Source: a virus
Length of the DNA stretch: 42,549 nt
IMG/VR virus record: IMGVR_UViG_3300022690_001927
Location: 1-42,549 of that record
Reading direction: 5' to 3' (one strand)
Shown here: positions 1-42,549 of the stretch, piece after piece
How the letters are laid out: each line of letters starts with the position of its first letter
Position numbering within the stretch: position 1 is the first letter of the stretch
Program-made: the position numbers and the translations under genes
Notes under the pieces: model-generated
The model's database searches: none
Seen by the model: only the letters and a program-made list of their open reading frames with translations
Told to the model about the DNA's origin: nothing

Positions 1-18
1 TTTTTGATCGTCACTCAT
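1..18 (-). CDS. 5' end of junction-spanning small protein (partial at window edge)
   Basis: Minus-strand ATG at 18-16 opens six codons (MSDDQK) that run off the left edge. The frame continues without a break into the open frame that enters at the right edge (42549 downward), which would give one 62-residue protein. Similarity cannot be judged. Function unknown. Confidence 0.55.
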
Positions 19-49
19 TTCTTAGATTCCTCTGTGATTGTAATGTCAA

Positions 50-199
50 TTAACTAGCCCCCCCTAACGCATAAGAATCATGACATTCACACCCACTATG
101 ATAAACATCTAATTTGTATTTTGATGTTTTTTCTAATCTTCCACATTTTTCTTCACCATCTTTACAACCACATGATTCACATTCTGTTGTAGATGTCAT
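50..199 (-). CDS. Cys-rich small protein (49 aa)
   Basis: ATG at 199 overlaps the stop of the upstream gene in an ATGA junction, typical of translational coupling. The 49-residue product has about seven Cys plus His (CESCGC near the start, later C.CH), suggesting one or two metal-binding knuckles. No family recognised. It is part of the chain of tiny genes between 50 and 1408. The following gap to position 18 carries an SD-like GAGGAATC before the next ATG. Confidence 0.6.
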   Translation of the reverse strand: MTSTTECESCGCKDGEEKCGRLEKTSKYKLDVYHSGCECHDSYALGGAS

Positions 200-417
200 T
201 CAACTTTTTCCTTATCGGCTTCTTCTTGTCGTCTTAGAATGTAGTTTCTAACATTTTCTATTTTCTTGGCATTTTCATAAAGACTATTTGCAATCATGGG
301 ATTATCTTTAGTAATAAATTTGGCAACACCTTTATCACATTCTATTGCATCACGTAACATCAAAAGTAAATGATTAGTTGTTCCCCAATCTAACTTGCAT
401 TGTGTAGATTCGGTCAT
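196..417 (-). CDS. hypothetical helical protein (73 aa)
   Basis: An upstream in-frame ATG at 432 exists, but ATG at 417 forms an ATGA overlap with the stop of the preceding 39-residue gene, so 417 is the better start. The product is charged and helical, with a Lys/Glu-rich tail, two Cys and no membrane segment. Function unknown. Both ends overlap neighbours by 4 nt, so it is one cistron of a tightly coupled early operon. Confidence 0.6.
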   Translation of the reverse strand: MTESTQCKLDWGTTNHLLLMLRDAIECDKGVAKFITKDNPMIANSLYENAKKIENVRNYILRRQEEADKEKVE

Positions 418-533
418 TTGGCTCGCTTCCATACTTTAGGACAATTAAAACAACTAACATATTCAAATTCTTCATCAGCACTATGTGCTAATTCATGGTC
501 TGAGTCTGTCTTACAGAATAGATTAGAAGTCAA
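414..533 (-). CDS. small zinc-ribbon-like protein (39 aa), TTG start
   Basis: TTG at 533 overlaps the stop of the upstream gene (TTGA), and its TGA overlaps ATG of the next gene. The product carries an N-terminal Cys and two His (DHELAH), then CFNC near the C terminus followed by a basic tail. This looks like a small Zn-binding fold. Function unknown. The same coupling at both ends supports it as a real gene despite its size. Confidence 0.6.
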   Translation of the reverse strand: MTSNLFCKTDSDHELAHSADEEFEYVSCFNCPKVWKRAK

Positions 534-718
534 TCGATGGAAACTCCTGTAATTTTTTGATATTTGTCTTGAAGAGATTTTTTACTCTCTTTCATATTAC
601 GTGAATAACAAACAGGACATTTGCAGTTAGACATAGAAGATGTAATGTGACAAAAGTTATGTTTTTCTATTAAACAAGGATCACATATCCATTCTGAACT
701 ATCTAATTCATCAGTCAT
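530..718 (-). CDS. small cysteine-rich zinc-binding protein (62 aa)
   Basis: ATG start overlaps the stop of the upstream gene (ATGA). Residues about 11-40 contain CDPC, HNFCH and CKCPVC, a compact array of Cys/His resembling a RING- or treble-clef-like Zn site. The C-terminal third is basic and helical. It could be a nucleic-acid or protein-binding adaptor; this is inferred from cysteine spacing only. Confidence 0.6.
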   Translation of the reverse strand: MTDELDSSEWICDPCLIEKHNFCHITSSMSNCKCPVCYSRNMKESKKSLQDKYQKITGVSID

Positions 719-897
719 TTAGGGTCTATCCTCTTTAATCTACTAGAATATTTTGTATTAGGATGTTCAAATAATTGCCTAACAATAGATGTTAATGTCT
801 TTTCTTGTTCCTTAGACAAATACCATTCTGAAATATGGAAATATGAATCTGTATCATCATCCCAATTTTGTAATTTAACATGGAGTCTTAAAGTCAA
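715..897 (-). CDS. hypothetical protein (60 aa), TTG start
   Basis: TTG at 897 overlaps the TGA of the upstream gene. The product starts with a beta-rich part (LRLHVKLQNW) and ends with a basic helix. It has no Cys and no membrane segment. Unrecognised. It sits in the coupled cluster 50-1408. Confidence 0.55.
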   Translation of the reverse strand: MTLRLHVKLQNWDDDTDSYFHISEWYLSKEQEKTLTSIVRQLFEHPNTKYSSRLKRIDPK

Positions 898-1004
898 TCT
901 TCAACAAACTCCATTAACTCATCAAGGATTTTCTTTAATGCATCTCCACCTATTTCTTGTGCCCATAAACAATTGATAGTTATGGCTAATTCTTTATAAT
1001 CCAT
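894..1004 (-). CDS. hypothetical acidic helical protein (36 aa)
   Basis: The longest frame starts at 1085 inside the upstream gene, but ATG at 1004 is preceded by AGGA with six bases spacing, so a 36-residue product is more likely (ATG at 1010 is the alternative). The acidic C terminus ends at a TTGA overlap with the next gene. Function unknown. Confidence 0.5.
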   Translation of the reverse strand: MDYKELAITINCLWAQEIGGDALKKILDELMEFVED

Positions 1005-1041
1005 ATTCATTCCTCTCCGAACATTTCGTATAATTAGACAT

Positions 1042-1197
1042 TCAACGCTTCCTCTTTCTATCTCTAAAGATAACATCAAAACCATTAGTCAATGACATTT
1101 TGTTTTCTTTAATGTGGTCTTCGATTAGATGGTCAGAATATCTAACGATAATATCCTCTAAATCCGTAGATAGTTTTTCAAATTCTTTTTCATTCAT
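1042..1197 (-). CDS. hypothetical protein (51 aa)
   Basis: ATG at 1197 overlaps the TGA of the upstream 26-residue gene (ATGA). The product has a charged helical N-terminal half and a very basic C terminus (FRDRKRKR), which could contact nucleic acid. No family recognised. A longer minus-strand frame overlaps its end in another phase and is explained by the next gene. Confidence 0.55.
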   Translation of the reverse strand: MNEKEFEKLSTDLEDIIVRYSDHLIEDHIKENKMSLTNGFDVIFRDRKRKR

Positions 1198-1274
1198 TGC
1201 ATACAATCCTTAGTGTGGGTGTGATGTTTCTTACAGTATGGATATGGGTATAGTTCTTCTGTTTTGTATTTCAT
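1194..1274 (-). CDS. micro-protein with C/H metal site (26 aa)
   Basis: ATG at 1274 overlaps the stop of the 45-residue gene (ATGA), and its own TGA overlaps the next ATG. The sequence contains YCKKHHTHTKDC, i.e. C-x3-HH-x-H-x3-C, a plausible single Zn site. Coupling on both sides is the main reason to call it. Confidence 0.5.
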   Translation of the reverse strand: MKYKTEELYPYPYCKKHHTHTKDCMQ

Positions 1275-1408
1275 TTCTTATTCTCCAAATATTTCCTACA
1301 TGCAAAATTGACTTCGGCTGAAAAATCTCGTCCATTCTCTTCACCATCAGTTTTTAGTGATTCAAATATTTCATTATCAAAGGTTACATTTTTTGCTATT
1401 TTTACCAT
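1271..1408 (-). CDS. ribbon-helix-helix-like small DNA-binding protein (45 aa)
   Basis: ATG at 1408 opens 45 residues with a beta-like start (VKIAKNVTFD) and two helices, the size and pattern of a CopG/Arc-type ribbon-helix-helix regulator. It heads the coupled mini-operon reading down to position 1, so an autoregulatory role is plausible (inference). AT-rich DNA just upstream (1409-1455) may hold its promoter. Confidence 0.55.
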   Translation of the reverse strand: MVKIAKNVTFDNEIFESLKTDGEENGRDFSAEVNFACRKYLENKK

Positions 1409-1459
1409 GTTATAGTATAATTGTTGTTTTATATTAATCTTATTGTTTTATATTAAATT

Positions 1460-1882
1460 TTACATATAAATGAAATAGATTTCTTTGTCAAGTTTGGTTG
1501 GTTTTTCAATTGTATCAGTTTGTGGTTCTATTAAGAGTAATTCCATCTTGTCAGTGATTACAAAATTAATTGCATGTGGAATGTTTCCTTGTAATTTACC
1601 ACCCATGATTAATCCTACTGCATATGGATGTCGTCTCTTCTTCTCTTTGTAGGCTTGTTTTATGAAATGTGCTTTTAGAAGGAGAGCAAAATCATCACAG
1701 TCCAATACCTCTTCAATGTATTCTCGTTTATCAACTGTACTTTTCTCAAGTATTGCTTTAAGATCTTCTAGACTTGGACAGTAATATTGTTCATCAGATA
1801 TTTGTAGGGAAAAGTCATCAGTGAATCTAGTGCCAAAAGTTTTTTTTATTATTTCTTGGATTTCATTATAGTCTAGTATCAT
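1460..1882 (-). CDS. papain-like (transglutaminase/MOA-type) fold protein, candidate lysis enzyme
   Basis: 140 residues. LDCDDFA (Cys62), IPHAINF (His103) and LLIEPQTD (Glu119) occur in the order Cys-His-acid expected of papain-like cysteine hydrolases. Phages encode similar DCDDF...HA.N...IEP proteins. No signal peptide or membrane segment is seen. It lies next to membrane-protein genes (2410-2823, 3148-3408), so a role in host envelope degradation is inferred. Alternatives are a structural or processing protease. Confidence 0.5.
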   Translation of the reverse strand: MILDYNEIQEIIKKTFGTRFTDDFSLQISDEQYYCPSLEDLKAILEKSTVDKREYIEEVLDCDDFALLLKAHFIKQAYKEKKRRHPYAVGLIMGGKLQGNIPHAINFVITDKMELLLIEPQTDTIEKPTKLDKEIYFIYM

Positions 1883-1916
1883 ATATTATTTTGATTATTA
1901 ATAAATAAAAGAAGAA

Positions 1917-2093
1917 TTAGATTCTTTTACGAATCTTTTCTAGTTTGGATATTATTTGTGAGATATTTTTCTTTACGCCTTTTGCTTCTCCACGAATGTA
2001 TGCTCTGGCCATCTGGTTTACATCAGCACTGATTCCTGAGAGATTATACAATACGTCGATTTTCTCCTTTCGGGTTTCTTCATGAGTTGCCAT
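1917..2093 (-). CDS. basic helical small protein (58 aa)
   Basis: ATG at 2093 shares bases with the stop of the upstream gene (TAATG). The product is all-helical and very basic in its C-terminal half (many Lys/Arg), with no Cys. It could be a nucleic-acid or membrane-associated helper. No family recognised. Coupling with 2093-2407 supports expression. Confidence 0.6.
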   Translation of the reverse strand: MATHEETRKEKIDVLYNLSGISADVNQMARAYIRGEAKGVKKNISQIISKLEKIRKRI

Positions 2094-2407
2094 TATTTCA
2101 CCAGTTTGATGTGTGGGTGTAACTCTAGGTATTGACGTTCTGCTCTGGTGAGTGGATCAACACAGTATAGATCATAATGTCTTCTCATGTTAGATTCTCG
2201 TCTAGCCATAGGAACAAACAGTACACCATTTTTAGACTCGTTGTAGTAAACTCCCTTTGTACCTTCCATAGAATAGATGTACTGAGTTTTTCCTTTTCTC
2301 AATGTTCTACGTGAGGTTTTAGTAGCTACTAGAATCATCTGTTTACGATTTACTGTTTTGATAGGTGAGTCGTATGTATCACGATCTGCAATTTTTGAAA
2401 AGTACAT
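2093..2407 (-). CDS. hypothetical basic protein (104 aa)
   Basis: ATG at 2407, directly after the stop of the membrane protein gene. The product is basic, rich in Arg/Lys/Tyr, with predicted beta strands (KQMILVATKT, GVLFVPMARRES) and a helical C-terminal part. No transmembrane helix. Unrecognised. It is co-directional with the candidate lysis genes. Confidence 0.6.
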   Translation of the reverse strand: MYFSKIADRDTYDSPIKTVNRKQMILVATKTSRRTLRKGKTQYIYSMEGTKGVYYNESKNGVLFVPMARRESNMRRHYDLYCVDPLTRAERQYLELHPHIKLVK

Positions 2408-2409
2408 TG

Positions 2410-2823
2410 TTAACCTGTACCTCCATTATCAATAGATGTAGTATCTTTGCCTGGAGGTAGATCACTTTCATCATCTATTGGTTCAGGTTCTAGTTCAGAA
2501 ACATCTTGAGATTTTTTCTCTTTGATTGCTTGAGCTACTTTCTGTCCCTTTCTTACTCCTGCATCTATACCCATCACTAATCCAATCTGGCCAACTATTG
2601 CTGCCATTTGTAATGTAGAGCTGAGATTATCAGGAAGTGCATTAATAACTGGTGCAACTAATCCAATCGATGTTACAATGCCTAGCATGAATGTAGTCAT
2701 TGCCATAGTAGGATTGAACTCTTTCCAGCTCTTTCCTGCCATTCCAGTAAGTATTCTGTATAATACTCCAATGATACAGATTGCAACTGTGATAAGAACA
2801 GGATCTAAACCTAATACTTGCAA
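2410..2823 (-). CDS. membrane protein with about three TM helices, holin-like candidate
   Basis: TTG start at 2823, preceded by the purine-rich block AAAGGGGATAG. Hydrophobic segments at about residues 5-26, 39-62 and 70-88 suggest three TM helices, followed by a basic stretch and an acidic, Asp/Glu-rich cytoplasmic tail (about 105-137). Size, topology and position near the papain-like gene fit a holin, but it could also be a virion or superinfection membrane protein. Confidence 0.5.
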   Translation of the reverse strand: MQVLGLDPVLITVAICIIGVLYRILTGMAGKSWKEFNPTMAMTTFMLGIVTSIGLVAPVINALPDNLSSTLQMAAIVGQIGLVMGIDAGVRKGQKVAQAIKEKKSQDVSELEPEPIDDESDLPPGKDTTSIDNGGTG

Positions 2824-2930
2824 AGGCTATCCCCTTTTTTGATGTTATTTTTAGTCATTATATTTGGTAAAAATATCCAGACTTATGAGAAGTATTTCAA
2901 GGCTAAAAATACAAAATTATTTATTAATTA

Positions 2931-2950
2931 GTATTTAGTACTAAAAATAC
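2931..2950. promoter_or_regulatory. AT-rich palindrome upstream of hairpin array
   Basis: GTATTTAGTACTAAAAATAC has the perfect 12-bp palindrome TTTAGTACTAAA at its centre. CTAAAAATAC is also present at about 2892-2901. It lies 40-60 bp upstream of the plus-strand hairpin array and could be its operator or promoter region. Confidence 0.35.
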
Positions 2951-2990
2951 CTAGTTTGGTTATTGTTTGTCCTCGGACTTTCAATAAAAG

Positions 2991-3107
2991 GTGTCCTTAG
3001 GCCTAGGTGTTATCTAGGCTTTGTCGGACGTGTCCTTAGGCGATAGCGTAAGTATCGCTTTATCGGACGTTGTCTTTGGTTGGTATAACAACCAGAGACA
3101 CATTTTT
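2991..3107 (+). ncRNA. tandem three-hairpin RNA candidate ending in terminator
   Basis: Two exact 39-nt modules (2991-3029, 3030-3068) share 10-nt arms GTGTCCTTAG and TTTRTCGGAC around different hairpins: GCCTAG/CTAGGC with a 7-nt loop, and GCGATA/TATCGC with a 7-nt loop. Stem sequences differ but pairing is kept. A third, degenerate module (3069-3101) is a 12-bp hairpin followed by five T. The one G-U pair in that stem only pairs in plus-strand RNA. No protein explains the region. Confidence 0.6.
3071..3107 (+). terminator. hairpin plus T-run terminator
   Basis: TGTCTTTGGTTG pairs with CAACCAGAGACA (12 bp, one G-U) around a 6-nt loop GTATAA, followed closely by TTTTT at 3103-3107. It forms the 3' end of the proposed plus-strand RNA. 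Confidence 0.6.
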
Positions 3108-3147
3108 AATAATTTTCAAGATAATAAACTGATCAAAATAAATAGTT

Positions 3148-3408
3148 TTAATCATCTATTAGTTCTTTGTATATTTTTTCTATTTCTAATATCTCTTGAG
3201 ATTCATTAGGATGTAATCTCTTTGCCTCAGTTACAAATAATCTTACTACAACTGCAAATGCAATTTTTGTTTTCTTTAATTCTATTGCCTGTTTGTGAAC
3301 GCATTTGTATAGGATAAACATTGAACTTGCTGCACCAGCTATCGCTGCTATAATTAATCCGCTTAGCACTTGCATTATAAAATCAATTTCCAATGTTATT
3401 TCTCCCAT
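3148..3408 (-). CDS. small single-TM membrane protein (86 aa)
   Basis: ATG at 3408, preceded by AAGGGGATAGT, a leader nearly identical to that of 2410-2823. One strong TM helix at about residues 10-32 (VLSGLIIAAIAGAASSMFIL), then a basic and an acidic helical cytoplasmic part. It could be a second lysis or antiholin-like protein; function not recognised. A late-promoter-like motif (3445-3459) lies upstream. Confidence 0.6.
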   Translation of the reverse strand: MGEITLEIDFIMQVLSGLIIAAIAGAASSMFILYKCVHKQAIELKKTKIAFAVVVRLFVTEAKRLHPNESQEILEIEKIYKELIDD

Positions 3409-3527
3409 ACTATCCCCTTGAATTTTTCAGTGTGAAAATCATACAAAAGAACTATGTGAATTGTAATATTTTTTAATCTTTGGTATAATTAGCAAAATTA
3501 TAAAATGACTATTTGCCATCAAGGATG

Positions 3528-3576
3528 CCTGGTATATCAGGTGTCTTTGGTGGTTTTGACTAGGGGATAGTCAAAG
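3528..3576 (+). other. paired short hairpins in intergenic region
   Basis: CCTGGTATATCAGG (3528-3541) is self-complementary with one G-U, and TTTGACTA (3555-3562) pairs with TAGTCAAA (3568-3575) around GGGGA. The first element closely resembles the stem arms at 30336-30390. They lie in the 271-bp spacer between the divergent genes 3148-3408 and 3680-4423. Confidence 0.4.
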
Positions 3577-3639
3577 GTTATTAGATTATTGTAATTTAAA
3601 GAATTATCTAGTGTTTTCTTGGTTTTTATTAAAACAAAG

Positions 3640-3660
3640 AATAGTAGTCTTTATTATATA
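3640..3660 (+). promoter_or_regulatory. TATA-type promoter of the secreted protein gene
   Basis: TTTATTATATA at 3650-3660 is centred about 25 bp before the ATG at 3680, the archaeal TATA-to-start distance for a leaderless transcript. AATAGTAGTCTTT just upstream resembles the motif found before several late genes. Confidence 0.5.
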
Positions 3661-3679
3661 GAACTATTTTTTAATATTA

Positions 3680-4423
3680 ATGATAAAGTATGCAATTATG
3701 AGTTTATTGGTATTTGTAATTTTACTCGTTCCAAGTGTAGCATATGCAGGTCATGAAGGATCTACATGGACTTGGAATGAAGGCTATGGTCCAGAAGAAA
3801 TTAAGGAATGCCAATTTACAGCAAATATTGAAAAGTCATGGGTTTTCTTTACAGAAAGACCTTGGGTAACTGGTTGGATTACGGATTGTGATTCCAATAA
3901 ATATTTTGAAAAAGATAGAGTTTTTGTAAGGATATTAGATATTAATGGTGATCTTGTAGAAAGTGAGTGGTTCACAAAAACTACTGCAAAATCTTCAACT
4001 CCTGAAAAATATGTTTTTACTGAACATGTTTATCGTGAAGGTAGTTTTACAGGCAACGCCAATGTTGAAGAAGATGAAGTGGTATACATACAACCAAATC
4101 AATACTTTTTCTACATGCCACAAATCAATTCAGTAGACTTTGAGCATCGGGGAGTCTATCAGATTGAATTGACTTATGGCGAGCATGTTAGAACTATTTG
4201 GTTTGCTTCATTAAGTCTAGATATTCCTTGGTACCAAGACGAAGTGGACTCTGATTTCTGCAATGATTTTGAAGAACAATTAAATGGATTGAAGAATAGT
4301 GTCAGAGCTCTTGAAAGGCAAATTGATAGATACATATTGCTTGATCAACAAGAAAAAGTATCAGCTACCGTACAGTCTCTGGATGAAGTTGATAACCAAA
4401 TCAAATTACTGAAAGAATGCTAA
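3680..4423 (+). CDS. secreted or surface protein with signal peptide and C-terminal coiled coil
   Basis: 247 residues. A hydrophobic N-terminal signal (about 1-23) ends in AYA-G, a likely signal peptidase site. The middle (25-180) is beta-rich with Trp, Tyr and paired Cys. Residues about 195-247 form a charged helical coiled coil with a terminal Cys. It is one of only two plus-strand genes and has its own TATA promoter. It resembles archaeal cell-surface proteins in style rather than virion genes, so I infer a lysogenic-conversion or host-derived cargo gene. Confidence 0.65.
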   Translation: MIKYAIMSLLVFVILLVPSVAYAGHEGSTWTWNEGYGPEEIKECQFTANIEKSWVFFTERPWVTGWITDCDSNKYFEKDRVFVRILDINGDLVESEWFTKTTAKSSTPEKYVFTEHVYREGSFTGNANVEEDEVVYIQPNQYFFYMPQINSVDFEHRGVYQIELTYGEHVRTIWFASLSLDIPWYQDEVDSDFCNDFEEQLNGLKNSVRALERQIDRYILLDQQEKVSATVQSLDEVDNQIKLLKEC

Positions 4424-4425
4424 GT

Positions 4426-4824
4426 TTATTTAATTTGTGGATTATTTTCATTGATAATATCTGCAATGCATTGATCAATTACTTCAAGAATAAATCCAAC
4501 TGTTCTATTAATTTCTGGTTTACCGATTAGTGCCTTTTCAAAAATAATTTTTAGTGTCTCCAAGTCTGATTTTTCTACTTCAACAGATTCTAGTTCTTTG
4601 CCTTTGGCATTTCTAATATCAATGAGAAGATTGTTGTATGTTGCAAAATGCTTGTTAGAAGTAAATGGCACTGTGTCCATTAACTGATTAAAAACATCTG
4701 CAAATGTAAGATCAGGTATTTGATCACGATATGGCTCTATGATCTCATTTAGCTTAATACCTAATTCTTTTGCAAGATCATTATCAAGATTAAGAATTGG
4801 TTTTCCTGAAGTAAAATTTAGCAT
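4426..4824 (-). CDS. putative tail-assembly-type protein (132 aa)
   Basis: The longest frame begins with TTG at 4860, but a TATA box at 4861-4870 sits only a few bases upstream of it. Transcription would then start near 4840, and ATG 4824 is the probable start. The pattern (short beta start, KPILNLD, then helices with TFADVFNQLM and DLETLKIIFEKAL) resembles the small conserved protein found beside tail genes in many siphoviruses. That resemblance is from memory and weak. It converges with the plus-strand gene, leaving 2 bp between stops. Confidence 0.45.
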   Translation of the reverse strand: MLNFTSGKPILNLDNDLAKELGIKLNEIIEPYRDQIPDLTFADVFNQLMDTVPFTSNKHFATYNNLLIDIRNAKGKELESVEVEKSDLETLKIIFEKALIGKPEINRTVGFILEVIDQCIADIINENNPQIK

Positions 4825-4860
4825 AGGCGTTAAAAAATTTAATTTTGTACTTTTAACCAA

Positions 4861-4870
4861 TAATATATAA
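4861..4870 (-). promoter_or_regulatory. TATA box for the 4426-4824 gene
   Basis: In the minus sense TTTATATATT, a near-consensus archaeal TATA box about 40 bp upstream of ATG 4824. It argues against the TTG at 4860 as start. Confidence 0.5.
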
Positions 4871-4906
4871 AAAAGATCCTAATATAAAAATAATATGATA
4901 TCTTAA

Positions 4907-5029
4907 TTATTCTTCTATTTTTTCATCTTCTACTTCATCTAAAATACATGAATTAGTTTCTTCGTCATAATGTGTTCCTGGACCACATTTGTTTTTACTT
5001 TCAGATGATTTAGTATCTGTCTTTGACAT
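4907..5029 (-). CDS. small acidic protein with CGPGTHYD motif (40 aa)
   Basis: ATG at 5029. 40 residues, Ser/Lys-rich start, then KCGPGTHYDEETNSC and a Glu/Asp-rich tail. The C-x10-C spacing with GTHYDE resembles short cysteine motifs of chitin-binding or EGF-like surface proteins, but no family can be assigned. It lies between tail-fibre and tail-assembly genes. Confidence 0.5.
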   Translation of the reverse strand: MSKTDTKSSESKNKCGPGTHYDEETNSCILDEVEDEKIEE

Positions 5030-5069
5030 ATTGATTAATTAAATATTTTTAAAATATTTATGTTTTTAT

Positions 5070-5186
5070 TTATTCCAATTCTTCAAGGGATTTTCCACAT
5101 TTAAAACAGGTATCAGGGTATTCGTCCATAGGTTGGCCTTGATCCAATTCCACATTACAATCTTTACAGCCTTTTCTAGTCCACAT
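5070..5186 (-). CDS. mini zinc-ribbon protein (38 aa)
   Basis: ATG at 5186, one base after the stop of the tail-fibre gene. CKDC near the start and CFKC near the end, 20 residues apart, form a classic two-knuckle zinc ribbon. Role unknown. It could be a small regulator co-transcribed with the tail operon. Confidence 0.6.
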   Translation of the reverse strand: MWTRKGCKDCNVELDQGQPMDEYPDTCFKCGKSLEELE

Positions 5187-5187
5187 T

Positions 5188-7074
5188 CTATACCTCCGTT
5201 TCTATAATTATAGATCCACCAGTTTGAAAAACAACTCTCAACTCTGTTAGTCCTCCTGCTGTTGGAACAGTAAATAGTATAGCTGTATTTGTTTGATTGC
5301 CAGGTCTGAATCCTGTAGCATATCCCTCAATAATTGCATGTCCTGACTTTACATAAATAAAATTCATTGCTTGAGTTGGCGCACCTAGATCATCAGTATC
5401 ATCTACATTTGGCGTAATGTTACCAACTGTATCACCATTAAAAGTAATAGTATCTGCTGAGTCACTTCCAAGTGTAATATTCCCATTGAAAATAGAGGGA
5501 CCAGCATAAGTATTAGTTCCAGTCCATGTTTGTGATACTACTCCTAAACCTGCTAAATCAGTTGTAGCGTCTGGAAGAGTTAGTGTACGATTACCTGTAT
5601 GATTGGATTGTAGAGACATTACCTGACCTGTAGTAGCACCTGCTAGCAGAAAGTTCAACTGTTTAGTAATGTCTGTTGTATTCTGTATGAAAAACCCACC
5701 TGATCGAAGAGCAACATCAGTAAAAATATTATCAGCCGTAAAGGTTTGGTTTATTGATAATCCTGCAAGTGTAGTTGTAGAATCTGGTAGAGTCACTGTA
5801 CGATTGGCTGTGTGATTAGATTCTATGGACATTACCTGACCTGTAGTAGCACCTGCCAATAGGAAATTCAACTGCTTTGTGATATCACTAGTGTTTTGTA
5901 TAAAGAACTGAGCAGTCCTGACTGCAACATCTCCGACAAATGTATTCGCACCTGTCCAAGATTGAGTGACGGATAGACCTGCCAAGACGGTTGTAGCATC
6001 GGGAAATGTCACTGTACGAAAAGCAGTATGGTTAGATTCAAGTGTAAGAGTTTGGCCTGTTGTTGCTCCTGCAAAGTCAAATAACATTTGTTTTGTAATG
6101 TCAGCAGTATTTTGAACAAAGAAATTTGTATCTCTTACACTAATGGATGCAGTAAAAATATTTTCACCAGTCCAAGTTTGAGATGTGATACCTAATCCTC
6201 CAAGTGTAGTAGTACCATTTGGTAATGTGATTGTACGATTGGCTGTATGATTGGATGCTATAGTTACAACTTGACCTGTAGTAGCACCTGCTAATGCGAA
6301 GTTCAATTGCTTTGTAATATCTGCACTATTTTGGATAAAGAAACCAGCAGTTCTAACTGAAACATCAGAAGTAAAAATATTGATGCCCGACCATGTTTGT
6401 GAAACAACACCCAATCCGGCAAGAGTTACACTTGCATTTGGAAGTGTCATTACTCTAGTTGTGGAAGTAGTGAATCCGTCAATTTCAAATCTCATTAATT
6501 TTGTAGGATCTGCACTTCCCTTCACCAACGGATCACTGTCAATGAATGGTGGATTAATTACATCACCAGCTGACCCGATAAAAACTGACCACTTGTTTGC
6601 TCTAATATCGTAACGTAATCGTAACTGCTCATTACTGTTTAAAACAATACTAGTTACACCATCTCCCAAAAATATATTATCAGTATCATCTACTGTAATC
6701 ACATCTCCAGTATCTGCTTGGATTGTAATGTCTTCATATGAAATTACAAAATTATTAATTGATGATAATGTATCTACAGTTCCAGTTTCTGCTTGGACTA
6801 TAACATGAGATGATAATTTACTAGAATCAAGTCCAATATCTATTGCACCAGACACAATTGGAATGATTGATGCTGTATACCCTATTACACCACCTATTAC
6901 ATTTGGCCTTCCTAGCTGTAGAAACTTGTTAATGTCAAATTCTGGTTGTGGATTGGTTAAAAACTGACCATGATCTATGTTTGAATTTTGAGACATGAAC
7001 GTTTCAAATTTAGCATTAGATGTAAGCTGCTTAGCTATAAAGTCTTCATCATTGCTTCTTGCCTTTCCTGTCAT
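5188..7074 (-). CDS. tail fibre / receptor-binding protein with internal repeats
   Basis: 628 residues. The N-terminal ~210 residues form a tail-attachment and beta-prism-like region; GSADPTKLMRFEIDG is a phrase seen in many phage fibres. Four ~72-residue repeats follow (about 212-500) with core FFIQNTxDITKQLNF, LAGATTGQ, SNHTANRT and LPDxTTTLAGL. The C-terminal ~110 residues contain a distinct DDTDDLGAPTQ stretch and a final beta domain. The role is presumably host adsorption at the tail tip. ATG overlaps the hub gene stop (ATGA). Confidence 0.8.
   Translation of the reverse strand: MTGKARSNDEDFIAKQLTSNAKFETFMSQNSNIDHGQFLTNPQPEFDINKFLQLGRPNVIGGVIGYTASIIPIVSGAIDIGLDSSKLSSHVIVQAETGTVDTLSSINNFVISYEDITIQADTGDVITVDDTDNIFLGDGVTSIVLNSNEQLRLRYDIRANKWSVFIGSAGDVINPPFIDSDPLVKGSADPTKLMRFEIDGFTTSTTRVMTLPNASVTLAGLGVVSQTWSGINIFTSDVSVRTAGFFIQNSADITKQLNFALAGATTGQVVTIASNHTANRTITLPNGTTTLGGLGITSQTWTGENIFTASISVRDTNFFVQNTADITKQMLFDFAGATTGQTLTLESNHTAFRTVTFPDATTVLAGLSVTQSWTGANTFVGDVAVRTAQFFIQNTSDITKQLNFLLAGATTGQVMSIESNHTANRTVTLPDSTTTLAGLSINQTFTADNIFTDVALRSGGFFIQNTTDITKQLNFLLAGATTGQVMSLQSNHTGNRTLTLPDATTDLAGLGVVSQTWTGTNTYAGPSIFNGNITLGSDSADTITFNGDTVGNITPNVDDTDDLGAPTQAMNFIYVKSGHAIIEGYATGFRPGNQTNTAILFTVPTAGGLTELRVVFQTGGSIIIETEV
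5577..6441 (-). repeat. four tandem ~216-bp coding repeats in tail fibre
   Basis: These encode the four ~72-residue units of the fibre shaft. Repeats 3 and 4 (nearest the C terminus) are most alike, including LLAGATTGQVM, while the first two are more diverged. This suggests growth by duplication from one side. Confidence 0.7.
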
Positions 7075-10013
7075 GTGAATCTCTTTACTCCTTTTATTCT
7101 CCTTTCTAGTCCACCCCTTCCAGCAGGAGGTCTTGATATTGAATACTCTATTTTTTTGGCTACTAGTTTTATTGTGTTTAGTTCATTGTCAGTTGCAGTC
7201 CAAAATTCTGCATTAGGTGGAATGTTGTTTATGTTATCTTTAATGCATTCAAATATTGTTGCTGACTCTGTTACATGATCTCCTATTACATAGTTTGTAG
7301 AAGGTGACCAAGCTGGTGCAGAAGTTATTGGTTTATCTGCATCACTTACCAGTCTTCTGTTTTTTAGGAAAAATGAATCACCAAATTTAATATCAAATAT
7401 ACTTTTACCAGTAGTTACAATATCAAATTCCTTATGTCTAAACTGTTCTATCTGTAAATTGGAATCAGCTACCTCTTGTGCCTGATCAAATAGCATAATA
7501 TCCTGTCTGTGCACCATTTCAGGTTCTAGATTTTTGATAGTATCTACTCCTGAATTTACAACTAGTGCCTTTTTAAAATGCAAGTCATCAATGGTTAGAG
7601 TTATCCTACCACCAAGTGCTGCAGATAATGATGTATTTGATAGATCATTAAGATTTCCTTCTGGTGCAAATCTACCAAAATCGTCGTACTGGTCCTGATG
7701 CTGAATTACAATCCACTTTATATTTCTCTGCTCAAAGATATTTTGATTATCAATCTCCTTTGGATTAATTAGATCAGCTAAATTATTTAGTCTAAAGAAT
7801 CGAGGCTTGTTGTTTCGAATTACATTGTATGCTGAAATCTGTGTATCAATTGGATACATTGCACCATCAGTTGATGTTAGCTCAAAGTCAAATGACCAGA
7901 CATTATCTTCTGTATCTCCCATAAGTATTCGTATTTGTGCTCTGCCATCAAGTGTGAATAGTGTTCCATCAAGTGGGTTTCTTCCCTCTATTTTCAATCC
8001 TAATGCAAGACTAAATGTAACAATTTTGGATAGTCTGTCAGAGTCTTCTTGGTTATATCCTAGCTTTCCATCAGGAGTGCGACCCATATTTGATATGTCA
8101 AGTGTTGCAGGTTCGTTGATTCCTTCAGCTACAGAATTTATGCCACCGCCATAAATATCGCCTACTCCTTCAATTATTCCATTAAATGTAGATACTGGAT
8201 ATGGGAACCGTAGGTTAAACCATGCACCATGAGTCTGATATGCAGACTGGTTTGTTATTCTATCAGCAATTACACTGTTAAAATCATAAACTATCTCTAT
8301 TGCAGAGTCTATGTTTGTTGCAAATGTAGTACCATCTTTTGTTACATCAGGAAACTTTGCACAGTCAGTTTCAGTAGGCTTTGGATCAAATGATGTAGTG
8401 TTTCTTATGGTAGTAAATGGATGAAGACAATCAGCTCCTAAATCACTTGTAGTAATATCACTAAATGTACTGCCAGTGTCATTCCATTGAAACATTTTAT
8501 TTTCTCTCATCACTACAGTCTGCATTTTATCTAGTGTGGAATCAAATTTGTATTTTACAGTAAATATTAATCCTTCAATATTAGGATCTGGATTAGTTAT
8601 AACTTCTACTATACTATCTTCAAACTCTACACCATTAAGATCTACAGCACCACTATTGAATAATCCTGTTCCCTCATTGAGAAACCTAAATCCTCTAGGA
8701 AACCCAAATCCGCCAGCATATGAATAAGCAGTTGACAATCCTTGTGATGGGACACCGCCAACACCGATTGCATGATCATCAACATATGTTCTAAAGAATC
8801 CATTTGCATTAATTACTATATTTCCATCAAATGCACCAGCTCCTGTACTGGTAAATACTCCTGCAGCAAAACTTACATCATCAGGTTTGCACATTCCATT
8901 TAGAATTAATGCAGCTTTGTCTTCAGTCCATTCAGAGTACTGATTGGAATCACCAAATTCATCTGACATATCTATTTGCTCCCAGTTAGAATCAACATCA
9001 GCAGTACATGATGTAGGTCCAGGTGGTGTATTTCCTAAATTACTATCAACTAGGGATTTGTAATGTTGTCCCATGTATTTTACTCTAGCATCTGTAAGAT
9101 ACGATATTGCTATATCCCATTCAGGTCTGAATGTAAACTGAAAAATTCCAGAGTTATACACTTCACGACCCTTTTGTAATGCGCCTGCCCTTGAATCTCC
9201 AACTACATATGATATTGTACCTGTCTGGTTTTCAATATCTGCTTCAATCTCTGAAGGATTTACTGATAGAGTTTTTTCAATAGTTACAGGTTCAGGATTT
9301 CCAGTCTTTGATTCAGGAGATGAACCTGATGAGAAACATCTAAAGTTTATACTAGTAACATCAGGAGTATCAAAACCAAGCTCAAAGAAATCAAATACTC
9401 CTCCTCCTGCTGCTGATGCTCCTTGTCTATCAACCAAATCCATCCATATGTCATAAAAGTAAGCTGGGTTGATTCCATAATCGTAAATGCCTTGTGTAAA
9501 TTTTGGCAAGTCATTTCCTATCTCAGTATCTGGATCATATGTTACATCATGTCCTGAAAGAATAGGCTGTGTAGTTCCGCGATTGTCATTGTATGTATCG
9601 CCAGCTATCTTTGATGGTAAAAATGAAGATGCAAACCAAAACTGTCTAGAGAAATGACCCATTTGTGTATGATATTCTATACCAATACACTCTAAGGATA
9701 GTATTGTTCCTACATCTTTGTCACTACCTGGAATAATTTTTTGCACCTCAAAGAATCTACTGTATGGGTTTCCAGCTATGTCAGTTAATGTTATTTCAAA
9801 ACGGTCAAACTCATCAATTGATATAGGATCTAGTGTTGTAATTCTTCTACCATATGGTGCTTTTAGTGTAATTATACAAGCGTTTACTTCCCCAGATCCC
9901 GAATCAGAAAATAATGGTAATCCTACAACATCTAATTTTATATCATCAAAAGTTGTATAGTTTGTTGTGTGGTCATACCATATTACTGCAAGACCTGTAA
10001 AATTAGATGGCAT
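7071..10013 (-). CDS. large tail hub / baseplate protein with carbohydrate-binding-like modules
   Basis: 980 residues, the largest gene. The N-terminal ~130 residues (DRFEITLTD, FEVQKIIPG) look like a hub or distal-tail beta domain. Two segments near residues ~305-345 and ~915-955 have the CBM5/12-like pattern Y.xGD-V......F.C/Y.S......PP....W. The middle is a long beta-rich region. It is probably the Dit/Tal-type protein linking tube to fibre. Position between the second tube protein and the fibre supports this; the exact fold is inferred. Confidence 0.65.
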   Translation of the reverse strand: MPSNFTGLAVIWYDHTTNYTTFDDIKLDVVGLPLFSDSGSGEVNACIITLKAPYGRRITTLDPISIDEFDRFEITLTDIAGNPYSRFFEVQKIIPGSDKDVGTILSLECIGIEYHTQMGHFSRQFWFASSFLPSKIAGDTYNDNRGTTQPILSGHDVTYDPDTEIGNDLPKFTQGIYDYGINPAYFYDIWMDLVDRQGASAAGGGVFDFFELGFDTPDVTSINFRCFSSGSSPESKTGNPEPVTIEKTLSVNPSEIEADIENQTGTISYVVGDSRAGALQKGREVYNSGIFQFTFRPEWDIAISYLTDARVKYMGQHYKSLVDSNLGNTPPGPTSCTADVDSNWEQIDMSDEFGDSNQYSEWTEDKAALILNGMCKPDDVSFAAGVFTSTGAGAFDGNIVINANGFFRTYVDDHAIGVGGVPSQGLSTAYSYAGGFGFPRGFRFLNEGTGLFNSGAVDLNGVEFEDSIVEVITNPDPNIEGLIFTVKYKFDSTLDKMQTVVMRENKMFQWNDTGSTFSDITTSDLGADCLHPFTTIRNTTSFDPKPTETDCAKFPDVTKDGTTFATNIDSAIEIVYDFNSVIADRITNQSAYQTHGAWFNLRFPYPVSTFNGIIEGVGDIYGGGINSVAEGINEPATLDISNMGRTPDGKLGYNQEDSDRLSKIVTFSLALGLKIEGRNPLDGTLFTLDGRAQIRILMGDTEDNVWSFDFELTSTDGAMYPIDTQISAYNVIRNNKPRFFRLNNLADLINPKEIDNQNIFEQRNIKWIVIQHQDQYDDFGRFAPEGNLNDLSNTSLSAALGGRITLTIDDLHFKKALVVNSGVDTIKNLEPEMVHRQDIMLFDQAQEVADSNLQIEQFRHKEFDIVTTGKSIFDIKFGDSFFLKNRRLVSDADKPITSAPAWSPSTNYVIGDHVTESATIFECIKDNINNIPPNAEFWTATDNELNTIKLVAKKIEYSISRPPAGRGGLERRIKGVKRFT

Positions 10014-10485
10014 TTTTTACATCGCCACCTAGTCTTAATGTAATGGTAAATCCTACAATCTGTTTTTTATCATAAATTAAACTCAGTGTTGGATTTGTAA
10101 TTTGATATCCAAATGTAGCAGTTGGCTCTACATTAAAATCAGTTGGTAAATCAAGCTCTAATCCAAATCTTCCTTCAGGTGCTACATCTGCAAACTTGTC
10201 TTCTTTCCACCACTTTACAAGTTTGGTAATATCTGGTCGTATATTTTGAAACTGTCCAGAAATTTCTATATCAACACCATCAGCTCCCATATCTTCAATG
10301 GAATTTGTTTCACCTTCAACTGACGTATTTTCAGGTATAGAATTTCTCATTGTAATGTTTGTTCCAAATGCAAGACTTGCATTTCCTACATTTGTTAGAT
10401 TGAACTTTATTGTATTGACATCACCAGCTGTATCTTGTGTTCCATCAGCTGCACCGTTTTGTACCTGCCAAATCTGATTAACCAA
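10003..10485 (-). CDS. tail tube-like protein, second copy (160 aa)
   Basis: TTG start at 10485, preceded by GGAG, overlapping the upstream gene by 8 nt. Beta-rich with one helix. The phrase PDITKLVKWWKEDKF parallels EADITKSVNWANLN in the protein at 11255-11929, so the two look paralogous. This is consistent with a tube-terminating or distal tube protein. It lies between the tape-measure candidate and the hub. Confidence 0.55.
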   Translation of the reverse strand: MVNQIWQVQNGAADGTQDTAGDVNTIKFNLTNVGNASLAFGTNITMRNSIPENTSVEGETNSIEDMGADGVDIEISGQFQNIRPDITKLVKWWKEDKFADVAPEGRFGLELDLPTDFNVEPTATFGYQITNPTLSLIYDKKQIVGFTITLRLGGDVKNAI

Positions 10486-11254
10486 ATCTACTGTTTCTCC
10501 TGTTTGAAAACTTGCTTGCTCTACTACTGTTTTGTGCAGAGATTAATGGTGGAATTACTCTTCTTGGATCTATACGATTCATTGGAATTGCAGTTGGATT
10601 ATACAGATTGCCTGATATCTGTCCTCGTAGATCATTTCCCCTAAGAAAAGGAATTGTAGTAACAGTTACTGTTCTGAATCCCTGTCTTAGCTCTGCCTGC
10701 TCTTCTGTAGTGTTAAATAATAATATCTCATCTTTTGCAACTCTTCTGAATATTATATCAAGTAATCTTCCTGGCTTGAATAACTCTGATATTATTAACT
10801 CAACTGCTGCAAAGATAATAGTAGCTAGTGCAACTATTCCAGCTCCTCTTGCAAATCTTTTAAAGAAATTATTTAGCATAAACTTGAATGGATCTTTTGA
10901 AATTCCTCTCAAGTTTGATACTTGCTGTCGTGTTATATCCTCCATAGTTCCAAATGGAGACTCTTTGAAGTTCTCTACTGTCTCAGTTAGTGCACTAACT
11001 TCTTTTTTGGTTTTAGCTGGATCATCTCTTATTGATTTTTTTGATGTTGGTGTTGGTTCAGTTATCTCATCACTTTCTATAGCATTCTTAACTTCTTCTT
11101 CTACTATTGCACGTATTTCGCTTTCTAGATCAGTATGGTCTTGTTGATCTATTGAAATTACTTTGTTAATTACTCTTTGAGTTCCTGCTGATGTAATCTT
11201 TGCACCAAGTAAAGCTACCTCAATCATTCGATTGATGCTGTCTGATAATGTCAT
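10478..11254 (-). CDS. short tape-measure-like protein (258 aa)
   Basis: Order tube - this gene - second tube - hub is where a tape measure sits. It has a helical, charged N-terminal half (about 1-120), a hydrophobic helix at ~138-160 (AGIVALATIIFAAVELII), and a C-terminal part rich in Arg/Ser. At 258 residues it would imply a very short tail (tens of nm at most) if it sets tail length, or the virus may be podovirus-like. Alternative: a membrane-penetrating tail-tip protein. Confidence 0.45.
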   Translation of the reverse strand: MTLSDSINRMIEVALLGAKITSAGTQRVINKVISIDQQDHTDLESEIRAIVEEEVKNAIESDEITEPTPTSKKSIRDDPAKTKKEVSALTETVENFKESPFGTMEDITRQQVSNLRGISKDPFKFMLNNFFKRFARGAGIVALATIIFAAVELIISELFKPGRLLDIIFRRVAKDEILLFNTTEEQAELRQGFRTVTVTTIPFLRGNDLRGQISGNLYNPTAIPMNRIDPRRVIPPLISAQNSSRASKFSNRRNSRFG

Positions 11255-11929
11255 TTACGCATCCACTGGATGTACTGCATCATCTGTAATTATCAAAGTC
11301 CCAATAATTTTTATCCTTCCTTCAACATCTGATGGTTCTAATGATACATTACCAAGTTCTGCATTAAACTCAAATGCTACAGGACTAGATACTTCAGTTA
11401 TTGTTACAGTTGGTGCGCTTGAATATCCATTTCCCTTTTCAATTACAATAACTTTGATTAATTGTCCTTCAGAAATTATTCCAACTGCTTTTGCAGCTAC
11501 AGTTGGACTCCCACCAGATAAAGTAACTAGTACACTTGTATAATCAGATCCTGGAGCACTAACTGAAATACCTATTACCTCTCCATCTACCTCTGTTGCA
11601 ATAGCTGTTGCTCCAGCACCAATACCTGTAAATTCATTAGATGCCATTTGTAGTATATAAGGAAGATTTGTAAGAAAACCAGCCTCATCTCTTGCATTAA
11701 GATTTGCCCAGTTTACAGATTTTGTAATGTCTGCCTCAAACTCTATTGGAACTGAATGGTCCCCTGCACCAAATGTATTTACTGGTCCTACTTCTATTGC
11801 ATCTCTAAATCTGCCTCTAGCTAGATCAAGTGTTAGTTTATTTTTTAAAATATATCTATCAGTACCTTGTTTTAATATCCAGTTAGAATTAACTACAAGA
11901 TTATTAGGATTTCCTTGGTCAACCACCAA
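11255..11929 (-). CDS. tail tube protein with inserted GxGYxxxP repeat domain
   Basis: 224 residues, TTG start. N-terminal ~110 and C-terminal ~35 residues form the tube-like beta barrel (FEADITKSVNWANLN; EGRIKIIGTLIITDD). Residues ~115-190 are an insertion with the recurring phrase G.(D/G)Y.S..V..(S/T) (APGSDYTSVLVTLSGG, EKGNGYSSAPTVTITE), a surface domain known from phage structural proteins. It probably polymerises as the tube with the domain displayed outside. Confidence 0.6.
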   Translation of the reverse strand: MVVDQGNPNNLVVNSNWILKQGTDRYILKNKLTLDLARGRFRDAIEVGPVNTFGAGDHSVPIEFEADITKSVNWANLNARDEAGFLTNLPYILQMASNEFTGIGAGATAIATEVDGEVIGISVSAPGSDYTSVLVTLSGGSPTVAAKAVGIISEGQLIKVIVIEKGNGYSSAPTVTITEVSSPVAFEFNAELGNVSLEPSDVEGRIKIIGTLIITDDAVHPVDA

Positions 11930-11957
11930 TATTTACTTATTTATAATCTTATTAGAA

Positions 11958-12461
11958 CTATGTTGAAATTATTGTCAAGTTTAAAGTTAGACTTCTTCCT
12001 TGATCTAAGAATCCTTTTTTGGCAGTAAATAGTAAAGAGTCTACTCGTTCTATGAAGCTTTTGATGCAAATTGGATCATCATTACTATCTGGATCTAATA
12101 ACTGAAAATTATTCTCTATTGCAGTAGATATGGTCAATTCTATATTATCTAATTGCTTTTCGGAATCTACTGCTCTAGTTTTTGTTTTTGATACAAAATT
12201 TATCAAATATCTTACAGTATTCTCAAAATATGATTGTTGATTATTTTGTACAATTCCTTTTGGTTTTTTTGTAAGTATTGGATTTCCATTAATCACATAA
12301 GCAAAGGGAGGGGAATTTGACCCACTAATAGATTTTGGTACTCTTTGTCCAACATATATCTCACGAAGTTTTCCTACAGTTGCACCAGAATCAAAGACAT
12401 TAATATCTGCTTTTAGAATATCTACAATTCTATTCTTGTTTTTATCATGGTCAACTGTCAT
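11958..12461 (-). CDS. putative tail terminator/completion protein (167 aa)
   Basis: ATG start just after the stop of the BppU-like gene. The N-terminal helix (NRIVDILKADINVFDSG), central strand segment (FAYVINGNP) and following helices match the alpha/beta plan and length of tail terminator proteins of long-tailed phages. It sits immediately upstream of the tube gene, as those do. Assignment rests on order and fold pattern, not a motif. Confidence 0.45.
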   Translation of the reverse strand: MTVDHDKNKNRIVDILKADINVFDSGATVGKLREIYVGQRVPKSISGSNSPPFAYVINGNPILTKKPKGIVQNNQQSYFENTVRYLINFVSKTKTRAVDSEKQLDNIELTISTAIENNFQLLDPDSNDDPICIKSFIERVDSLLFTAKKGFLDQGRSLTLNLTIIST

Positions 12462-12824
12462 TTATGTCACCCAGAAAATAGTATTAACTGGTGATTTGAT
12501 CAATGTATTATTTATCTTTGCAGCTACAGTAAATTCCCAATTTCCTATCAAGTCAAGAAATGATGGTGTATCTTCATCTAAAAATACGATAAAAGAGTCT
12601 TCTGGAGTAGATGGGCTTTCAAGAAATGCTCCTTGGTCAAAACCATCTCTCATTTGATCATCTGTAGGGATTTGTATTCCGTCAGGTTTACGAAATACGA
12701 CATATACCTTGTCAAATCCTGTAAGATCTACAGGTACTGGATTGTCAGGATCTGTACGGTCTATAAGCTTGCCTTTCCATTTGTTTCCAGTACTTCTAAA
12801 TTCAAATCTATTTGTTATAGTCAA
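12462..12824 (-). CDS. BppU-like Ig-fold baseplate/tail protein (120 aa)
   Basis: TTG start overlapping the stop of the repeat gene (TTGA). Beta pattern DLTGFDKVYVVFRKPDG ... GNWEFTVAAKINN matches the N-terminal immunoglobulin-like domain of phage baseplate upper proteins (BppU). 120 residues is just that domain. It probably links peripheral tail fibres to the baseplate. It is placed next to the repeat protein, which may be its partner. Confidence 0.55.
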   Translation of the reverse strand: MTITNRFEFRSTGNKWKGKLIDRTDPDNPVPVDLTGFDKVYVVFRKPDGIQIPTDDQMRDGFDQGAFLESPSTPEDSFIVFLDEDTPSFLDLIGNWEFTVAAKINNTLIKSPVNTIFWVT

Positions 12825-13447
12825 ACTGGATTCTCTGAGGTTATCTCCGTAATTAAGTTGTTTTCTGAAGATAGAGTCTTTACAATTATCAGTCCATCAA
12901 TAGTATGCTTAAATTTAGTAGTCTTTTCCACCGCATTGAAAACATTGTGTTTGAAAATTGTAGTTTTCTCTGCTGTGCCAAAAATATCATGTATGAATAT
13001 CGTAGTCTTTGAAATAGCTTCTTGAATATCATGTCTAAATATTGTAGTCTTTGAGACAGCAGCACCTATACTATGTTTGAATATTGTTATTTTTGGTACA
13101 ATTTCTAAAATAGTATGCTTAAATATTGTAGTTTTTGAAACACCTGCAATTATTCCATGTTTGAATATTGTAGTCTTTGATACTCTTATTCCTATCTCAT
13201 GCTTGAATATTGTAGTTTTTGATACGACTTGGGCTACAGTATGCTTGAATATCGTAGTCTTTGAGACAGCATTAATTATGTTATGCTTGAATATCGTAGT
13301 CTTTGCAGCAATTCCATTTACTACGTGTTTGAATATTGTAGTTTTTGAAATAGGTGCTTGAATATCGTGCTTGAATATTGTAGTTTTTGATGCTACTTGA
13401 TCTAAACCTAAAGATACTATATCATGAGTATGTGCTAAAGATGGCAT
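12821..13447 (-). CDS. tandem 14-residue repeat protein, 12 x KTTIFKH
   Basis: 208 residues. Residues 20-187 are twelve contiguous 14-residue repeats with core (S/A/E)KTTIFKH and a variable six- or seven-residue partner containing I/V at alternate places. The N-terminal cap contains HTHDIV; the 21-residue C terminus is acidic. Strong beta propensity and a histidine every 14 residues suggest a beta-solenoid or trimeric beta-helix fibre shaft. It lies between a small beta protein and BppU-like gene with a TTGA overlap, so it is part of the tail operon. No known family recognised. Confidence 0.75.
   Translation of the reverse strand: MPSLAHTHDIVSLGLDQVASKTTIFKHDIQAPISKTTIFKHVVNGIAAKTTIFKHNIINAVSKTTIFKHTVAQVVSKTTIFKHEIGIRVSKTTIFKHGIIAGVSKTTIFKHTILEIVPKITIFKHSIGAAVSKTTIFRHDIQEAISKTTIFIHDIFGTAEKTTIFKHNVFNAVEKTTKFKHTIDGLIIVKTLSSENNLITEITSENPV
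12887..13390 (-). repeat. twelve 42-bp coding repeats (CRISPR-like appearance)
   Basis: On the plus strand a ~23-nt block such as TTGAATATTGTAGTCTTTGA recurs every 42 bp, separated by ~19 variable bases. The period is exactly three-fold and the minus frame is open throughout. Third-base changes dominate inside the conserved block. Confidence 0.85.
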
Positions 13448-13448
13448 A

Positions 13449-13772
13449 TTATGATGTGTATAATGCGAAAGTTATTGTTTTAAAAGGTCCAGATACTTGC
13501 TCGCATGTTACTCTATATGATGATGAGGGCATCCAGTTTACTAGTATTTCTGGGTTTGTTTGTGCCCCTCTAACTATTGTAGTTCTATATTTTTTTTCAG
13601 TTGCAGCAAACTCATCTAAATCAAAAATACGAATTAGTATCTCATCACCAGCTACTAGTTCATCAAAAAATACTTTAGTTGAATAGTGTTTTAATCCTAC
13701 TTGTGATGCAAACAAGTCTTGCTCTGTACCATTCATAAGAAGTTCATCATCAAGTACAAGTTCTAAAGCCAT
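13449..13772 (-). CDS. beta-rich tail operon protein (107 aa)
   Basis: ATG start shares bases with the upstream stop (TAATG). Beta-strand-rich sequence with an acidic N terminus (LELVLDDELLMNGTEQ) and EILIRIFDLDEF. No Cys pair or membrane segment. Likely a small structural or decoration protein. Unrecognised. Confidence 0.6.
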   Translation of the reverse strand: MALELVLDDELLMNGTEQDLFASQVGLKHYSTKVFFDELVAGDEILIRIFDLDEFAATEKKYRTTIVRGAQTNPEILVNWMPSSSYRVTCEQVSGPFKTITFALYTS

Positions 13773-14383
13773 TATGGTATTACCTCTGTTTGTTGTGTTC
13801 TATGAGAATCTGGTGAATTGATTTGTTTGGTTGCAGTAGCTGTTGTTATAATTTCTGCTGCATGTGTGTCAGTTAACACAATAAACATTAGAGTTACAGT
13901 GATAGATGCAAAACTATTAACATCATCTTCCTCTAGAGTGTAGTCAAATGTTCCAGCAGGGGGATTGATATCAATAAATGTATTCTCTAGAAAAATTTCT
14001 GCACCGGTAGTACTATTTCTTACAATAGTAGTAAAACTGCTTAAATCACTGGTGTCTCTTCTGAGAACCACATTTTTAACAAGAGTGCTACCATCAGTCA
14101 AAATAGGTGCAGCATATGTATTGATTATTAGAATACTATTAGGAGGAGTTGTAATATTTGAAAAAGTTACTATTGGATTTCCAATACTTACAGAGACAGT
14201 TAGTCTATCAGTTACGCTAGATCCAGCAGTAGAAGCTCTATGTTGTTGAGTGGTAGTATTTCCACCTTCTGAGAGAGTAGCATCTCCAGTTAATCCAGCT
14301 ACTGCAGAAGTATCAATAATTCCAATACTATCTTCTGCTTCACCAAACAGTTTTGGATTTTTATTTGGAAATATATCACTCAT
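13772..14383 (-). CDS. Thr/Ser-rich beta structural protein (203 aa)
   Basis: The N-terminal ~65 residues are low-complexity and polar (Gly/Ser/Thr, QQHRASTAGSS), followed by a beta-sandwich-like region (~65-175) and a hydrophobic strand (ITVTLMFIVLTD). It looks like a secreted or virion surface beta domain. ATGA overlap with the upstream gene. No family assigned. Confidence 0.55.
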   Translation of the reverse strand: MSDIFPNKNPKLFGEAEDSIGIIDTSAVAGLTGDATLSEGGNTTTQQHRASTAGSSVTDRLTVSVSIGNPIVTFSNITTPPNSILIINTYAAPILTDGSTLVKNVVLRRDTSDLSSFTTIVRNSTTGAEIFLENTFIDINPPAGTFDYTLEEDDVNSFASITVTLMFIVLTDTHAAEIITTATATKQINSPDSHRTQQTEVIP

Positions 14384-14742
14384 AGTCTAAGCTCATCCCT
14401 TGCAGTTAGTATCAGTTCTCTTGATGCACCCTCAGCTACCAAACTTGTTAGTGTAATTTTCATATCTTCACCAGCTCCATCTAGTACGATTGTAACTCCT
14501 GTTGCATCTTCAAAATCATCAGGAAATAGAGCTCCTCCTGCATCTATATTTTCATAATTTACTCCATCTATTCTTTCCAAGACTCTGATTAGTGTCTGTT
14601 GCGTTATCTCGTCAAAACTGATATGATGGGTAATTTTTTCTCTTAAAAGAAGATGCTCAATTAAATCAGTCTCAGCAGTTGTGTTTGGGTGGTTTACTGT
14701 TCTCGTTCTTAGTACTGTTGTAACTTCGCCTGCATCTACCAA
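14380..14742 (-). CDS. hypothetical tail-operon protein (120 aa)
   Basis: The N-terminal strand region is followed by an HHISFDEITQQTLIRVLERIDG helix, then an acidic loop and C-terminal strands (DMKITLTSLVAEG). Mixed alpha/beta. Cotranscribed with the beta-rich small proteins. Function unknown. Confidence 0.55.
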   Translation of the reverse strand: MVDAGEVTTVLRTRTVNHPNTTAETDLIEHLLLREKITHHISFDEITQQTLIRVLERIDGVNYENIDAGGALFPDDFEDATGVTIVLDGAGEDMKITLTSLVAEGASRELILTARDELRL

Positions 14743-14757
14743 AAAATCACCATGAAC

Positions 14758-15129
14758 TTACTTGTCCAAGTTCTGTGAAATATTATATGCCACAGATGAT
14801 TCTGGAACAATTATTTTTACAGTAAATTTCGTATTGCATGTACGGCATTTTATTTCCTTATCGTTGTTAAATATAGGTACAACATTTATCGCATTACAAT
14901 TAACTTCTATAGTATTTTTTTTAATTTTATTTGTACATGGTACAAAAAATATTGGAACTTTTGAATTTTGAAGTGCTGCAATCCATTCTTTTCCTTTAGA
15001 GTCTTTTGTAGCATATAGATTATCAGAATTATCCCATATCATTTCAAGACCATTTGAATTAAAAAATTTTCTAGGTGCATTTTTGTAATCTATCTCAAGT
15101 TGTTTTTTTAGATCATCTCTTAAGGTCAT
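14758..15129 (-). CDS. zinc-knuckle protein (123 aa)
   Basis: ATGA overlap with the upstream gene. Residues ~60-105 hold four cysteines (PCTNK, VNCNA, CRTC), suggesting a zinc ribbon, preceded by a WIAALQ helix and strands. It resembles small zinc proteins found inside archaeal viral structural operons. Role unknown. Confidence 0.55.
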   Translation of the reverse strand: MTLRDDLKKQLEIDYKNAPRKFFNSNGLEMIWDNSDNLYATKDSKGKEWIAALQNSKVPIFFVPCTNKIKKNTIEVNCNAINVVPIFNNDKEIKCRTCNTKFTVKIIVPESSVAYNISQNLDK

Positions 15130-15650
15130 GGTAAGGTATCTCCTTCTGCCCTTATGGTATAGGTATCTAATGTTGAAGTTGCTGCTGCATTTACATTATA
15201 TCTTAACCAATGACCTCGAAAATCGTTTTGATCAAGATCACCTATTGCTATTCCTGTAGCTTTAGTTGCAGGAGCTGTAAATGATGGACCTACTGGTGCA
15301 GTTTCTTCATCAGCAATAGTTTCTATATCTAAATTTTTAGCTTCATCTGCTATTGCAATAGCGATATCAGTATCACCAGAACTAGTTTGTGATTCAACCC
15401 AAAATACAGGAGCTGTCCATGTAAGTACAGAACTAGTAATTTCATTAGAATAAAAAAAGCCACGATAAATTACAATTCCTGCTGCTGCCTCGGTACTTGT
15501 AATATCATCCATATCATTATTATCAGTATCAGATACGATAACACCGGCAGGATCTGCAGCATTTATTGCACCACCTAATGATGCATCTGGATCTACATCT
15601 GAACCAGCTCCCGAATATCTATGAATAAGATCACTTTCTACTATAGGCAA
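15126..15650 (-). CDS. phage virion-type beta protein (174 aa)
   Basis: Pattern DLIHRYSGAGSDVDPDASLGGAI, EAAAGIVIYRGFFYSN, TAPVGPSFTAPATKATGIAIGDL and FRGHWLRYNV matches a widespread phage structural protein found near head/tail genes (LRLSGG..NTDPNASLGG family, known to me by sequence style). It is probably exposed on the virion. It is the first gene of the leftward tail operon, with a promoter-like motif and inverted repeat in the 87-bp spacer upstream. Confidence 0.6.
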   Translation of the reverse strand: MPIVESDLIHRYSGAGSDVDPDASLGGAINAADPAGVIVSDTDNNDMDDITSTEAAAGIVIYRGFFYSNEITSSVLTWTAPVFWVESQTSSGDTDIAIAIADEAKNLDIETIADEETAPVGPSFTAPATKATGIAIGDLDQNDFRGHWLRYNVNAAATSTLDTYTIRAEGDTLP

Positions 15651-15674
15651 TAACGAGACTTTATTTTATTATCT

Positions 15675-15688
15675 AAAAAGAACTATTA
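15675..15688 (-). promoter_or_regulatory. late-promoter-like motif TAATAGTTCTTTTT
   Basis: In gene sense the motif sits 25-38 bp before the 15650 start. Close relatives occur before 3408, 22727, 25007, 25276, 25704 and 28115 starts, at similar distances (most within 13-42 bp). Confidence 0.5.
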
Positions 15689-15696
15689 AAAATAAT

Positions 15697-15717
15697 ATCA
15701 TTATATTTTATAATGAT
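15697..15717. promoter_or_regulatory. 9-bp perfect inverted repeat ATCATTATA/TATAATGAT
   Basis: ATCATTATA and TATAATGAT separated by TTT, in the spacer between the spike gene stop and the next operon. It could be a terminator of the spike gene or an operator for the tail operon. The T-poor flank makes a terminator less certain. Confidence 0.45.
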
Positions 15718-15737
15718 TAGTTATAGATTTATTGGCA

Positions 15738-17255
15738 TTAGAGAGTTGCTAAAACTGTACTAACTGAGATGTCAGTATTATTAGTATTAGTAGTGTTGTT
15801 TTTGAATAATTGTAATGTATCACCAGGAGTCAAAACAAACAAGCCACCAATATAGGCTCCTACGTTTGCAACAGACGTATCTATCTGGATTATAGATTTG
15901 GTCTGCTGTACTCCATTAACATGAAGATCAAAATTAATTACTTGAGCACCTCCAGAAGTTGGTACTGCTGTAAGTTGGTATTCAATAAGAAATGTTCTGT
16001 CTTTTGTTCCGTTATATGTGATTAAACCAGTTGATGTATCTATTGAAAATTCCTCAGTATTTGGGTCTTCTATCCAATCTCCAGGAGCTGGAGTTATATC
16101 TACAATTGGAAAATCTCCTCCAGCTGCACCATCAACTTCTAGTGTTGCACCAGTTCTAGCTTCTGCCTGTGACTGAGAATCAGGGGAAAATGTGTTATCA
16201 CGAGCTCTAACTAGAGGAGATTCTTGGTCAAGTGATGCAGCATTCATCTTTCCTACTGCTTCATCTGTACCAAATAGTATATCTACATCAAATGTTGTAG
16301 TAGTTGGAATTGCTGTAACGATAAGTGTTCCATTGTAATCTGTATTTGTTATAAAATCACTTATTACAACTGGTTTTCCAACTACTAATCCGTGTGGTGT
16401 AGCAGTAGTAAATCGTGCATCTCCACTTCCATTATCTGCAACGCTATCAATTGCAATGTCAGTTCCTTGCTGATATAGATCTCCTGCAACTACAAATGAT
16501 TTTTCTATTGTATAAAGACTGCCAGCTACAGAATTTGGATCAAAAAATACTAGTGAATCTCCTGCGAAAAATGACGCTCCAACAACTATATCCATATCTA
16601 CATTTACTGGAATACCAACACCTGCCTGAATAGTAAACGCGGTTAGTCCAGTTGGAGCAAATTGAACTACACTAACTGTGGTTATCGAGACATTGCTTGA
16701 ATTTTTAAATATTAGACCTTTAGTGAATCCTTGGAAAGAACAAGTATCAAAGATATTAACTGGACAATCGAGAGTTCCCACAGAATCAAAAATAAGAAAT
16801 ATTGAGTCTTTTACGAAAATTGTAGTGGATGCAATTATGTCAAATACAGAGTTTGTCCCAATACCAACAATTATGATGTCAGAAAGATTAAGAGTATTTA
16901 TATCATTAGCTGGATTTGTATTTTGAAATAATCCTCCTGGTCCTGTATATGTCAATGTAGTGTTGACAGTAGATCCCCTTAGTTCTAGTGTGGTGTCTAA
17001 CCCAATTTTGAAGGGTTTGGTTAGTGCAAAAGAATCATCTATAACTATTGTTAGTGCTGTACTGTCTGGAATTTCCAAGTCTGTGCCTAATTCAGCCTCA
17101 AGTTGTGCCTGATTTAGTGCAATGATTTGTCGTGGTGGATATGGCCGTACACTTCCCTTGAATGTAGTACTGCCTTGCTGAAAAGCAATTACATCATTTA
17201 CACTTCTTATATTTTCACCATCAAGTAGATTGGCTATTTCTATTGGTGTACTCAT
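15738..17255 (-). CDS. tail-spike-like protein: beta-helix plus C-terminal jelly-roll domain
   Basis: 505 residues. The N-terminal ~60 residues include PYPPRQIIALNQAQLEAELG, then ~75-330 repeated short strands (TTLELRGSTV, NLSDIIIVGIG, CSFQGFTKGLIFKNSSNV) characteristic of a right-handed parallel beta-helix. Residues ~365-505 look like a C1q/TNF-type trimerising head (FLIEYQLTA, TPGDTLQLFKNN). No catalytic residues evident, so binding rather than depolymerase activity is the safer reading. ATGA overlap with the LamG gene. Confidence 0.65.
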   Translation of the reverse strand: MSTPIEIANLLDGENIRSVNDVIAFQQGSTTFKGSVRPYPPRQIIALNQAQLEAELGTDLEIPDSTALTIVIDDSFALTKPFKIGLDTTLELRGSTVNTTLTYTGPGGLFQNTNPANDINTLNLSDIIIVGIGTNSVFDIIASTTIFVKDSIFLIFDSVGTLDCPVNIFDTCSFQGFTKGLIFKNSSNVSITTVSVVQFAPTGLTAFTIQAGVGIPVNVDMDIVVGASFFAGDSLVFFDPNSVAGSLYTIEKSFVVAGDLYQQGTDIAIDSVADNGSGDARFTTATPHGLVVGKPVVISDFITNTDYNGTLIVTAIPTTTTFDVDILFGTDEAVGKMNAASLDQESPLVRARDNTFSPDSQSQAEARTGATLEVDGAAGGDFPIVDITPAPGDWIEDPNTEEFSIDTSTGLITYNGTKDRTFLIEYQLTAVPTSGGAQVINFDLHVNGVQQTKSIIQIDTSVANVGAYIGGLFVLTPGDTLQLFKNNTTNTNNTDISVSTVLATL

Positions 17256-18433
17256 GGCTGACCTACCGCCACAATTACTCGTCCCATATCATCTACTAGA
17301 AGATTATCTATACCATTTTCCAGTATTGGAGTTCTAAACCAAAATGCATTATTGTCGTTTTGATTGTTAAATGATGCAGTGACATAATCTGCACTTCTAA
17401 AATTGTCAGACAGTCTAAACTCCTCAAGTATCCCATTATATGCTTGTGCCGCCTGAAAGCCACCACCAACAGTATCTTGGTCTTGCCCTAATACCAAAGC
17501 ACCACCATCGGTATGTGATGCTCCTTGTTGGTGAATTAAATCAAATTCTTCTACACCATCTATGTATATGAATAACTGCCCGTCAGATGAACGCCATGTT
17601 ACTACGATATGATGAAAAATATCGTCATTAAAGGATATGCCAGTAGTACCAGTGGTAACATCAACAATTAGTACTACAAATGCATTTTGACAAAACGTAA
17701 GAAAATGATTGGTTTGTGATGGTACGGCATAAGATACCATACCATCACCAGTACCAGTGGTTTTTGCCCAGTATTCACAAGTTATTACAGATGCTGGAAA
17801 TGGAGTATATGGGTTTCTTATTGTAAAATCATCCACAGTTCCCGTAAAGTTTAGACCATTTCCTATTTTAGCTGCAACCGTAGTAACTCCATTAAGAGTC
17901 ATATCTTGTGCATTTGATGTGGAATCTGTACCTACACCGTCAAGATGATACACTGATGTGTAATTGCTATCATAGACGGAATTTGGAGTAGAGCCATCAG
18001 TGGCAGTTGGCTTTCCAAATGTTAGTTGTACAAATTCAAAATCTTGGGCTTGTGGCATGTTTAACCAAACTATAAAATCACCAGTGCTTGGCGTTACTGA
18101 TATTACTTCATAAGGGATAGGCATACCTGCAGAATCAAACACACGAATATCAAATCCAGATGCTTCCTGAATTATTCCAGCACCCAAAGTATCTATTATT
18201 ACAAGAGGTGTGTTTGTTTCATTTCCTGGCGCTTGACCTGGAGTTATTTGATAGAATTTGTAAAACTGGAATGTTGCATCAGCTATTGCCGGGAATAGTG
18301 CCAGTAATGGATCGCCTTCTATTTGTACAAGTCCACCTACTCCTTGTGATGGTAGTCTGAGATACTTGTATTTGTCCAGTCTTTCTTCTGGTTTTGTTCC
18401 CTGTGAAGGCCACAATAAAGCATTTGAGCTCAT
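17252..18433 (-). CDS. LamG/concanavalin-like lectin domain protein (DUF2341-type arrangement)
   Basis: 393 residues. About 60-150 hold a DUF2341-like part (FDIRVFDSAGMPIPYEVI ... FIVWLNMP), and ~165-350 a LamG-type jelly roll (YHLDGVGTDSTSNAQDMTLNG, HHIVVTWRSSDGQLFIYIDG, NGILEEFRLSD). These pairs bind glycans or surface proteins. It is likely a second receptor-binding virion protein. It lies between connector and spike genes, overlapping both neighbours by 4 nt. Confidence 0.75.
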   Translation of the reverse strand: MSSNALLWPSQGTKPEERLDKYKYLRLPSQGVGGLVQIEGDPLLALFPAIADATFQFYKFYQITPGQAPGNETNTPLVIIDTLGAGIIQEASGFDIRVFDSAGMPIPYEVISVTPSTGDFIVWLNMPQAQDFEFVQLTFGKPTATDGSTPNSVYDSNYTSVYHLDGVGTDSTSNAQDMTLNGVTTVAAKIGNGLNFTGTVDDFTIRNPYTPFPASVITCEYWAKTTGTGDGMVSYAVPSQTNHFLTFCQNAFVVLIVDVTTGTTGISFNDDIFHHIVVTWRSSDGQLFIYIDGVEEFDLIHQQGASHTDGGALVLGQDQDTVGGGFQAAQAYNGILEEFRLSDNFRSADYVTASFNNQNDNNAFWFRTPILENGIDNLLVDDMGRVIVAVGQP

Positions 18434-18768
18434 ACTAATCTCACTATTGCTCTATCGAGTGTTATTGCAGACTTTGCTCTGATATTAAATGAACCGCCAA
18501 GATCTATTAGTTCCTGAGCTGTAAAAGTAGATGTTGCACCTACTTCAACTCCGTTATTAATAGAATGCCAGGTTGCTTGGCCATCAGTTGTAATTTCTAT
18601 AACTGCTGGTCCACCTGAAATTTGAATGTTATATGTAAACAATGTACCGGCAACTGAAATATCAGGTGTTACATCTGAGGAAAAAAAAGGAACATCAATG
18701 CCTTTTGCTCCTGGTGTAGCATCTGCTACAAATTTAGTTAGTCTATCATTACCCATGTTACTTTTCAC
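18430..18768 (-). CDS. small beta-sandwich virion protein (112 aa)
   Basis: Beta-strand pattern with FTYNIQISGGPAVIEITTDG and a C-terminal FNIRAKSAITLDRAIVRLV. ATG at 18768, with a second ATG five codons in. It probably decorates the head-tail region. No family recognised. Confidence 0.55.
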   Translation of the reverse strand: MKSNMGNDRLTKFVADATPGAKGIDVPFFSSDVTPDISVAGTLFTYNIQISGGPAVIEITTDGQATWHSINNGVEVGATSTFTAQELIDLGGSFNIRAKSAITLDRAIVRLV

Positions 18769-18791
18769 CTAATAATGGTTTTTTAGAAGTA

Positions 18792-19211
18792 TTATGGAAG
18801 ATGTCTTTCTGCAAAATAATCGTCCTCAAATGGTATAGTTCTAGTTACTACTTCCAAGCTAGTTCTCTTTGGTGCTATTGCCCTAACATCTCCCTTTAGA
18901 GTCTCTATTTGGGATTTGTAGTTTTTCATTATATCGTCTGCTTCGTCATACATCTGGTTAAGATCTCGTCTTATTCGAGATATTGCAAATGTAAGTGCTG
19001 CATCCTGAGCTCTGCCAAAAAACTTTGTGCCCTCTATTGATGTGATATCATCAACTACAGTTTTTAGCTCCTTTTTTACCTCGTTGTTTGATTCCTTTAC
19101 GATTCTTAATAGTGTGTCATCATCCTGATCGTCAGTAAAAGTAAGATCTGTTTTTAGTGAATCTAGTGTAATAAACTGATTCTCATTAATTTCTTCTGTA
19201 TCAGAACTCAA
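18792..19211 (-). CDS. head-tail connector (adaptor-like) protein (139 aa)
   Basis: TTG start overlapping the upstream TGA. Helical protein with ITLDSLKTDLTFTDDQDDDTLLRIVKES at the start, matching the first helices of gp6-like adaptor proteins, which begin with a similar short repeat of helices. It sits directly after the capsid gene, the standard place for adaptors. Confidence 0.55.
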   Translation of the reverse strand: MSSDTEEINENQFITLDSLKTDLTFTDDQDDDTLLRIVKESNNEVKKELKTVVDDITSIEGTKFFGRAQDAALTFAISRIRRDLNQMYDEADDIMKNYKSQIETLKGDVRAIAPKRTSLEVVTRTIPFEDDYFAERHLP

Positions 19212-19381
19212 AGTGCAGGATCACGAATCCTAATTACTTTTGGTCTTACAAACAAACTTACGCCACTAGTATCTGGACTTCTTTGTAATCTGGATATTGT
19301 TCCAAGTTCTAAATCAGATCCTTTAAGATCTATATGTTGTAATGAGGATAAATTTTCTGAACCAAAAGAACGGTGAGGCAT
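19208..19381 (-). CDS. small head-completion-region protein (57 aa)
   Basis: ATG at 19381, 12 bp after the capsid gene stop; its TGA overlaps the TTG of the next gene (TTGA). Short, with a basic C-terminal strand (VSLFVRPKVIRIRDP). Probably a small connector component; function inferred only from position. Confidence 0.6.
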   Translation of the reverse strand: MPHRSFGSENLSSLQHIDLKGSDLELGTISRLQRSPDTSGVSLFVRPKVIRIRDPAL

Positions 19382-19393
19382 AGTTGTTTACTC

Positions 19394-20743
19394 CTAAGAG
19401 ATAACTGGTGCGTCTAGCAGATCTTGTGGTCCTTGAACATATGTTTCCAACTCTGCATCTGTTATTATTTCTGTTCCTGGTACAAATGCGTCTGGAGCTG
19501 TTCCATCTATCTGGATTTTGATTCCATATCTTCCTGGATTTGGAATAATAAACTGTACATAGTCTCTTGTGAGGAATGCGTTAGCATCTCTGGTATATTC
19601 TTTCCAAAACTCTGTCTCAAATGGTCCTACACCTTTAAGCAAAGATTGTGAATCACCGGCATACATTAGTCCTCTTGGTACGGCTCTGTCTAGATATGCA
19701 GTTACCATTGGGATTCCCTTCATTGGAATTACTCCTGATACTGTAACATCATCGTTAGCATTGGAAAATCCGCCAACATCATAGTTTGATACCCATCTTG
19801 CATAGTCAATTGGATTAATCCAAATAGCATCTAGAATAGATTCGTTAGTATCCAAATGTCCTTGGAGAATTGCTAGTAATTCTTTCTTTACGTTAAATTC
19901 TCCGTGTGGTATGGCACTAGTACCAGTTGCTTCTGGATCATTGATTTCAAATGTTGGTGTAGCCCCTACTGCACCAGATAGTGTAGCTAGTGCTTGTAGT
20001 GCTTGACCATTTCTCATTCTTGCGTGTCCAACCATTGCATCAGCCATGTTTAGTTGCTGAATGTTAAAGTCTGAACGCTTCATTGTCTCTGATGCGATAA
20101 GAGTTGGGAATGTATTTTTCTTTAGTGAGAATCTGCCTTCTGAATATTTCAACTTGTCAAAGTCTACTTTCTCCAAAGGCCTCATCTGAACTTGACCGTT
20201 GCTAGTGTCTTGCTCAGGTGTACGTGCATCTAGCTTGTTTACGTTATGTGTAAAGAAACCGTTTTCTGCTACATAGACATTTGGTCTTAGACCTCTTACT
20301 CTAGTAATAATTTCAATAACTCTTAATGGATCAATTGCATCTTGTCCAATTCCTTGTACTGGTGCTTGTCCTTGTGCACTCATTTGTTTCATTTGTTCTA
20401 GTTTCATTGCAGCCATGTAGCCTTTTGAAGTCAGTCCTTCTGCTTGGATAACTGCGATTAGTTCTTTTGCTGCTGTTTTAGTTTCTAAATGAGCTTTTGA
20501 TACTGCAGTAAATGATTTCTTGTAAGTGATATGTGTGTAAAATCCTTCATTACCTTCTGTTACTGTTCCTTTGAATGACTTTGTTGCAGTTATTTTAAGA
20601 TCAGCAAGTTTTCTTGAACCAATTAATTCCATTGGATTATTAAAATCAATTTCTGCTAGACTGTCAGATCCAAAGTAAACTCCACCGGTAAGAGGTGAAA
20701 ATGTTACTTTATCACCATGTCGCATTAATAGTTCTTGACTCAT
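19394..20743 (-). CDS. HK97-fold major capsid protein
   Basis: 449 residues, typical for an HK97-type subunit with an N-terminal delta-like region. The helical/charged N-terminal part (~75-130) ends at GIGQDAIDPLRVI (131-143). The following body has strands and a spine helix (FNVKKELLAILQGHLDTN, ~280-300), a P-domain-like GIPMVTAYLDRAVPRGLMYAG and a C-terminal YVQFIIPNPGRYGI. The shared 13-residue motif with the protease (see findings) may mark processing. ATGA overlap with the decoration protein. Confidence 0.8.
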   Translation of the reverse strand: MSQELLMRHGDKVTFSPLTGGVYFGSDSLAEIDFNNPMELIGSRKLADLKITATKSFKGTVTEGNEGFYTHITYKKSFTAVSKAHLETKTAAKELIAVIQAEGLTSKGYMAAMKLEQMKQMSAQGQAPVQGIGQDAIDPLRVIEIITRVRGLRPNVYVAENGFFTHNVNKLDARTPEQDTSNGQVQMRPLEKVDFDKLKYSEGRFSLKKNTFPTLIASETMKRSDFNIQQLNMADAMVGHARMRNGQALQALATLSGAVGATPTFEINDPEATGTSAIPHGEFNVKKELLAILQGHLDTNESILDAIWINPIDYARWVSNYDVGGFSNANDDVTVSGVIPMKGIPMVTAYLDRAVPRGLMYAGDSQSLLKGVGPFETEFWKEYTRDANAFLTRDYVQFIIPNPGRYGIKIQIDGTAPDAFVPGTEIITDAELETYVQGPQDLLDAPVIS

Positions 20744-21258
20744 GCTAGACCGACTCCTGTTGATATGATACCGTTATCGTCCTGAACAGATACTTCAGCT
20801 ACTGTTGAAAATTCTTTATGTTTGTAAATTCCTAATCTTTCATTTGCTGCAACAACGCTTGGTGTATCAATATCCAAATAAGATACTTCGAATAGTTCTG
20901 CAGTACCAACTCTTAATATTCCTACAGGGTTATCAGGTAAGACTCCTACTCTCATAACTACAGTCCAATCAGATCCCTTTGTGATACATTCGATTTGATT
21001 TTTTCTTAGTAGGGCATCAGTTGTAGTAAGATTATTTGCATCCTCTCCTGCTTGAACAACATTAATTGTTGATAAATCTAAAAATAAATCTGCGCCTGTA
21101 AAGTCAGCATCTACAAGTGGTCTTGCAACAGCAAAACCAGCATCATCTTCAATAACAACAAATTGACCTAAAGTGATACTAACATTATCTTTGACATTGA
21201 ATGTCTTTACATACAGATTGTCTATATGTACGATATTACCTGGTCCACCTGTACCCAT
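20740..21258 (-). CDS. capsid decoration / head protein (172 aa)
   Basis: Between protease/scaffold and capsid genes, the place of head decoration proteins. Beta-rich with ITLGQFVVIEDDAGFAVARPL, a pattern common in phage head fibre or decoration proteins. The start shares a base with the protease stop. Confidence 0.6.
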   Translation of the reverse strand: MGTGGPGNIVHIDNLYVKTFNVKDNVSITLGQFVVIEDDAGFAVARPLVDADFTGADLFLDLSTINVVQAGEDANNLTTTDALLRKNQIECITKGSDWTVVMRVGVLPDNPVGILRVGTAELFEVSYLDIDTPSVVAANERLGIYKHKEFSTVAEVSVQDDNGIISTGVGLA

Positions 21259-22727
21259 TATTCATACAACTCCTCGTACATTTCTTCTGCTGATTTTGTA
21301 TTAGTTGAACCACTAAGTTGAGTACCTCCAAGTCCATATGGATATTTAGTACTTGAAGATTTTTGTGATTCTGCTTCTGTGTTAAATTGTAATTGTGCTA
21401 AGAATGGTTTAATCTCATCTAGCTTTGCTTGGTTATCTTCTACTGATGCTTTAAGCATTGCAGTCTTTGTTAATTCTAATTTATCTTCATCATCTCCAAT
21501 CATCTTTCTTGCTGCTAAATATTGCTCTACAATTGGAGTATTTGCAATTTTAGTTAATGCTGCGATTTTTGCAGTTTGTTCTTTTTCTTTTTCAGTTTCT
21601 TTTTCATCTACTGCTTTTTTTGCTTTCTTTGCTTTTTTGGCTTTCTTTCTAGCTTCTTCCTTTTCTTCTTCTGTCATATCATCATCATTATTTATTGCTT
21701 CGAGCATATCTTCTTCATGATTATCTTCTGTTTCAACAGCTTTCTTTTGTTTAGCTTTTTTAGATTTTTCTTCTTCTCGTTTTTCTTTATCATCTTCTAG
21801 TGCAGTTAATCGTGCATCTAGTTTTTCTTTTTCTTTTCTAGTTTCTTCTTCAGTAGCCAATTTCTTATCATAACTCTTTGATTGGTGTATTTTAGAAGTA
21901 TTAGCTTTTAGTTTCTCACGTGCTTCTGAAAAGCAAATTGCTAAATCTTTATCACTAGGTTCTTCTCCTTCACCTAACTTATTTGACAAACATTCAGAAA
22001 CTAATTTACTTAACTCATCATCTCCTGCAACTGATACGTTTATCTTTCCAGTTTTACTACACCTTGAAACTCTGATAATTGGAATTGTTCTTAGTGGATC
22101 TATATCGTCTTGTCCTATACCGTCAGTAGCAGCCTTCTTTGCAAGTTTGATTAGACAGTCTGCACCTTCGCAAACATCAGTAATTGCTGCATCGCCTCCG
22201 TAAGCCGGCTCATCTACAAACGCATAGTGTAATGGTAAATACCTATGAACTCTGTGTATATGTCCACCTTCTGGCCTGTTTATAATTTCTACATCATCAA
22301 TTGATCTTGGAAAAATTGCAGGAGACACGAACATCTTTTTTCCCTCTTTTCTTGCTTTTTTGATCTTAGCTATCATTTCCTCATCAAAGATTCTTGATAC
22401 TTGGGTTAGTTTCTCACCTGTTTCTGTTCCAATTACTTTTCTAATTATTCCCTTTGCGTGTGGTGACTGTAATCGTAATGCCTCAGTATATGTACGTCCA
22501 ACTGTATGATCTCGCCTTCCTTTATTGAAAAATTCAATTCCTGGCATTCCCTTAAATTCTGGACCATCCAATCTGTTTGCTTCCTCAGTTACTTCCCAGT
22601 CATTAAGATTTAGCTTGTTATTAATTAGAAATGATTTTATAAAAAATCCCTTCTCTCCTTCAAACTCGTCTAATACCTCAAACTCTGTTGCTGCAAAATA
22701 TAGAGCTTGTAGTTTACAGTTAGACAT
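21258..22727 (-). CDS. prohead protease fused to scaffolding domain
   Basis: 489 residues. The N-terminal ~190 have LPLHYAFVDEPAYGG (His167), resembling the H.A.VD.PA block of phage prohead proteases. The middle (203-215) contains GIGQDDIDPLRTI, nearly identical to the capsid protein. From ~255 on it is a highly charged Lys/Glu coiled coil (KKAKKAKKAV), the scaffold. A protease-scaffold fusion explains the absence of a separate scaffold gene. Catalytic residues are not certain. Confidence 0.7.
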   Translation of the reverse strand: MSNCKLQALYFAATEFEVLDEFEGEKGFFIKSFLINNKLNLNDWEVTEEANRLDGPEFKGMPGIEFFNKGRRDHTVGRTYTEALRLQSPHAKGIIRKVIGTETGEKLTQVSRIFDEEMIAKIKKARKEGKKMFVSPAIFPRSIDDVEIINRPEGGHIHRVHRYLPLHYAFVDEPAYGGDAAITDVCEGADCLIKLAKKAATDGIGQDDIDPLRTIPIIRVSRCSKTGKINVSVAGDDELSKLVSECLSNKLGEGEEPSDKDLAICFSEAREKLKANTSKIHQSKSYDKKLATEEETRKEKEKLDARLTALEDDKEKREEEKSKKAKQKKAVETEDNHEEDMLEAINNDDDMTEEEKEEARKKAKKAKKAKKAVDEKETEKEKEQTAKIAALTKIANTPIVEQYLAARKMIGDDEDKLELTKTAMLKASVEDNQAKLDEIKPFLAQLQFNTEAESQKSSSTKYPYGLGGTQLSGSTNTKSAEEMYEELYE

Positions 22728-22764
22728 TTAATAAAAATAAGATTAAACTATCGTTTTAGAACTA

Positions 22765-23055
22765 TTACTTGGTTCCTGCTTTGGCTTTTCTTCGTTCTTC
22801 AAGGATTTTTTTCTTTGCTTCTTCTACTGTTCCGTCTGCATAGCCATTTCTATATTTTTCACCAAAGGTATTTTGTTTTCTGATATTGCTAGTTAGATCA
22901 GTTTTAATGTTTGATTCTGCTTGTTTTTTTACTTTTTCTAGTTCTTGGGTTTTTTCTTTGAGCTCTTTTTGCAGTTCTTTAACTTTTTGAGGATCTTCTG
23001 TAGAAATTGTAACAGTCTCTTGCTTAGAGTTAGAAGTATTTTTTTCATGGGACAA
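22765..23055 (-). CDS. coiled-coil protein (96 aa), scaffold-like accessory
   Basis: Residues ~20-50 form a heptad-like Lys/Glu/Leu/Val coiled coil (QKVKELQKELKEKTQELEKV); the C terminus is basic. It sits between portal and protease, and could be a minor scaffold or capsid chaperone. A late-promoter-like motif lies in the spacer to 23088. Confidence 0.55.
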   Translation of the reverse strand: MSHEKNTSNSKQETVTISTEDPQKVKELQKELKEKTQELEKVKKQAESNIKTDLTSNIRKQNTFGEKYRNGYADGTVEEAKKKILEERRKAKAGTK

Positions 23056-23087
23056 TATCTAATTGATTGGATTTTGGTATATTAGAA

Positions 23088-25007
23088 TTATGTAGATTTC
23101 TTTGGCTTTGGTGGTCCCTTGGTCATTGTTAGTTTATTTCCTTGACTATCCTGCATCATAGTTGATTCGCCTAGCGGTTCTTTTTCAGTATCTATTTTCC
23201 CTTCCAAGTTGTCAATATTTAGAATCCTTCCTGCAGCCTCTGCCTTGAATCTGAATATCTTATTTAGTTCTACAAATGCTCCGACAATGTCAGCCCATGA
23301 ATCTATCTTGACATCTGTAAACTCTGCCTCTACTCTAAACTTTTTTAGAACCTCTGGCTTGTCTTTATAAAATTTCTTAAAGTTTCTCATATAATACTGA
23401 TTTGTAAATACCTTAATTATTGGCATTCGCTTTCTTGGAATTTCTGTTTCTGCAAATACTCGTAATATTCCCATTAATGTATCACGATTAGGATCTTTTT
23501 CTTTTGCAACTAATGCGGTAGGCACTTGTGCCACTTTAGCTGCAGCTTCTGCATGGTAATGTGCCATATCAATCATTCCTGAAATATCAGGTTTAGTATC
23601 TATGTGGTGTACTTCAATATCATTTTTTGGATCTTTTAGTGCTACGTGATTTGGCTGTCCTGCAACCATCGTATTAATAAAAGTCTGTCCTTGTGATGCC
23701 TCGTTATTAGTTCCCTTTTCATCTCTTTTAGTTGCTACAATAGTAAATGGCGCATAGCCAATTGATGCTATATTTGGAAAGTCTCTGTCTATGAGTTTTC
23801 GCAATGATCTGCCATTACCTAACATTCTTTGTTCTAAAGAATAACCATATCCCTTGCCGTTGTAAATTGGTGATTCTTCCATATGTGCAAGATAGATCAT
23901 GTCGTCTTTGTCTAGCATATTAGCTGAAAACATAAGTGAGACTCTTTTGATATTGAATGTCTTTTGTGATACCTCAATAAAATTAATATCTCTTGGATGC
24001 TGAACCTTGTAAATTGTTTCAATATCATCCCATTTCTTATCGTTCCACTCAAAGAGATTTTCTGAATCTATTTCCCTTGTCATTAAATCTCTGCCAAAGA
24101 TATAGTGATTTCTTACTAGTGCCTCTACCTTAGTATTCCAATCCTCTTTGATTCCATCTTCTATATCGTCTGATTCATTATGCTCACCTATCCATCTGTC
24201 TAATGCAATTAGTGGCTCTAATAATTCCTGATTATCATCAATTTCTCTTTCAATAGCTTCTTCTTTTGTTTCCTTTACTTTTTTTGTCTTGGGTTTTTGC
24301 TGTACATTTTGTTGTGGTTTTTCTGGATCTTGATTTTGTTGTTCTTGGTTTTGTACTTCTTTATTTTCTACTTCCTTATCTTGTGGTTCTACATCATTTT
24401 CATTTACTAGCTTTAGTACTGGTTTTATTCCCAACCCAACCAAAAAGGCGACTACAACATCAATGATTGTTCCACAAATTGTATGAGTGTAAACGTCCTG
24501 AAATACAATAAGATCTAAAGCAGTATATGGATTCCAGAACCATTTTGGTAGTGGTTGATTACCATCATCTAACTGTCTTGCAGTAAATGGAACAGGTGAT
24601 GATAATATTTTTCCTGATTTGTCAATATCTACATCAATTGCCTCCATTGTATTTCTTGGAGTGTAATTATTTAGAAAAGATTGATGGCCATCCATTGATA
24701 CTTCGGGCATGTTTGGATCAAATGGTCCATCCACTGCAGTTCTAGTTATTGGATGAAATATTGTATGCCATATTTTTTGTCTTTTCTCTTTTTTCTCTAT
24801 ACTCTTTTTCATATATGAGAAATATACATCACGTTCTTCTGGTGATAGCTTCTTATCATCTCCTAATACTTTGGTTAGTCTTCTGGTTCTGTTTACTGTA
24901 GCCTTTGAGATTTTAGTTCCTTCATCCTTTAGAATTTTTACAATATCATTTGCTGATTTATCCTCATCTAGTAATTCTAAAATTCTTTCTTGAATCTCTG
25001 TATCCAA
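23088..25007 (-). CDS. portal protein with N-terminal winged-helix-like domain
   Basis: 639 residues. Residues ~1-45 read as a helix-turn-helix (IQERILELLDEDKSANDIVKIL ... ISKATVNRTRRL). A portal-like body follows with WNPYTALDLIVFQDVYTHTICG (~160-180), HMEESPIYNGKGYGYS and ALVAKEKDPNRDTL. A Gln/Glu/Lys-rich insertion lies at ~206-250. The C-terminal ~40 residues are disordered. Portals form the dodecameric DNA gate between TerL and the head. The HTH fusion is unusual. Confidence 0.7.
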   Translation of the reverse strand: MDTEIQERILELLDEDKSANDIVKILKDEGTKISKATVNRTRRLTKVLGDDKKLSPEERDVYFSYMKKSIEKKEKRQKIWHTIFHPITRTAVDGPFDPNMPEVSMDGHQSFLNNYTPRNTMEAIDVDIDKSGKILSSPVPFTARQLDDGNQPLPKWFWNPYTALDLIVFQDVYTHTICGTIIDVVVAFLVGLGIKPVLKLVNENDVEPQDKEVENKEVQNQEQQNQDPEKPQQNVQQKPKTKKVKETKEEAIEREIDDNQELLEPLIALDRWIGEHNESDDIEDGIKEDWNTKVEALVRNHYIFGRDLMTREIDSENLFEWNDKKWDDIETIYKVQHPRDINFIEVSQKTFNIKRVSLMFSANMLDKDDMIYLAHMEESPIYNGKGYGYSLEQRMLGNGRSLRKLIDRDFPNIASIGYAPFTIVATKRDEKGTNNEASQGQTFINTMVAGQPNHVALKDPKNDIEVHHIDTKPDISGMIDMAHYHAEAAAKVAQVPTALVAKEKDPNRDTLMGILRVFAETEIPRKRMPIIKVFTNQYYMRNFKKFYKDKPEVLKKFRVEAEFTDVKIDSWADIVGAFVELNKIFRFKAEAAGRILNIDNLEGKIDTEKEPLGESTMMQDSQGNKLTMTKGPPKPKKST

Positions 25008-25132
25008 TGAGTCGATTTGAGTCGAATGATTTAAGAGAATTATTTAGAGATTTAATCTAGATTTCCATGCAGGTGGGCCAGTTGTAACTACACGAAGTAC
25101 CAATCCTATGGATGATTATTTTGCACGAGATA

Positions 25133-25276
25133 TTATTTGATTGTAGTATCGGCTAATACTACCCATTCATACTTTGATAGTTTTGCTAGGTGGTCAACCA
25201 ACTCTTTATGTTCTTCTGGCGTTAGTCTCCATATTGTTTTTACTGAGATGAATTTCTTTTGTTCTTCTTCTTCCAT
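25133..25276 (-). CDS. hypothetical protein (47 aa)
   Basis: ATG at 25276 preceded by a late-promoter-like motif (25302-25315). Acidic start (EEEEQKK), then VKTIWRLTPEEHKELVDHLAKLSKYEWVV, a strand and two helices. Function unknown. Part of the small-gene cluster between portal and terminase. Confidence 0.5.
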   Translation of the reverse strand: MEEEEQKKFISVKTIWRLTPEEHKELVDHLAKLSKYEWVVLADTTIK

Positions 25277-25313
25277 TGATATTATCAGAGAAGTTATAGT
25301 AATAGAGAATTAT

Positions 25314-25388
25314 TTAGTTATATTGTCTCATTCTTTTTTCTGGATGCTCGTCACAGTCACATTCTTTCTTTTTCTTTTTTTCAGTCAT
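25314..25388 (-). CDS. micro-protein with CDC motif (24 aa)
   Basis: ATG at 25388 overlaps the TGA of the upstream gene (ATGA). 24 residues: Lys-rich then ECDCDEH, a possible metal site. The coupling is the main evidence; it may be a leader rather than a functional protein. Confidence 0.35.
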   Translation of the reverse strand: MTEKKKKKECDCDEHPEKRMRQYN

Positions 25389-25576
25389 TCTTTCCAATTA
25401 CTCATTTTCATTCCATCGTCAAAAACTATTTTATATTTATCTAAGTTAACCCATGTTTTTACTGTACCTTTAGGATTAATATTTTTCATATTTTCAATTG
25501 TATCTCCCCATAAAAGAATCTGTGTTACACGTGGATAATTGTATTTTTCCAATTGTTTTAATGTATATTCAGGCAT
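25385..25576 (-). CDS. hypothetical protein (63 aa)
   Basis: ATG shortly after the upstream stop (25579). Alpha/beta mix: EYTLKQLEKYNYPRVTQILLWGD, then strands with Trp. Unrecognised. It is the second gene of the four-gene chain 25740-25314. Confidence 0.55.
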   Translation of the reverse strand: MPEYTLKQLEKYNYPRVTQILLWGDTIENMKNINPKGTVKTWVNLDKYKIVFDDGMKMSNWKE

Positions 25577-25578
25577 TG

Positions 25579-25704
25579 TTATTTACCAAATACCAATTTC
25601 AATGTTCGTAGATAAATTTCATAAGGATCATTTTTTAGATGTTCTAAGTATAATTTTTCAAATATTTCATAATCTAGTTTAGAGTATGGATTCATTATTT
25701 TCAT
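25579..25704 (-). CDS. hypothetical helical protein (41 aa)
   Basis: ATG at 25704 (a second ATG three codons on). Two amphipathic helices (LDYEIFEKLYLEHLKN, YEIYLRTLKLVF). A motif like the late promoter lies 13-27 bp upstream. Function unknown. Confidence 0.5.
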   Translation of the reverse strand: MKIMNPYSKLDYEIFEKLYLEHLKNDPYEIYLRTLKLVFGK

Positions 25705-25739
25705 TAATCTATTGAGAAAGAACTACTATTAAAATTCTA

Positions 25740-25841
25740 TCAATACTCATACTGATGTATTGCACAAAAGTTAGTATTAAATTTTATTACTACTGCAGGA
25801 GCTTTGCAGTCTTTAAAATCACAGAGTATTGGTTTCCTCAT
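25740..25841 (-). CDS. small CCCH zinc protein (33 aa)
   Basis: ATG overlaps the terminase stop (TAATG). CDFKDCK followed by FCAIH gives a C-x4-C-x13-C-x2-H zinc site. Tiny and cotranslated with terminase. Role unknown. Confidence 0.5.
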   Translation of the reverse strand: MRKPILCDFKDCKAPAVVIKFNTNFCAIHQYEY

Positions 25842-27667
25842 TAGTAATCACCAAATGGATCAGGGTTATGAAACTGTTGGAATGTAATATCCTGTGGTCC
25901 ACCATCCCACAAATCATATGCAATATACGCATAGTTACATGCTTGTAATGCATCATCAGGTTGAGAGTCTTGATGTACGTATTTGATATATTGTTGTCCT
26001 GTTGACTTGAGGTTTGCCATCTCACCTTCTAATGCTACAAATTGGTTTATAATCCATTTTACTTTTTCATAATCAGCTCCAGGCAGAATAATTCTATTTG
26101 TAATAAAATCACCATCCTTGAATGGGTGTTTAATTAGGTCAATTATTCTATCAATTGAGAATGTTCTATCTATAACATAACGTAGTTCTGATTGTTGCTT
26201 TAGTAATTCCTCTCTTGTTGGCATTGGTTTTTCTGGTCTTACTTGATATGTCACTCTAGTGGAACGTGAAGCATATCTTTTCTGAACAGCCTGTGTTCTT
26301 GATGAACCGCCTCCTGCATCTATACCAATATGATCTGCCTCGTATGCATCAATTAGATTAGATACAATTTCTATTTGCTTGTCAGTATCACCAGTCTCTA
26401 TCTTTTCAGCCCATAATAATTTGAATATAGGTGCTTTCTGATCAAGACATTGCCATATCCAGACTATTGTTTTGCCTATACCTCCAATATCTGTTCCAAC
26501 AAATACTGGCCCTGCATCATGATCTACGTCTGCTGCCTTTGTTAGCGATACTGTTTTGTCAAATAATGCAAGCATATCTTTTGTGGTAATTGGCTTTAGT
26601 TCGCCTTCTACAAATTCGCCTAAAATATTACGTCTAAATAATATTGAGTTAAAGTTTGGATCTTTCTTTTCTTTCCATTCTATAGAAAATTCAGGTGATA
26701 TTTTGTAATCTGCAATTGCACTTTCCATTGTAAGGGGTATTCTAGGATTTTGTAATTGTGATAAGTGATAGCCGTGCCTTGAAAAGTTTTTTGGTACTTG
26801 TGGATTATATTCACCATCAAGTACATCAAGCATATAATCATCATAGATCAAGCCATCTGTGTTAAATTCTAAATCTGCCCTCCAGGACATATCAGGATAT
26901 TTCATATAATTTTCTCTGCGTCTAAATATCCATTCTTTTTGATCTGTTGTTTTCCATATATTATAATATTCTGTATCTACAAATCCACCGACTCCCCAAA
27001 TATCAATATCACCAAACGTATCTGACTGTGCATCTCTAGCATTCTGGAATCCGGTCCAATCATGATCCTGTCCCTCATCAACTTTCATCTTCATCGGGCT
27101 TTTTCCTTGTATGTTCTGCCATTCTGGACCTGGCAACATCATATCAATAATTGAACGAGTATTAGTTACAACCCTCTCCATTGATCCAAGTCGCCCACTA
27201 GCTGACTTGATATATTTTGACAATGGCCATGTTCCAAATACGTCTTGTCTAAATTTATTTTCTGAAAATGTTTTAAGATTAGGTTCTTTAAAATTAAGAT
27301 ACACTTGATCATAATCATAGTGTGTTGTCGCATCATAAGCTAGATCAGATCCAATCATTGTAGTCTTGAACCACTGTCTGGCAATTACGCCCATTCTAAA
27401 AGGGTGCTTGTCTTGAACTATTGATTTGAGCATTGGCAAATATTTTAGCCTATTAGGTAAGCCTTTGATCTTTGGTCTGCAGTAATATTCCCATTCTAGT
27501 CTATCTTTAGGTAATGAGGGTAATTCAATTTCTAATTCATCCTGAGATTTTAGATTAATTTTTTTCGCTAATTGTATTGCTTCCTGCTTTTTTCTTCGCA
27601 GTTTTAACAGTCTGTTTGCATTAAGAAGTGGTGAGTAATTGTATTTGTCTTTCAACTTGTGCCTCAT
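25841..27667 (-). CDS. terL: terminase large subunit
   Basis: 608 residues: ATPase plus RNase H-like nuclease that packages DNA through the portal. ARQWFKTT at 96-103 is the variant Walker A (arginine-first) of terminases, VDEGQ at 196-200 the Walker B with catalytic Glu. The nuclease metal site is suggested by GTDIGG (Asp393), GIDAGGGSS (Asp450) and DDALQ (571-572). The start overlaps the upstream gene by 47 nt. Followed by portal, protease and capsid genes. Confidence 0.85.
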   Translation of the reverse strand: MRHKLKDKYNYSPLLNANRLLKLRRKKQEAIQLAKKINLKSQDELEIELPSLPKDRLEWEYYCRPKIKGLPNRLKYLPMLKSIVQDKHPFRMGVIARQWFKTTMIGSDLAYDATTHYDYDQVYLNFKEPNLKTFSENKFRQDVFGTWPLSKYIKSASGRLGSMERVVTNTRSIIDMMLPGPEWQNIQGKSPMKMKVDEGQDHDWTGFQNARDAQSDTFGDIDIWGVGGFVDTEYYNIWKTTDQKEWIFRRRENYMKYPDMSWRADLEFNTDGLIYDDYMLDVLDGEYNPQVPKNFSRHGYHLSQLQNPRIPLTMESAIADYKISPEFSIEWKEKKDPNFNSILFRRNILGEFVEGELKPITTKDMLALFDKTVSLTKAADVDHDAGPVFVGTDIGGIGKTIVWIWQCLDQKAPIFKLLWAEKIETGDTDKQIEIVSNLIDAYEADHIGIDAGGGSSRTQAVQKRYASRSTRVTYQVRPEKPMPTREELLKQQSELRYVIDRTFSIDRIIDLIKHPFKDGDFITNRIILPGADYEKVKWIINQFVALEGEMANLKSTGQQYIKYVHQDSQPDDALQACNYAYIAYDLWDGGPQDITFQQFHNPDPFGDY

Positions 27668-28115
27668 CTTCTAAGTTTGGTGTTTCCATGTGGACCATAA
27701 TTAGTTCCTTGACTGCCATTATCCTTCTGCCTATGTCTATCTGCTCTCTTTTTGCAATAATTACGCTCTGCATCTTTTCTAGTTCTTGGGATTTTTGTAT
27801 GATTTCCCTCATCTCTTTTCTGTCTTGGATTAGTGTATCGTGCTCGTTGATTAGATCAGTCAGATACATCTTTGAGATTCTATATCCTCTTTCGTTTGTT
27901 TTCTTGACCATTCCCCCTAGTAATTTGTAATAATATGAAATGCTGATTGGTTTTTCTGGATTTAGTTTGTGTCTTTCTACAATTGTTTCGCCATTTTGTC
28001 CTTTCTTAATCTTGATTCTTTTCAGTCTTGCATTAACATAGTTTACCTTATCATCTGTGGTACGGTAATCTTTTTCTGCTACTAGAATGCATTCCTCGAT
28101 ATAGTTTAGTTTCAT
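27621..28115 (-). CDS. terminase small subunit candidate (164 aa)
   Basis: Directly upstream of TerL and overlapping it. Helical throughout; the N-terminal ~55 residues could form a HTH (YIEECILVAEKDYRT). The Gln/Glu/Lys-rich helix 90-130 would give oligomerisation. Typical small-terminase size and position. A late-promoter-like motif lies 23-37 bp upstream. No motif proves it. Confidence 0.5.
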   Translation of the reverse strand: MKLNYIEECILVAEKDYRTTDDKVNYVNARLKRIKIKKGQNGETIVERHKLNPEKPISISYYYKLLGGMVKKTNERGYRISKMYLTDLINEHDTLIQDRKEMREIIQKSQELEKMQSVIIAKREQIDIGRRIMAVKELIMVHMETPNLEDEAQVERQIQLLTTS

Positions 28116-28156
28116 GTGTGTACTATGTAATTGTTTTAAAAGGGAACTATTAGGAA

Positions 28157-28288
28157 TTATTCTTGATTTAATAAAGTAGTAATTTGTTGCAGTTCATCAC
28201 TTGCTTCTATAGGGTTTGTCAAGGCATGATTTGATAATACTCTTGCTGCAATTATCATTATTGCTTCTCTTGCTTTTTCATCTCTCAT
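28157..28288 (-). CDS. small helical protein (43 aa)
   Basis: ATG at 28288. Hydrophobic helix (REAIMIIAARVLSN) then polar tail. Placed between HNH gene and the terminase operon. Unrecognised. Confidence 0.45.
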   Translation of the reverse strand: MRDEKAREAIMIIAARVLSNHALTNPIEASDELQQITTLLNQE

Positions 28289-28346
28289 GATATTTCTCAA
28301 AATTACTTGGTTATAATATGATCTTTGATCGCTAGTTATGAAAATC

Positions 28347-28982
28347 TCATACTAGTTTTGCCTTCTTCTTTCCCCAAGTGTCAGTTTTGTGATGACAATC
28401 AACACATAACGTTCTACCATTAGATAGTACTGTTCTTAATTCATGATATGTTGCAAATGGTTTGATGTGATCTACATGTAACGTTGGTCTGAATCCTTTC
28501 TTTCCTCTTGCTCCACATGATTGACAGGCAAAATTATCTCGTTTAAGAACAGCCAATCTCCAATTAGTATAGTCTATTGTGTCTCTTTCTCTATAATCAG
28601 TTCTGTCAGGATTCCAAAAAGGATGTAGTTTGCCTCGTTTCCAAGCGTTCTTTGGGATTTTACCTTTCTTTGCAAGACTCATTTTTTTGATTGTAAGTGG
28701 AGATAGTTTTCTTCCTGTGTAAGATATGTTTCTACACTCATTTGAACAAAATATTTTTGATATTCTCTCTTTACCATAAGTAGAAAATTCCTTTTGACAA
28801 ATTAAGCATGATTTTATTGTTGGGGGATTACGATTAGACCAACAAATTTTAGAACAGTATTTTCTAATTATAATTTGACCTCCAAACTTTCCATTTTGTT
28901 CATTAGTAGCATAAAATTCATTACTACAAACTAAGCAAGTTTTTAATGGTGCTCGTTTTATTCTTCTTTTATCTTGCTCCAT
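28347..28982 (-). CDS. HNH endonuclease with two N-terminal zinc fingers
   Basis: 211 residues. Two C-x2-C...C-x3-C fingers (CLVCSNEF/YCSKIC and CLICQKEF/FCSNEC) precede ISYTGRKLSPLTIKKMSLAKK, a DNA-binding segment of homing-type HNH enzymes. The HNH core is CQSCG ... LHVDHIKPFA ... NGRTLCVDCHHK. Overlaps the methyltransferase by 25 nt. It may be a homing endonuclease, a packaging partner of terminase, or the nuclease of the neighbouring methylase. Confidence 0.8.
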   Translation of the reverse strand: MEQDKRRIKRAPLKTCLVCSNEFYATNEQNGKFGGQIIIRKYCSKICWSNRNPPTIKSCLICQKEFSTYGKERISKIFCSNECRNISYTGRKLSPLTIKKMSLAKKGKIPKNAWKRGKLHPFWNPDRTDYRERDTIDYTNWRLAVLKRDNFACQSCGARGKKGFRPTLHVDHIKPFATYHELRTVLSNGRTLCVDCHHKTDTWGKKKAKLV

Positions 28983-30202
28983 TTTTTATTATCGCTTACT
29001 CTTATTGGATCTTTTCCTGTATAATTAGACCATCTATCTAAAATTACTGATACATACGAAGCGTCAATTTCCATTCCAAAACATGCCCTGCCTGTTTGCT
29101 CACATGCTAGTAGTGTAGAACCTGAACCTAAGAATGGATCATAGATTACTTTGCCTAGGGTATTAGTTATAATTTGAGTTAGCAATTCAAGTGGCTTTTC
29201 TGTGGGATGATTTTTGTTCCCTGTTCTTTTTGCTTGTAATACATTGCCCCTCTTTCCATCTAACATTTTTCCTGCTGTTCGTTTACAGTATAAAATTAAT
29301 TCGTGCTGAGTTCTCCAAGGGAATCCCATACCCATACTAGTCTTATCCCATACAAGCATATTCCTTACAGGAAATGACATTTGTTCAGCAATATCACAAT
29401 TCCAAACCCACATTCGCCAATCTGTAAACAAGTAAAGAACATCTGCATTAATTCCTATTAGCATTTCTCTGATCAAAGCAGAATATCCCCTAGTGGATAA
29501 ATTATCATTTAATATGGTGGCATTTTGTCTTGTTCCTATACTGCCTGTCTTTTTACCTGCCTCTTGAAAGCCTCCAGATGAATAAGGAGGATCAGTTAGT
29601 ATAATATCAGGATGAATATCTTCAAATAATTTTTGTTTATCGGTAGAAACTCTACAATTACCACATATTATCCGATGCTCACCCAATTGGTATATCTCAC
29701 CAAGTTTTGATTTAGGATTTGCTGGTGGTTCTGGTATTTCTTCAGTCTCTTCTTTTGGATCTAAAGTAATTACCTCATCCCAATTTACTTCAAATGTGTT
29801 TAGATCAGGCAATGAAATATCCTCTAAAAGCAATTGTACATTATCATCAACCCAAGGTGATTCATTGACATAATTATCCATGTACATGAATAGATCCATC
29901 TGTTTTTTTGTGAGTCCTTCAAGTGGCACATATGGGACTCTAGTCATTCCTAGTTTTTCTGCAGCATCTAGTCTGCCATGACCTGCTTTGATATTTTCTT
30001 TTTTGTCAATTACTATAGGATCTTTGAAGCCAACTATTTTCATTAATTCCATTAAATTTTTTATTTGCTCTTCTGGATGCTTTTTGATGTTGTTTGGATG
30101 TCTCTTTAGCCTGGATATCTCAATGAGTGGTAATCCCTTTAGTATTTTGATTCCGTTTTCTAAAATATAATTTACATTGGTAACAGTATTCCCCTTGCTC
30201 AC
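28958..30202 (-). CDS. ParB-fused DNA methyltransferase (N4/N6 type, beta-like)
   Basis: 414 residues. The N-terminal ParB/sulfiredoxin-like domain (~20-100) includes KAGHGRLDAAEKLG (72-85). The methyltransferase has DPPY at 204-207 (motif IV), then HPTEKPLELL and DPFLGSGST (~355-363, motif I), an order with IV before I. It transfers a methyl group from S-adenosylmethionine to DNA bases, probably for protection of viral DNA. GTG start at 30202, preceded by a non-coding region holding a hairpin (30336-30390). Confidence 0.85.
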   Translation of the reverse strand: MSKGNTVTNVNYILENGIKILKGLPLIEISRLKRHPNNIKKHPEEQIKNLMELMKIVGFKDPIVIDKKENIKAGHGRLDAAEKLGMTRVPYVPLEGLTKKQMDLFMYMDNYVNESPWVDDNVQLLLEDISLPDLNTFEVNWDEVITLDPKEETEEIPEPPANPKSKLGEIYQLGEHRIICGNCRVSTDKQKLFEDIHPDIILTDPPYSSGGFQEAGKKTGSIGTRQNATILNDNLSTRGYSALIREMLIGINADVLYLFTDWRMWVWNCDIAEQMSFPVRNMLVWDKTSMGMGFPWRTQHELILYCKRTAGKMLDGKRGNVLQAKRTGNKNHPTEKPLELLTQIITNTLGKVIYDPFLGSGSTLLACEQTGRACFGMEIDASYVSVILDRWSNYTGKDPIRVSDNKKWSKIKEE

Positions 30203-30440
30203 AAATTAATCTAAAATTATGTCGTTAAAGGAATTATGGATACTCATAAACTATCCATGTGTGAGCAAGGATTTCAAAAAATCTGCCTATGAGTTCCGCT
30301 ATATTATTTTCTTACTGATTAAAAAAGAGTTCTTAGCCTGATATACCCACACCAAAGTTTTGGAACACATAGACTGCAGATATACCAGGCATTTTTTGTT
30401 TTAAAATTTGTATTTTCCTATTAATGATAAAAATAATTGA
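30203..30440. other. 238-bp non-coding region upstream of ParB-methyltransferase
   Basis: No open frame with support. It contains the 12-bp stem element 30336-30390 and a T-run (six T in the minus sense) shortly after it, which fits transcription termination of the 32.8-30.4 kb operon, and presumably the methyltransferase promoter. Confidence 0.5.
30336..30390 (-). terminator. long stem-loop with T-run, terminator-like RNA element
   Basis: In minus-strand RNA GCCUGGUAUAUC (30390-30379) pairs with GGUAUAUCAGGC (30347-30336), all 12 positions, two as G-U. In the opposite strand these would be A-C mismatches. CTTTTTTAATC follows. The intervening 31 nt contain an inner CCAA/UUGG hairpin. Confidence 0.55.
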
Positions 30441-30530
30441 TCAAACGCTATGTTCTTCTCGCTTGTGCCATTTACGATCTCTTTTTGTAGAAAATTCTTC
30501 AGTACAAGAATTTACAGTACATTTGAACAT
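30441..30530 (-). CDS. single C2H2 zinc-finger protein (29 aa)
   Basis: ATG at 30530, three bases after the stop of the upstream gene. FKCTVNSCTEEF ... KWHKREEH fits C-x4-C-x12-H-x4-H. A minimal C2H2 finger, likely a nucleic-acid- or protein-binding adaptor. Unrecognised. Confidence 0.55.
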   Translation of the reverse strand: MFKCTVNSCTEEFSTKRDRKWHKREEHSV

Positions 30531-30533
30531 ATA

Positions 30534-31547
30534 CTAATTTAATATGTGATTTATTAAGTACTCTGGCAGTTCTTCCTTGCAGTTAGGACAAGTGTTTTCT
30601 TTTCTGATAAATCCGAGCTCGTCTTCAAAAAATGGGAAGCCGCAGAAATTACATTTAGAGGTAGAGTCTACCTCAAACTTGTTTTCACATTCTAGGCACA
30701 TTACTCTTGTAGTATTAGGAGATTGTGATAATTCTTCAACTTTCCAAGACTTGCATTTCATACATTGTGCGCCAAAATATTTCCATAAAACTGCTGTAAC
30801 TCTATTTTTTGGATTAAAGATTGCTAGGCTTGTTTTGATTAGTCCACTTCTATATTTTGATAGTTGTTTTCCTGTAAGCTTGTGTGCTTTGTCTCTTAGT
30901 CTAAAATATTCTTCTGCTGCATCATTATTACTTGACATTGTGCCAAGAGCATGTAATAAGATATGCTGAGTATTTACAGGGATTTTTTCTTTATGATCAA
31001 AGAATGATTCTGCAATCTCTAACTGTGCCCTCCAATCATGTAACGCTATTGTTACTTTATCATCTTCTTCATTTAATAAACTCATAAAATTATTTGTTTT
31101 TAGTTTTTGTAATGCAATATCTTTTAGAAATTTTATTGTGTCATTAATAATTTTAATATATTCAGAATTTTCTATTTCGTATTCTGATAGTGGAACTATT
31201 TTTGGCTCCGGATCCGTACCGTTTGGATGAGAAAATTTTGGATTTATAAAATTTTCTTCTCTTGCTACATCAAACCACCACGAACCGATATTTATCTTTT
31301 TGATTTCTTCTAGGCTCGCTCCCTGATGTTTTTTGATATTTCGTTTTTTCTCAATTACTATTTTTTGCCCAATAGTTGAGATCTTTTCTTTTGGTATTCC
31401 ATCTATTTCTAGCTGGTGCATTAAATTTAGATATGATTTTCTAAGAGTATCAAAATTTTCTGTCTTTCTTAGTTCCTCGTTTGCTACAGCTTCGGCAAGA
31501 TTATTTGATGTAATAGATGGCTTGAATTTTACTACCAACTCAGACAA
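30534..31547 (-). CDS. hypothetical protein with three C-terminal zinc knuckles (337 aa)
   Basis: TTG start preceded by GGGGAATC. About 1-260 is helical and charged; the C-terminal ~75 residues carry CMKC, CLEC, CNFC and CPNC, i.e. four C-x2-C knuckles (two zinc ribbons). No catalytic motif recognised. The operator TTGTATCACAA lies 18-28 bp upstream (31565-31575), so it is probably controlled by the same regulator as the divergent region. Possibly a replication or regulatory protein; this is a guess. Confidence 0.6.
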   Translation of the reverse strand: MSELVVKFKPSITSNNLAEAVANEELRKTENFDTLRKSYLNLMHQLEIDGIPKEKISTIGQKIVIEKKRNIKKHQGASLEEIKKINIGSWWFDVAREENFINPKFSHPNGTDPEPKIVPLSEYEIENSEYIKIINDTIKFLKDIALQKLKTNNFMSLLNEEDDKVTIALHDWRAQLEIAESFFDHKEKIPVNTQHILLHALGTMSSNNDAAEEYFRLRDKAHKLTGKQLSKYRSGLIKTSLAIFNPKNRVTAVLWKYFGAQCMKCKSWKVEELSQSPNTTRVMCLECENKFEVDSTSKCNFCGFPFFEDELGFIRKENTCPNCKEELPEYLINHILN

Positions 31548-31564
31548 ATGATTCCCCGTTTCAA

Positions 31565-31575
31565 TTGTATCACAA
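31565..31575. promoter_or_regulatory. operator-like TTGTATCACAA, copy 1
   Basis: Inverted repeat TTGT-N3-ACAA. Identical 11-mers at 38080-38090 and 38222-38232. Located just upstream of the 337-residue zinc protein gene. Confidence 0.55.
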
Positions 31576-31617
31576 ATTATGCCTGAGAGATCAGACTAAT
31601 AAATAAAAGAAGTAAAA

Positions 31618-32046
31618 CTAATTGCACTCAGGGATTCTGAATTTTACACTTATTTTTGAGAGTTTTAGGGCATTAATTACATCTTGATAGTCTGCCTTGT
31701 TTATTGGCTTTGTACTGTTTATTTCGTGCCTAAATATTGAATCGCACTCATAATCATCTATAGTAACTGGAATTGCCTCTAAATCTTCAATCATTGGCTC
31801 GAATATTTGCCTCCATTTTTGCGCAGCCTTGGGACCATGTTTGTAATTTACCTCAACTATTAGCCTATTTGGTGTATATACTATGAGATCAAATTTGTGC
31901 TTTTGTACTTCTTCATTTAGTGTGGTGTATAGTGAATAAGAAATTAGTTTTCTTAGTGGGAATTGTGTTACGATTAATATTCCAGGATAAATTTCATGAA
32001 GAATTTCTTTGACTTCTTTTTCGGCTCTGCCTACAAATTGAGACAT
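31618..32046 (-). CDS. PD-(D/E)XK nuclease candidate, Vsr/DUF559-like (142 aa)
   Basis: Pattern RAEKEVKEILHEIYPGILIVTQFPL followed by HKFDLIVYTPNRLIVEVNYKHG: Asp53, Glu65 then N-Y-K-H, resembling the FD....LIVEVDG..H core of Vsr/DUF559 endonuclease-like folds. The K of ExK is displaced, so activity is uncertain. It lies immediately after the methyltransferase 32048-32845 (1 bp apart), suggesting a modification/cleavage pair. Confidence 0.45.
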   Translation of the reverse strand: MSQFVGRAEKEVKEILHEIYPGILIVTQFPLRKLISYSLYTTLNEEVQKHKFDLIVYTPNRLIVEVNYKHGPKAAQKWRQIFEPMIEDLEAIPVTIDDYECDSIFRHEINSTKPINKADYQDVINALKLSKISVKFRIPECN

Positions 32047-32047
32047 T

Positions 32048-32845
32048 TCAAACTAATTTTTGATCCTCTAGTTTGGTTAACACAATACAATCCATTGTTT
32101 CAGTCATTGACTTTATGTGACCTGATGGCTTGTGCTTGTATGTCATTTGTCTATATGGAATTAGTTCATAGTAGTATCTAGTTACAAGTTCAAAGCCTAC
32201 ATCTAGAGCTTGATTTAGAAAATCTAGTATCAAAGGAATTGTTTTACCCTCGTGCATCCTGTCTCTTGCATCTAAGATACATGCTCCATTTGGTTTTAGT
32301 TTGTCAAAGTAAGATTGTATAACTGCCTTTGAACCTCTGAAAAATGTATCATAGTTTGGTGAGTTTGAAAGATCTCCGCCTTCATGTGAATAGTTATTTT
32401 TATCACCGATAATATTCAGTCCAAAAGGTAATGATGATAGGATAAGATCAGGCTCTTCCCAGTCAATATATCCATCTGGAACTTCTGATCTTGCATCCAT
32501 TAGATAATATTTAGGATTATTTAGAACATCGTGTTTCATTGCTAATTCTATTGCCTTTGGATTTACGTCTGTTCCTAGTCCTATTCTGTTCATTCTGTTT
32601 GCTATTCTTGGAACTATTCCAGATCCACAGCAACCATCCCATACAATATCACCTTCATTAGAGTACAGAGTTATCATATCTCTTGCAAAATCTTCAGGCA
32701 TCTTTGCAGGATAGTTATCTTCAAACTCAAATCTTAGATTATAATGCAGTACTGACAAGGGAGATTTTATTTTTCTTACAATCTCAAAGGATTCGGGAAA
32801 TTTTTCTTTTCTTGCTCTTGGATTATCAAATGATTTAAGACTCAT
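32048..32845 (-). CDS. DNA/RNA methyltransferase-like protein (265 aa)
   Basis: Motif I VWDGCCGSGIV (68-78), GTDVNP (91-96, acidic after strand 2), and motif IV-like SSLPFG (137-142; an SPPF-type site in which the first Pro is Leu). RDRMHEG and later strands complete a class I fold. ATGA overlap with the upstream 70-residue gene. Substrate, DNA adenine or cytosine-N4, cannot be told. Paired with the nuclease candidate downstream. Confidence 0.7.
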   Translation of the reverse strand: MSLKSFDNPRARKEKFPESFEIVRKIKSPLSVLHYNLRFEFEDNYPAKMPEDFARDMITLYSNEGDIVWDGCCGSGIVPRIANRMNRIGLGTDVNPKAIELAMKHDVLNNPKYYLMDARSEVPDGYIDWEEPDLILSSLPFGLNIIGDKNNYSHEGGDLSNSPNYDTFFRGSKAVIQSYFDKLKPNGACILDARDRMHEGKTIPLILDFLNQALDVGFELVTRYYYELIPYRQMTYKHKPSGHIKSMTETMDCIVLTKLEDQKLV

Positions 32846-33054
32846 AGTCTTAGCATCTCCTCAACTTTTTTCAAATACAATTCTAGAGTTCTTCTTTGCT
32901 TGTCAGTTAGTAGTTTTTGGCTCTCTTGGAACTGTGTTACATTTTGATTAGCCCATTCTTCTATTGATAATCCGTTAATTTTTAGAGATAAAATATTATG
33001 AATTTCTATATCATTTATTCCTAATTCATTACAAACTATAGATAAGGATCTCAT
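32842..33054 (-). CDS. helical protein (70 aa)
   Basis: ATG at 33054, almost adjoining the upstream stop. Two to three helices, including QKLLTDKQRRTLELYLKKVEEMLRL. It could be a small DNA-binding or accessory protein of the methylase operon. Unrecognised. Confidence 0.5.
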   Translation of the reverse strand: MRSLSIVCNELGINDIEIHNILSLKINGLSIEEWANQNVTQFQESQKLLTDKQRRTLELYLKKVEEMLRL

Positions 33055-33055
33055 A

Positions 33056-33160
33056 TTAGCTCCTAGTAATTACTCCTTTGAGAAATAAAATATTATTTTT
33101 CCATGCCCAAGTTTCTTTCTTAGAATTGTCATTCCAACTATTTTTGAAATATTTTATCAT
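33056..33160 (-). CDS. micro-protein (34 aa)
   Basis: ATG overlaps the TGA of the winged-helix gene (ATGA). Short with Trp-rich basic sequence (FKNSWND, ETWAWKNN). Coupling supports translation; no function known. Confidence 0.4.
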   Translation of the reverse strand: MIKYFKNSWNDNSKKETWAWKNNILFLKGVITRS

Positions 33161-33399
33161 AGAATCGCCTTTGATTTATTTTTTAATTTGAAAACTTGTT
33201 TAGATCTGCCACAATTTTTGGTTGTTTGTATCTTTGAAATTATTATTATGTTGTTTTTTAATAGTGAGTGTATTATTCGAAAAGCTGTTGCTTGTGGAAT
33301 TTTAGTTTTTTTGATAATATAATTAATAGTGTGTTCCTTTTTGCTTAATAATTTAATAATTTTTTTGTATCTCAAATATGTATTGTAGGTGTCTTTCAT
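33157..33399 (-). CDS. winged helix-turn-helix transcription factor (80 aa)
   Basis: Residues ~10-75: LRYKKIIKLLSKKEHTINYIIKKTKIPQATAFRIIHSLLKNNIIIISKIQ, the classic helix-helix-turn-recognition helix-wing of archaeal wHTH regulators (TrmB/MarR-like), with TAFRIIHSLL as recognition helix. Small and lysine-rich. Likely controls the early or methylase operon. Confidence 0.7.
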   Translation of the reverse strand: MKDTYNTYLRYKKIIKLLSKKEHTINYIIKKTKIPQATAFRIIHSLLKNNIIIISKIQTTKNCGRSKQVFKLKNKSKAIL

Positions 33400-33438
33400 T
33401 TCTGAATTTCACCTTTTGTTTGAAGTGTATTTTTCATA

Positions 33439-33729
33439 TCACATAGCCTCACATGCACATTTGAAACAAATGAATTTGATTCGACCTTTCTTTTTTACTC
33501 TAAGATGTGGACTGTAATAGTTGGCAATATTGACATTTAATTCCCAATCTTCTAAATCTCTTTTACAATTTCCACAATGTTTATTCAGTGTTAATTTTTT
33601 GTATTTATCCCAATCAATAGGAATTTCATAATCAGGTGCTTCTAAGGCTTGAGAGGTAGAATCAAATGCAGATTCATAACCAATTATTAAAAGTTCACCT
33701 GAACATAATTTAATAGTTGATCTAGTCAT
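33439..33729 (-). CDS. zinc-binding protein with two CxxC (96 aa)
   Basis: ATG preceded by GAGGGTGA. Residues ~52-56 CGNC and ~87-91 CFKCAC form a zinc ribbon; the N-terminal half is beta-rich with Tyr/Asp. No family recognised. Confidence 0.55.
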   Translation of the reverse strand: MTRSTIKLCSGELLIIGYESAFDSTSQALEAPDYEIPIDWDKYKKLTLNKHCGNCKRDLEDWELNVNIANYYSPHLRVKKKGRIKFICFKCACEAM

Positions 33730-33754
33730 TGAACTTCACCCTCTGAATGTTTTG

Positions 33755-34144
33755 TCAAATTCGATTCAATACTCCTGTATTTGGTTTAGAATCAAAAACA
33801 ACTTTACAGAGATATTTTTTCTCTACAAACTCTATTGCAGAATAGATATTATCAAAATAGGCTTTAGTTTTACTATCAATCTCGTCTAATCCACCATATT
33901 GTACATTTCCATGATAATGAGATTTGTCATCTTTTGCATATTGTGTGTATTCAAACATATCATATCTAGTGGTTTGTACTTCTACACAGATTTGTTTTCT
34001 AACATAATTAATTGTAAATTCCAGTATTTTTTCTAAATTATCAATAGGATCTATGAATGAATTAGATACCGCACAAATTGATTCTGTTGCTCTATTCTCA
34101 AATAATAAAATTCTACCTTTAGGAACAGAAATACACTTATTCAA
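33755..34144 (-). CDS. hypothetical protein (129 aa), TTG start
   Basis: The longest frame begins at 34162, but TTG at 34144 forms a TTGA overlap with the upstream stop and has GGAGG 8 bases upstream, so 34144 is chosen. Mixed alpha/beta, with FTINYVRKQICVEVQTTRYD and SHYHGNVQYGG. Unrecognised. Confidence 0.55.
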   Translation of the reverse strand: MNKCISVPKGRILLFENRATESICAVSNSFIDPIDNLEKILEFTINYVRKQICVEVQTTRYDMFEYTQYAKDDKSHYHGNVQYGGLDEIDSKTKAYFDNIYSAIEFVEKKYLCKVVFDSKPNTGVLNRI

Positions 34145-34347
34145 TTCTGTTTGCCTCCACACTCAAAAAAGTTTAGTTCGTATGCTGGGTGTTTCATAAT
34201 TTTAAATGTTTTAACAAAGTTTTCAGGAGTATAACAAAATCTGGTTCCATATGGTCTACCTACTGTGATTAATCCTGTTTTCTTTTTGTAGTAAATAGAA
34301 CACTCACAAACCTCAGAAAGACGTTCTTTCGTCTTAGTGTTATTCAT
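34141..34347 (-). CDS. hypothetical protein (68 aa)
   Basis: The open frame extends to 34377, but ATG at 34347 has GGAGG 7-8 bases upstream and overlaps the stop of the C2H2 gene. VCECSIYYKKKTGLITVGRPYG and a C-terminal Cys suggest a small metal-binding or beta protein. Unrecognised. Confidence 0.55.
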   Translation of the reverse strand: MNNTKTKERLSEVCECSIYYKKKTGLITVGRPYGTRFCYTPENFVKTFKIMKHPAYELNFFECGGKQN

Positions 34348-34438
34348 TCCAATGAACCTCCTTGAGATGCTTCTCATAGTTTTGTGGTTTGATTAGCTCT
34401 CTACAAGTACCACACTCTTTCAATTTTGGTTTATTCAT
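34340..34438 (-). CDS. C2H2 zinc-finger micro-protein (32 aa)
   Basis: ATG overlaps the stop of the upstream gene (ATGA). ECGTCRELI ... YEKHLKEVH fits C-x2-C-x12-H-x4-H, a complete single C2H2 finger. Similar in design to 30441-30530. Likely nucleic-acid-binding. Confidence 0.6.
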   Translation of the reverse strand: MNKPKLKECGTCRELIKPQNYEKHLKEVHWNE

Positions 34439-34599
34439 GAAAACCACCACTTCAATAATTTATCTGCAATGTCCTTGGTAGGTGATGATAAAATTATGTA
34501 TCGTTGAGCTACAGTATTAATTTCATCTAGACAAAATCTGCATATTCCGCCTGAGTCTGTCCTTCTGCCACACTTTCTAGTACATTCAGGAAGTATCAT
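34435..34599 (-). CDS. small zinc protein (54 aa)
   Basis: The frame is open from 34647 but ATG at 34599 follows CAGGAGG by six bases and overlaps the upstream gene, so start 34599. CTRKCGRRTDSGGICRFC gives a CxxxC..CxxC knuckle, then a helix and Trp-rich tail. Unrecognised. Confidence 0.55.
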   Translation of the reverse strand: MILPECTRKCGRRTDSGGICRFCLDEINTVAQRYIILSSPTKDIADKLLKWWFS

Positions 34600-34792
34600 T
34601 ATTTTCCTCCTGTTCGTATTTTTTTCGATAAGGTGCTGCAGCCTCATCTATGTAACTAACTGCTGTTACTCTAGAAACTTTTAGATTAACTTCGCAGAAA
34701 TTCAATAAGGCTTTCATATTCCAGCCTAGAATAATTTTAGTTCTAAGATCTATGACTCTGTTATGTCTTATTCCTCTAACTCTAGTTGACAT
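34586..34792 (-). CDS. basic helix-turn-helix-like protein (68 aa)
   Basis: ATG shares bases with the upstream stop (TAATG). IDLRTKIILGWNMKALLNFCEVNLKVSRVTAVSYIDEAAA could be a short HTH (recognition helix VSRVTAVSYIDEA). Basic, probably DNA-binding. No family assigned. Confidence 0.5.
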   Translation of the reverse strand: MSTRVRGIRHNRVIDLRTKIILGWNMKALLNFCEVNLKVSRVTAVSYIDEAAAPYRKKYEQEENNDTS

Positions 34793-35142
34793 TAGGACGT
34801 CCTCACATTTACAGTACCATAATCTAGAAATTTCTGAGATCTAGCACCTAGAGTTTGGCACTTCCAAATTATTTTTTGTCTTGCTTCGTCATTAATTTTA
34901 TCACTTGTAATGTATTTAGTCCATACCTCATCACTATCAAAAAATGCAGGGGTAACTACCATTTCCTCATTATCTACGAATTGATCTAGTGTTGATGTTC
35001 CTTTTCCATCTCCGTAAATTCTGATATAGTTTTCCATAAACTCGTTAAATTTATCACCTAACTGCAGGCCATCTTTAGCTAACAATGCCTTGAAAATCTT
35101 GTATGTTTCCTCTTTAGCTTCAAAGCTCTTAATTTTAGTCAT
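34792..35142 (-). CDS. ribbon-helix-helix-type protein (116 aa)
   Basis: ATG at 35142 has GGAG six bases upstream, preferred over the ATG at 35154. KIKSFEAKEETYKIFKALLAKDGLQLGDKFNEFMENYIRI resembles a CopG/RHH with helix pair. A later STLDQFV resembles a PCNA-interacting (PIP) box, noted without proof. The AAAT microsatellite lies in its leader. Confidence 0.55.
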   Translation of the reverse strand: MTKIKSFEAKEETYKIFKALLAKDGLQLGDKFNEFMENYIRIYGDGKGTSTLDQFVDNEEMVVTPAFFDSDEVWTKYITSDKINDEARQKIIWKCQTLGARSQKFLDYGTVNVRTS

Positions 35143-35176
35143 TATTAACTCCAAAGATGAAAGAATTACAAAATAA

Positions 35177-35200
35177 AAATAAATAAATAAATAAATAAAT
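35177..35200. repeat. (AAAT)6 microsatellite in leader/promoter
   Basis: Six AAAT units, flanked by ATTTATTTTATTTTT that can pair with it. Located 35-58 bp before the 35142 start. Confidence 0.7.
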
Positions 35201-35262
35201 ATTTATTTTATTTTTAGTAATCGTATGTTGTTTATTGCTAGTGGAAATGAAGGTGTATATAG

Positions 35263-35634
35263 TCATGAAGATAACCTCTCATAAATTTTAGATATTGAAT
35301 AACAAAATCCTATATGGCTACACTTGAAAGAATTACAAAAAATACATACCAATGATGAAAAACTTTTCTTAAATTGTAACTCTATAATTCTATTAATTCT
35401 GGTATCATGTAAGATAATTCTATTTTTTTCAATCTTTATTAATTCAATTATTCTTTTATGTTTTGAAAAAGTGTTGTGTTCCTGTAGTAATTGTCTAATC
35501 TGATATGTGATATAGGCAGTAAAACTATTAACTCCTACATGTCGTAATTCCTTCTTAATTTTTTTGTAGGTTTCTTTGTACTCGTCATAGATGTAATCTG
35601 GTACTGTAATAGTCTTGAATCCCTGAGTCGTCAT
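35263..35634 (-). CDS. RHH-like protein with C-terminal zinc site (123 aa)
   Basis: ATG overlaps the upstream stop (TAATG). The N-terminal ~45 (TITVPDYIYDEYKETYKKIKKELR) looks like a ribbon-helix-helix, the C-terminal has CIFCNSFKCSHIGFC, four Cys and a His in 15 residues, an unusual small zinc knot. Probably a regulator. No family assigned. Confidence 0.5.
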   Translation of the reverse strand: MTTQGFKTITVPDYIYDEYKETYKKIKKELRHVGVNSFTAYITYQIRQLLQEHNTFSKHKRIIELIKIEKNRIILHDTRINRIIELQFKKSFSSLVCIFCNSFKCSHIGFCYSISKIYERLSS

Positions 35635-35888
35635 TATACCACCTTAAAGGTATAGGAACTACCGCTAGTTACAAAGCAGATTCTTCTATCTCCTCTTTTG
35701 ATTTTTCTATCCTGGAGCATTTCAGTAATTCTTGGTGCTACTGATCTTAATGGTAAGAGTAGATTATCTGCAATTTCTGCACTTGTTCTATTGGGAAATT
35801 TTAAGATGCAATTATAGACTTCTGCCTGTCTCTTTGACAGAGTTTTCTTAACTTCGCTAAAAGCATCTAGAGAAGCATCACTCATCAT
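35634..35888 (-). CDS. winged helix-turn-helix regulator (84 aa)
   Basis: ATG overlaps the annealing-protein stop (TAATG). LSKRQAEVYNCILKFPNRTSAEIADNLLLPLRSVAPRITEMLQDRKIKRGDRRICFVTSG is a typical wHTH including wing (GDRRICFV). Likely transcription factor in the early operon. Confidence 0.7.
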   Translation of the reverse strand: MMSDASLDAFSEVKKTLSKRQAEVYNCILKFPNRTSAEIADNLLLPLRSVAPRITEMLQDRKIKRGDRRICFVTSGSSYTFKVV

Positions 35889-36667
35889 TAGTAATTTACC
35901 TCAATATCTAGCAACTTTGAAGCCTGTTCTGCCTTTACTGGCTTGTCACAATCATAACAAGTATGGAATCCATCTTGGTTCTTCTCAAACTTTACTTTAG
36001 GAGATGCACATTCGCACCAATTAACTTCTTCTTTCTCAGATTTTGGAACGGTCTGAGCTTCTTGAGCATCCTTTTTTAGATCTTCAATAATGTTTGATGC
36101 AATCTCTTTAGTCTCAGGTTTTGGACCTGTATAGCCTAAATTCTTTAGATAGTCTAGTTGTTTTTGGCTTGGTGCATCTGATGATGCAGTATTTTGAGGA
36201 TCAAGTTTATGAACGTCTTTTGATTCTACAGTATCTAACATTGCGTTTATCTCAACTTCTGGAATCTGTTTTCTGTATGCGTTTCTTTCTGCCTTTGATA
36301 GTGCCTTAGTCCTACCAAATGGATCATATTTACTATTGAAAAGATATGGTGACTCGCTAGCTCCTACTGTAGTTAGTCCAGTCTTGATATTTTTTACTTT
36401 AACAGTTGCGTACCAAATCCACATACCTAACTCTGCTGTATGCTTTACTAGTTCGATAAGTGGCATATCGATAACTTCTATGGGTTGTTCCTTCTGTGAC
36501 ATTTTTAGAACGAGCCATTTGATACCCATGTAAGATAGTTGTTTCTTACCTCTAACTTCATAACAAAGAGCTTGCTTTACTGCTGATTCTGCTTCCATAA
36601 TCTGTTGATTATCAGCTTCATCCATAATCAGAAATTCAGATTTTACAGGTAGATTCTCATTACTCAT
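35888..36667 (-). CDS. single-strand annealing protein candidate (Rad52/Erf/Sak-like)
   Basis: ~259 residues. Core with SYMGIKWLVLKM, DPFGRTKALSKAERNAYRKQIPEVEI (~115-140), an ALSKAxRNAxRKxIPE block of viral recombinases. Then a helical segment with QKQLDYLKNLGYTGPKPETKEI, found in many DNA-repair-linked proteins. The C terminus has a zinc ribbon (CECASPK ... CYDC). It anneals ssDNA for recombination-driven replication or repair. ATG at 36667 overlaps the SWIM gene. Confidence 0.65.
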   Translation of the reverse strand: MSNENLPVKSEFLIMDEADNQQIMEAESAVKQALCYEVRGKKQLSYMGIKWLVLKMSQKEQPIEVIDMPLIELVKHTAELGMWIWYATVKVKNIKTGLTTVGASESPYLFNSKYDPFGRTKALSKAERNAYRKQIPEVEINAMLDTVESKDVHKLDPQNTASSDAPSQKQLDYLKNLGYTGPKPETKEIASNIIEDLKKDAQEAQTVPKSEKEEVNWCECASPKVKFEKNQDGFHTCYDCDKPVKAEQASKLLDIEVNY

Positions 36668-36992
36668 CTCTTTCATTCTCCATATCCTTGAATGCCTGTC
36701 TGAATTTTGCTAAAAATTCACGATATGCTAGTTGGTGTTTACACTGAAATGACAAGGCGTGTATATTTTTGTAATCTTCTGTATTTCTGTGGAAGTTATC
36801 AGGACAAGTACAGTATTCATCATGTGTTCTTTTATCTGTAATTTTTCCCATATACTTTATTTTTTTAAGATCATTAGGATCAAATACGTTAAAGTAACTG
36901 TGATCAGATTCTATCGAAGCCATCTGAACGTAAACGCCTTTTGAAGCTGTTAGTCGTCTTTCGTCTGAAAAAATTTCTTTAGAGGATAACAA
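36660..36992 (-). CDS. SWIM zinc-finger protein (110 aa)
   Basis: TTG at 36992 directly after the upstream stop. EYCTCPDNFHRN ... LSFQCKHQLAY: C-x-C-x(n)-C-x-H, the SWIM signature, which binds DNA or protein and occurs with recombination proteins. Sited beside the annealing protein, so a joint role is inferred. Confidence 0.7.
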   Translation of the reverse strand: MLSSKEIFSDERRLTASKGVYVQMASIESDHSYFNVFDPNDLKKIKYMGKITDKRTHDEYCTCPDNFHRNTEDYKNIHALSFQCKHQLAYREFLAKFRQAFKDMENERDE

Positions 36993-37343
36993 TTAATTAT
37001 CACCCTCTAAAGTTTGGTCTAAGGTAGTCTGGCCACCTTTTTTCTGTATGAATTGGTCAATCTCTTTTTTTATTACATGTGCTTTTCTCTCACTACCGCA
37101 AGCCTTGACTTTGACTTTGAGTTTTAGTTTCTCATCATCGTCATTCCAGTTTTTTACTTCCAGATCAAAATGAACTTCATCTTTGACTAGATCATAGAGT
37201 CCGTTTTTTATCTCTGTTACTTGGTTTTGGGATTTGAAATTCCAAATTGTATAAGTCAAGGTTATGCACTCGTTGTTTATTGCATTAACGTTTGATACGT
37301 TGATATGACCCTTCCCCTTGATTATGTCATTATTTTTTTCCAA
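36993..37343 (-). CDS. hypothetical protein with acidic/PIP-like C terminus (116 aa)
   Basis: The longest frame starts at 37388 inside the 56-residue gene; TTG at 37343 has GGAG seven bases upstream, preferred here. Beta-rich core with HFDLEVKNWNDDDEKLKLKVKV, then helix and GGQTTLDQTLEGDN. The C-terminal QTTLDQ-like stretch resembles a PCNA-interacting box and an acidic SSB-type tail, an analogy only. It could be a single-strand DNA-binding protein. Not recognised. Confidence 0.5.
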   Translation of the reverse strand: MEKNNDIIKGKGHINVSNVNAINNECITLTYTIWNFKSQNQVTEIKNGLYDLVKDEVHFDLEVKNWNDDDEKLKLKVKVKACGSERKAHVIKKEIDQFIQKKGGQTTLDQTLEGDN

Positions 37344-37500
37344 ATGTAATCTCCGTAATTTTCCATTCGTGTTTGTGTTCACCTTCATCTATTGGGAAAT
37401 TGTGAAATGGTGGACACTTTTCTACTTTCTCTATTGTTGCAGGACTGTGATAGTTTACTATCATAAAACAATTAGTTGCTGTACAAGTGCATTGAATCAA
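37330..37500 (-). CDS. Cys/His-rich protein (56 aa), TTG start, overlapping frames
   Basis: TTG at 37500 overlaps the upstream TGA (TTGA). CTCTATNCF at the start, later KCPPFHNF, EHKHEW: four Cys, several His. It overlaps the next gene by 14 nt if that starts at 37343. Zinc site likely; role unknown. Confidence 0.5.
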   Translation of the reverse strand: MIQCTCTATNCFMIVNYHSPATIEKVEKCPPFHNFPIDEGEHKHEWKITEITFGKK

Positions 37501-37589
37501 GCAGTTATCCCCTCAATGTATGCTACATTACAGTCAAGACAAATGCGAGGTCTGCCTCTCACATGTCCCCATCTATGCTCATGTTCCAA
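37497..37589 (-). CDS. mini protein with RxxxCLDC (30 aa), TTG start
   Basis: TTG preceded by GGAGAATAAAA, overlapping the upstream stop by 11 nt. EHEHRWGHVRGRPRICLDCNVAYI has His, Arg and CLDC, reminiscent of half a zinc ribbon. Coupling on both sides supports it. Confidence 0.45.
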   Translation of the reverse strand: MEHEHRWGHVRGRPRICLDCNVAYIEGITA

Positions 37590-37785
37590 TTTTATTCTCC
37601 TTTTCTATACACTCATCATAAGATTTAGCTCCACAATGCAAGCACTTGAAAGAAATAATATTTTTTCTAAATTCTTCTTCGTTCACATAAAGTTCTATTG
37701 GAATTTTTATTGTCTGTGGTCTTTCCTTATCTCCACTATCATAAGTTATTAAAAATAATCTCTGTGGCATTAGTTTGACACTCAT
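37579..37785 (-). CDS. hypothetical protein with CLHC (68 aa)
   Basis: ATG overlaps the stop of the 91-residue frame (ATGA). Beta-rich N-terminal half, then FKCLHCGAKSYDECIE, a one-knuckle zinc site. Unrecognised. Confidence 0.6.
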   Translation of the reverse strand: MSVKLMPQRLFLITYDSGDKERPQTIKIPIELYVNEEEFRKNIISFKCLHCGAKSYDECIEKENKIGT

Positions 37786-38057
37786 TCTTTCACTCCATTT
37801 TGAATTGTCTTGAGTAGATCCTCAGTTGATTCAATTTTAGATGCAGCAAGAAGGAGATCTGGGTTTTTAGAGAGTAGATCCAAATTCTGACAAACCAAAA
37901 GATATCCAAATCTCCCAAGAACTGATCTGTCGATAACGTTTCCTTTCTTTCTAAGATTAGAAGCAATACATGATTTCCTTAGGATTGTATCGAGTGATTC
38001 GAGAAAATCTTCAGTTACAGTTATGACTAGACCTGTTTTCTTGCTATTTGTAAACAG
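37782..38057 (-). CDS. 91-residue protein with probable CTG start
   Basis: Open frame from CTG at 38057-38055 with strong GGAGG nine bases upstream, and no ATG/GTG/TTG in the first ~50 codons. Two helices (VTEDFLESLDTILRKSC, LKTIQNGVKE) plus RSVLGRFGYLLVCQNLDLLSKNPDLLLAASK look like a real helical protein. It ends in ATGA with the next gene. It heads the leftward early operon from the divergent control region. CTG start is inferred; a sequencing error or other start is possible. Confidence 0.5.
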   Translation of the reverse strand: MFTNSKKTGLVITVTEDFLESLDTILRKSCIASNLRKKGNVIDRSVLGRFGYLLVCQNLDLLSKNPDLLLAASKIESTEDLLKTIQNGVKE

Positions 38058-38079
38058 ATTCTACTGCCTCCAGTTTACA

Positions 38080-38090
38080 TTGTATCACAA
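38080..38090. promoter_or_regulatory. operator-like TTGTATCACAA, copy 2
   Basis: Same 11-mer as at 31565 and 38222. 23-33 bp upstream of the CTG-start frame, at the TATA/start position of its promoter, so binding there would repress the early operon. Confidence 0.55.
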
Positions 38091-38188
38091 AGTACAATTG
38101 TTTTACAACTATTTAAGTGATATTATTCAAATAGTGTTGACATATAATACCAATATACATTCATATATTATTAATCGATGGAAAATGT

Positions 38189-38253
38189 GTTGCTCTAGTG
38201 AATGGATAATCTCCGGTTTATTTGTATCACAACTTGTAAATAACTGGAGCAAC
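38189..38253. promoter_or_regulatory. long imperfect inverted repeat GTTGCTCTAG/CTGGAGCAAC
   Basis: GTTGCTCTAG (38189-38198) and CTGGAGCAAC (38244-38253) pair at 10 of 10 positions counting one G-U, around a 45-nt loop which itself holds GGATAATCTCC and TTATTT...AAATAA. It overlaps the second control-region operator. It may be an origin, operator array or RNA element. Confidence 0.4.
38222..38232. promoter_or_regulatory. operator-like TTGTATCACAA, copy 3
   Basis: Third identical 11-mer, between the early operon and the rightward regulator gene, inside the inverted-repeat loop. Confidence 0.5.
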
Positions 38254-38316
38254 ATTATTCAATTATGAATGTATGAATATTTATCATTAATAAATTAAAT
38301 GATTACAATGTAAGCA

Positions 38317-38835
38317 TTGTCAAAAAGCAATAATATATCATTTCGACTAAGTGATGAAAATAACGATAAGTTACAAAACTTGGCAGATATGCAAGACAGT
38401 CAAAAAAGTACAGTGGCATCAACCATTGTTACTAGTTTCTTAAATGAAAATATGGAAGATCTAATAATAAACCATATATCATATCCAAGACCTGTAATTA
38501 AGAAACTATTTACTTCATTAAGTGAGGAACAGATAATAAATCTAATATCTGAATTTAATGGTTATAATAAAGGAATAATAAAATCAGCAAGACACAACAA
38601 TTCATCAACCAAGATTTTAATACTTTTAAGAAAATGGCTAAAGTCTTGTGGTTGTGAGGTTCATCTATCATCATATGGCAAGCAACAAAATATAGAGATT
38701 CATCATGAAATGGAGAAGAATTGGTCTGTTGTAACCTGTACAACAATTACGTACATTTTAGAAATACTTGGATATAAAATAAAAAGATCATTTGTTGAAG
38801 ATAGTTGGTTTAAGATTGAGTATCTACCAAATTAG
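38317..38835 (+). CDS. ribbon-helix-helix-type regulator, plus strand (172 aa)
   Basis: TTG start. SNNISFRLSDENNDKLQNLADMQDSQKSTVASTIVTSFL at the start is an Arc/CopG-like RHH (beta strand NISFRL, two helices). The rest is a helical/mixed domain with paired Cys (KSCGCEV) and IEIHHEMEKNW. It is divergent from the early operon and convergent with the integrase, overlapping it by 26 bp. The best candidate for the lysogeny or early-gene regulator acting on the TTGTATCACAA sites (inference). Confidence 0.65.
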   Translation: MSKSNNISFRLSDENNDKLQNLADMQDSQKSTVASTIVTSFLNENMEDLIINHISYPRPVIKKLFTSLSEEQIINLISEFNGYNKGIIKSARHNNSSTKILILLRKWLKSCGCEVHLSSYGKQQNIEIHHEMEKNWSVVTCTTITYILEILGYKIKRSFVEDSWFKIEYLPN

Positions 38836-40063
38836 TTTTATTATAATTTTCTAGTTTTTCATCTCTTAGTTTAGCCAAGGTTTGTTTTGTCTCATTTTCA
38901 AATCTCAGTCTAGCTTCTCGTTCTAGCTTTAAATCTTCTTCTAATTTAGTATTTTTATTTAGTTCAAGTTTTAATGCGTTCTTTTCAGCTTTCTCTTTTG
39001 CCAATTCTAGGACAGCTCTTTCCTCATCTGATATTGTTAGAAATGGTATGGCCTTTTGATATTCTGCGAATCTTTCAAAATCCGCTTCTACATATTTTTC
39101 ATAGGATCCTTGCTGGCTTCCTGCATCTCTACCTTGCATATCTGCTAGATCAGCAAGATTAACCTTAGCTCGCCTCATCATAGTATTGTTGTATTTTCTA
39201 AATCCATGATCTAGCATTACTTCATGTCTTTTTTCTCCAGGCTCTAGTTTTTCCCTCATTCCAATGCCTGAGACAAAGTTTACAGTTCTAGTTTTGACAC
39301 CATTAGCTCTTAATCTTCTTGGGTATGGGAACCGCACCGATACTAGAAATGGATCTTTCTCTGTTGGATATTTGAAGAATCTATTTTTCCATTCTTCCTT
39401 GTATAGTAAAACATACTTGCAAAATTCAGGTGTTGTGTGTGTCCAGTATTCTTCTATGTCTCCGTGATATACTCGAATAGCACCACCTTTTACAGTACTA
39501 TCTTCATTGTAAAAAATGATAACATCTGACCAAGTGAAATAATCCCATGCTTCTAATCTAAATCCGGCAGATGATGCGCCAGTAATGATTATTTTATCTG
39601 CTAGATCAACTGTTCTTTTCATCATTAGTTGAAGCTCCTCTCTAGTGTATGCTCTGTCATTACTTTTACCAACTAGAGGAAGTGATTTGTCTACGAGATA
39701 CCAGGAGATCTCAATATCGTTTGAATTTAATAATGCCTTTATTGGTTTGAGTCTATTTTTGGCAGTTCCTGCAGATATGGTTTTATCTTCAATCTGCTTT
39801 TTTAAATCCCTCACATATGCCTGAATTATTGACTTTGCAATTTTGACGTTCTTTTGAGCAATTTCTGTGAAGCAGGTTGCTAGATCCTGAACTTCTCTTG
39901 ATCTTGGCTCATATGTCAAATATCGTTTGTACATGTCATTTGGAATTAACTGTAAAAAGTGATGCAGATAACTATTGTATTTTCTGAATGTCTCTGTGTT
40001 TCTTATAGAGTCTATAAAATTTTGATATGCATCGCCTTCGATGTCTTCTAGTTTTATTTCCAA
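38810..40063 (-). CDS. int: tyrosine recombinase/integrase
   Basis: 417 residues. An N-terminal SAM-like core-binding helical domain (~10-115) precedes the catalytic domain: Arg169 (AGFRLEAWDYFTW), HGFR at 286-289 (His and Arg), and a Tyr in SQQGSYEKYV (Tyr321/324). This is the divergent archaeal-type arrangement. The C-terminal ~70 residues form a coiled coil. It integrates or excises circular viral DNA. TTG start overlaps the membrane gene. Confidence 0.8.
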   Translation of the reverse strand: MEIKLEDIEGDAYQNFIDSIRNTETFRKYNSYLHHFLQLIPNDMYKRYLTYEPRSREVQDLATCFTEIAQKNVKIAKSIIQAYVRDLKKQIEDKTISAGTAKNRLKPIKALLNSNDIEISWYLVDKSLPLVGKSNDRAYTREELQLMMKRTVDLADKIIITGASSAGFRLEAWDYFTWSDVIIFYNEDSTVKGGAIRVYHGDIEEYWTHTTPEFCKYVLLYKEEWKNRFFKYPTEKDPFLVSVRFPYPRRLRANGVKTRTVNFVSGIGMREKLEPGEKRHEVMLDHGFRKYNNTMMRRAKVNLADLADMQGRDAGSQQGSYEKYVEADFERFAEYQKAIPFLTISDEERAVLELAKEKAEKNALKLELNKNTKLEEDLKLEREARLRFENETKQTLAKLRDEKLENYNKTNLVDTQS

Positions 40064-40341
40064 TTATTATTTCCCACTGTATAAATTCCATCATATTGTA
40101 TGGTTCCAGAAATTCTTCCTAAATCTTCAGGATCTAGACCATTTGAGAAAGTACCAGAATAAGTTAGGTTAGGAGCAACTGTTACAGATCCATTAAGATT
40201 ATTAAGTTGATTAATTAGAAATTGATATTCATATGGTACTTTTAAAAAGTGCCAAGATACTCTGAATACGGCGTATCCTAAAATAACTATTGGAATTAGT
40301 ATTATTAATTCCAATTTGTTTGGCTCCAAATAAAATACCAT
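40054..40341 (-). CDS. membrane-anchored small protein (95 aa)
   Basis: ATG at 40341. One TM helix at about 10-30 (LELIILIPIVILGYAVFRV) then a soluble part with NLTYSGTFSNGLD. Overlaps integrase and the 46-residue gene. Topology suggests an anchored exterior or cytosolic domain. Unrecognised. Confidence 0.55.
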   Translation of the reverse strand: MVFYLEPNKLELIILIPIVILGYAVFRVSWHFLKVPYEYQFLINQLNNLNGSVTVAPNLTYSGTFSNGLDPEDLGRISGTIQYDGIYTVGNNNWK

Positions 40342-40445
40342 TCTGCAGTTTCAGTATGATTCCTATTCCATCTTGTAGATTCTGGTGCATAACACTCTAT
40401 GACTTGATTAGTAAGTTCTTTTTTCATTTGTTCTAGTTCACTCAT
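40305..40445 (-). CDS. hypothetical protein (46 aa)
   Basis: ATG at 40445. MSELEQMKKELTNQVIECYA then Trp-rich WNRNHTETAEWYFIW. Overlaps the downstream membrane protein by 37 nt in another frame. It is the first cistron of the integrase operon. Unrecognised. Confidence 0.45.
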   Translation of the reverse strand: MSELEQMKKELTNQVIECYAPESTRWNRNHTETAEWYFIWSQTNWN

Positions 40446-40490
40446 TACAAGATAATTATCTTGGGTCTTATTAAGAGAATACTAAGGTAC

Positions 40491-40534
40491 GGGTCTAGAG
40501 GGATTCGGACCGTAGTATTGTAAGATACAGACCC
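40491..40534 (-). other. 44-nt tRNA-like element
   Basis: Minus strand: GGGTCTG pairs with TAGACCC, then a GTAT-CTTACA-ATAC hairpin and a T-arm-like GGTCCGAATCC. It is a reduced cloverleaf without an anticodon arm, 16 nt downstream of the tRNA. On the plus strand it is followed by six T, so a terminator reading is possible. Confidence 0.4.
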
Positions 40535-40550
40535 ATTTTTTATCATTAAT

Positions 40551-40625
40551 GGAGACGAAGGGCTTCGATCCCTTGATCTCTCAGGTCGTGAACCGAGTAT
40601 TTTATCCATACTATACTACGTCCCC
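40551..40625 (-). tRNA. tRNA gene, probably Val (CAC), irregular arms
   Basis: 75 nt. Acceptor stem GGGGACG/CGTCTCC (7 bp, one G-U). D arm GTAT/ATAC with GG in the loop. T arm AAGGG-ATCGAAG-CCCTT (5 bp). Variable loop 5 nt. Anticodon arm CTCGG/CTGAG with an 8-nt loop TTCACGAC, or a bulged 7-nt loop with CAC. T-loop position 54 is A instead of U. No encoded CCA. Irregularities suggest a viral or decaying copy. Confidence 0.6.
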
Positions 40626-40659
40626 AGCAAAATAATTTTTATAAGAATTAAAAATGTGT

Positions 40660-40773
40660 CTCTCATTTCACGACAGGCTTTTACACCCAATGAGAGGTTC
40701 GGAGTGAACTACAACAAGAACTAGCGAGGCTGGTTTTATTGTAACAATGTAACTTAGTAAAATAACAATAAAA
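40660..40773. ncRNA. structured non-coding RNA candidate
   Basis: CTCTCATT (40660-40667) with AATGAGAG (40689-40696), 8 bp; GTTC/GAAC (40697-40709); TTTTATTGT (40734-40742) with ACAATAAAA (40765-40773), 9 bp. No reading frame of note. Strand cannot be determined from pairing because no G-U was seen. Confidence 0.4.
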
Positions 40774-40815
40774 GGATTTAGGTGTTCAGCGTGGAATGGA
40801 AATATATGTTGTAGT

Positions 40816-40835
40816 GTACAGTAATCGTACTGTAC
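40816..40835. terminator. perfect 8-bp inverted repeat with tetraloop
   Basis: GTACAGTA-ATCG-TACTGTAC followed on the plus side by TTTATT. Located right after the stop (downstream) of the leftward gene cluster 42.5-40.86 kb, so it probably ends that operon. Confidence 0.5.
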
Positions 40836-40858
40836 TTTATTAACTAATCATTCCTGTT

Positions 40859-41227
40859 TTACATCTGTTTCAAAGGGTTAGAGGATAAGTAATCTTCTTC
40901 GGGTGGACTTTGCCACACTACATGTTTAGGGTCAACAAATGAACTGAATGATACTTCACCATCTCCTGATTCACTCCATCCCATTTGATACCAGTCATAA
41001 CCTAGTTCTTCTAATCGTTCAATAAATTGTTCTCTAAGATTATTATGAAACTCTGAAATACCTGAGGTTGTTTTTGAACCGTGATGTCCGTAGAAGAAAT
41101 TAGTGTATCCATTGATTAATGCAGGAACTTTAACTATCATTCCCTCAGAAGATTGTATTAGATCATCTAATTCACCTTTGTAATCATAACATATAGCTAC
41201 TACAAACTCTTGATTTTGCATACCCAT
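40859..41227 (-). CDS. hypothetical protein (122 aa)
   Basis: ATG at 41227 shares bases with the upstream stop (TAATG); a second ATG lies two codons in. Alpha/beta with FVVAICYDYKGELDDL, GYTNFFYGHHGS, and LEELGYDWYQMGWSESGDG. No family recognised. Last gene of the 42.5-40.9 kb chain. Confidence 0.6.
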   Translation of the reverse strand: MGMQNQEFVVAICYDYKGELDDLIQSSEGMIVKVPALINGYTNFFYGHHGSKTTSGISEFHNNLREQFIERLEELGYDWYQMGWSESGDGEVSFSSFVDPKHVVWQSPPEEDYLSSNPLKQM

Positions 41228-41460
41228 TATTCTTCTACCTCTTGAGCATCTTTGTTAGTCGATAGAATTTTCACAATAGCATTTCGGTATTTTACGTTAT
41301 CTGAGTTCCAGACAGATACATCATCAACATATTCCTTTATCTCTTCTACTATCTTTTGGTTCTCTAGGATTTGTTTAAAGTCAGACTCATCTTCCATTAG
41401 ATAAGAGTTTTCAAGATCCCAAATTCTTTTTTCAAGATTTTCTTTTGTGAACGGTTTCAT
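41227..41460 (-). CDS. hypothetical helical acidic protein (77 aa)
   Basis: ATG at 41460 preceded by GAGGAATCCGAGAA, the junction motif shared in this cluster. Charged helices, ending STNKDAQEVEE. Unrecognised. Confidence 0.55.
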   Translation of the reverse strand: MKPFTKENLEKRIWDLENSYLMEDESDFKQILENQKIVEEIKEYVDDVSVWNSDNVKYRNAIVKILSTNKDAQEVEE

Positions 41461-41487
41461 TTCTCGGATTCCTCGCGTGCATCTTTG

Positions 41488-41709
41488 TTATTCAACTTTC
41501 TTTTTCCTTGTTATTTGAGCTAGCACATTTTCTACGTTTTTACCTGTAGCACCTGCAATAATTCCAGCTAGGAAACGCTGTAAATCTACATTTTCCTTAT
41601 ATTGTGCTGTAGTTCCTCTTATCTCCTCCCAATGGTCAAGTTTATCTTGAAAGTGTACTATGTGGCTTTTTAGTTCATCTACAATTTTTTGATTGGTTGT
41701 TCTAAACAT
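41488..41709 (-). CDS. hypothetical helical protein (73 aa)
   Basis: ATG at 41709 overlaps the upstream gene by 8 nt, preceded by the junction motif CAAGAGGCAGGGAAG. Helices with a FLAGIIAGATGKNVENVLAQI segment. Unrecognised. Confidence 0.55.
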   Translation of the reverse strand: MFRTTNQKIVDELKSHIVHFQDKLDHWEEIRGTTAQYKENVDLQRFLAGIIAGATGKNVENVLAQITRKKKVE

Positions 41710-42034
41710 TCTTCCCTGCCTCTTGTGCGTTAGTGTTAGTCATACCATCCCTATCTCGAATTTCATCTATTACTTTACTGCATTCTATGTATGATTTTTC
41801 TAAGAGTTCTTCTTGATGAGTTATTTTGAAATCATTCTCTTTTGATTTCTTATTTTTCTTCAATTCTTTCAGATTATTCATCATTCTTTGCATTATTTTC
41901 TCCCTTACTTCAAGATTTGACATTAAGGGGTCAGCAGCCTTTTTTTCCCACTCCCAAAGTTGAGAAGGGGAAGCTATTCCTTGATAGGCAGAAATGAAAA
42001 ATTCATAAATGTTTTCTGCTCTTTCTTCACTCAT
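41702..42034 (-). CDS. hypothetical helical protein (110 aa)
   Basis: ATG at 42034, 4-nt overlap, preceded by CAGGAG in the junction motif. Helical, Lys-rich middle (LKELKKNKKSKEN), ending MTNTNAQEAGKNV. Unrecognised. Confidence 0.55.
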   Translation of the reverse strand: MSEERAENIYEFFISAYQGIASPSQLWEWEKKAADPLMSNLEVREKIMQRMMNNLKELKKNKKSKENDFKITHQEELLEKSYIECSKVIDEIRDRDGMTNTNAQEAGKNV

Positions 42035-42309
42035 AGATTTTCACTCTCCTGCGCATCAGTGTTAGTTGAATCATTTCTTTTTCTCCTTGAGTTTTCACAT
42101 TTACTACAAATTCCCCAATAAGACGTACCCTTTATAGCTCGAATGTGAAGTTTAGTATTATGACACCCAGGACAGATCCCTTCAGAATCAATACACTCAT
42201 AATCTTGCCAACGTTTTACTTCTTTATTCCATACTAATACACTTCCTCTAGTAGGAGATAACATAAAGGGACAACCATTAAAATAATTTAGTTTTTCTTC
42301 ATCATTCAT
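42031..42309 (-). CDS. zinc-ribbon protein (92 aa)
   Basis: The open frame reaches 42333 through TTG, but ATG 42309 overlaps the stop of the 25-residue gene by 8 nt and is chosen. CPGCHNTKLHIRAIKGTSYWGICSKC is a zinc ribbon. Ends STNTDAQESENL, the tail shared with two neighbours. Function unknown, possibly a nucleic-acid-binding regulator. Confidence 0.6.
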   Translation of the reverse strand: MNDEEKLNYFNGCPFMLSPTRGSVLVWNKEVKRWQDYECIDSEGICPGCHNTKLHIRAIKGTSYWGICSKCENSRRKRNDSTNTDAQESENL

Positions 42310-42379
42310 TACTATTCCAATCACCAGCTTCAATTAAAGATCCTATCATTCCTGTTTTATCGTCTATCTCGAATTTCAT
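42302..42379 (-). CDS. micro-protein (25 aa)
   Basis: ATG at 42379 shares bases with the upstream stop (TAATG). KFEIDDKTGMIGSLIEAGDW could form a beta hairpin plus helix. Coupled at both ends. Confidence 0.45.
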   Translation of the reverse strand: MKFEIDDKTGMIGSLIEAGDWNSNE

Positions 42380-42549
42380 TAGTTTTTTCCTCTCAGTAAA
42401 TTCAAAGTTAGTGCCCCAATGTAATATCTTCCGAATATTGTCGTGCAATTATCTAAAACAGCTGTTTGACCATCACTACCATTAAACAAAGTTTTTTTTG
42501 TTAGAAAGTGAATTATTGTTGTATTGCCACTACCTATAATCTTATAGTC
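42379..42549 (-). CDS. 3' part of junction-spanning small protein (56 aa seen)
   Basis: Open minus-strand frame entering at 42549 (DYKIIGSGNTTIIHFLTKKT...) and ending at TAA 42379-42381. The phase is exactly whole codons from the window edge, matching the six codons 1-18, so the joined protein would be 62 residues. Cys in VLDNCTTIFG. Unrecognised. Confidence 0.55.
   Translation of the reverse strand, partial: DYKIIGSGNTTIIHFLTKKTLFNGSDGQTAVLDNCTTIFGRYYIGALTLNLLRGKN

What the first reader, a model, noticed from the sequence alone, without database searches (positions are those of the whole stretch)
2991..3107. Tandem-hairpin plus-strand RNA with compensatory stem changes
Two exact 39-nt modules carry identical 10-nt arms but different hairpin stems that remain fully paired (GCCTAG/CTAGGC versus GCGATA/TATCGC, both with 7-nt loops), and a third ends as a 12-bp terminator with T-run. 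Pairing retained while sequence changes is the mark of a functional RNA. The G-U in the last stem picks the plus strand, opposite to nearly all genes. I know no viral RNA family like this.
Basis: partly seen in the sequence, partly recalled or inferred. Interest (0 to 1): 0.75.

Follow-up and report, generated by a model that had tools for sequence, protein, structure and literature searches.

The report
Orphan tandem-hairpin element in archaeal virus
Between two small membrane-protein genes of a virus that probably infects ammonia-oxidising archaea lies a real string of RNA-like hairpins, built from two copies of one unit whose stems changed but stayed paired; nothing else searched carries it, so it is a credible but unproven small RNA.

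Summary
At 2991-3068 two 39-nt units (27/39 identical) keep 12-nt flanks; four stem pairs differ on both sides and all stay Watson-Crick. A 12-bp hairpin plus T5 follows, and a weaker hairpin precedes (2960-2987). The plus strand folds at -51.1 kcal/mol (z -7.5), the minus at -39.3 (z -6.0). Three G-U pairs favour plus, weakly. No protein frame is open through it.

The compensation is between two copies in one genome, with chance odds of about 0.006-0.03. No relative carries the element: a covariance model found only the window copies in 27 sources, and it is absent from other neighbourhoods of the flanking gene, from 200-400 Nitrososphaeria genomes and from Rfam. Cross-species covariation is therefore untestable here. 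TIGR and type III antitoxin readings lack defining features.

The same locus holds a better-supported RNA at 3515-3574, with syntenic homologues and compensatory changes in two relatives.

Most likely a lineage-specific plus-strand noncoding RNA of about 120-150 nt, its function only inferred. A hairpin-cluster terminator is the main rival.

The parts
2960..2987 (+). Weak leading hairpin (h0): 6 bp, 3x3 U internal loop, 3 bp, CUCG loop; probably but not certainly part of the element
   Evidence: Fold -7.9 kcal/mol, z -3.8; also predicted in the 150-nt fold
2991..3029 (+). Module 1 (m1): constant 12-nt flanks, stem GCCTAG/CTAGGC
   Evidence: fold -16.5 kcal/mol, z -4.0
3030..3068 (+). Module 2 (m2): same flanks, stem GCGATA/TATCGC; 4 of 12 pairs changed on both sides relative to m1
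   Evidence: fold -13.0 kcal/mol, z -2.6
3071..3100 (+). Terminal hairpin (m3): 12-bp stem with one G-U, loop GTATAA; not a copy of the module
   Evidence: fold -18.6 kcal/mol, z -5.6
3101..3107 (+). CATTTTT: T-run, probable 3' end signal (inferred)
   Evidence: Terminator-like match, 1 found against 0.3 +/- 0.6 in shuffles; U-tract termination in archaea, PMC8716108

Best explanation
The element is a lineage-specific noncoding RNA of about 120-150 nt, transcribed from the plus strand, opposite the late genes, in the gap between two small membrane-protein genes. Shown: a string of hairpins ends in a 12-bp hairpin followed by U5; the two middle hairpins are paralogous copies that keep the outer stem and nearly all of the internal loop while the distal stem varies in sequence but not in pairing. 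Inferred: the transcript ends at the U-tract, and the constant outer stem plus internal loop (5' GUCC-UU-AGGC ... GCUU-URUC-GGAC 3') is the recognised part, presented twice to an RNA-binding protein as a decoy or scaffold, the distal stem being only a structural prop. Transcription, partner and effect are unproven; the decoy step is the least certain (perhaps one chance in three even if the RNA is real).
For: Fold z -7.5 on plus against -6.0 on minus, 12 kcal/mol better on plus. Four pairs changed on both sides, all Watson-Crick, chance 0.006 (0.03 if G-U is allowed). All three G-U pairs favour plus. Terminator-like end on plus, the only one in the region. No open protein frame through it. A second plus-strand hairpin element with homologues lies in the next gap, so plus-strand RNA here is plausible.
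Against: No homologue in any relative, host-class genome or collection searched, so no cross-species covariation. No convincing promoter. Minus strand folds almost as significantly. The compensation was noticed before it was tested and rests on one pair of copies. No RNA data.
Confidence: 0.45

Rival explanations
1. A hairpin-cluster transcription terminator or insulator. It lies between the end of gene B and the probable promoter of gene A, so it could end minus-strand transcripts leaving B, or stop plus-strand antisense transcription, without being a separate RNA.
For: Position in the B-A gap, upstream of a stretch (CAAATATAATGA, minus strand) that looks conserved before gene A in L002 and L058 (by reading); hairpin plus T5 on plus; strong hairpins on both strands. 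Clusters of hairpins are reported as terminators in bacteria (PMC8355165, abstract).
Against: Archaeal termination as described needs a U-tract and no strict hairpin (PMC8716108). The T-run suits plus, where no gene precedes it. A terminator does not explain a duplicated unit with constant flanks and compensated distal stems.
Confidence: 0.25
2. A DNA-level element: repeated palindromic sites (GTCC/GGAC; GGACGTGTCC at the m1-m2 junction, GTCCTCGGAC at 2969-2978) bound by a viral regulator or replication or recombination protein, possibly extruded as DNA hairpins.
For: Repeated GTCC/GGAC half-sites at regular spacing (sequence); gene content differs among relatives on one side of the gap, as at recombination joints.
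Against: Compensated distal stems are not needed for simple DNA sites; the conserved internal loop asymmetry and G-U pairs suggest RNA.
Confidence: 0.15
3. A functionless remnant: a local duplication or inserted fragment of a mobile or foreign sequence that happens to be palindromic.
For: Found in this record alone; the gap is about 290 bp longer than the B-A gap of G003.
Against: Flanks are kept intact and changed stems are fully paired, which argues for selection after duplication; no matches to known elements.
Confidence: 0.15

Closest known systems
TIGR stem-loop arrays (TIGR-Tas; PMC12045711)
   Same: Tandem stem-loops with variable but palindromic stems, unit near 36-39 nt, terminator at the end, known from viruses
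   Different: Here the flanks are constant and only the stem varies (in TIGR the 8-12-nt spacers vary); no CCA box C; no Nop-domain Tas protein in this or four related records; two units only
Type III toxin-antitoxin RNA (ToxI and kin)
   Same: Tandem RNA repeats of a similar length followed by a terminator (general knowledge)
   Different: No plus-strand toxin gene directly downstream; next plus ORF is 3680-4423, a protein with a signal-like N-terminus and no family match
Bacterial protein-decoy RNAs (CsrB/RsmZ type)
   Same: Works-like comparison only: repeated hairpins that present one motif several times
   Different: No GGA loops in the modules; only two repeats; archaeal virus; no known partner
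Clustered-hairpin terminators (PMC8355165)
   Same: Adjacent hairpins in an intergenic gap with a terminal T-run
   Different: Described for bacteria; here a duplicated unit with constant flanks and compensated stem

Membership tests
TIGR stem-loop array | Nop-domain Tas protein encoded nearby | tested here: not met
   PF01798 search of the window and four related records: 0 matches, control genomes positive
TIGR stem-loop array | Two variable 8-12-nt spacers flanked by box C (CCA) and box D (UG) | tested here: not met
   Flanks of m1 and m2 are constant, only stem and loop vary, and no CCA lies in either unit (by reading)
Type III toxin-antitoxin | Endoribonuclease toxin gene downstream of the repeats on the same strand | tested here: not met
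   No plus-strand ORF of 60 aa or more starts between the T-run and 3680; the 3680-4423 product has no Pfam or PHROG match
Intrinsic terminator | GC-rich hairpin directly followed by a T-run | tested here: met
   3071-3107 plus, for the last hairpin only
Intrinsic terminator | Ends a transcript in the host | not testable with these tools
   Needs RNA 3'-end data
Known Rfam RNA family | Covariance model score at or above gathering threshold | tested here: not met
   No match in the whole window at gathering threshold; permissive search of 2800-3700 gives nothing over the element
Conserved structured RNA | Covariation across species | tested here: inconclusive
   No homologue found to compare; paralogous compensation only
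Conserved structured RNA | Transcribed as a discrete RNA | not testable with these tools
   No transcript data

The most novel reading that the evidence does not exclude
Tailed viruses of Nitrosopumilales-type archaea carry a set of fast-evolving plus-strand hairpin RNAs around their putative lysis module: this tandem element, the conserved 3515-3574 element with its AGGGGA loop (the same word as in the leaders of genes A and B), and a three-hairpin element in G001. They would control lysis genes by binding a viral or host RNA-binding protein.
Probability: 0.2. Interest if true: 0.65.

Novelty: new member of a known kind. Interest (0 to 1): 0.38.

Why it matters
Noncoding RNAs of tailed archaeal viruses seem little described (my library searches found no directly relevant paper), and ammonia-oxidising archaea and their viruses matter for the nitrogen cycle. 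If transcribed, this would be a small viral RNA placed among putative lysis genes, with two internal copies that point to the recognised part. The neighbouring 3515-3574 element is the more promising lead because it has homologues.

Tried and rejected
(1) Exact module pattern in IMG/VR: 0. (2) Junction 16-mer: five hits, none with the hairpin context, about what chance would give. (3) Covariance model R1 in relatives and host-class genomes: only the window copies. (4) DNA search in phages and plasmids: chance-level fragments only. (5) Tandem repeats of period 28-69 at 70% identity or more in relatives: none is a hairpin array like this one; the window's own modules, at 69%, fall just below that cut-off, so this scan could miss similar arrays. 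(6) H/ACA, attC and CRISPR readings: dropped by inspection only (no long lower stem before an ACA, no RYYYAAC/GTTRRRY ends, no spacer pattern). (7) AGGGGAT hairpin pattern: of ten hits only G003 and G004 are true relatives of the 3515-3574 element. (8) One R2 hit in a host-class genome (G054) is GC-rich coding sequence. (9) sigma-70-type promoter matches are not relevant to an archaeal virus.

Full report
What the window is. It is an IMG/VR virus record of 42,549 bases, 34% GC, with a terminase related at 59-84% to other virus records and at 51% to a contig of a Nitrosopumilales genome. It is therefore probably a tailed virus of ammonia-oxidising archaea. Nearly all genes run on the minus strand. 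The finding lies in a 324-bp gap between gene B (3148-3408 minus) and gene A (2410-2823 minus), both small membrane-protein genes by the look of their sequence. A gene with an agglutinin C-terminal domain follows at 1460-1882, and relatives carry metalloprotease-like proteins after A (read), so this may be the lysis region (inference).

The element. m1 and m2 are 27/39 identical; the first 12 nt are identical and the last 12 differ once. Of 12 pairs in the modelled structure 8 are unchanged and 4 differ on both sides, all Watson-Crick. With the base composition of the gap, four random pairs would all be Watson-Crick with probability 0.006, or standard including G-U with 0.03. That is suggestive, not overwhelming, and it was noticed before it was tested. 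m3 is not a copy of the module but a 12-bp hairpin followed by CATTTTT. A weak further hairpin lies upstream at 2960-2987. The 117-nt stretch folds at z -7.5 on plus and -6.0 on minus. Plus is favoured by 12 kcal/mol, in good part through three G-U pairs, two of which are copies of one. No frame is open through the element beyond short stretches and Rfam has nothing there.

Relatives. The closest homologue of gene A (83%, L002) is alignable only up to window 2877; beyond it different genes follow. G003 has both A and B with only 37 nt between them. G004 has A and no tandem element near it. Further gene-A relatives (L058, L059, L061, L062, L064) show none in the 1.5 kb upstream. A covariance model of m1+m2 finds only itself in 27 sources from related virus records and one Nitrosopumilales contig, and nothing in 200 Nitrososphaeria genomes; a DNA search finds nothing in 400. 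The collections exclude most metagenome contigs, so closer relatives may exist.

A better-supported neighbour. At 3515-3574 plus, in the next gap, a 17-bp hairpin with five G-U pairs is followed by a hairpin with the loop AGGGGA. G003 and G004 have it in the same place and orientation relative to gene A. In the three-sequence alignment 91% of cells pair and four pairs change on both sides, while slid controls fall to 23-50%. Shuffles reach these values in 14-27 of 500, so with three sequences this is good but not decisive. Model R2 was built from these three and finds them by construction; no independent hit is convincing, and the one host-class match is coding sequence. By eye the arms share GUCAAG/CUUGGC with hairpins in G001 (L002 8992-9029 minus) and G009, but the model did not recover those, so a wider family is only a lead. 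The word AGGGGATAG also stands just before the start codons of genes A and B; whether this is regulation or a ribosome-binding word is not known.

Mechanism. I favour a plus-strand noncoding RNA whose constant outer stem and internal loop, present twice, are the recognised part. Basis: constant flanks and varying distal stem (shown); plus bias (weak); U-tract end (shown as sequence, function inferred; archaeal termination uses U-tracts with aCPSF1 and no strict hairpin, PMC8716108). The terminator or insulator reading explains position and T-run more cheaply but not the duplicated unit. DNA-level sites and a functionless remnant remain open. No promoter was identified with confidence.

Known systems. 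The library search brought up TIGR-Tas, whose stem-loop arrays look similar (PMC12045711), but no Nop-domain protein is present and the constant and variable parts are the other way round. Type III antitoxin RNAs share repeats plus terminator, but no toxin gene follows. The element is best filed as an orphan candidate viral noncoding RNA: real as a sequence feature, unproven as a gene.

Noticed in passing
window 3515-3574 +; L014 9312-9363 +; L012 2927-2982 -: Syntenic plus-strand element: long hairpin with several G-U pairs plus a hairpin with loop AGGGGA; compensatory and paired-indel changes in three viruses.
   Followed up: yes
L002 about 8905-9035 - (G001): Three adjacent hairpins in an intergenic gap downstream of the lysis-region genes, read opposite to them; the last is 17 bp with four G-U pairs.
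   Followed up: partly
window 30318-30400 -; L003 2861-2951; L005 8640-8740: Intergenic hairpin of about 55 nt with an A-run before and a T-run after it, at a matching place in G002 and G004 with different but paired arms; may be a two-way terminator. It shares GCCTGGTATATC with the 3515-3574 element.
   Followed up: partly
window 40455-40540 +: Long imperfect hairpin closed by TGGGTCT/AGACCCA and followed by TTTTTT, z -4.9, next to a tRNA-like gene and the integrase-like gene.
   Followed up: no
window 40549-40626 -: tRNA-like gene with a 4-base anticodon call (cacg) beside the integrase-like gene 38810-40063; possibly an attachment site.
   Followed up: no
window 2824-2835 -, 3409-3420 -: AAGGGGATAG stands just before the start codons of genes A and B only, the same word as the loop of the 3515-3574 element.
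   Followed up: partly
window, upstream of many minus genes (e.g. 3408, 11929, 15650, 22727, 28115): TARTTCT-like motif 30-60 nt before start codons, perhaps a late viral promoter motif; the one before gene B is kept in G003 and G004.
   Followed up: no
window 12821-13447 -: Protein with about ten copies of a 14-residue repeat (KTTIFKH), from a 42-bp tandem repeat; a like repeat is seen in L058.
   Followed up: no
L005 10001-11400 (G004 terminase): The translated terminase match of G004 holds a stop codon where relatives read through; cause not examined.
   Followed up: no

What the first reader, a model, noticed from the sequence alone, without database searches (positions are those of the whole stretch)
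12887..13390. Twelve 14-residue KTTIFKH repeats masquerading as a CRISPR array
42-bp period, ~23-nt conserved block and ~19-nt variable block on the plus strand look CRISPR-like, yet the minus frame codes for a continuous repeat protein with coupled neighbours in the tail operon. A histidine every 14 residues and a variable flank suggest a beta-solenoid fibre with changeable faces, and DNA repeats permit length change by recombination. Family not known to me.
Basis: partly seen in the sequence, partly recalled or inferred. Interest (0 to 1): 0.72.

Follow-up and report, generated by a model that had tools for sequence, protein, structure and literature searches.

The report
Repeat protein in viral adsorption cassette
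A small virion-gene cassette of uncultivated tailed viruses encodes a rod-like protein made of eleven or twelve copies of a 14-residue unit, each with an invariant phenylalanine and histidine and a fast-changing loop; it is probably part of the tail or spike apparatus that meets the host, and it is not a CRISPR array.

Summary
Variation in the conserved block sits at third codon positions, so the array is selected as protein. It is not a CRISPR.

I found two relatives in IMG/VR, carrying 11 and 12 units. Phe6 and His8 are invariant in 35/35 units. None was found in INPHARED, the PDB, Pfam (above cut-off) or GTDB species genomes.

All three proteins end the same six-gene cassette. In one relative the cassette has moved to the other side of the tail-fibre genes. 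In another it sits in a genome with related lectin and spike genes but an unrelated major capsid protein. That is how a host-recognition module behaves.

Unit number is nearly fixed (12/11/12), loops keep their orthologous order (window vs L002 P about 1e-4), and neighbouring units are no more alike than distant ones.

AlphaFold2 monomer models are all-beta but low-confidence (pLDDT 67-69), have no significant fold match, and are of a kind AF2 over-predicts. A fibrous beta-rod in the adsorption apparatus is the best reading (about 0.55). Fold, oligomer, virion position and host remain unshown.

The parts
12821..13447 (-). 208-aa repeat protein: N-terminal degenerate unit (aa 1-19), 12 x 14-aa units (aa 20-187), 21-aa C-terminal tail
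12887..13390 (-). array of twelve 42-bp units encoding [S/A]-K-T-T-I-F-K-H-x-[I/V]-x-x-x-[V/I/A]
13449..13772 (-). 107-aa cassette protein directly upstream; 82% identical in L002, 42% in L049
13772..14383 (-). 203-aa cassette protein; 43% in L002, 39% in L049
14380..14742 (-). 120-aa cassette protein; 54% in L002, 37% in L049
14758..15129 (-). 123-aa cassette protein with four Cys (zinc-ribbon-like by eye, not tested); 50% in L002, 53% in L049
15126..15650 (-). 174-aa first cassette gene; matches phrog_13135; homologue lies inside the virion structural block of Vibrio phage KVP40
12462..12824 (-). 120-aa gene overlapping the stop of the repeat gene (TTGA); 31% identical homologue in G001 directly before the 167-aa tail gene; a small positional counterpart (113 aa, no BLASTP match) follows the repeat gene in L049
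15738..17255 (-). 505-aa spike-like protein upstream of the cassette; related genes in G001, G004 and L008
17252..18433 (-). 393-aa protein with a concanavalin/pentaxin-like lectin domain; 54% identical gene in G004
5188..7074 (-). 628-aa long repetitive fibre-like protein; in L002 the cassette lies downstream of its homologue

Best explanation
The gene encodes a fibrous or rod-like virion protein of near-fixed length that belongs to a portable six-gene host-recognition (adsorption) cassette of tailed viruses. Shown: a protein-coding array of 11-12 units; invariant Phe6/His8 and always hydrophobic position 10 (nearly always at 14); loop positions 9 and 11-13 nearly unconstrained; the cassette conserved as a block and found at different sites relative to the fibre genes and on different virion backbones. 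Inferred: each unit adds one layer to a beta-rod, with Phe6/His8/Ile10/Val14 inside and loops 9 and 11-13 exposed; several chains, probably three, wind together; the exposed loops adapt to the host surface while the number of layers sets the length.
For: Strong constraint on the cores (orthologous pN/pS 0.08/0.44) and nearly none on the loops (0.48/0.54). 35/35 invariant F6 and H8 across three viruses. Unit number 12/11/12. Cassette order 174-123-120-203-107-repeat is kept in L002 and in L049, where one extra ORF is inserted. In G001 the window's cassette site holds a 203-aa and a 709-aa fibre-like gene, and the cassette lies after the 680-aa fibre instead. L005 lacks it at both places. In G004 the cassette and related spike and lectin genes sit in a genome whose major capsid protein has no BLASTP match to the window's. 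First cassette gene belongs to phrog_13135, found between gp15 and gp16 of KVP40. High beta propensity at positions 3-6, 10 and 14; AF2 models all-beta.
Against: No detectable homology to any protein of known function or structure (best PHROG hits weak and of unknown function). AF2 confidence is low and AF2 has a known solenoid bias. No trimer could be modelled. Hydropathy does not show clean two-residue alternation. No proteomics or imaging; position in the virion rests on gene neighbourhood alone.
Confidence: 0.55

Rival explanations
1. A monomeric beta-solenoid virion decoration (head or tail surface), not a multimeric fibre; loops variable because unconstrained, not because they touch the host.
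For: The monomer model is already solenoid-like with Z about 9 to monomeric solenoids; loop pN/pS is about 0.9, as expected from relaxed constraint, not clearly above 1; other cassette proteins are small and could be decorations.
Against: AF2 solenoid bias (PMC11795689); the model's confidence is low; the cassette is shared together with spike and lectin genes.
Confidence: 0.25
2. A contingency locus: the 42-bp repeats let the virus change fibre length by recombination.
For: Tandem DNA repeats exist; one lineage (L002) has 11 instead of 12 units, the missing unit being the C-terminal one.
Against: Unit number is near-fixed across proteins sharing 47-58% identity; interior loops keep orthologous register (P about 1e-4); no excess similarity between adjacent units; cores are only 82% identical.
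Confidence: 0.08
3. A CRISPR array or other functional DNA/RNA repeat that happens to be open in one frame.
For: 42-bp period with conserved and variable blocks; position-specific codon choice (Phe6 TTC in 31/35 units against 19-23% in neighbouring genes).
Against: Differences between units fall on third codon positions of the minus frame; the same protein, not the same DNA, is kept in L049; repeats are too divergent; no Rfam match.
Confidence: 0.02
4. A secreted or cell-surface viral protein (for example surface-layer binding or amyloid-like) expressed late but not part of the virion.
For: Repeat architecture resembles extracellular solenoids; curli CsgA is among the rows.
Against: No signal peptide is evident by eye in the N-terminus (MPSLAHTHDI...); the gene lies within a cassette of virion-type genes in all three viruses and overlaps the next gene in the window.
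Confidence: 0.1

Closest known systems
Trimeric left-handed parallel beta-roll heads (YadA/BpaC type)
   Same: 14-residue period, one layer per unit, Thr/Ile/Val-rich cores (PMC9543794)
   Different: YadA motif is GxNSVAIGAxSxAx with a completely conserved Gly; here no conserved Gly, invariant Phe and His instead; no sequence match
T4 gp37 long-tail-fibre needle with metal-binding histidines
   Same: Regularly spaced conserved histidines along a virion rod; in T4 three chains' histidines bind iron (PMC6957217)
Archaeal and bacterial tail-fibre adhesins in exchangeable host-range loci (for example Hafunaviridae adhesins)
   Same: Conserved scaffold with hypervariable segments, in a variable, host-range-type region (PMC8651126)
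   Different: Those adhesins are glycine-rich and resemble T-even adhesins; this protein has no detectable relation and is not glycine-rich
phrog_13135 (174-aa gene of the same cassette; KVP40 homologue between gp15 and gp16)
   Same: The first cassette gene is a member (E 1e-13)
   Different: The repeat protein was not found in those phages

Membership tests
CRISPR array | Near-identical direct repeats separated by unrelated spacers, non-coding | tested here: not met
   cores 82% identical, third-position changes, one continuous ORF kept in three viruses
YadA-type left-handed parallel beta-roll | about 14-residue repeat | tested here: met
   units exactly 14 residues
YadA-type left-handed parallel beta-roll | canonical motif GxNSVAIGAxSxAx with invariant Gly | tested here: not met
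   no invariant Gly; the most frequent is position 12, Gly in 10 of 35 units; motif from PMC9543794
YadA-type left-handed parallel beta-roll | trimeric fold | not testable with these tools
   monomer prediction only; low confidence
T4 gp37-type HxH metal needle | repeated H-x-H motifs binding metal in a trimer | tested here: not met
   FxH in 35/35 units, no repeated HxH
Beta-solenoid proteins (fold class) | regular stacked parallel beta-coils | tested here: inconclusive
   AF2 all-beta, best Z 9.0 over 194 residues, rmsd 4.0, to a generic solenoid, under the level trusted for repeats
Hypervariable tandem-repeat (length-variable) fibre | unit number varies between close relatives | tested here: inconclusive
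   12/11/12 among three distant relatives; no close strains available
phrog_13135 (neighbouring 174-aa gene) | profile match over most of the family | tested here: met
   E 1.1e-13, profile 32-180 of 182
Pfam or PDB family of any kind (repeat protein itself) | match above the curated cut-off, or a solved homologue | tested here: not met

The most novel reading that the evidence does not exclude
A modular display rod whose conserved 24-bp cores are homogenised within each virus by very short gene-conversion tracts while the intervening loops diversify independently, giving a fixed-length scaffold with rapidly changing faces. In L049 core codons are strongly linked (P < 0.0005), yet units 6 and 7 share 23/24 core bases and only 4/18 loop bases; position 4 is Thr in 23/23 units of two viruses and Leu/Ile/Val in 12/12 of the third.
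Probability: 0.15. Interest if true: 0.62.

Novelty: new variant of a known kind. Interest (0 to 1): 0.42.

Why it matters
It would add an undescribed short-repeat fibre family to viral attachment apparatus, with an unusually clean split between an invariant scaffold and free loops. It also marks a portable adsorption cassette that can be used to recognise host-recognition regions in uncultivated tailed viruses. The 12/11/12 unit count makes it a natural test of whether repeat number is selected as a length ruler.

Tried and rejected
CRISPR/RNA reading: rejected. INPHARED: no repeat-protein match; portal, capsid, integrase and a further early-region protein also unmatched; terminase matches only distant, mostly Bacillus phages. 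A 21%-identity match of the L049 protein to a Vibrio phage record under a gene annotated tail sheath stabilizer (E 0.02) and weak PHROG hits (phrog_12521, phrog_10969) were treated as chance or compositional, without further test. The loose pattern F.H.[IV] x3 gave 70 contigs; most hits were short, low-complexity or apparently antisense frames, L036 is a different 14-aa repeat on the opposite strand, and L063 is antisense to a WVNSNSS-repeat protein; only L049 is a true relative. AF2 models with one and two sequences gave no significant Foldseek match in PDB or BFVD. The Pfam MunI hit (E 0.004, below cut-off) was rejected as compositional.

Full report
Observation. The region 12887-13390 is exactly twelve 42-bp units without indels. 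It is read on the minus strand as codons 20-187 of a 208-residue gene (12821-13447). TRF finds the same array. The unit is S-K-T-T-I-F-K-H-x-I-x-x-x-V: a 24-nt core with mean identity 0.82 among units and an 18-nt loop with 0.43. Core identity by codon position is 0.93, 0.88 and 0.63, so the array is conserved as protein in this frame and is not a CRISPR. A shuffled protein never gave more than 3 in-register FxH, against 12 observed. Rfam finds nothing in the window.

Relatives. A protein search and exact DNA patterns in 2.9 million IMG/VR contigs gave one relative, L002 (11 units; 58% identity). A looser pattern asking only for F-x-H-x-[IV] at 14-residue spacing, three units in a row, gave 70 contigs. 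One of these, L049, encodes a true third member: 206 aa, 12 units with mostly K-[T/S]-[L/I/V]-x-F-K-H, 47% identity over the alignment, E 4e-50. No relative was found in INPHARED, in PDB sequences or in GTDB species genomes, and no Pfam family reached its cut-off. PHROG hits were weak. The window and the relatives come from uncultivated virus contigs; the host is unknown.

Anatomy of the unit. Over 35 units of three viruses, Phe6 and His8 are invariant. Position 10 is always hydrophobic and position 14 nearly always; positions 9, 11, 12 and 13 are close to free. The N-terminal residues (AHTHDI, AHTHDI, ATRHNI) look like a degenerate capping unit.

Evolution. Orthologous loops of the window and L002 are more alike than re-paired loops (0.38 against 0.23; P about 1e-4), and the window-L049 pair shows the same weakly (P 0.03). 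L002-L049 shows none. The order of units has therefore been kept at least between window and L002. Adjacent units are not more alike than distant ones, so there is no sign of recent tandem duplication. The unit count is 12, 11 and 12; L002 lacks the last unit, which L049 has, so 12 is probably ancestral (inference). Between window and L002 orthologues pN/pS is 0.08/0.44 in cores and 0.48/0.54 in loops 9 and 11-13: strong constraint in one, almost none in the other. The cores behave in concert within a virus. Position 4 is Thr in 23/23 units of window and L002 and Leu/Ile/Val in 12/12 of L049. In L049 core codons are linked (P < 0.0005) although core similarity does not predict loop similarity. 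Phe6 is TTC in 31/35 units although TTC makes up only 19-23% of Phe codons in neighbouring genes. Short-tract conversion, loop diversification after duplication, or a DNA- or translation-level constraint could each explain this; I cannot separate them.

Genome context. The repeat gene ends a cassette 174-123-120-203-107-repeat. The same order occurs in L002 and, with one inserted ORF, in L049. In the window the cassette lies between a 505-aa spike-like gene and the tail genes 120-167-224-258-160-980. In the genome of L002 (G001) the site after the spike holds a 203-aa and a 709-aa fibre-like gene, and the cassette lies instead after the 680-aa fibre and before the holin-like gene. L005, with tail genes 69-83% identical, lacks the cassette at both places; its record is a fragment. 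L008 has the window's arrangement until its contig ends within the cassette. In G004 (L049) the cassette and homologues of the lectin (54%) and spike (32%) genes occur in a genome whose major capsid protein and tail genes, as far as read, give no BLASTP match to those of the window. The first cassette gene belongs to phrog_13135, whose KVP40 member lies between gp15 and gp16. Block conservation with different placement around fibre genes and across backbones is what a host-recognition module shows; that the repeat protein itself touches the host is inference.

Structure. Two AF2 monomer models (one and two sequences) are all-beta with pLDDT 67 and 69 and pTM 0.70 and 0.67. Foldseek gives nothing significant in PDB or BFVD. 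The second-look aligner gives Z up to 9 with unrelated solenoids, which is not diagnostic for repeats. AF2 tends to give confident but unrealistic solenoids for repeats (PMC11795689); here confidence is not even high. Composition favours strands at positions 3-6, 10 and 14, though hydropathy does not alternate cleanly.

Mechanism. Most likely each unit adds one layer to a beta-rod, probably of three chains as is usual for tail fibres (archaeal example: HFTV1, three trimeric tail fibres, PMC12494034). Phe6/His8/Ile10/Val14 would form the interior and the loops the variable surface. The histidines could stack or bind metal, as the iron-binding histidines of T4 gp37 do (PMC6957217), but the HxH motif itself is absent from the units. 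The near-fixed unit count argues for a length set by selection. All of this paragraph is inference.

Verdict. The protein family appears undescribed in the resources searched, but it most probably belongs to a known kind of thing: a repetitive virion fibre in an exchangeable adsorption module.

Noticed in passing
window 12821-15650; L002 2800-5591; L049 1968-5204: A six-gene cassette is portable: conserved order, different genomic sites, and shared with a virus whose major capsid protein has no BLASTP match to the window's.
   Followed up: yes
L049 4186-4692: A 168-aa ORF is inserted between the first two cassette genes; by eye it resembles a LAGLIDADG-type homing endonuclease, but Pfam gives no match.
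   Followed up: partly
L091 61-1533 (G004): A 490-aa ORF carries a long array of 12-nt units (NQI[DHR] repeats) that is open in several frames.
   Followed up: no
window 5188-7074; L002 351-2393; L005 10937-13414: The long fibre-like protein has about 73-aa repeats (219-bp period in L002 and L005) and differs in length, 628, 680 and 825 aa, between relatives: a better candidate for repeat-number change than the 14-residue array.
   Followed up: partly
window 28347-28982: 211-aa protein whose C-terminal part matches the NCBIfam IscB model below its cut-off (E 6e-7); probably a plain HNH endonuclease.
   Followed up: no
window 28958-30202 and 32048-32845: Two DNA methylase (N6_N4_Mtase) genes, the first with a weak ParB-like N-terminus.
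   Followed up: no
window 40549-40626: ARAGORN reports one tRNA-like gene with an undetermined four-base anticodon (cacg), near the putative integrase gene 38810-40063; it might mark an attachment site.
   Followed up: no
L036 914-1993: Unrelated 14-aa tandem repeat (MAKISDPMKEYREM), about ten nearly identical units in a phage protein; found only as a by-product of the pattern search.
   Followed up: no
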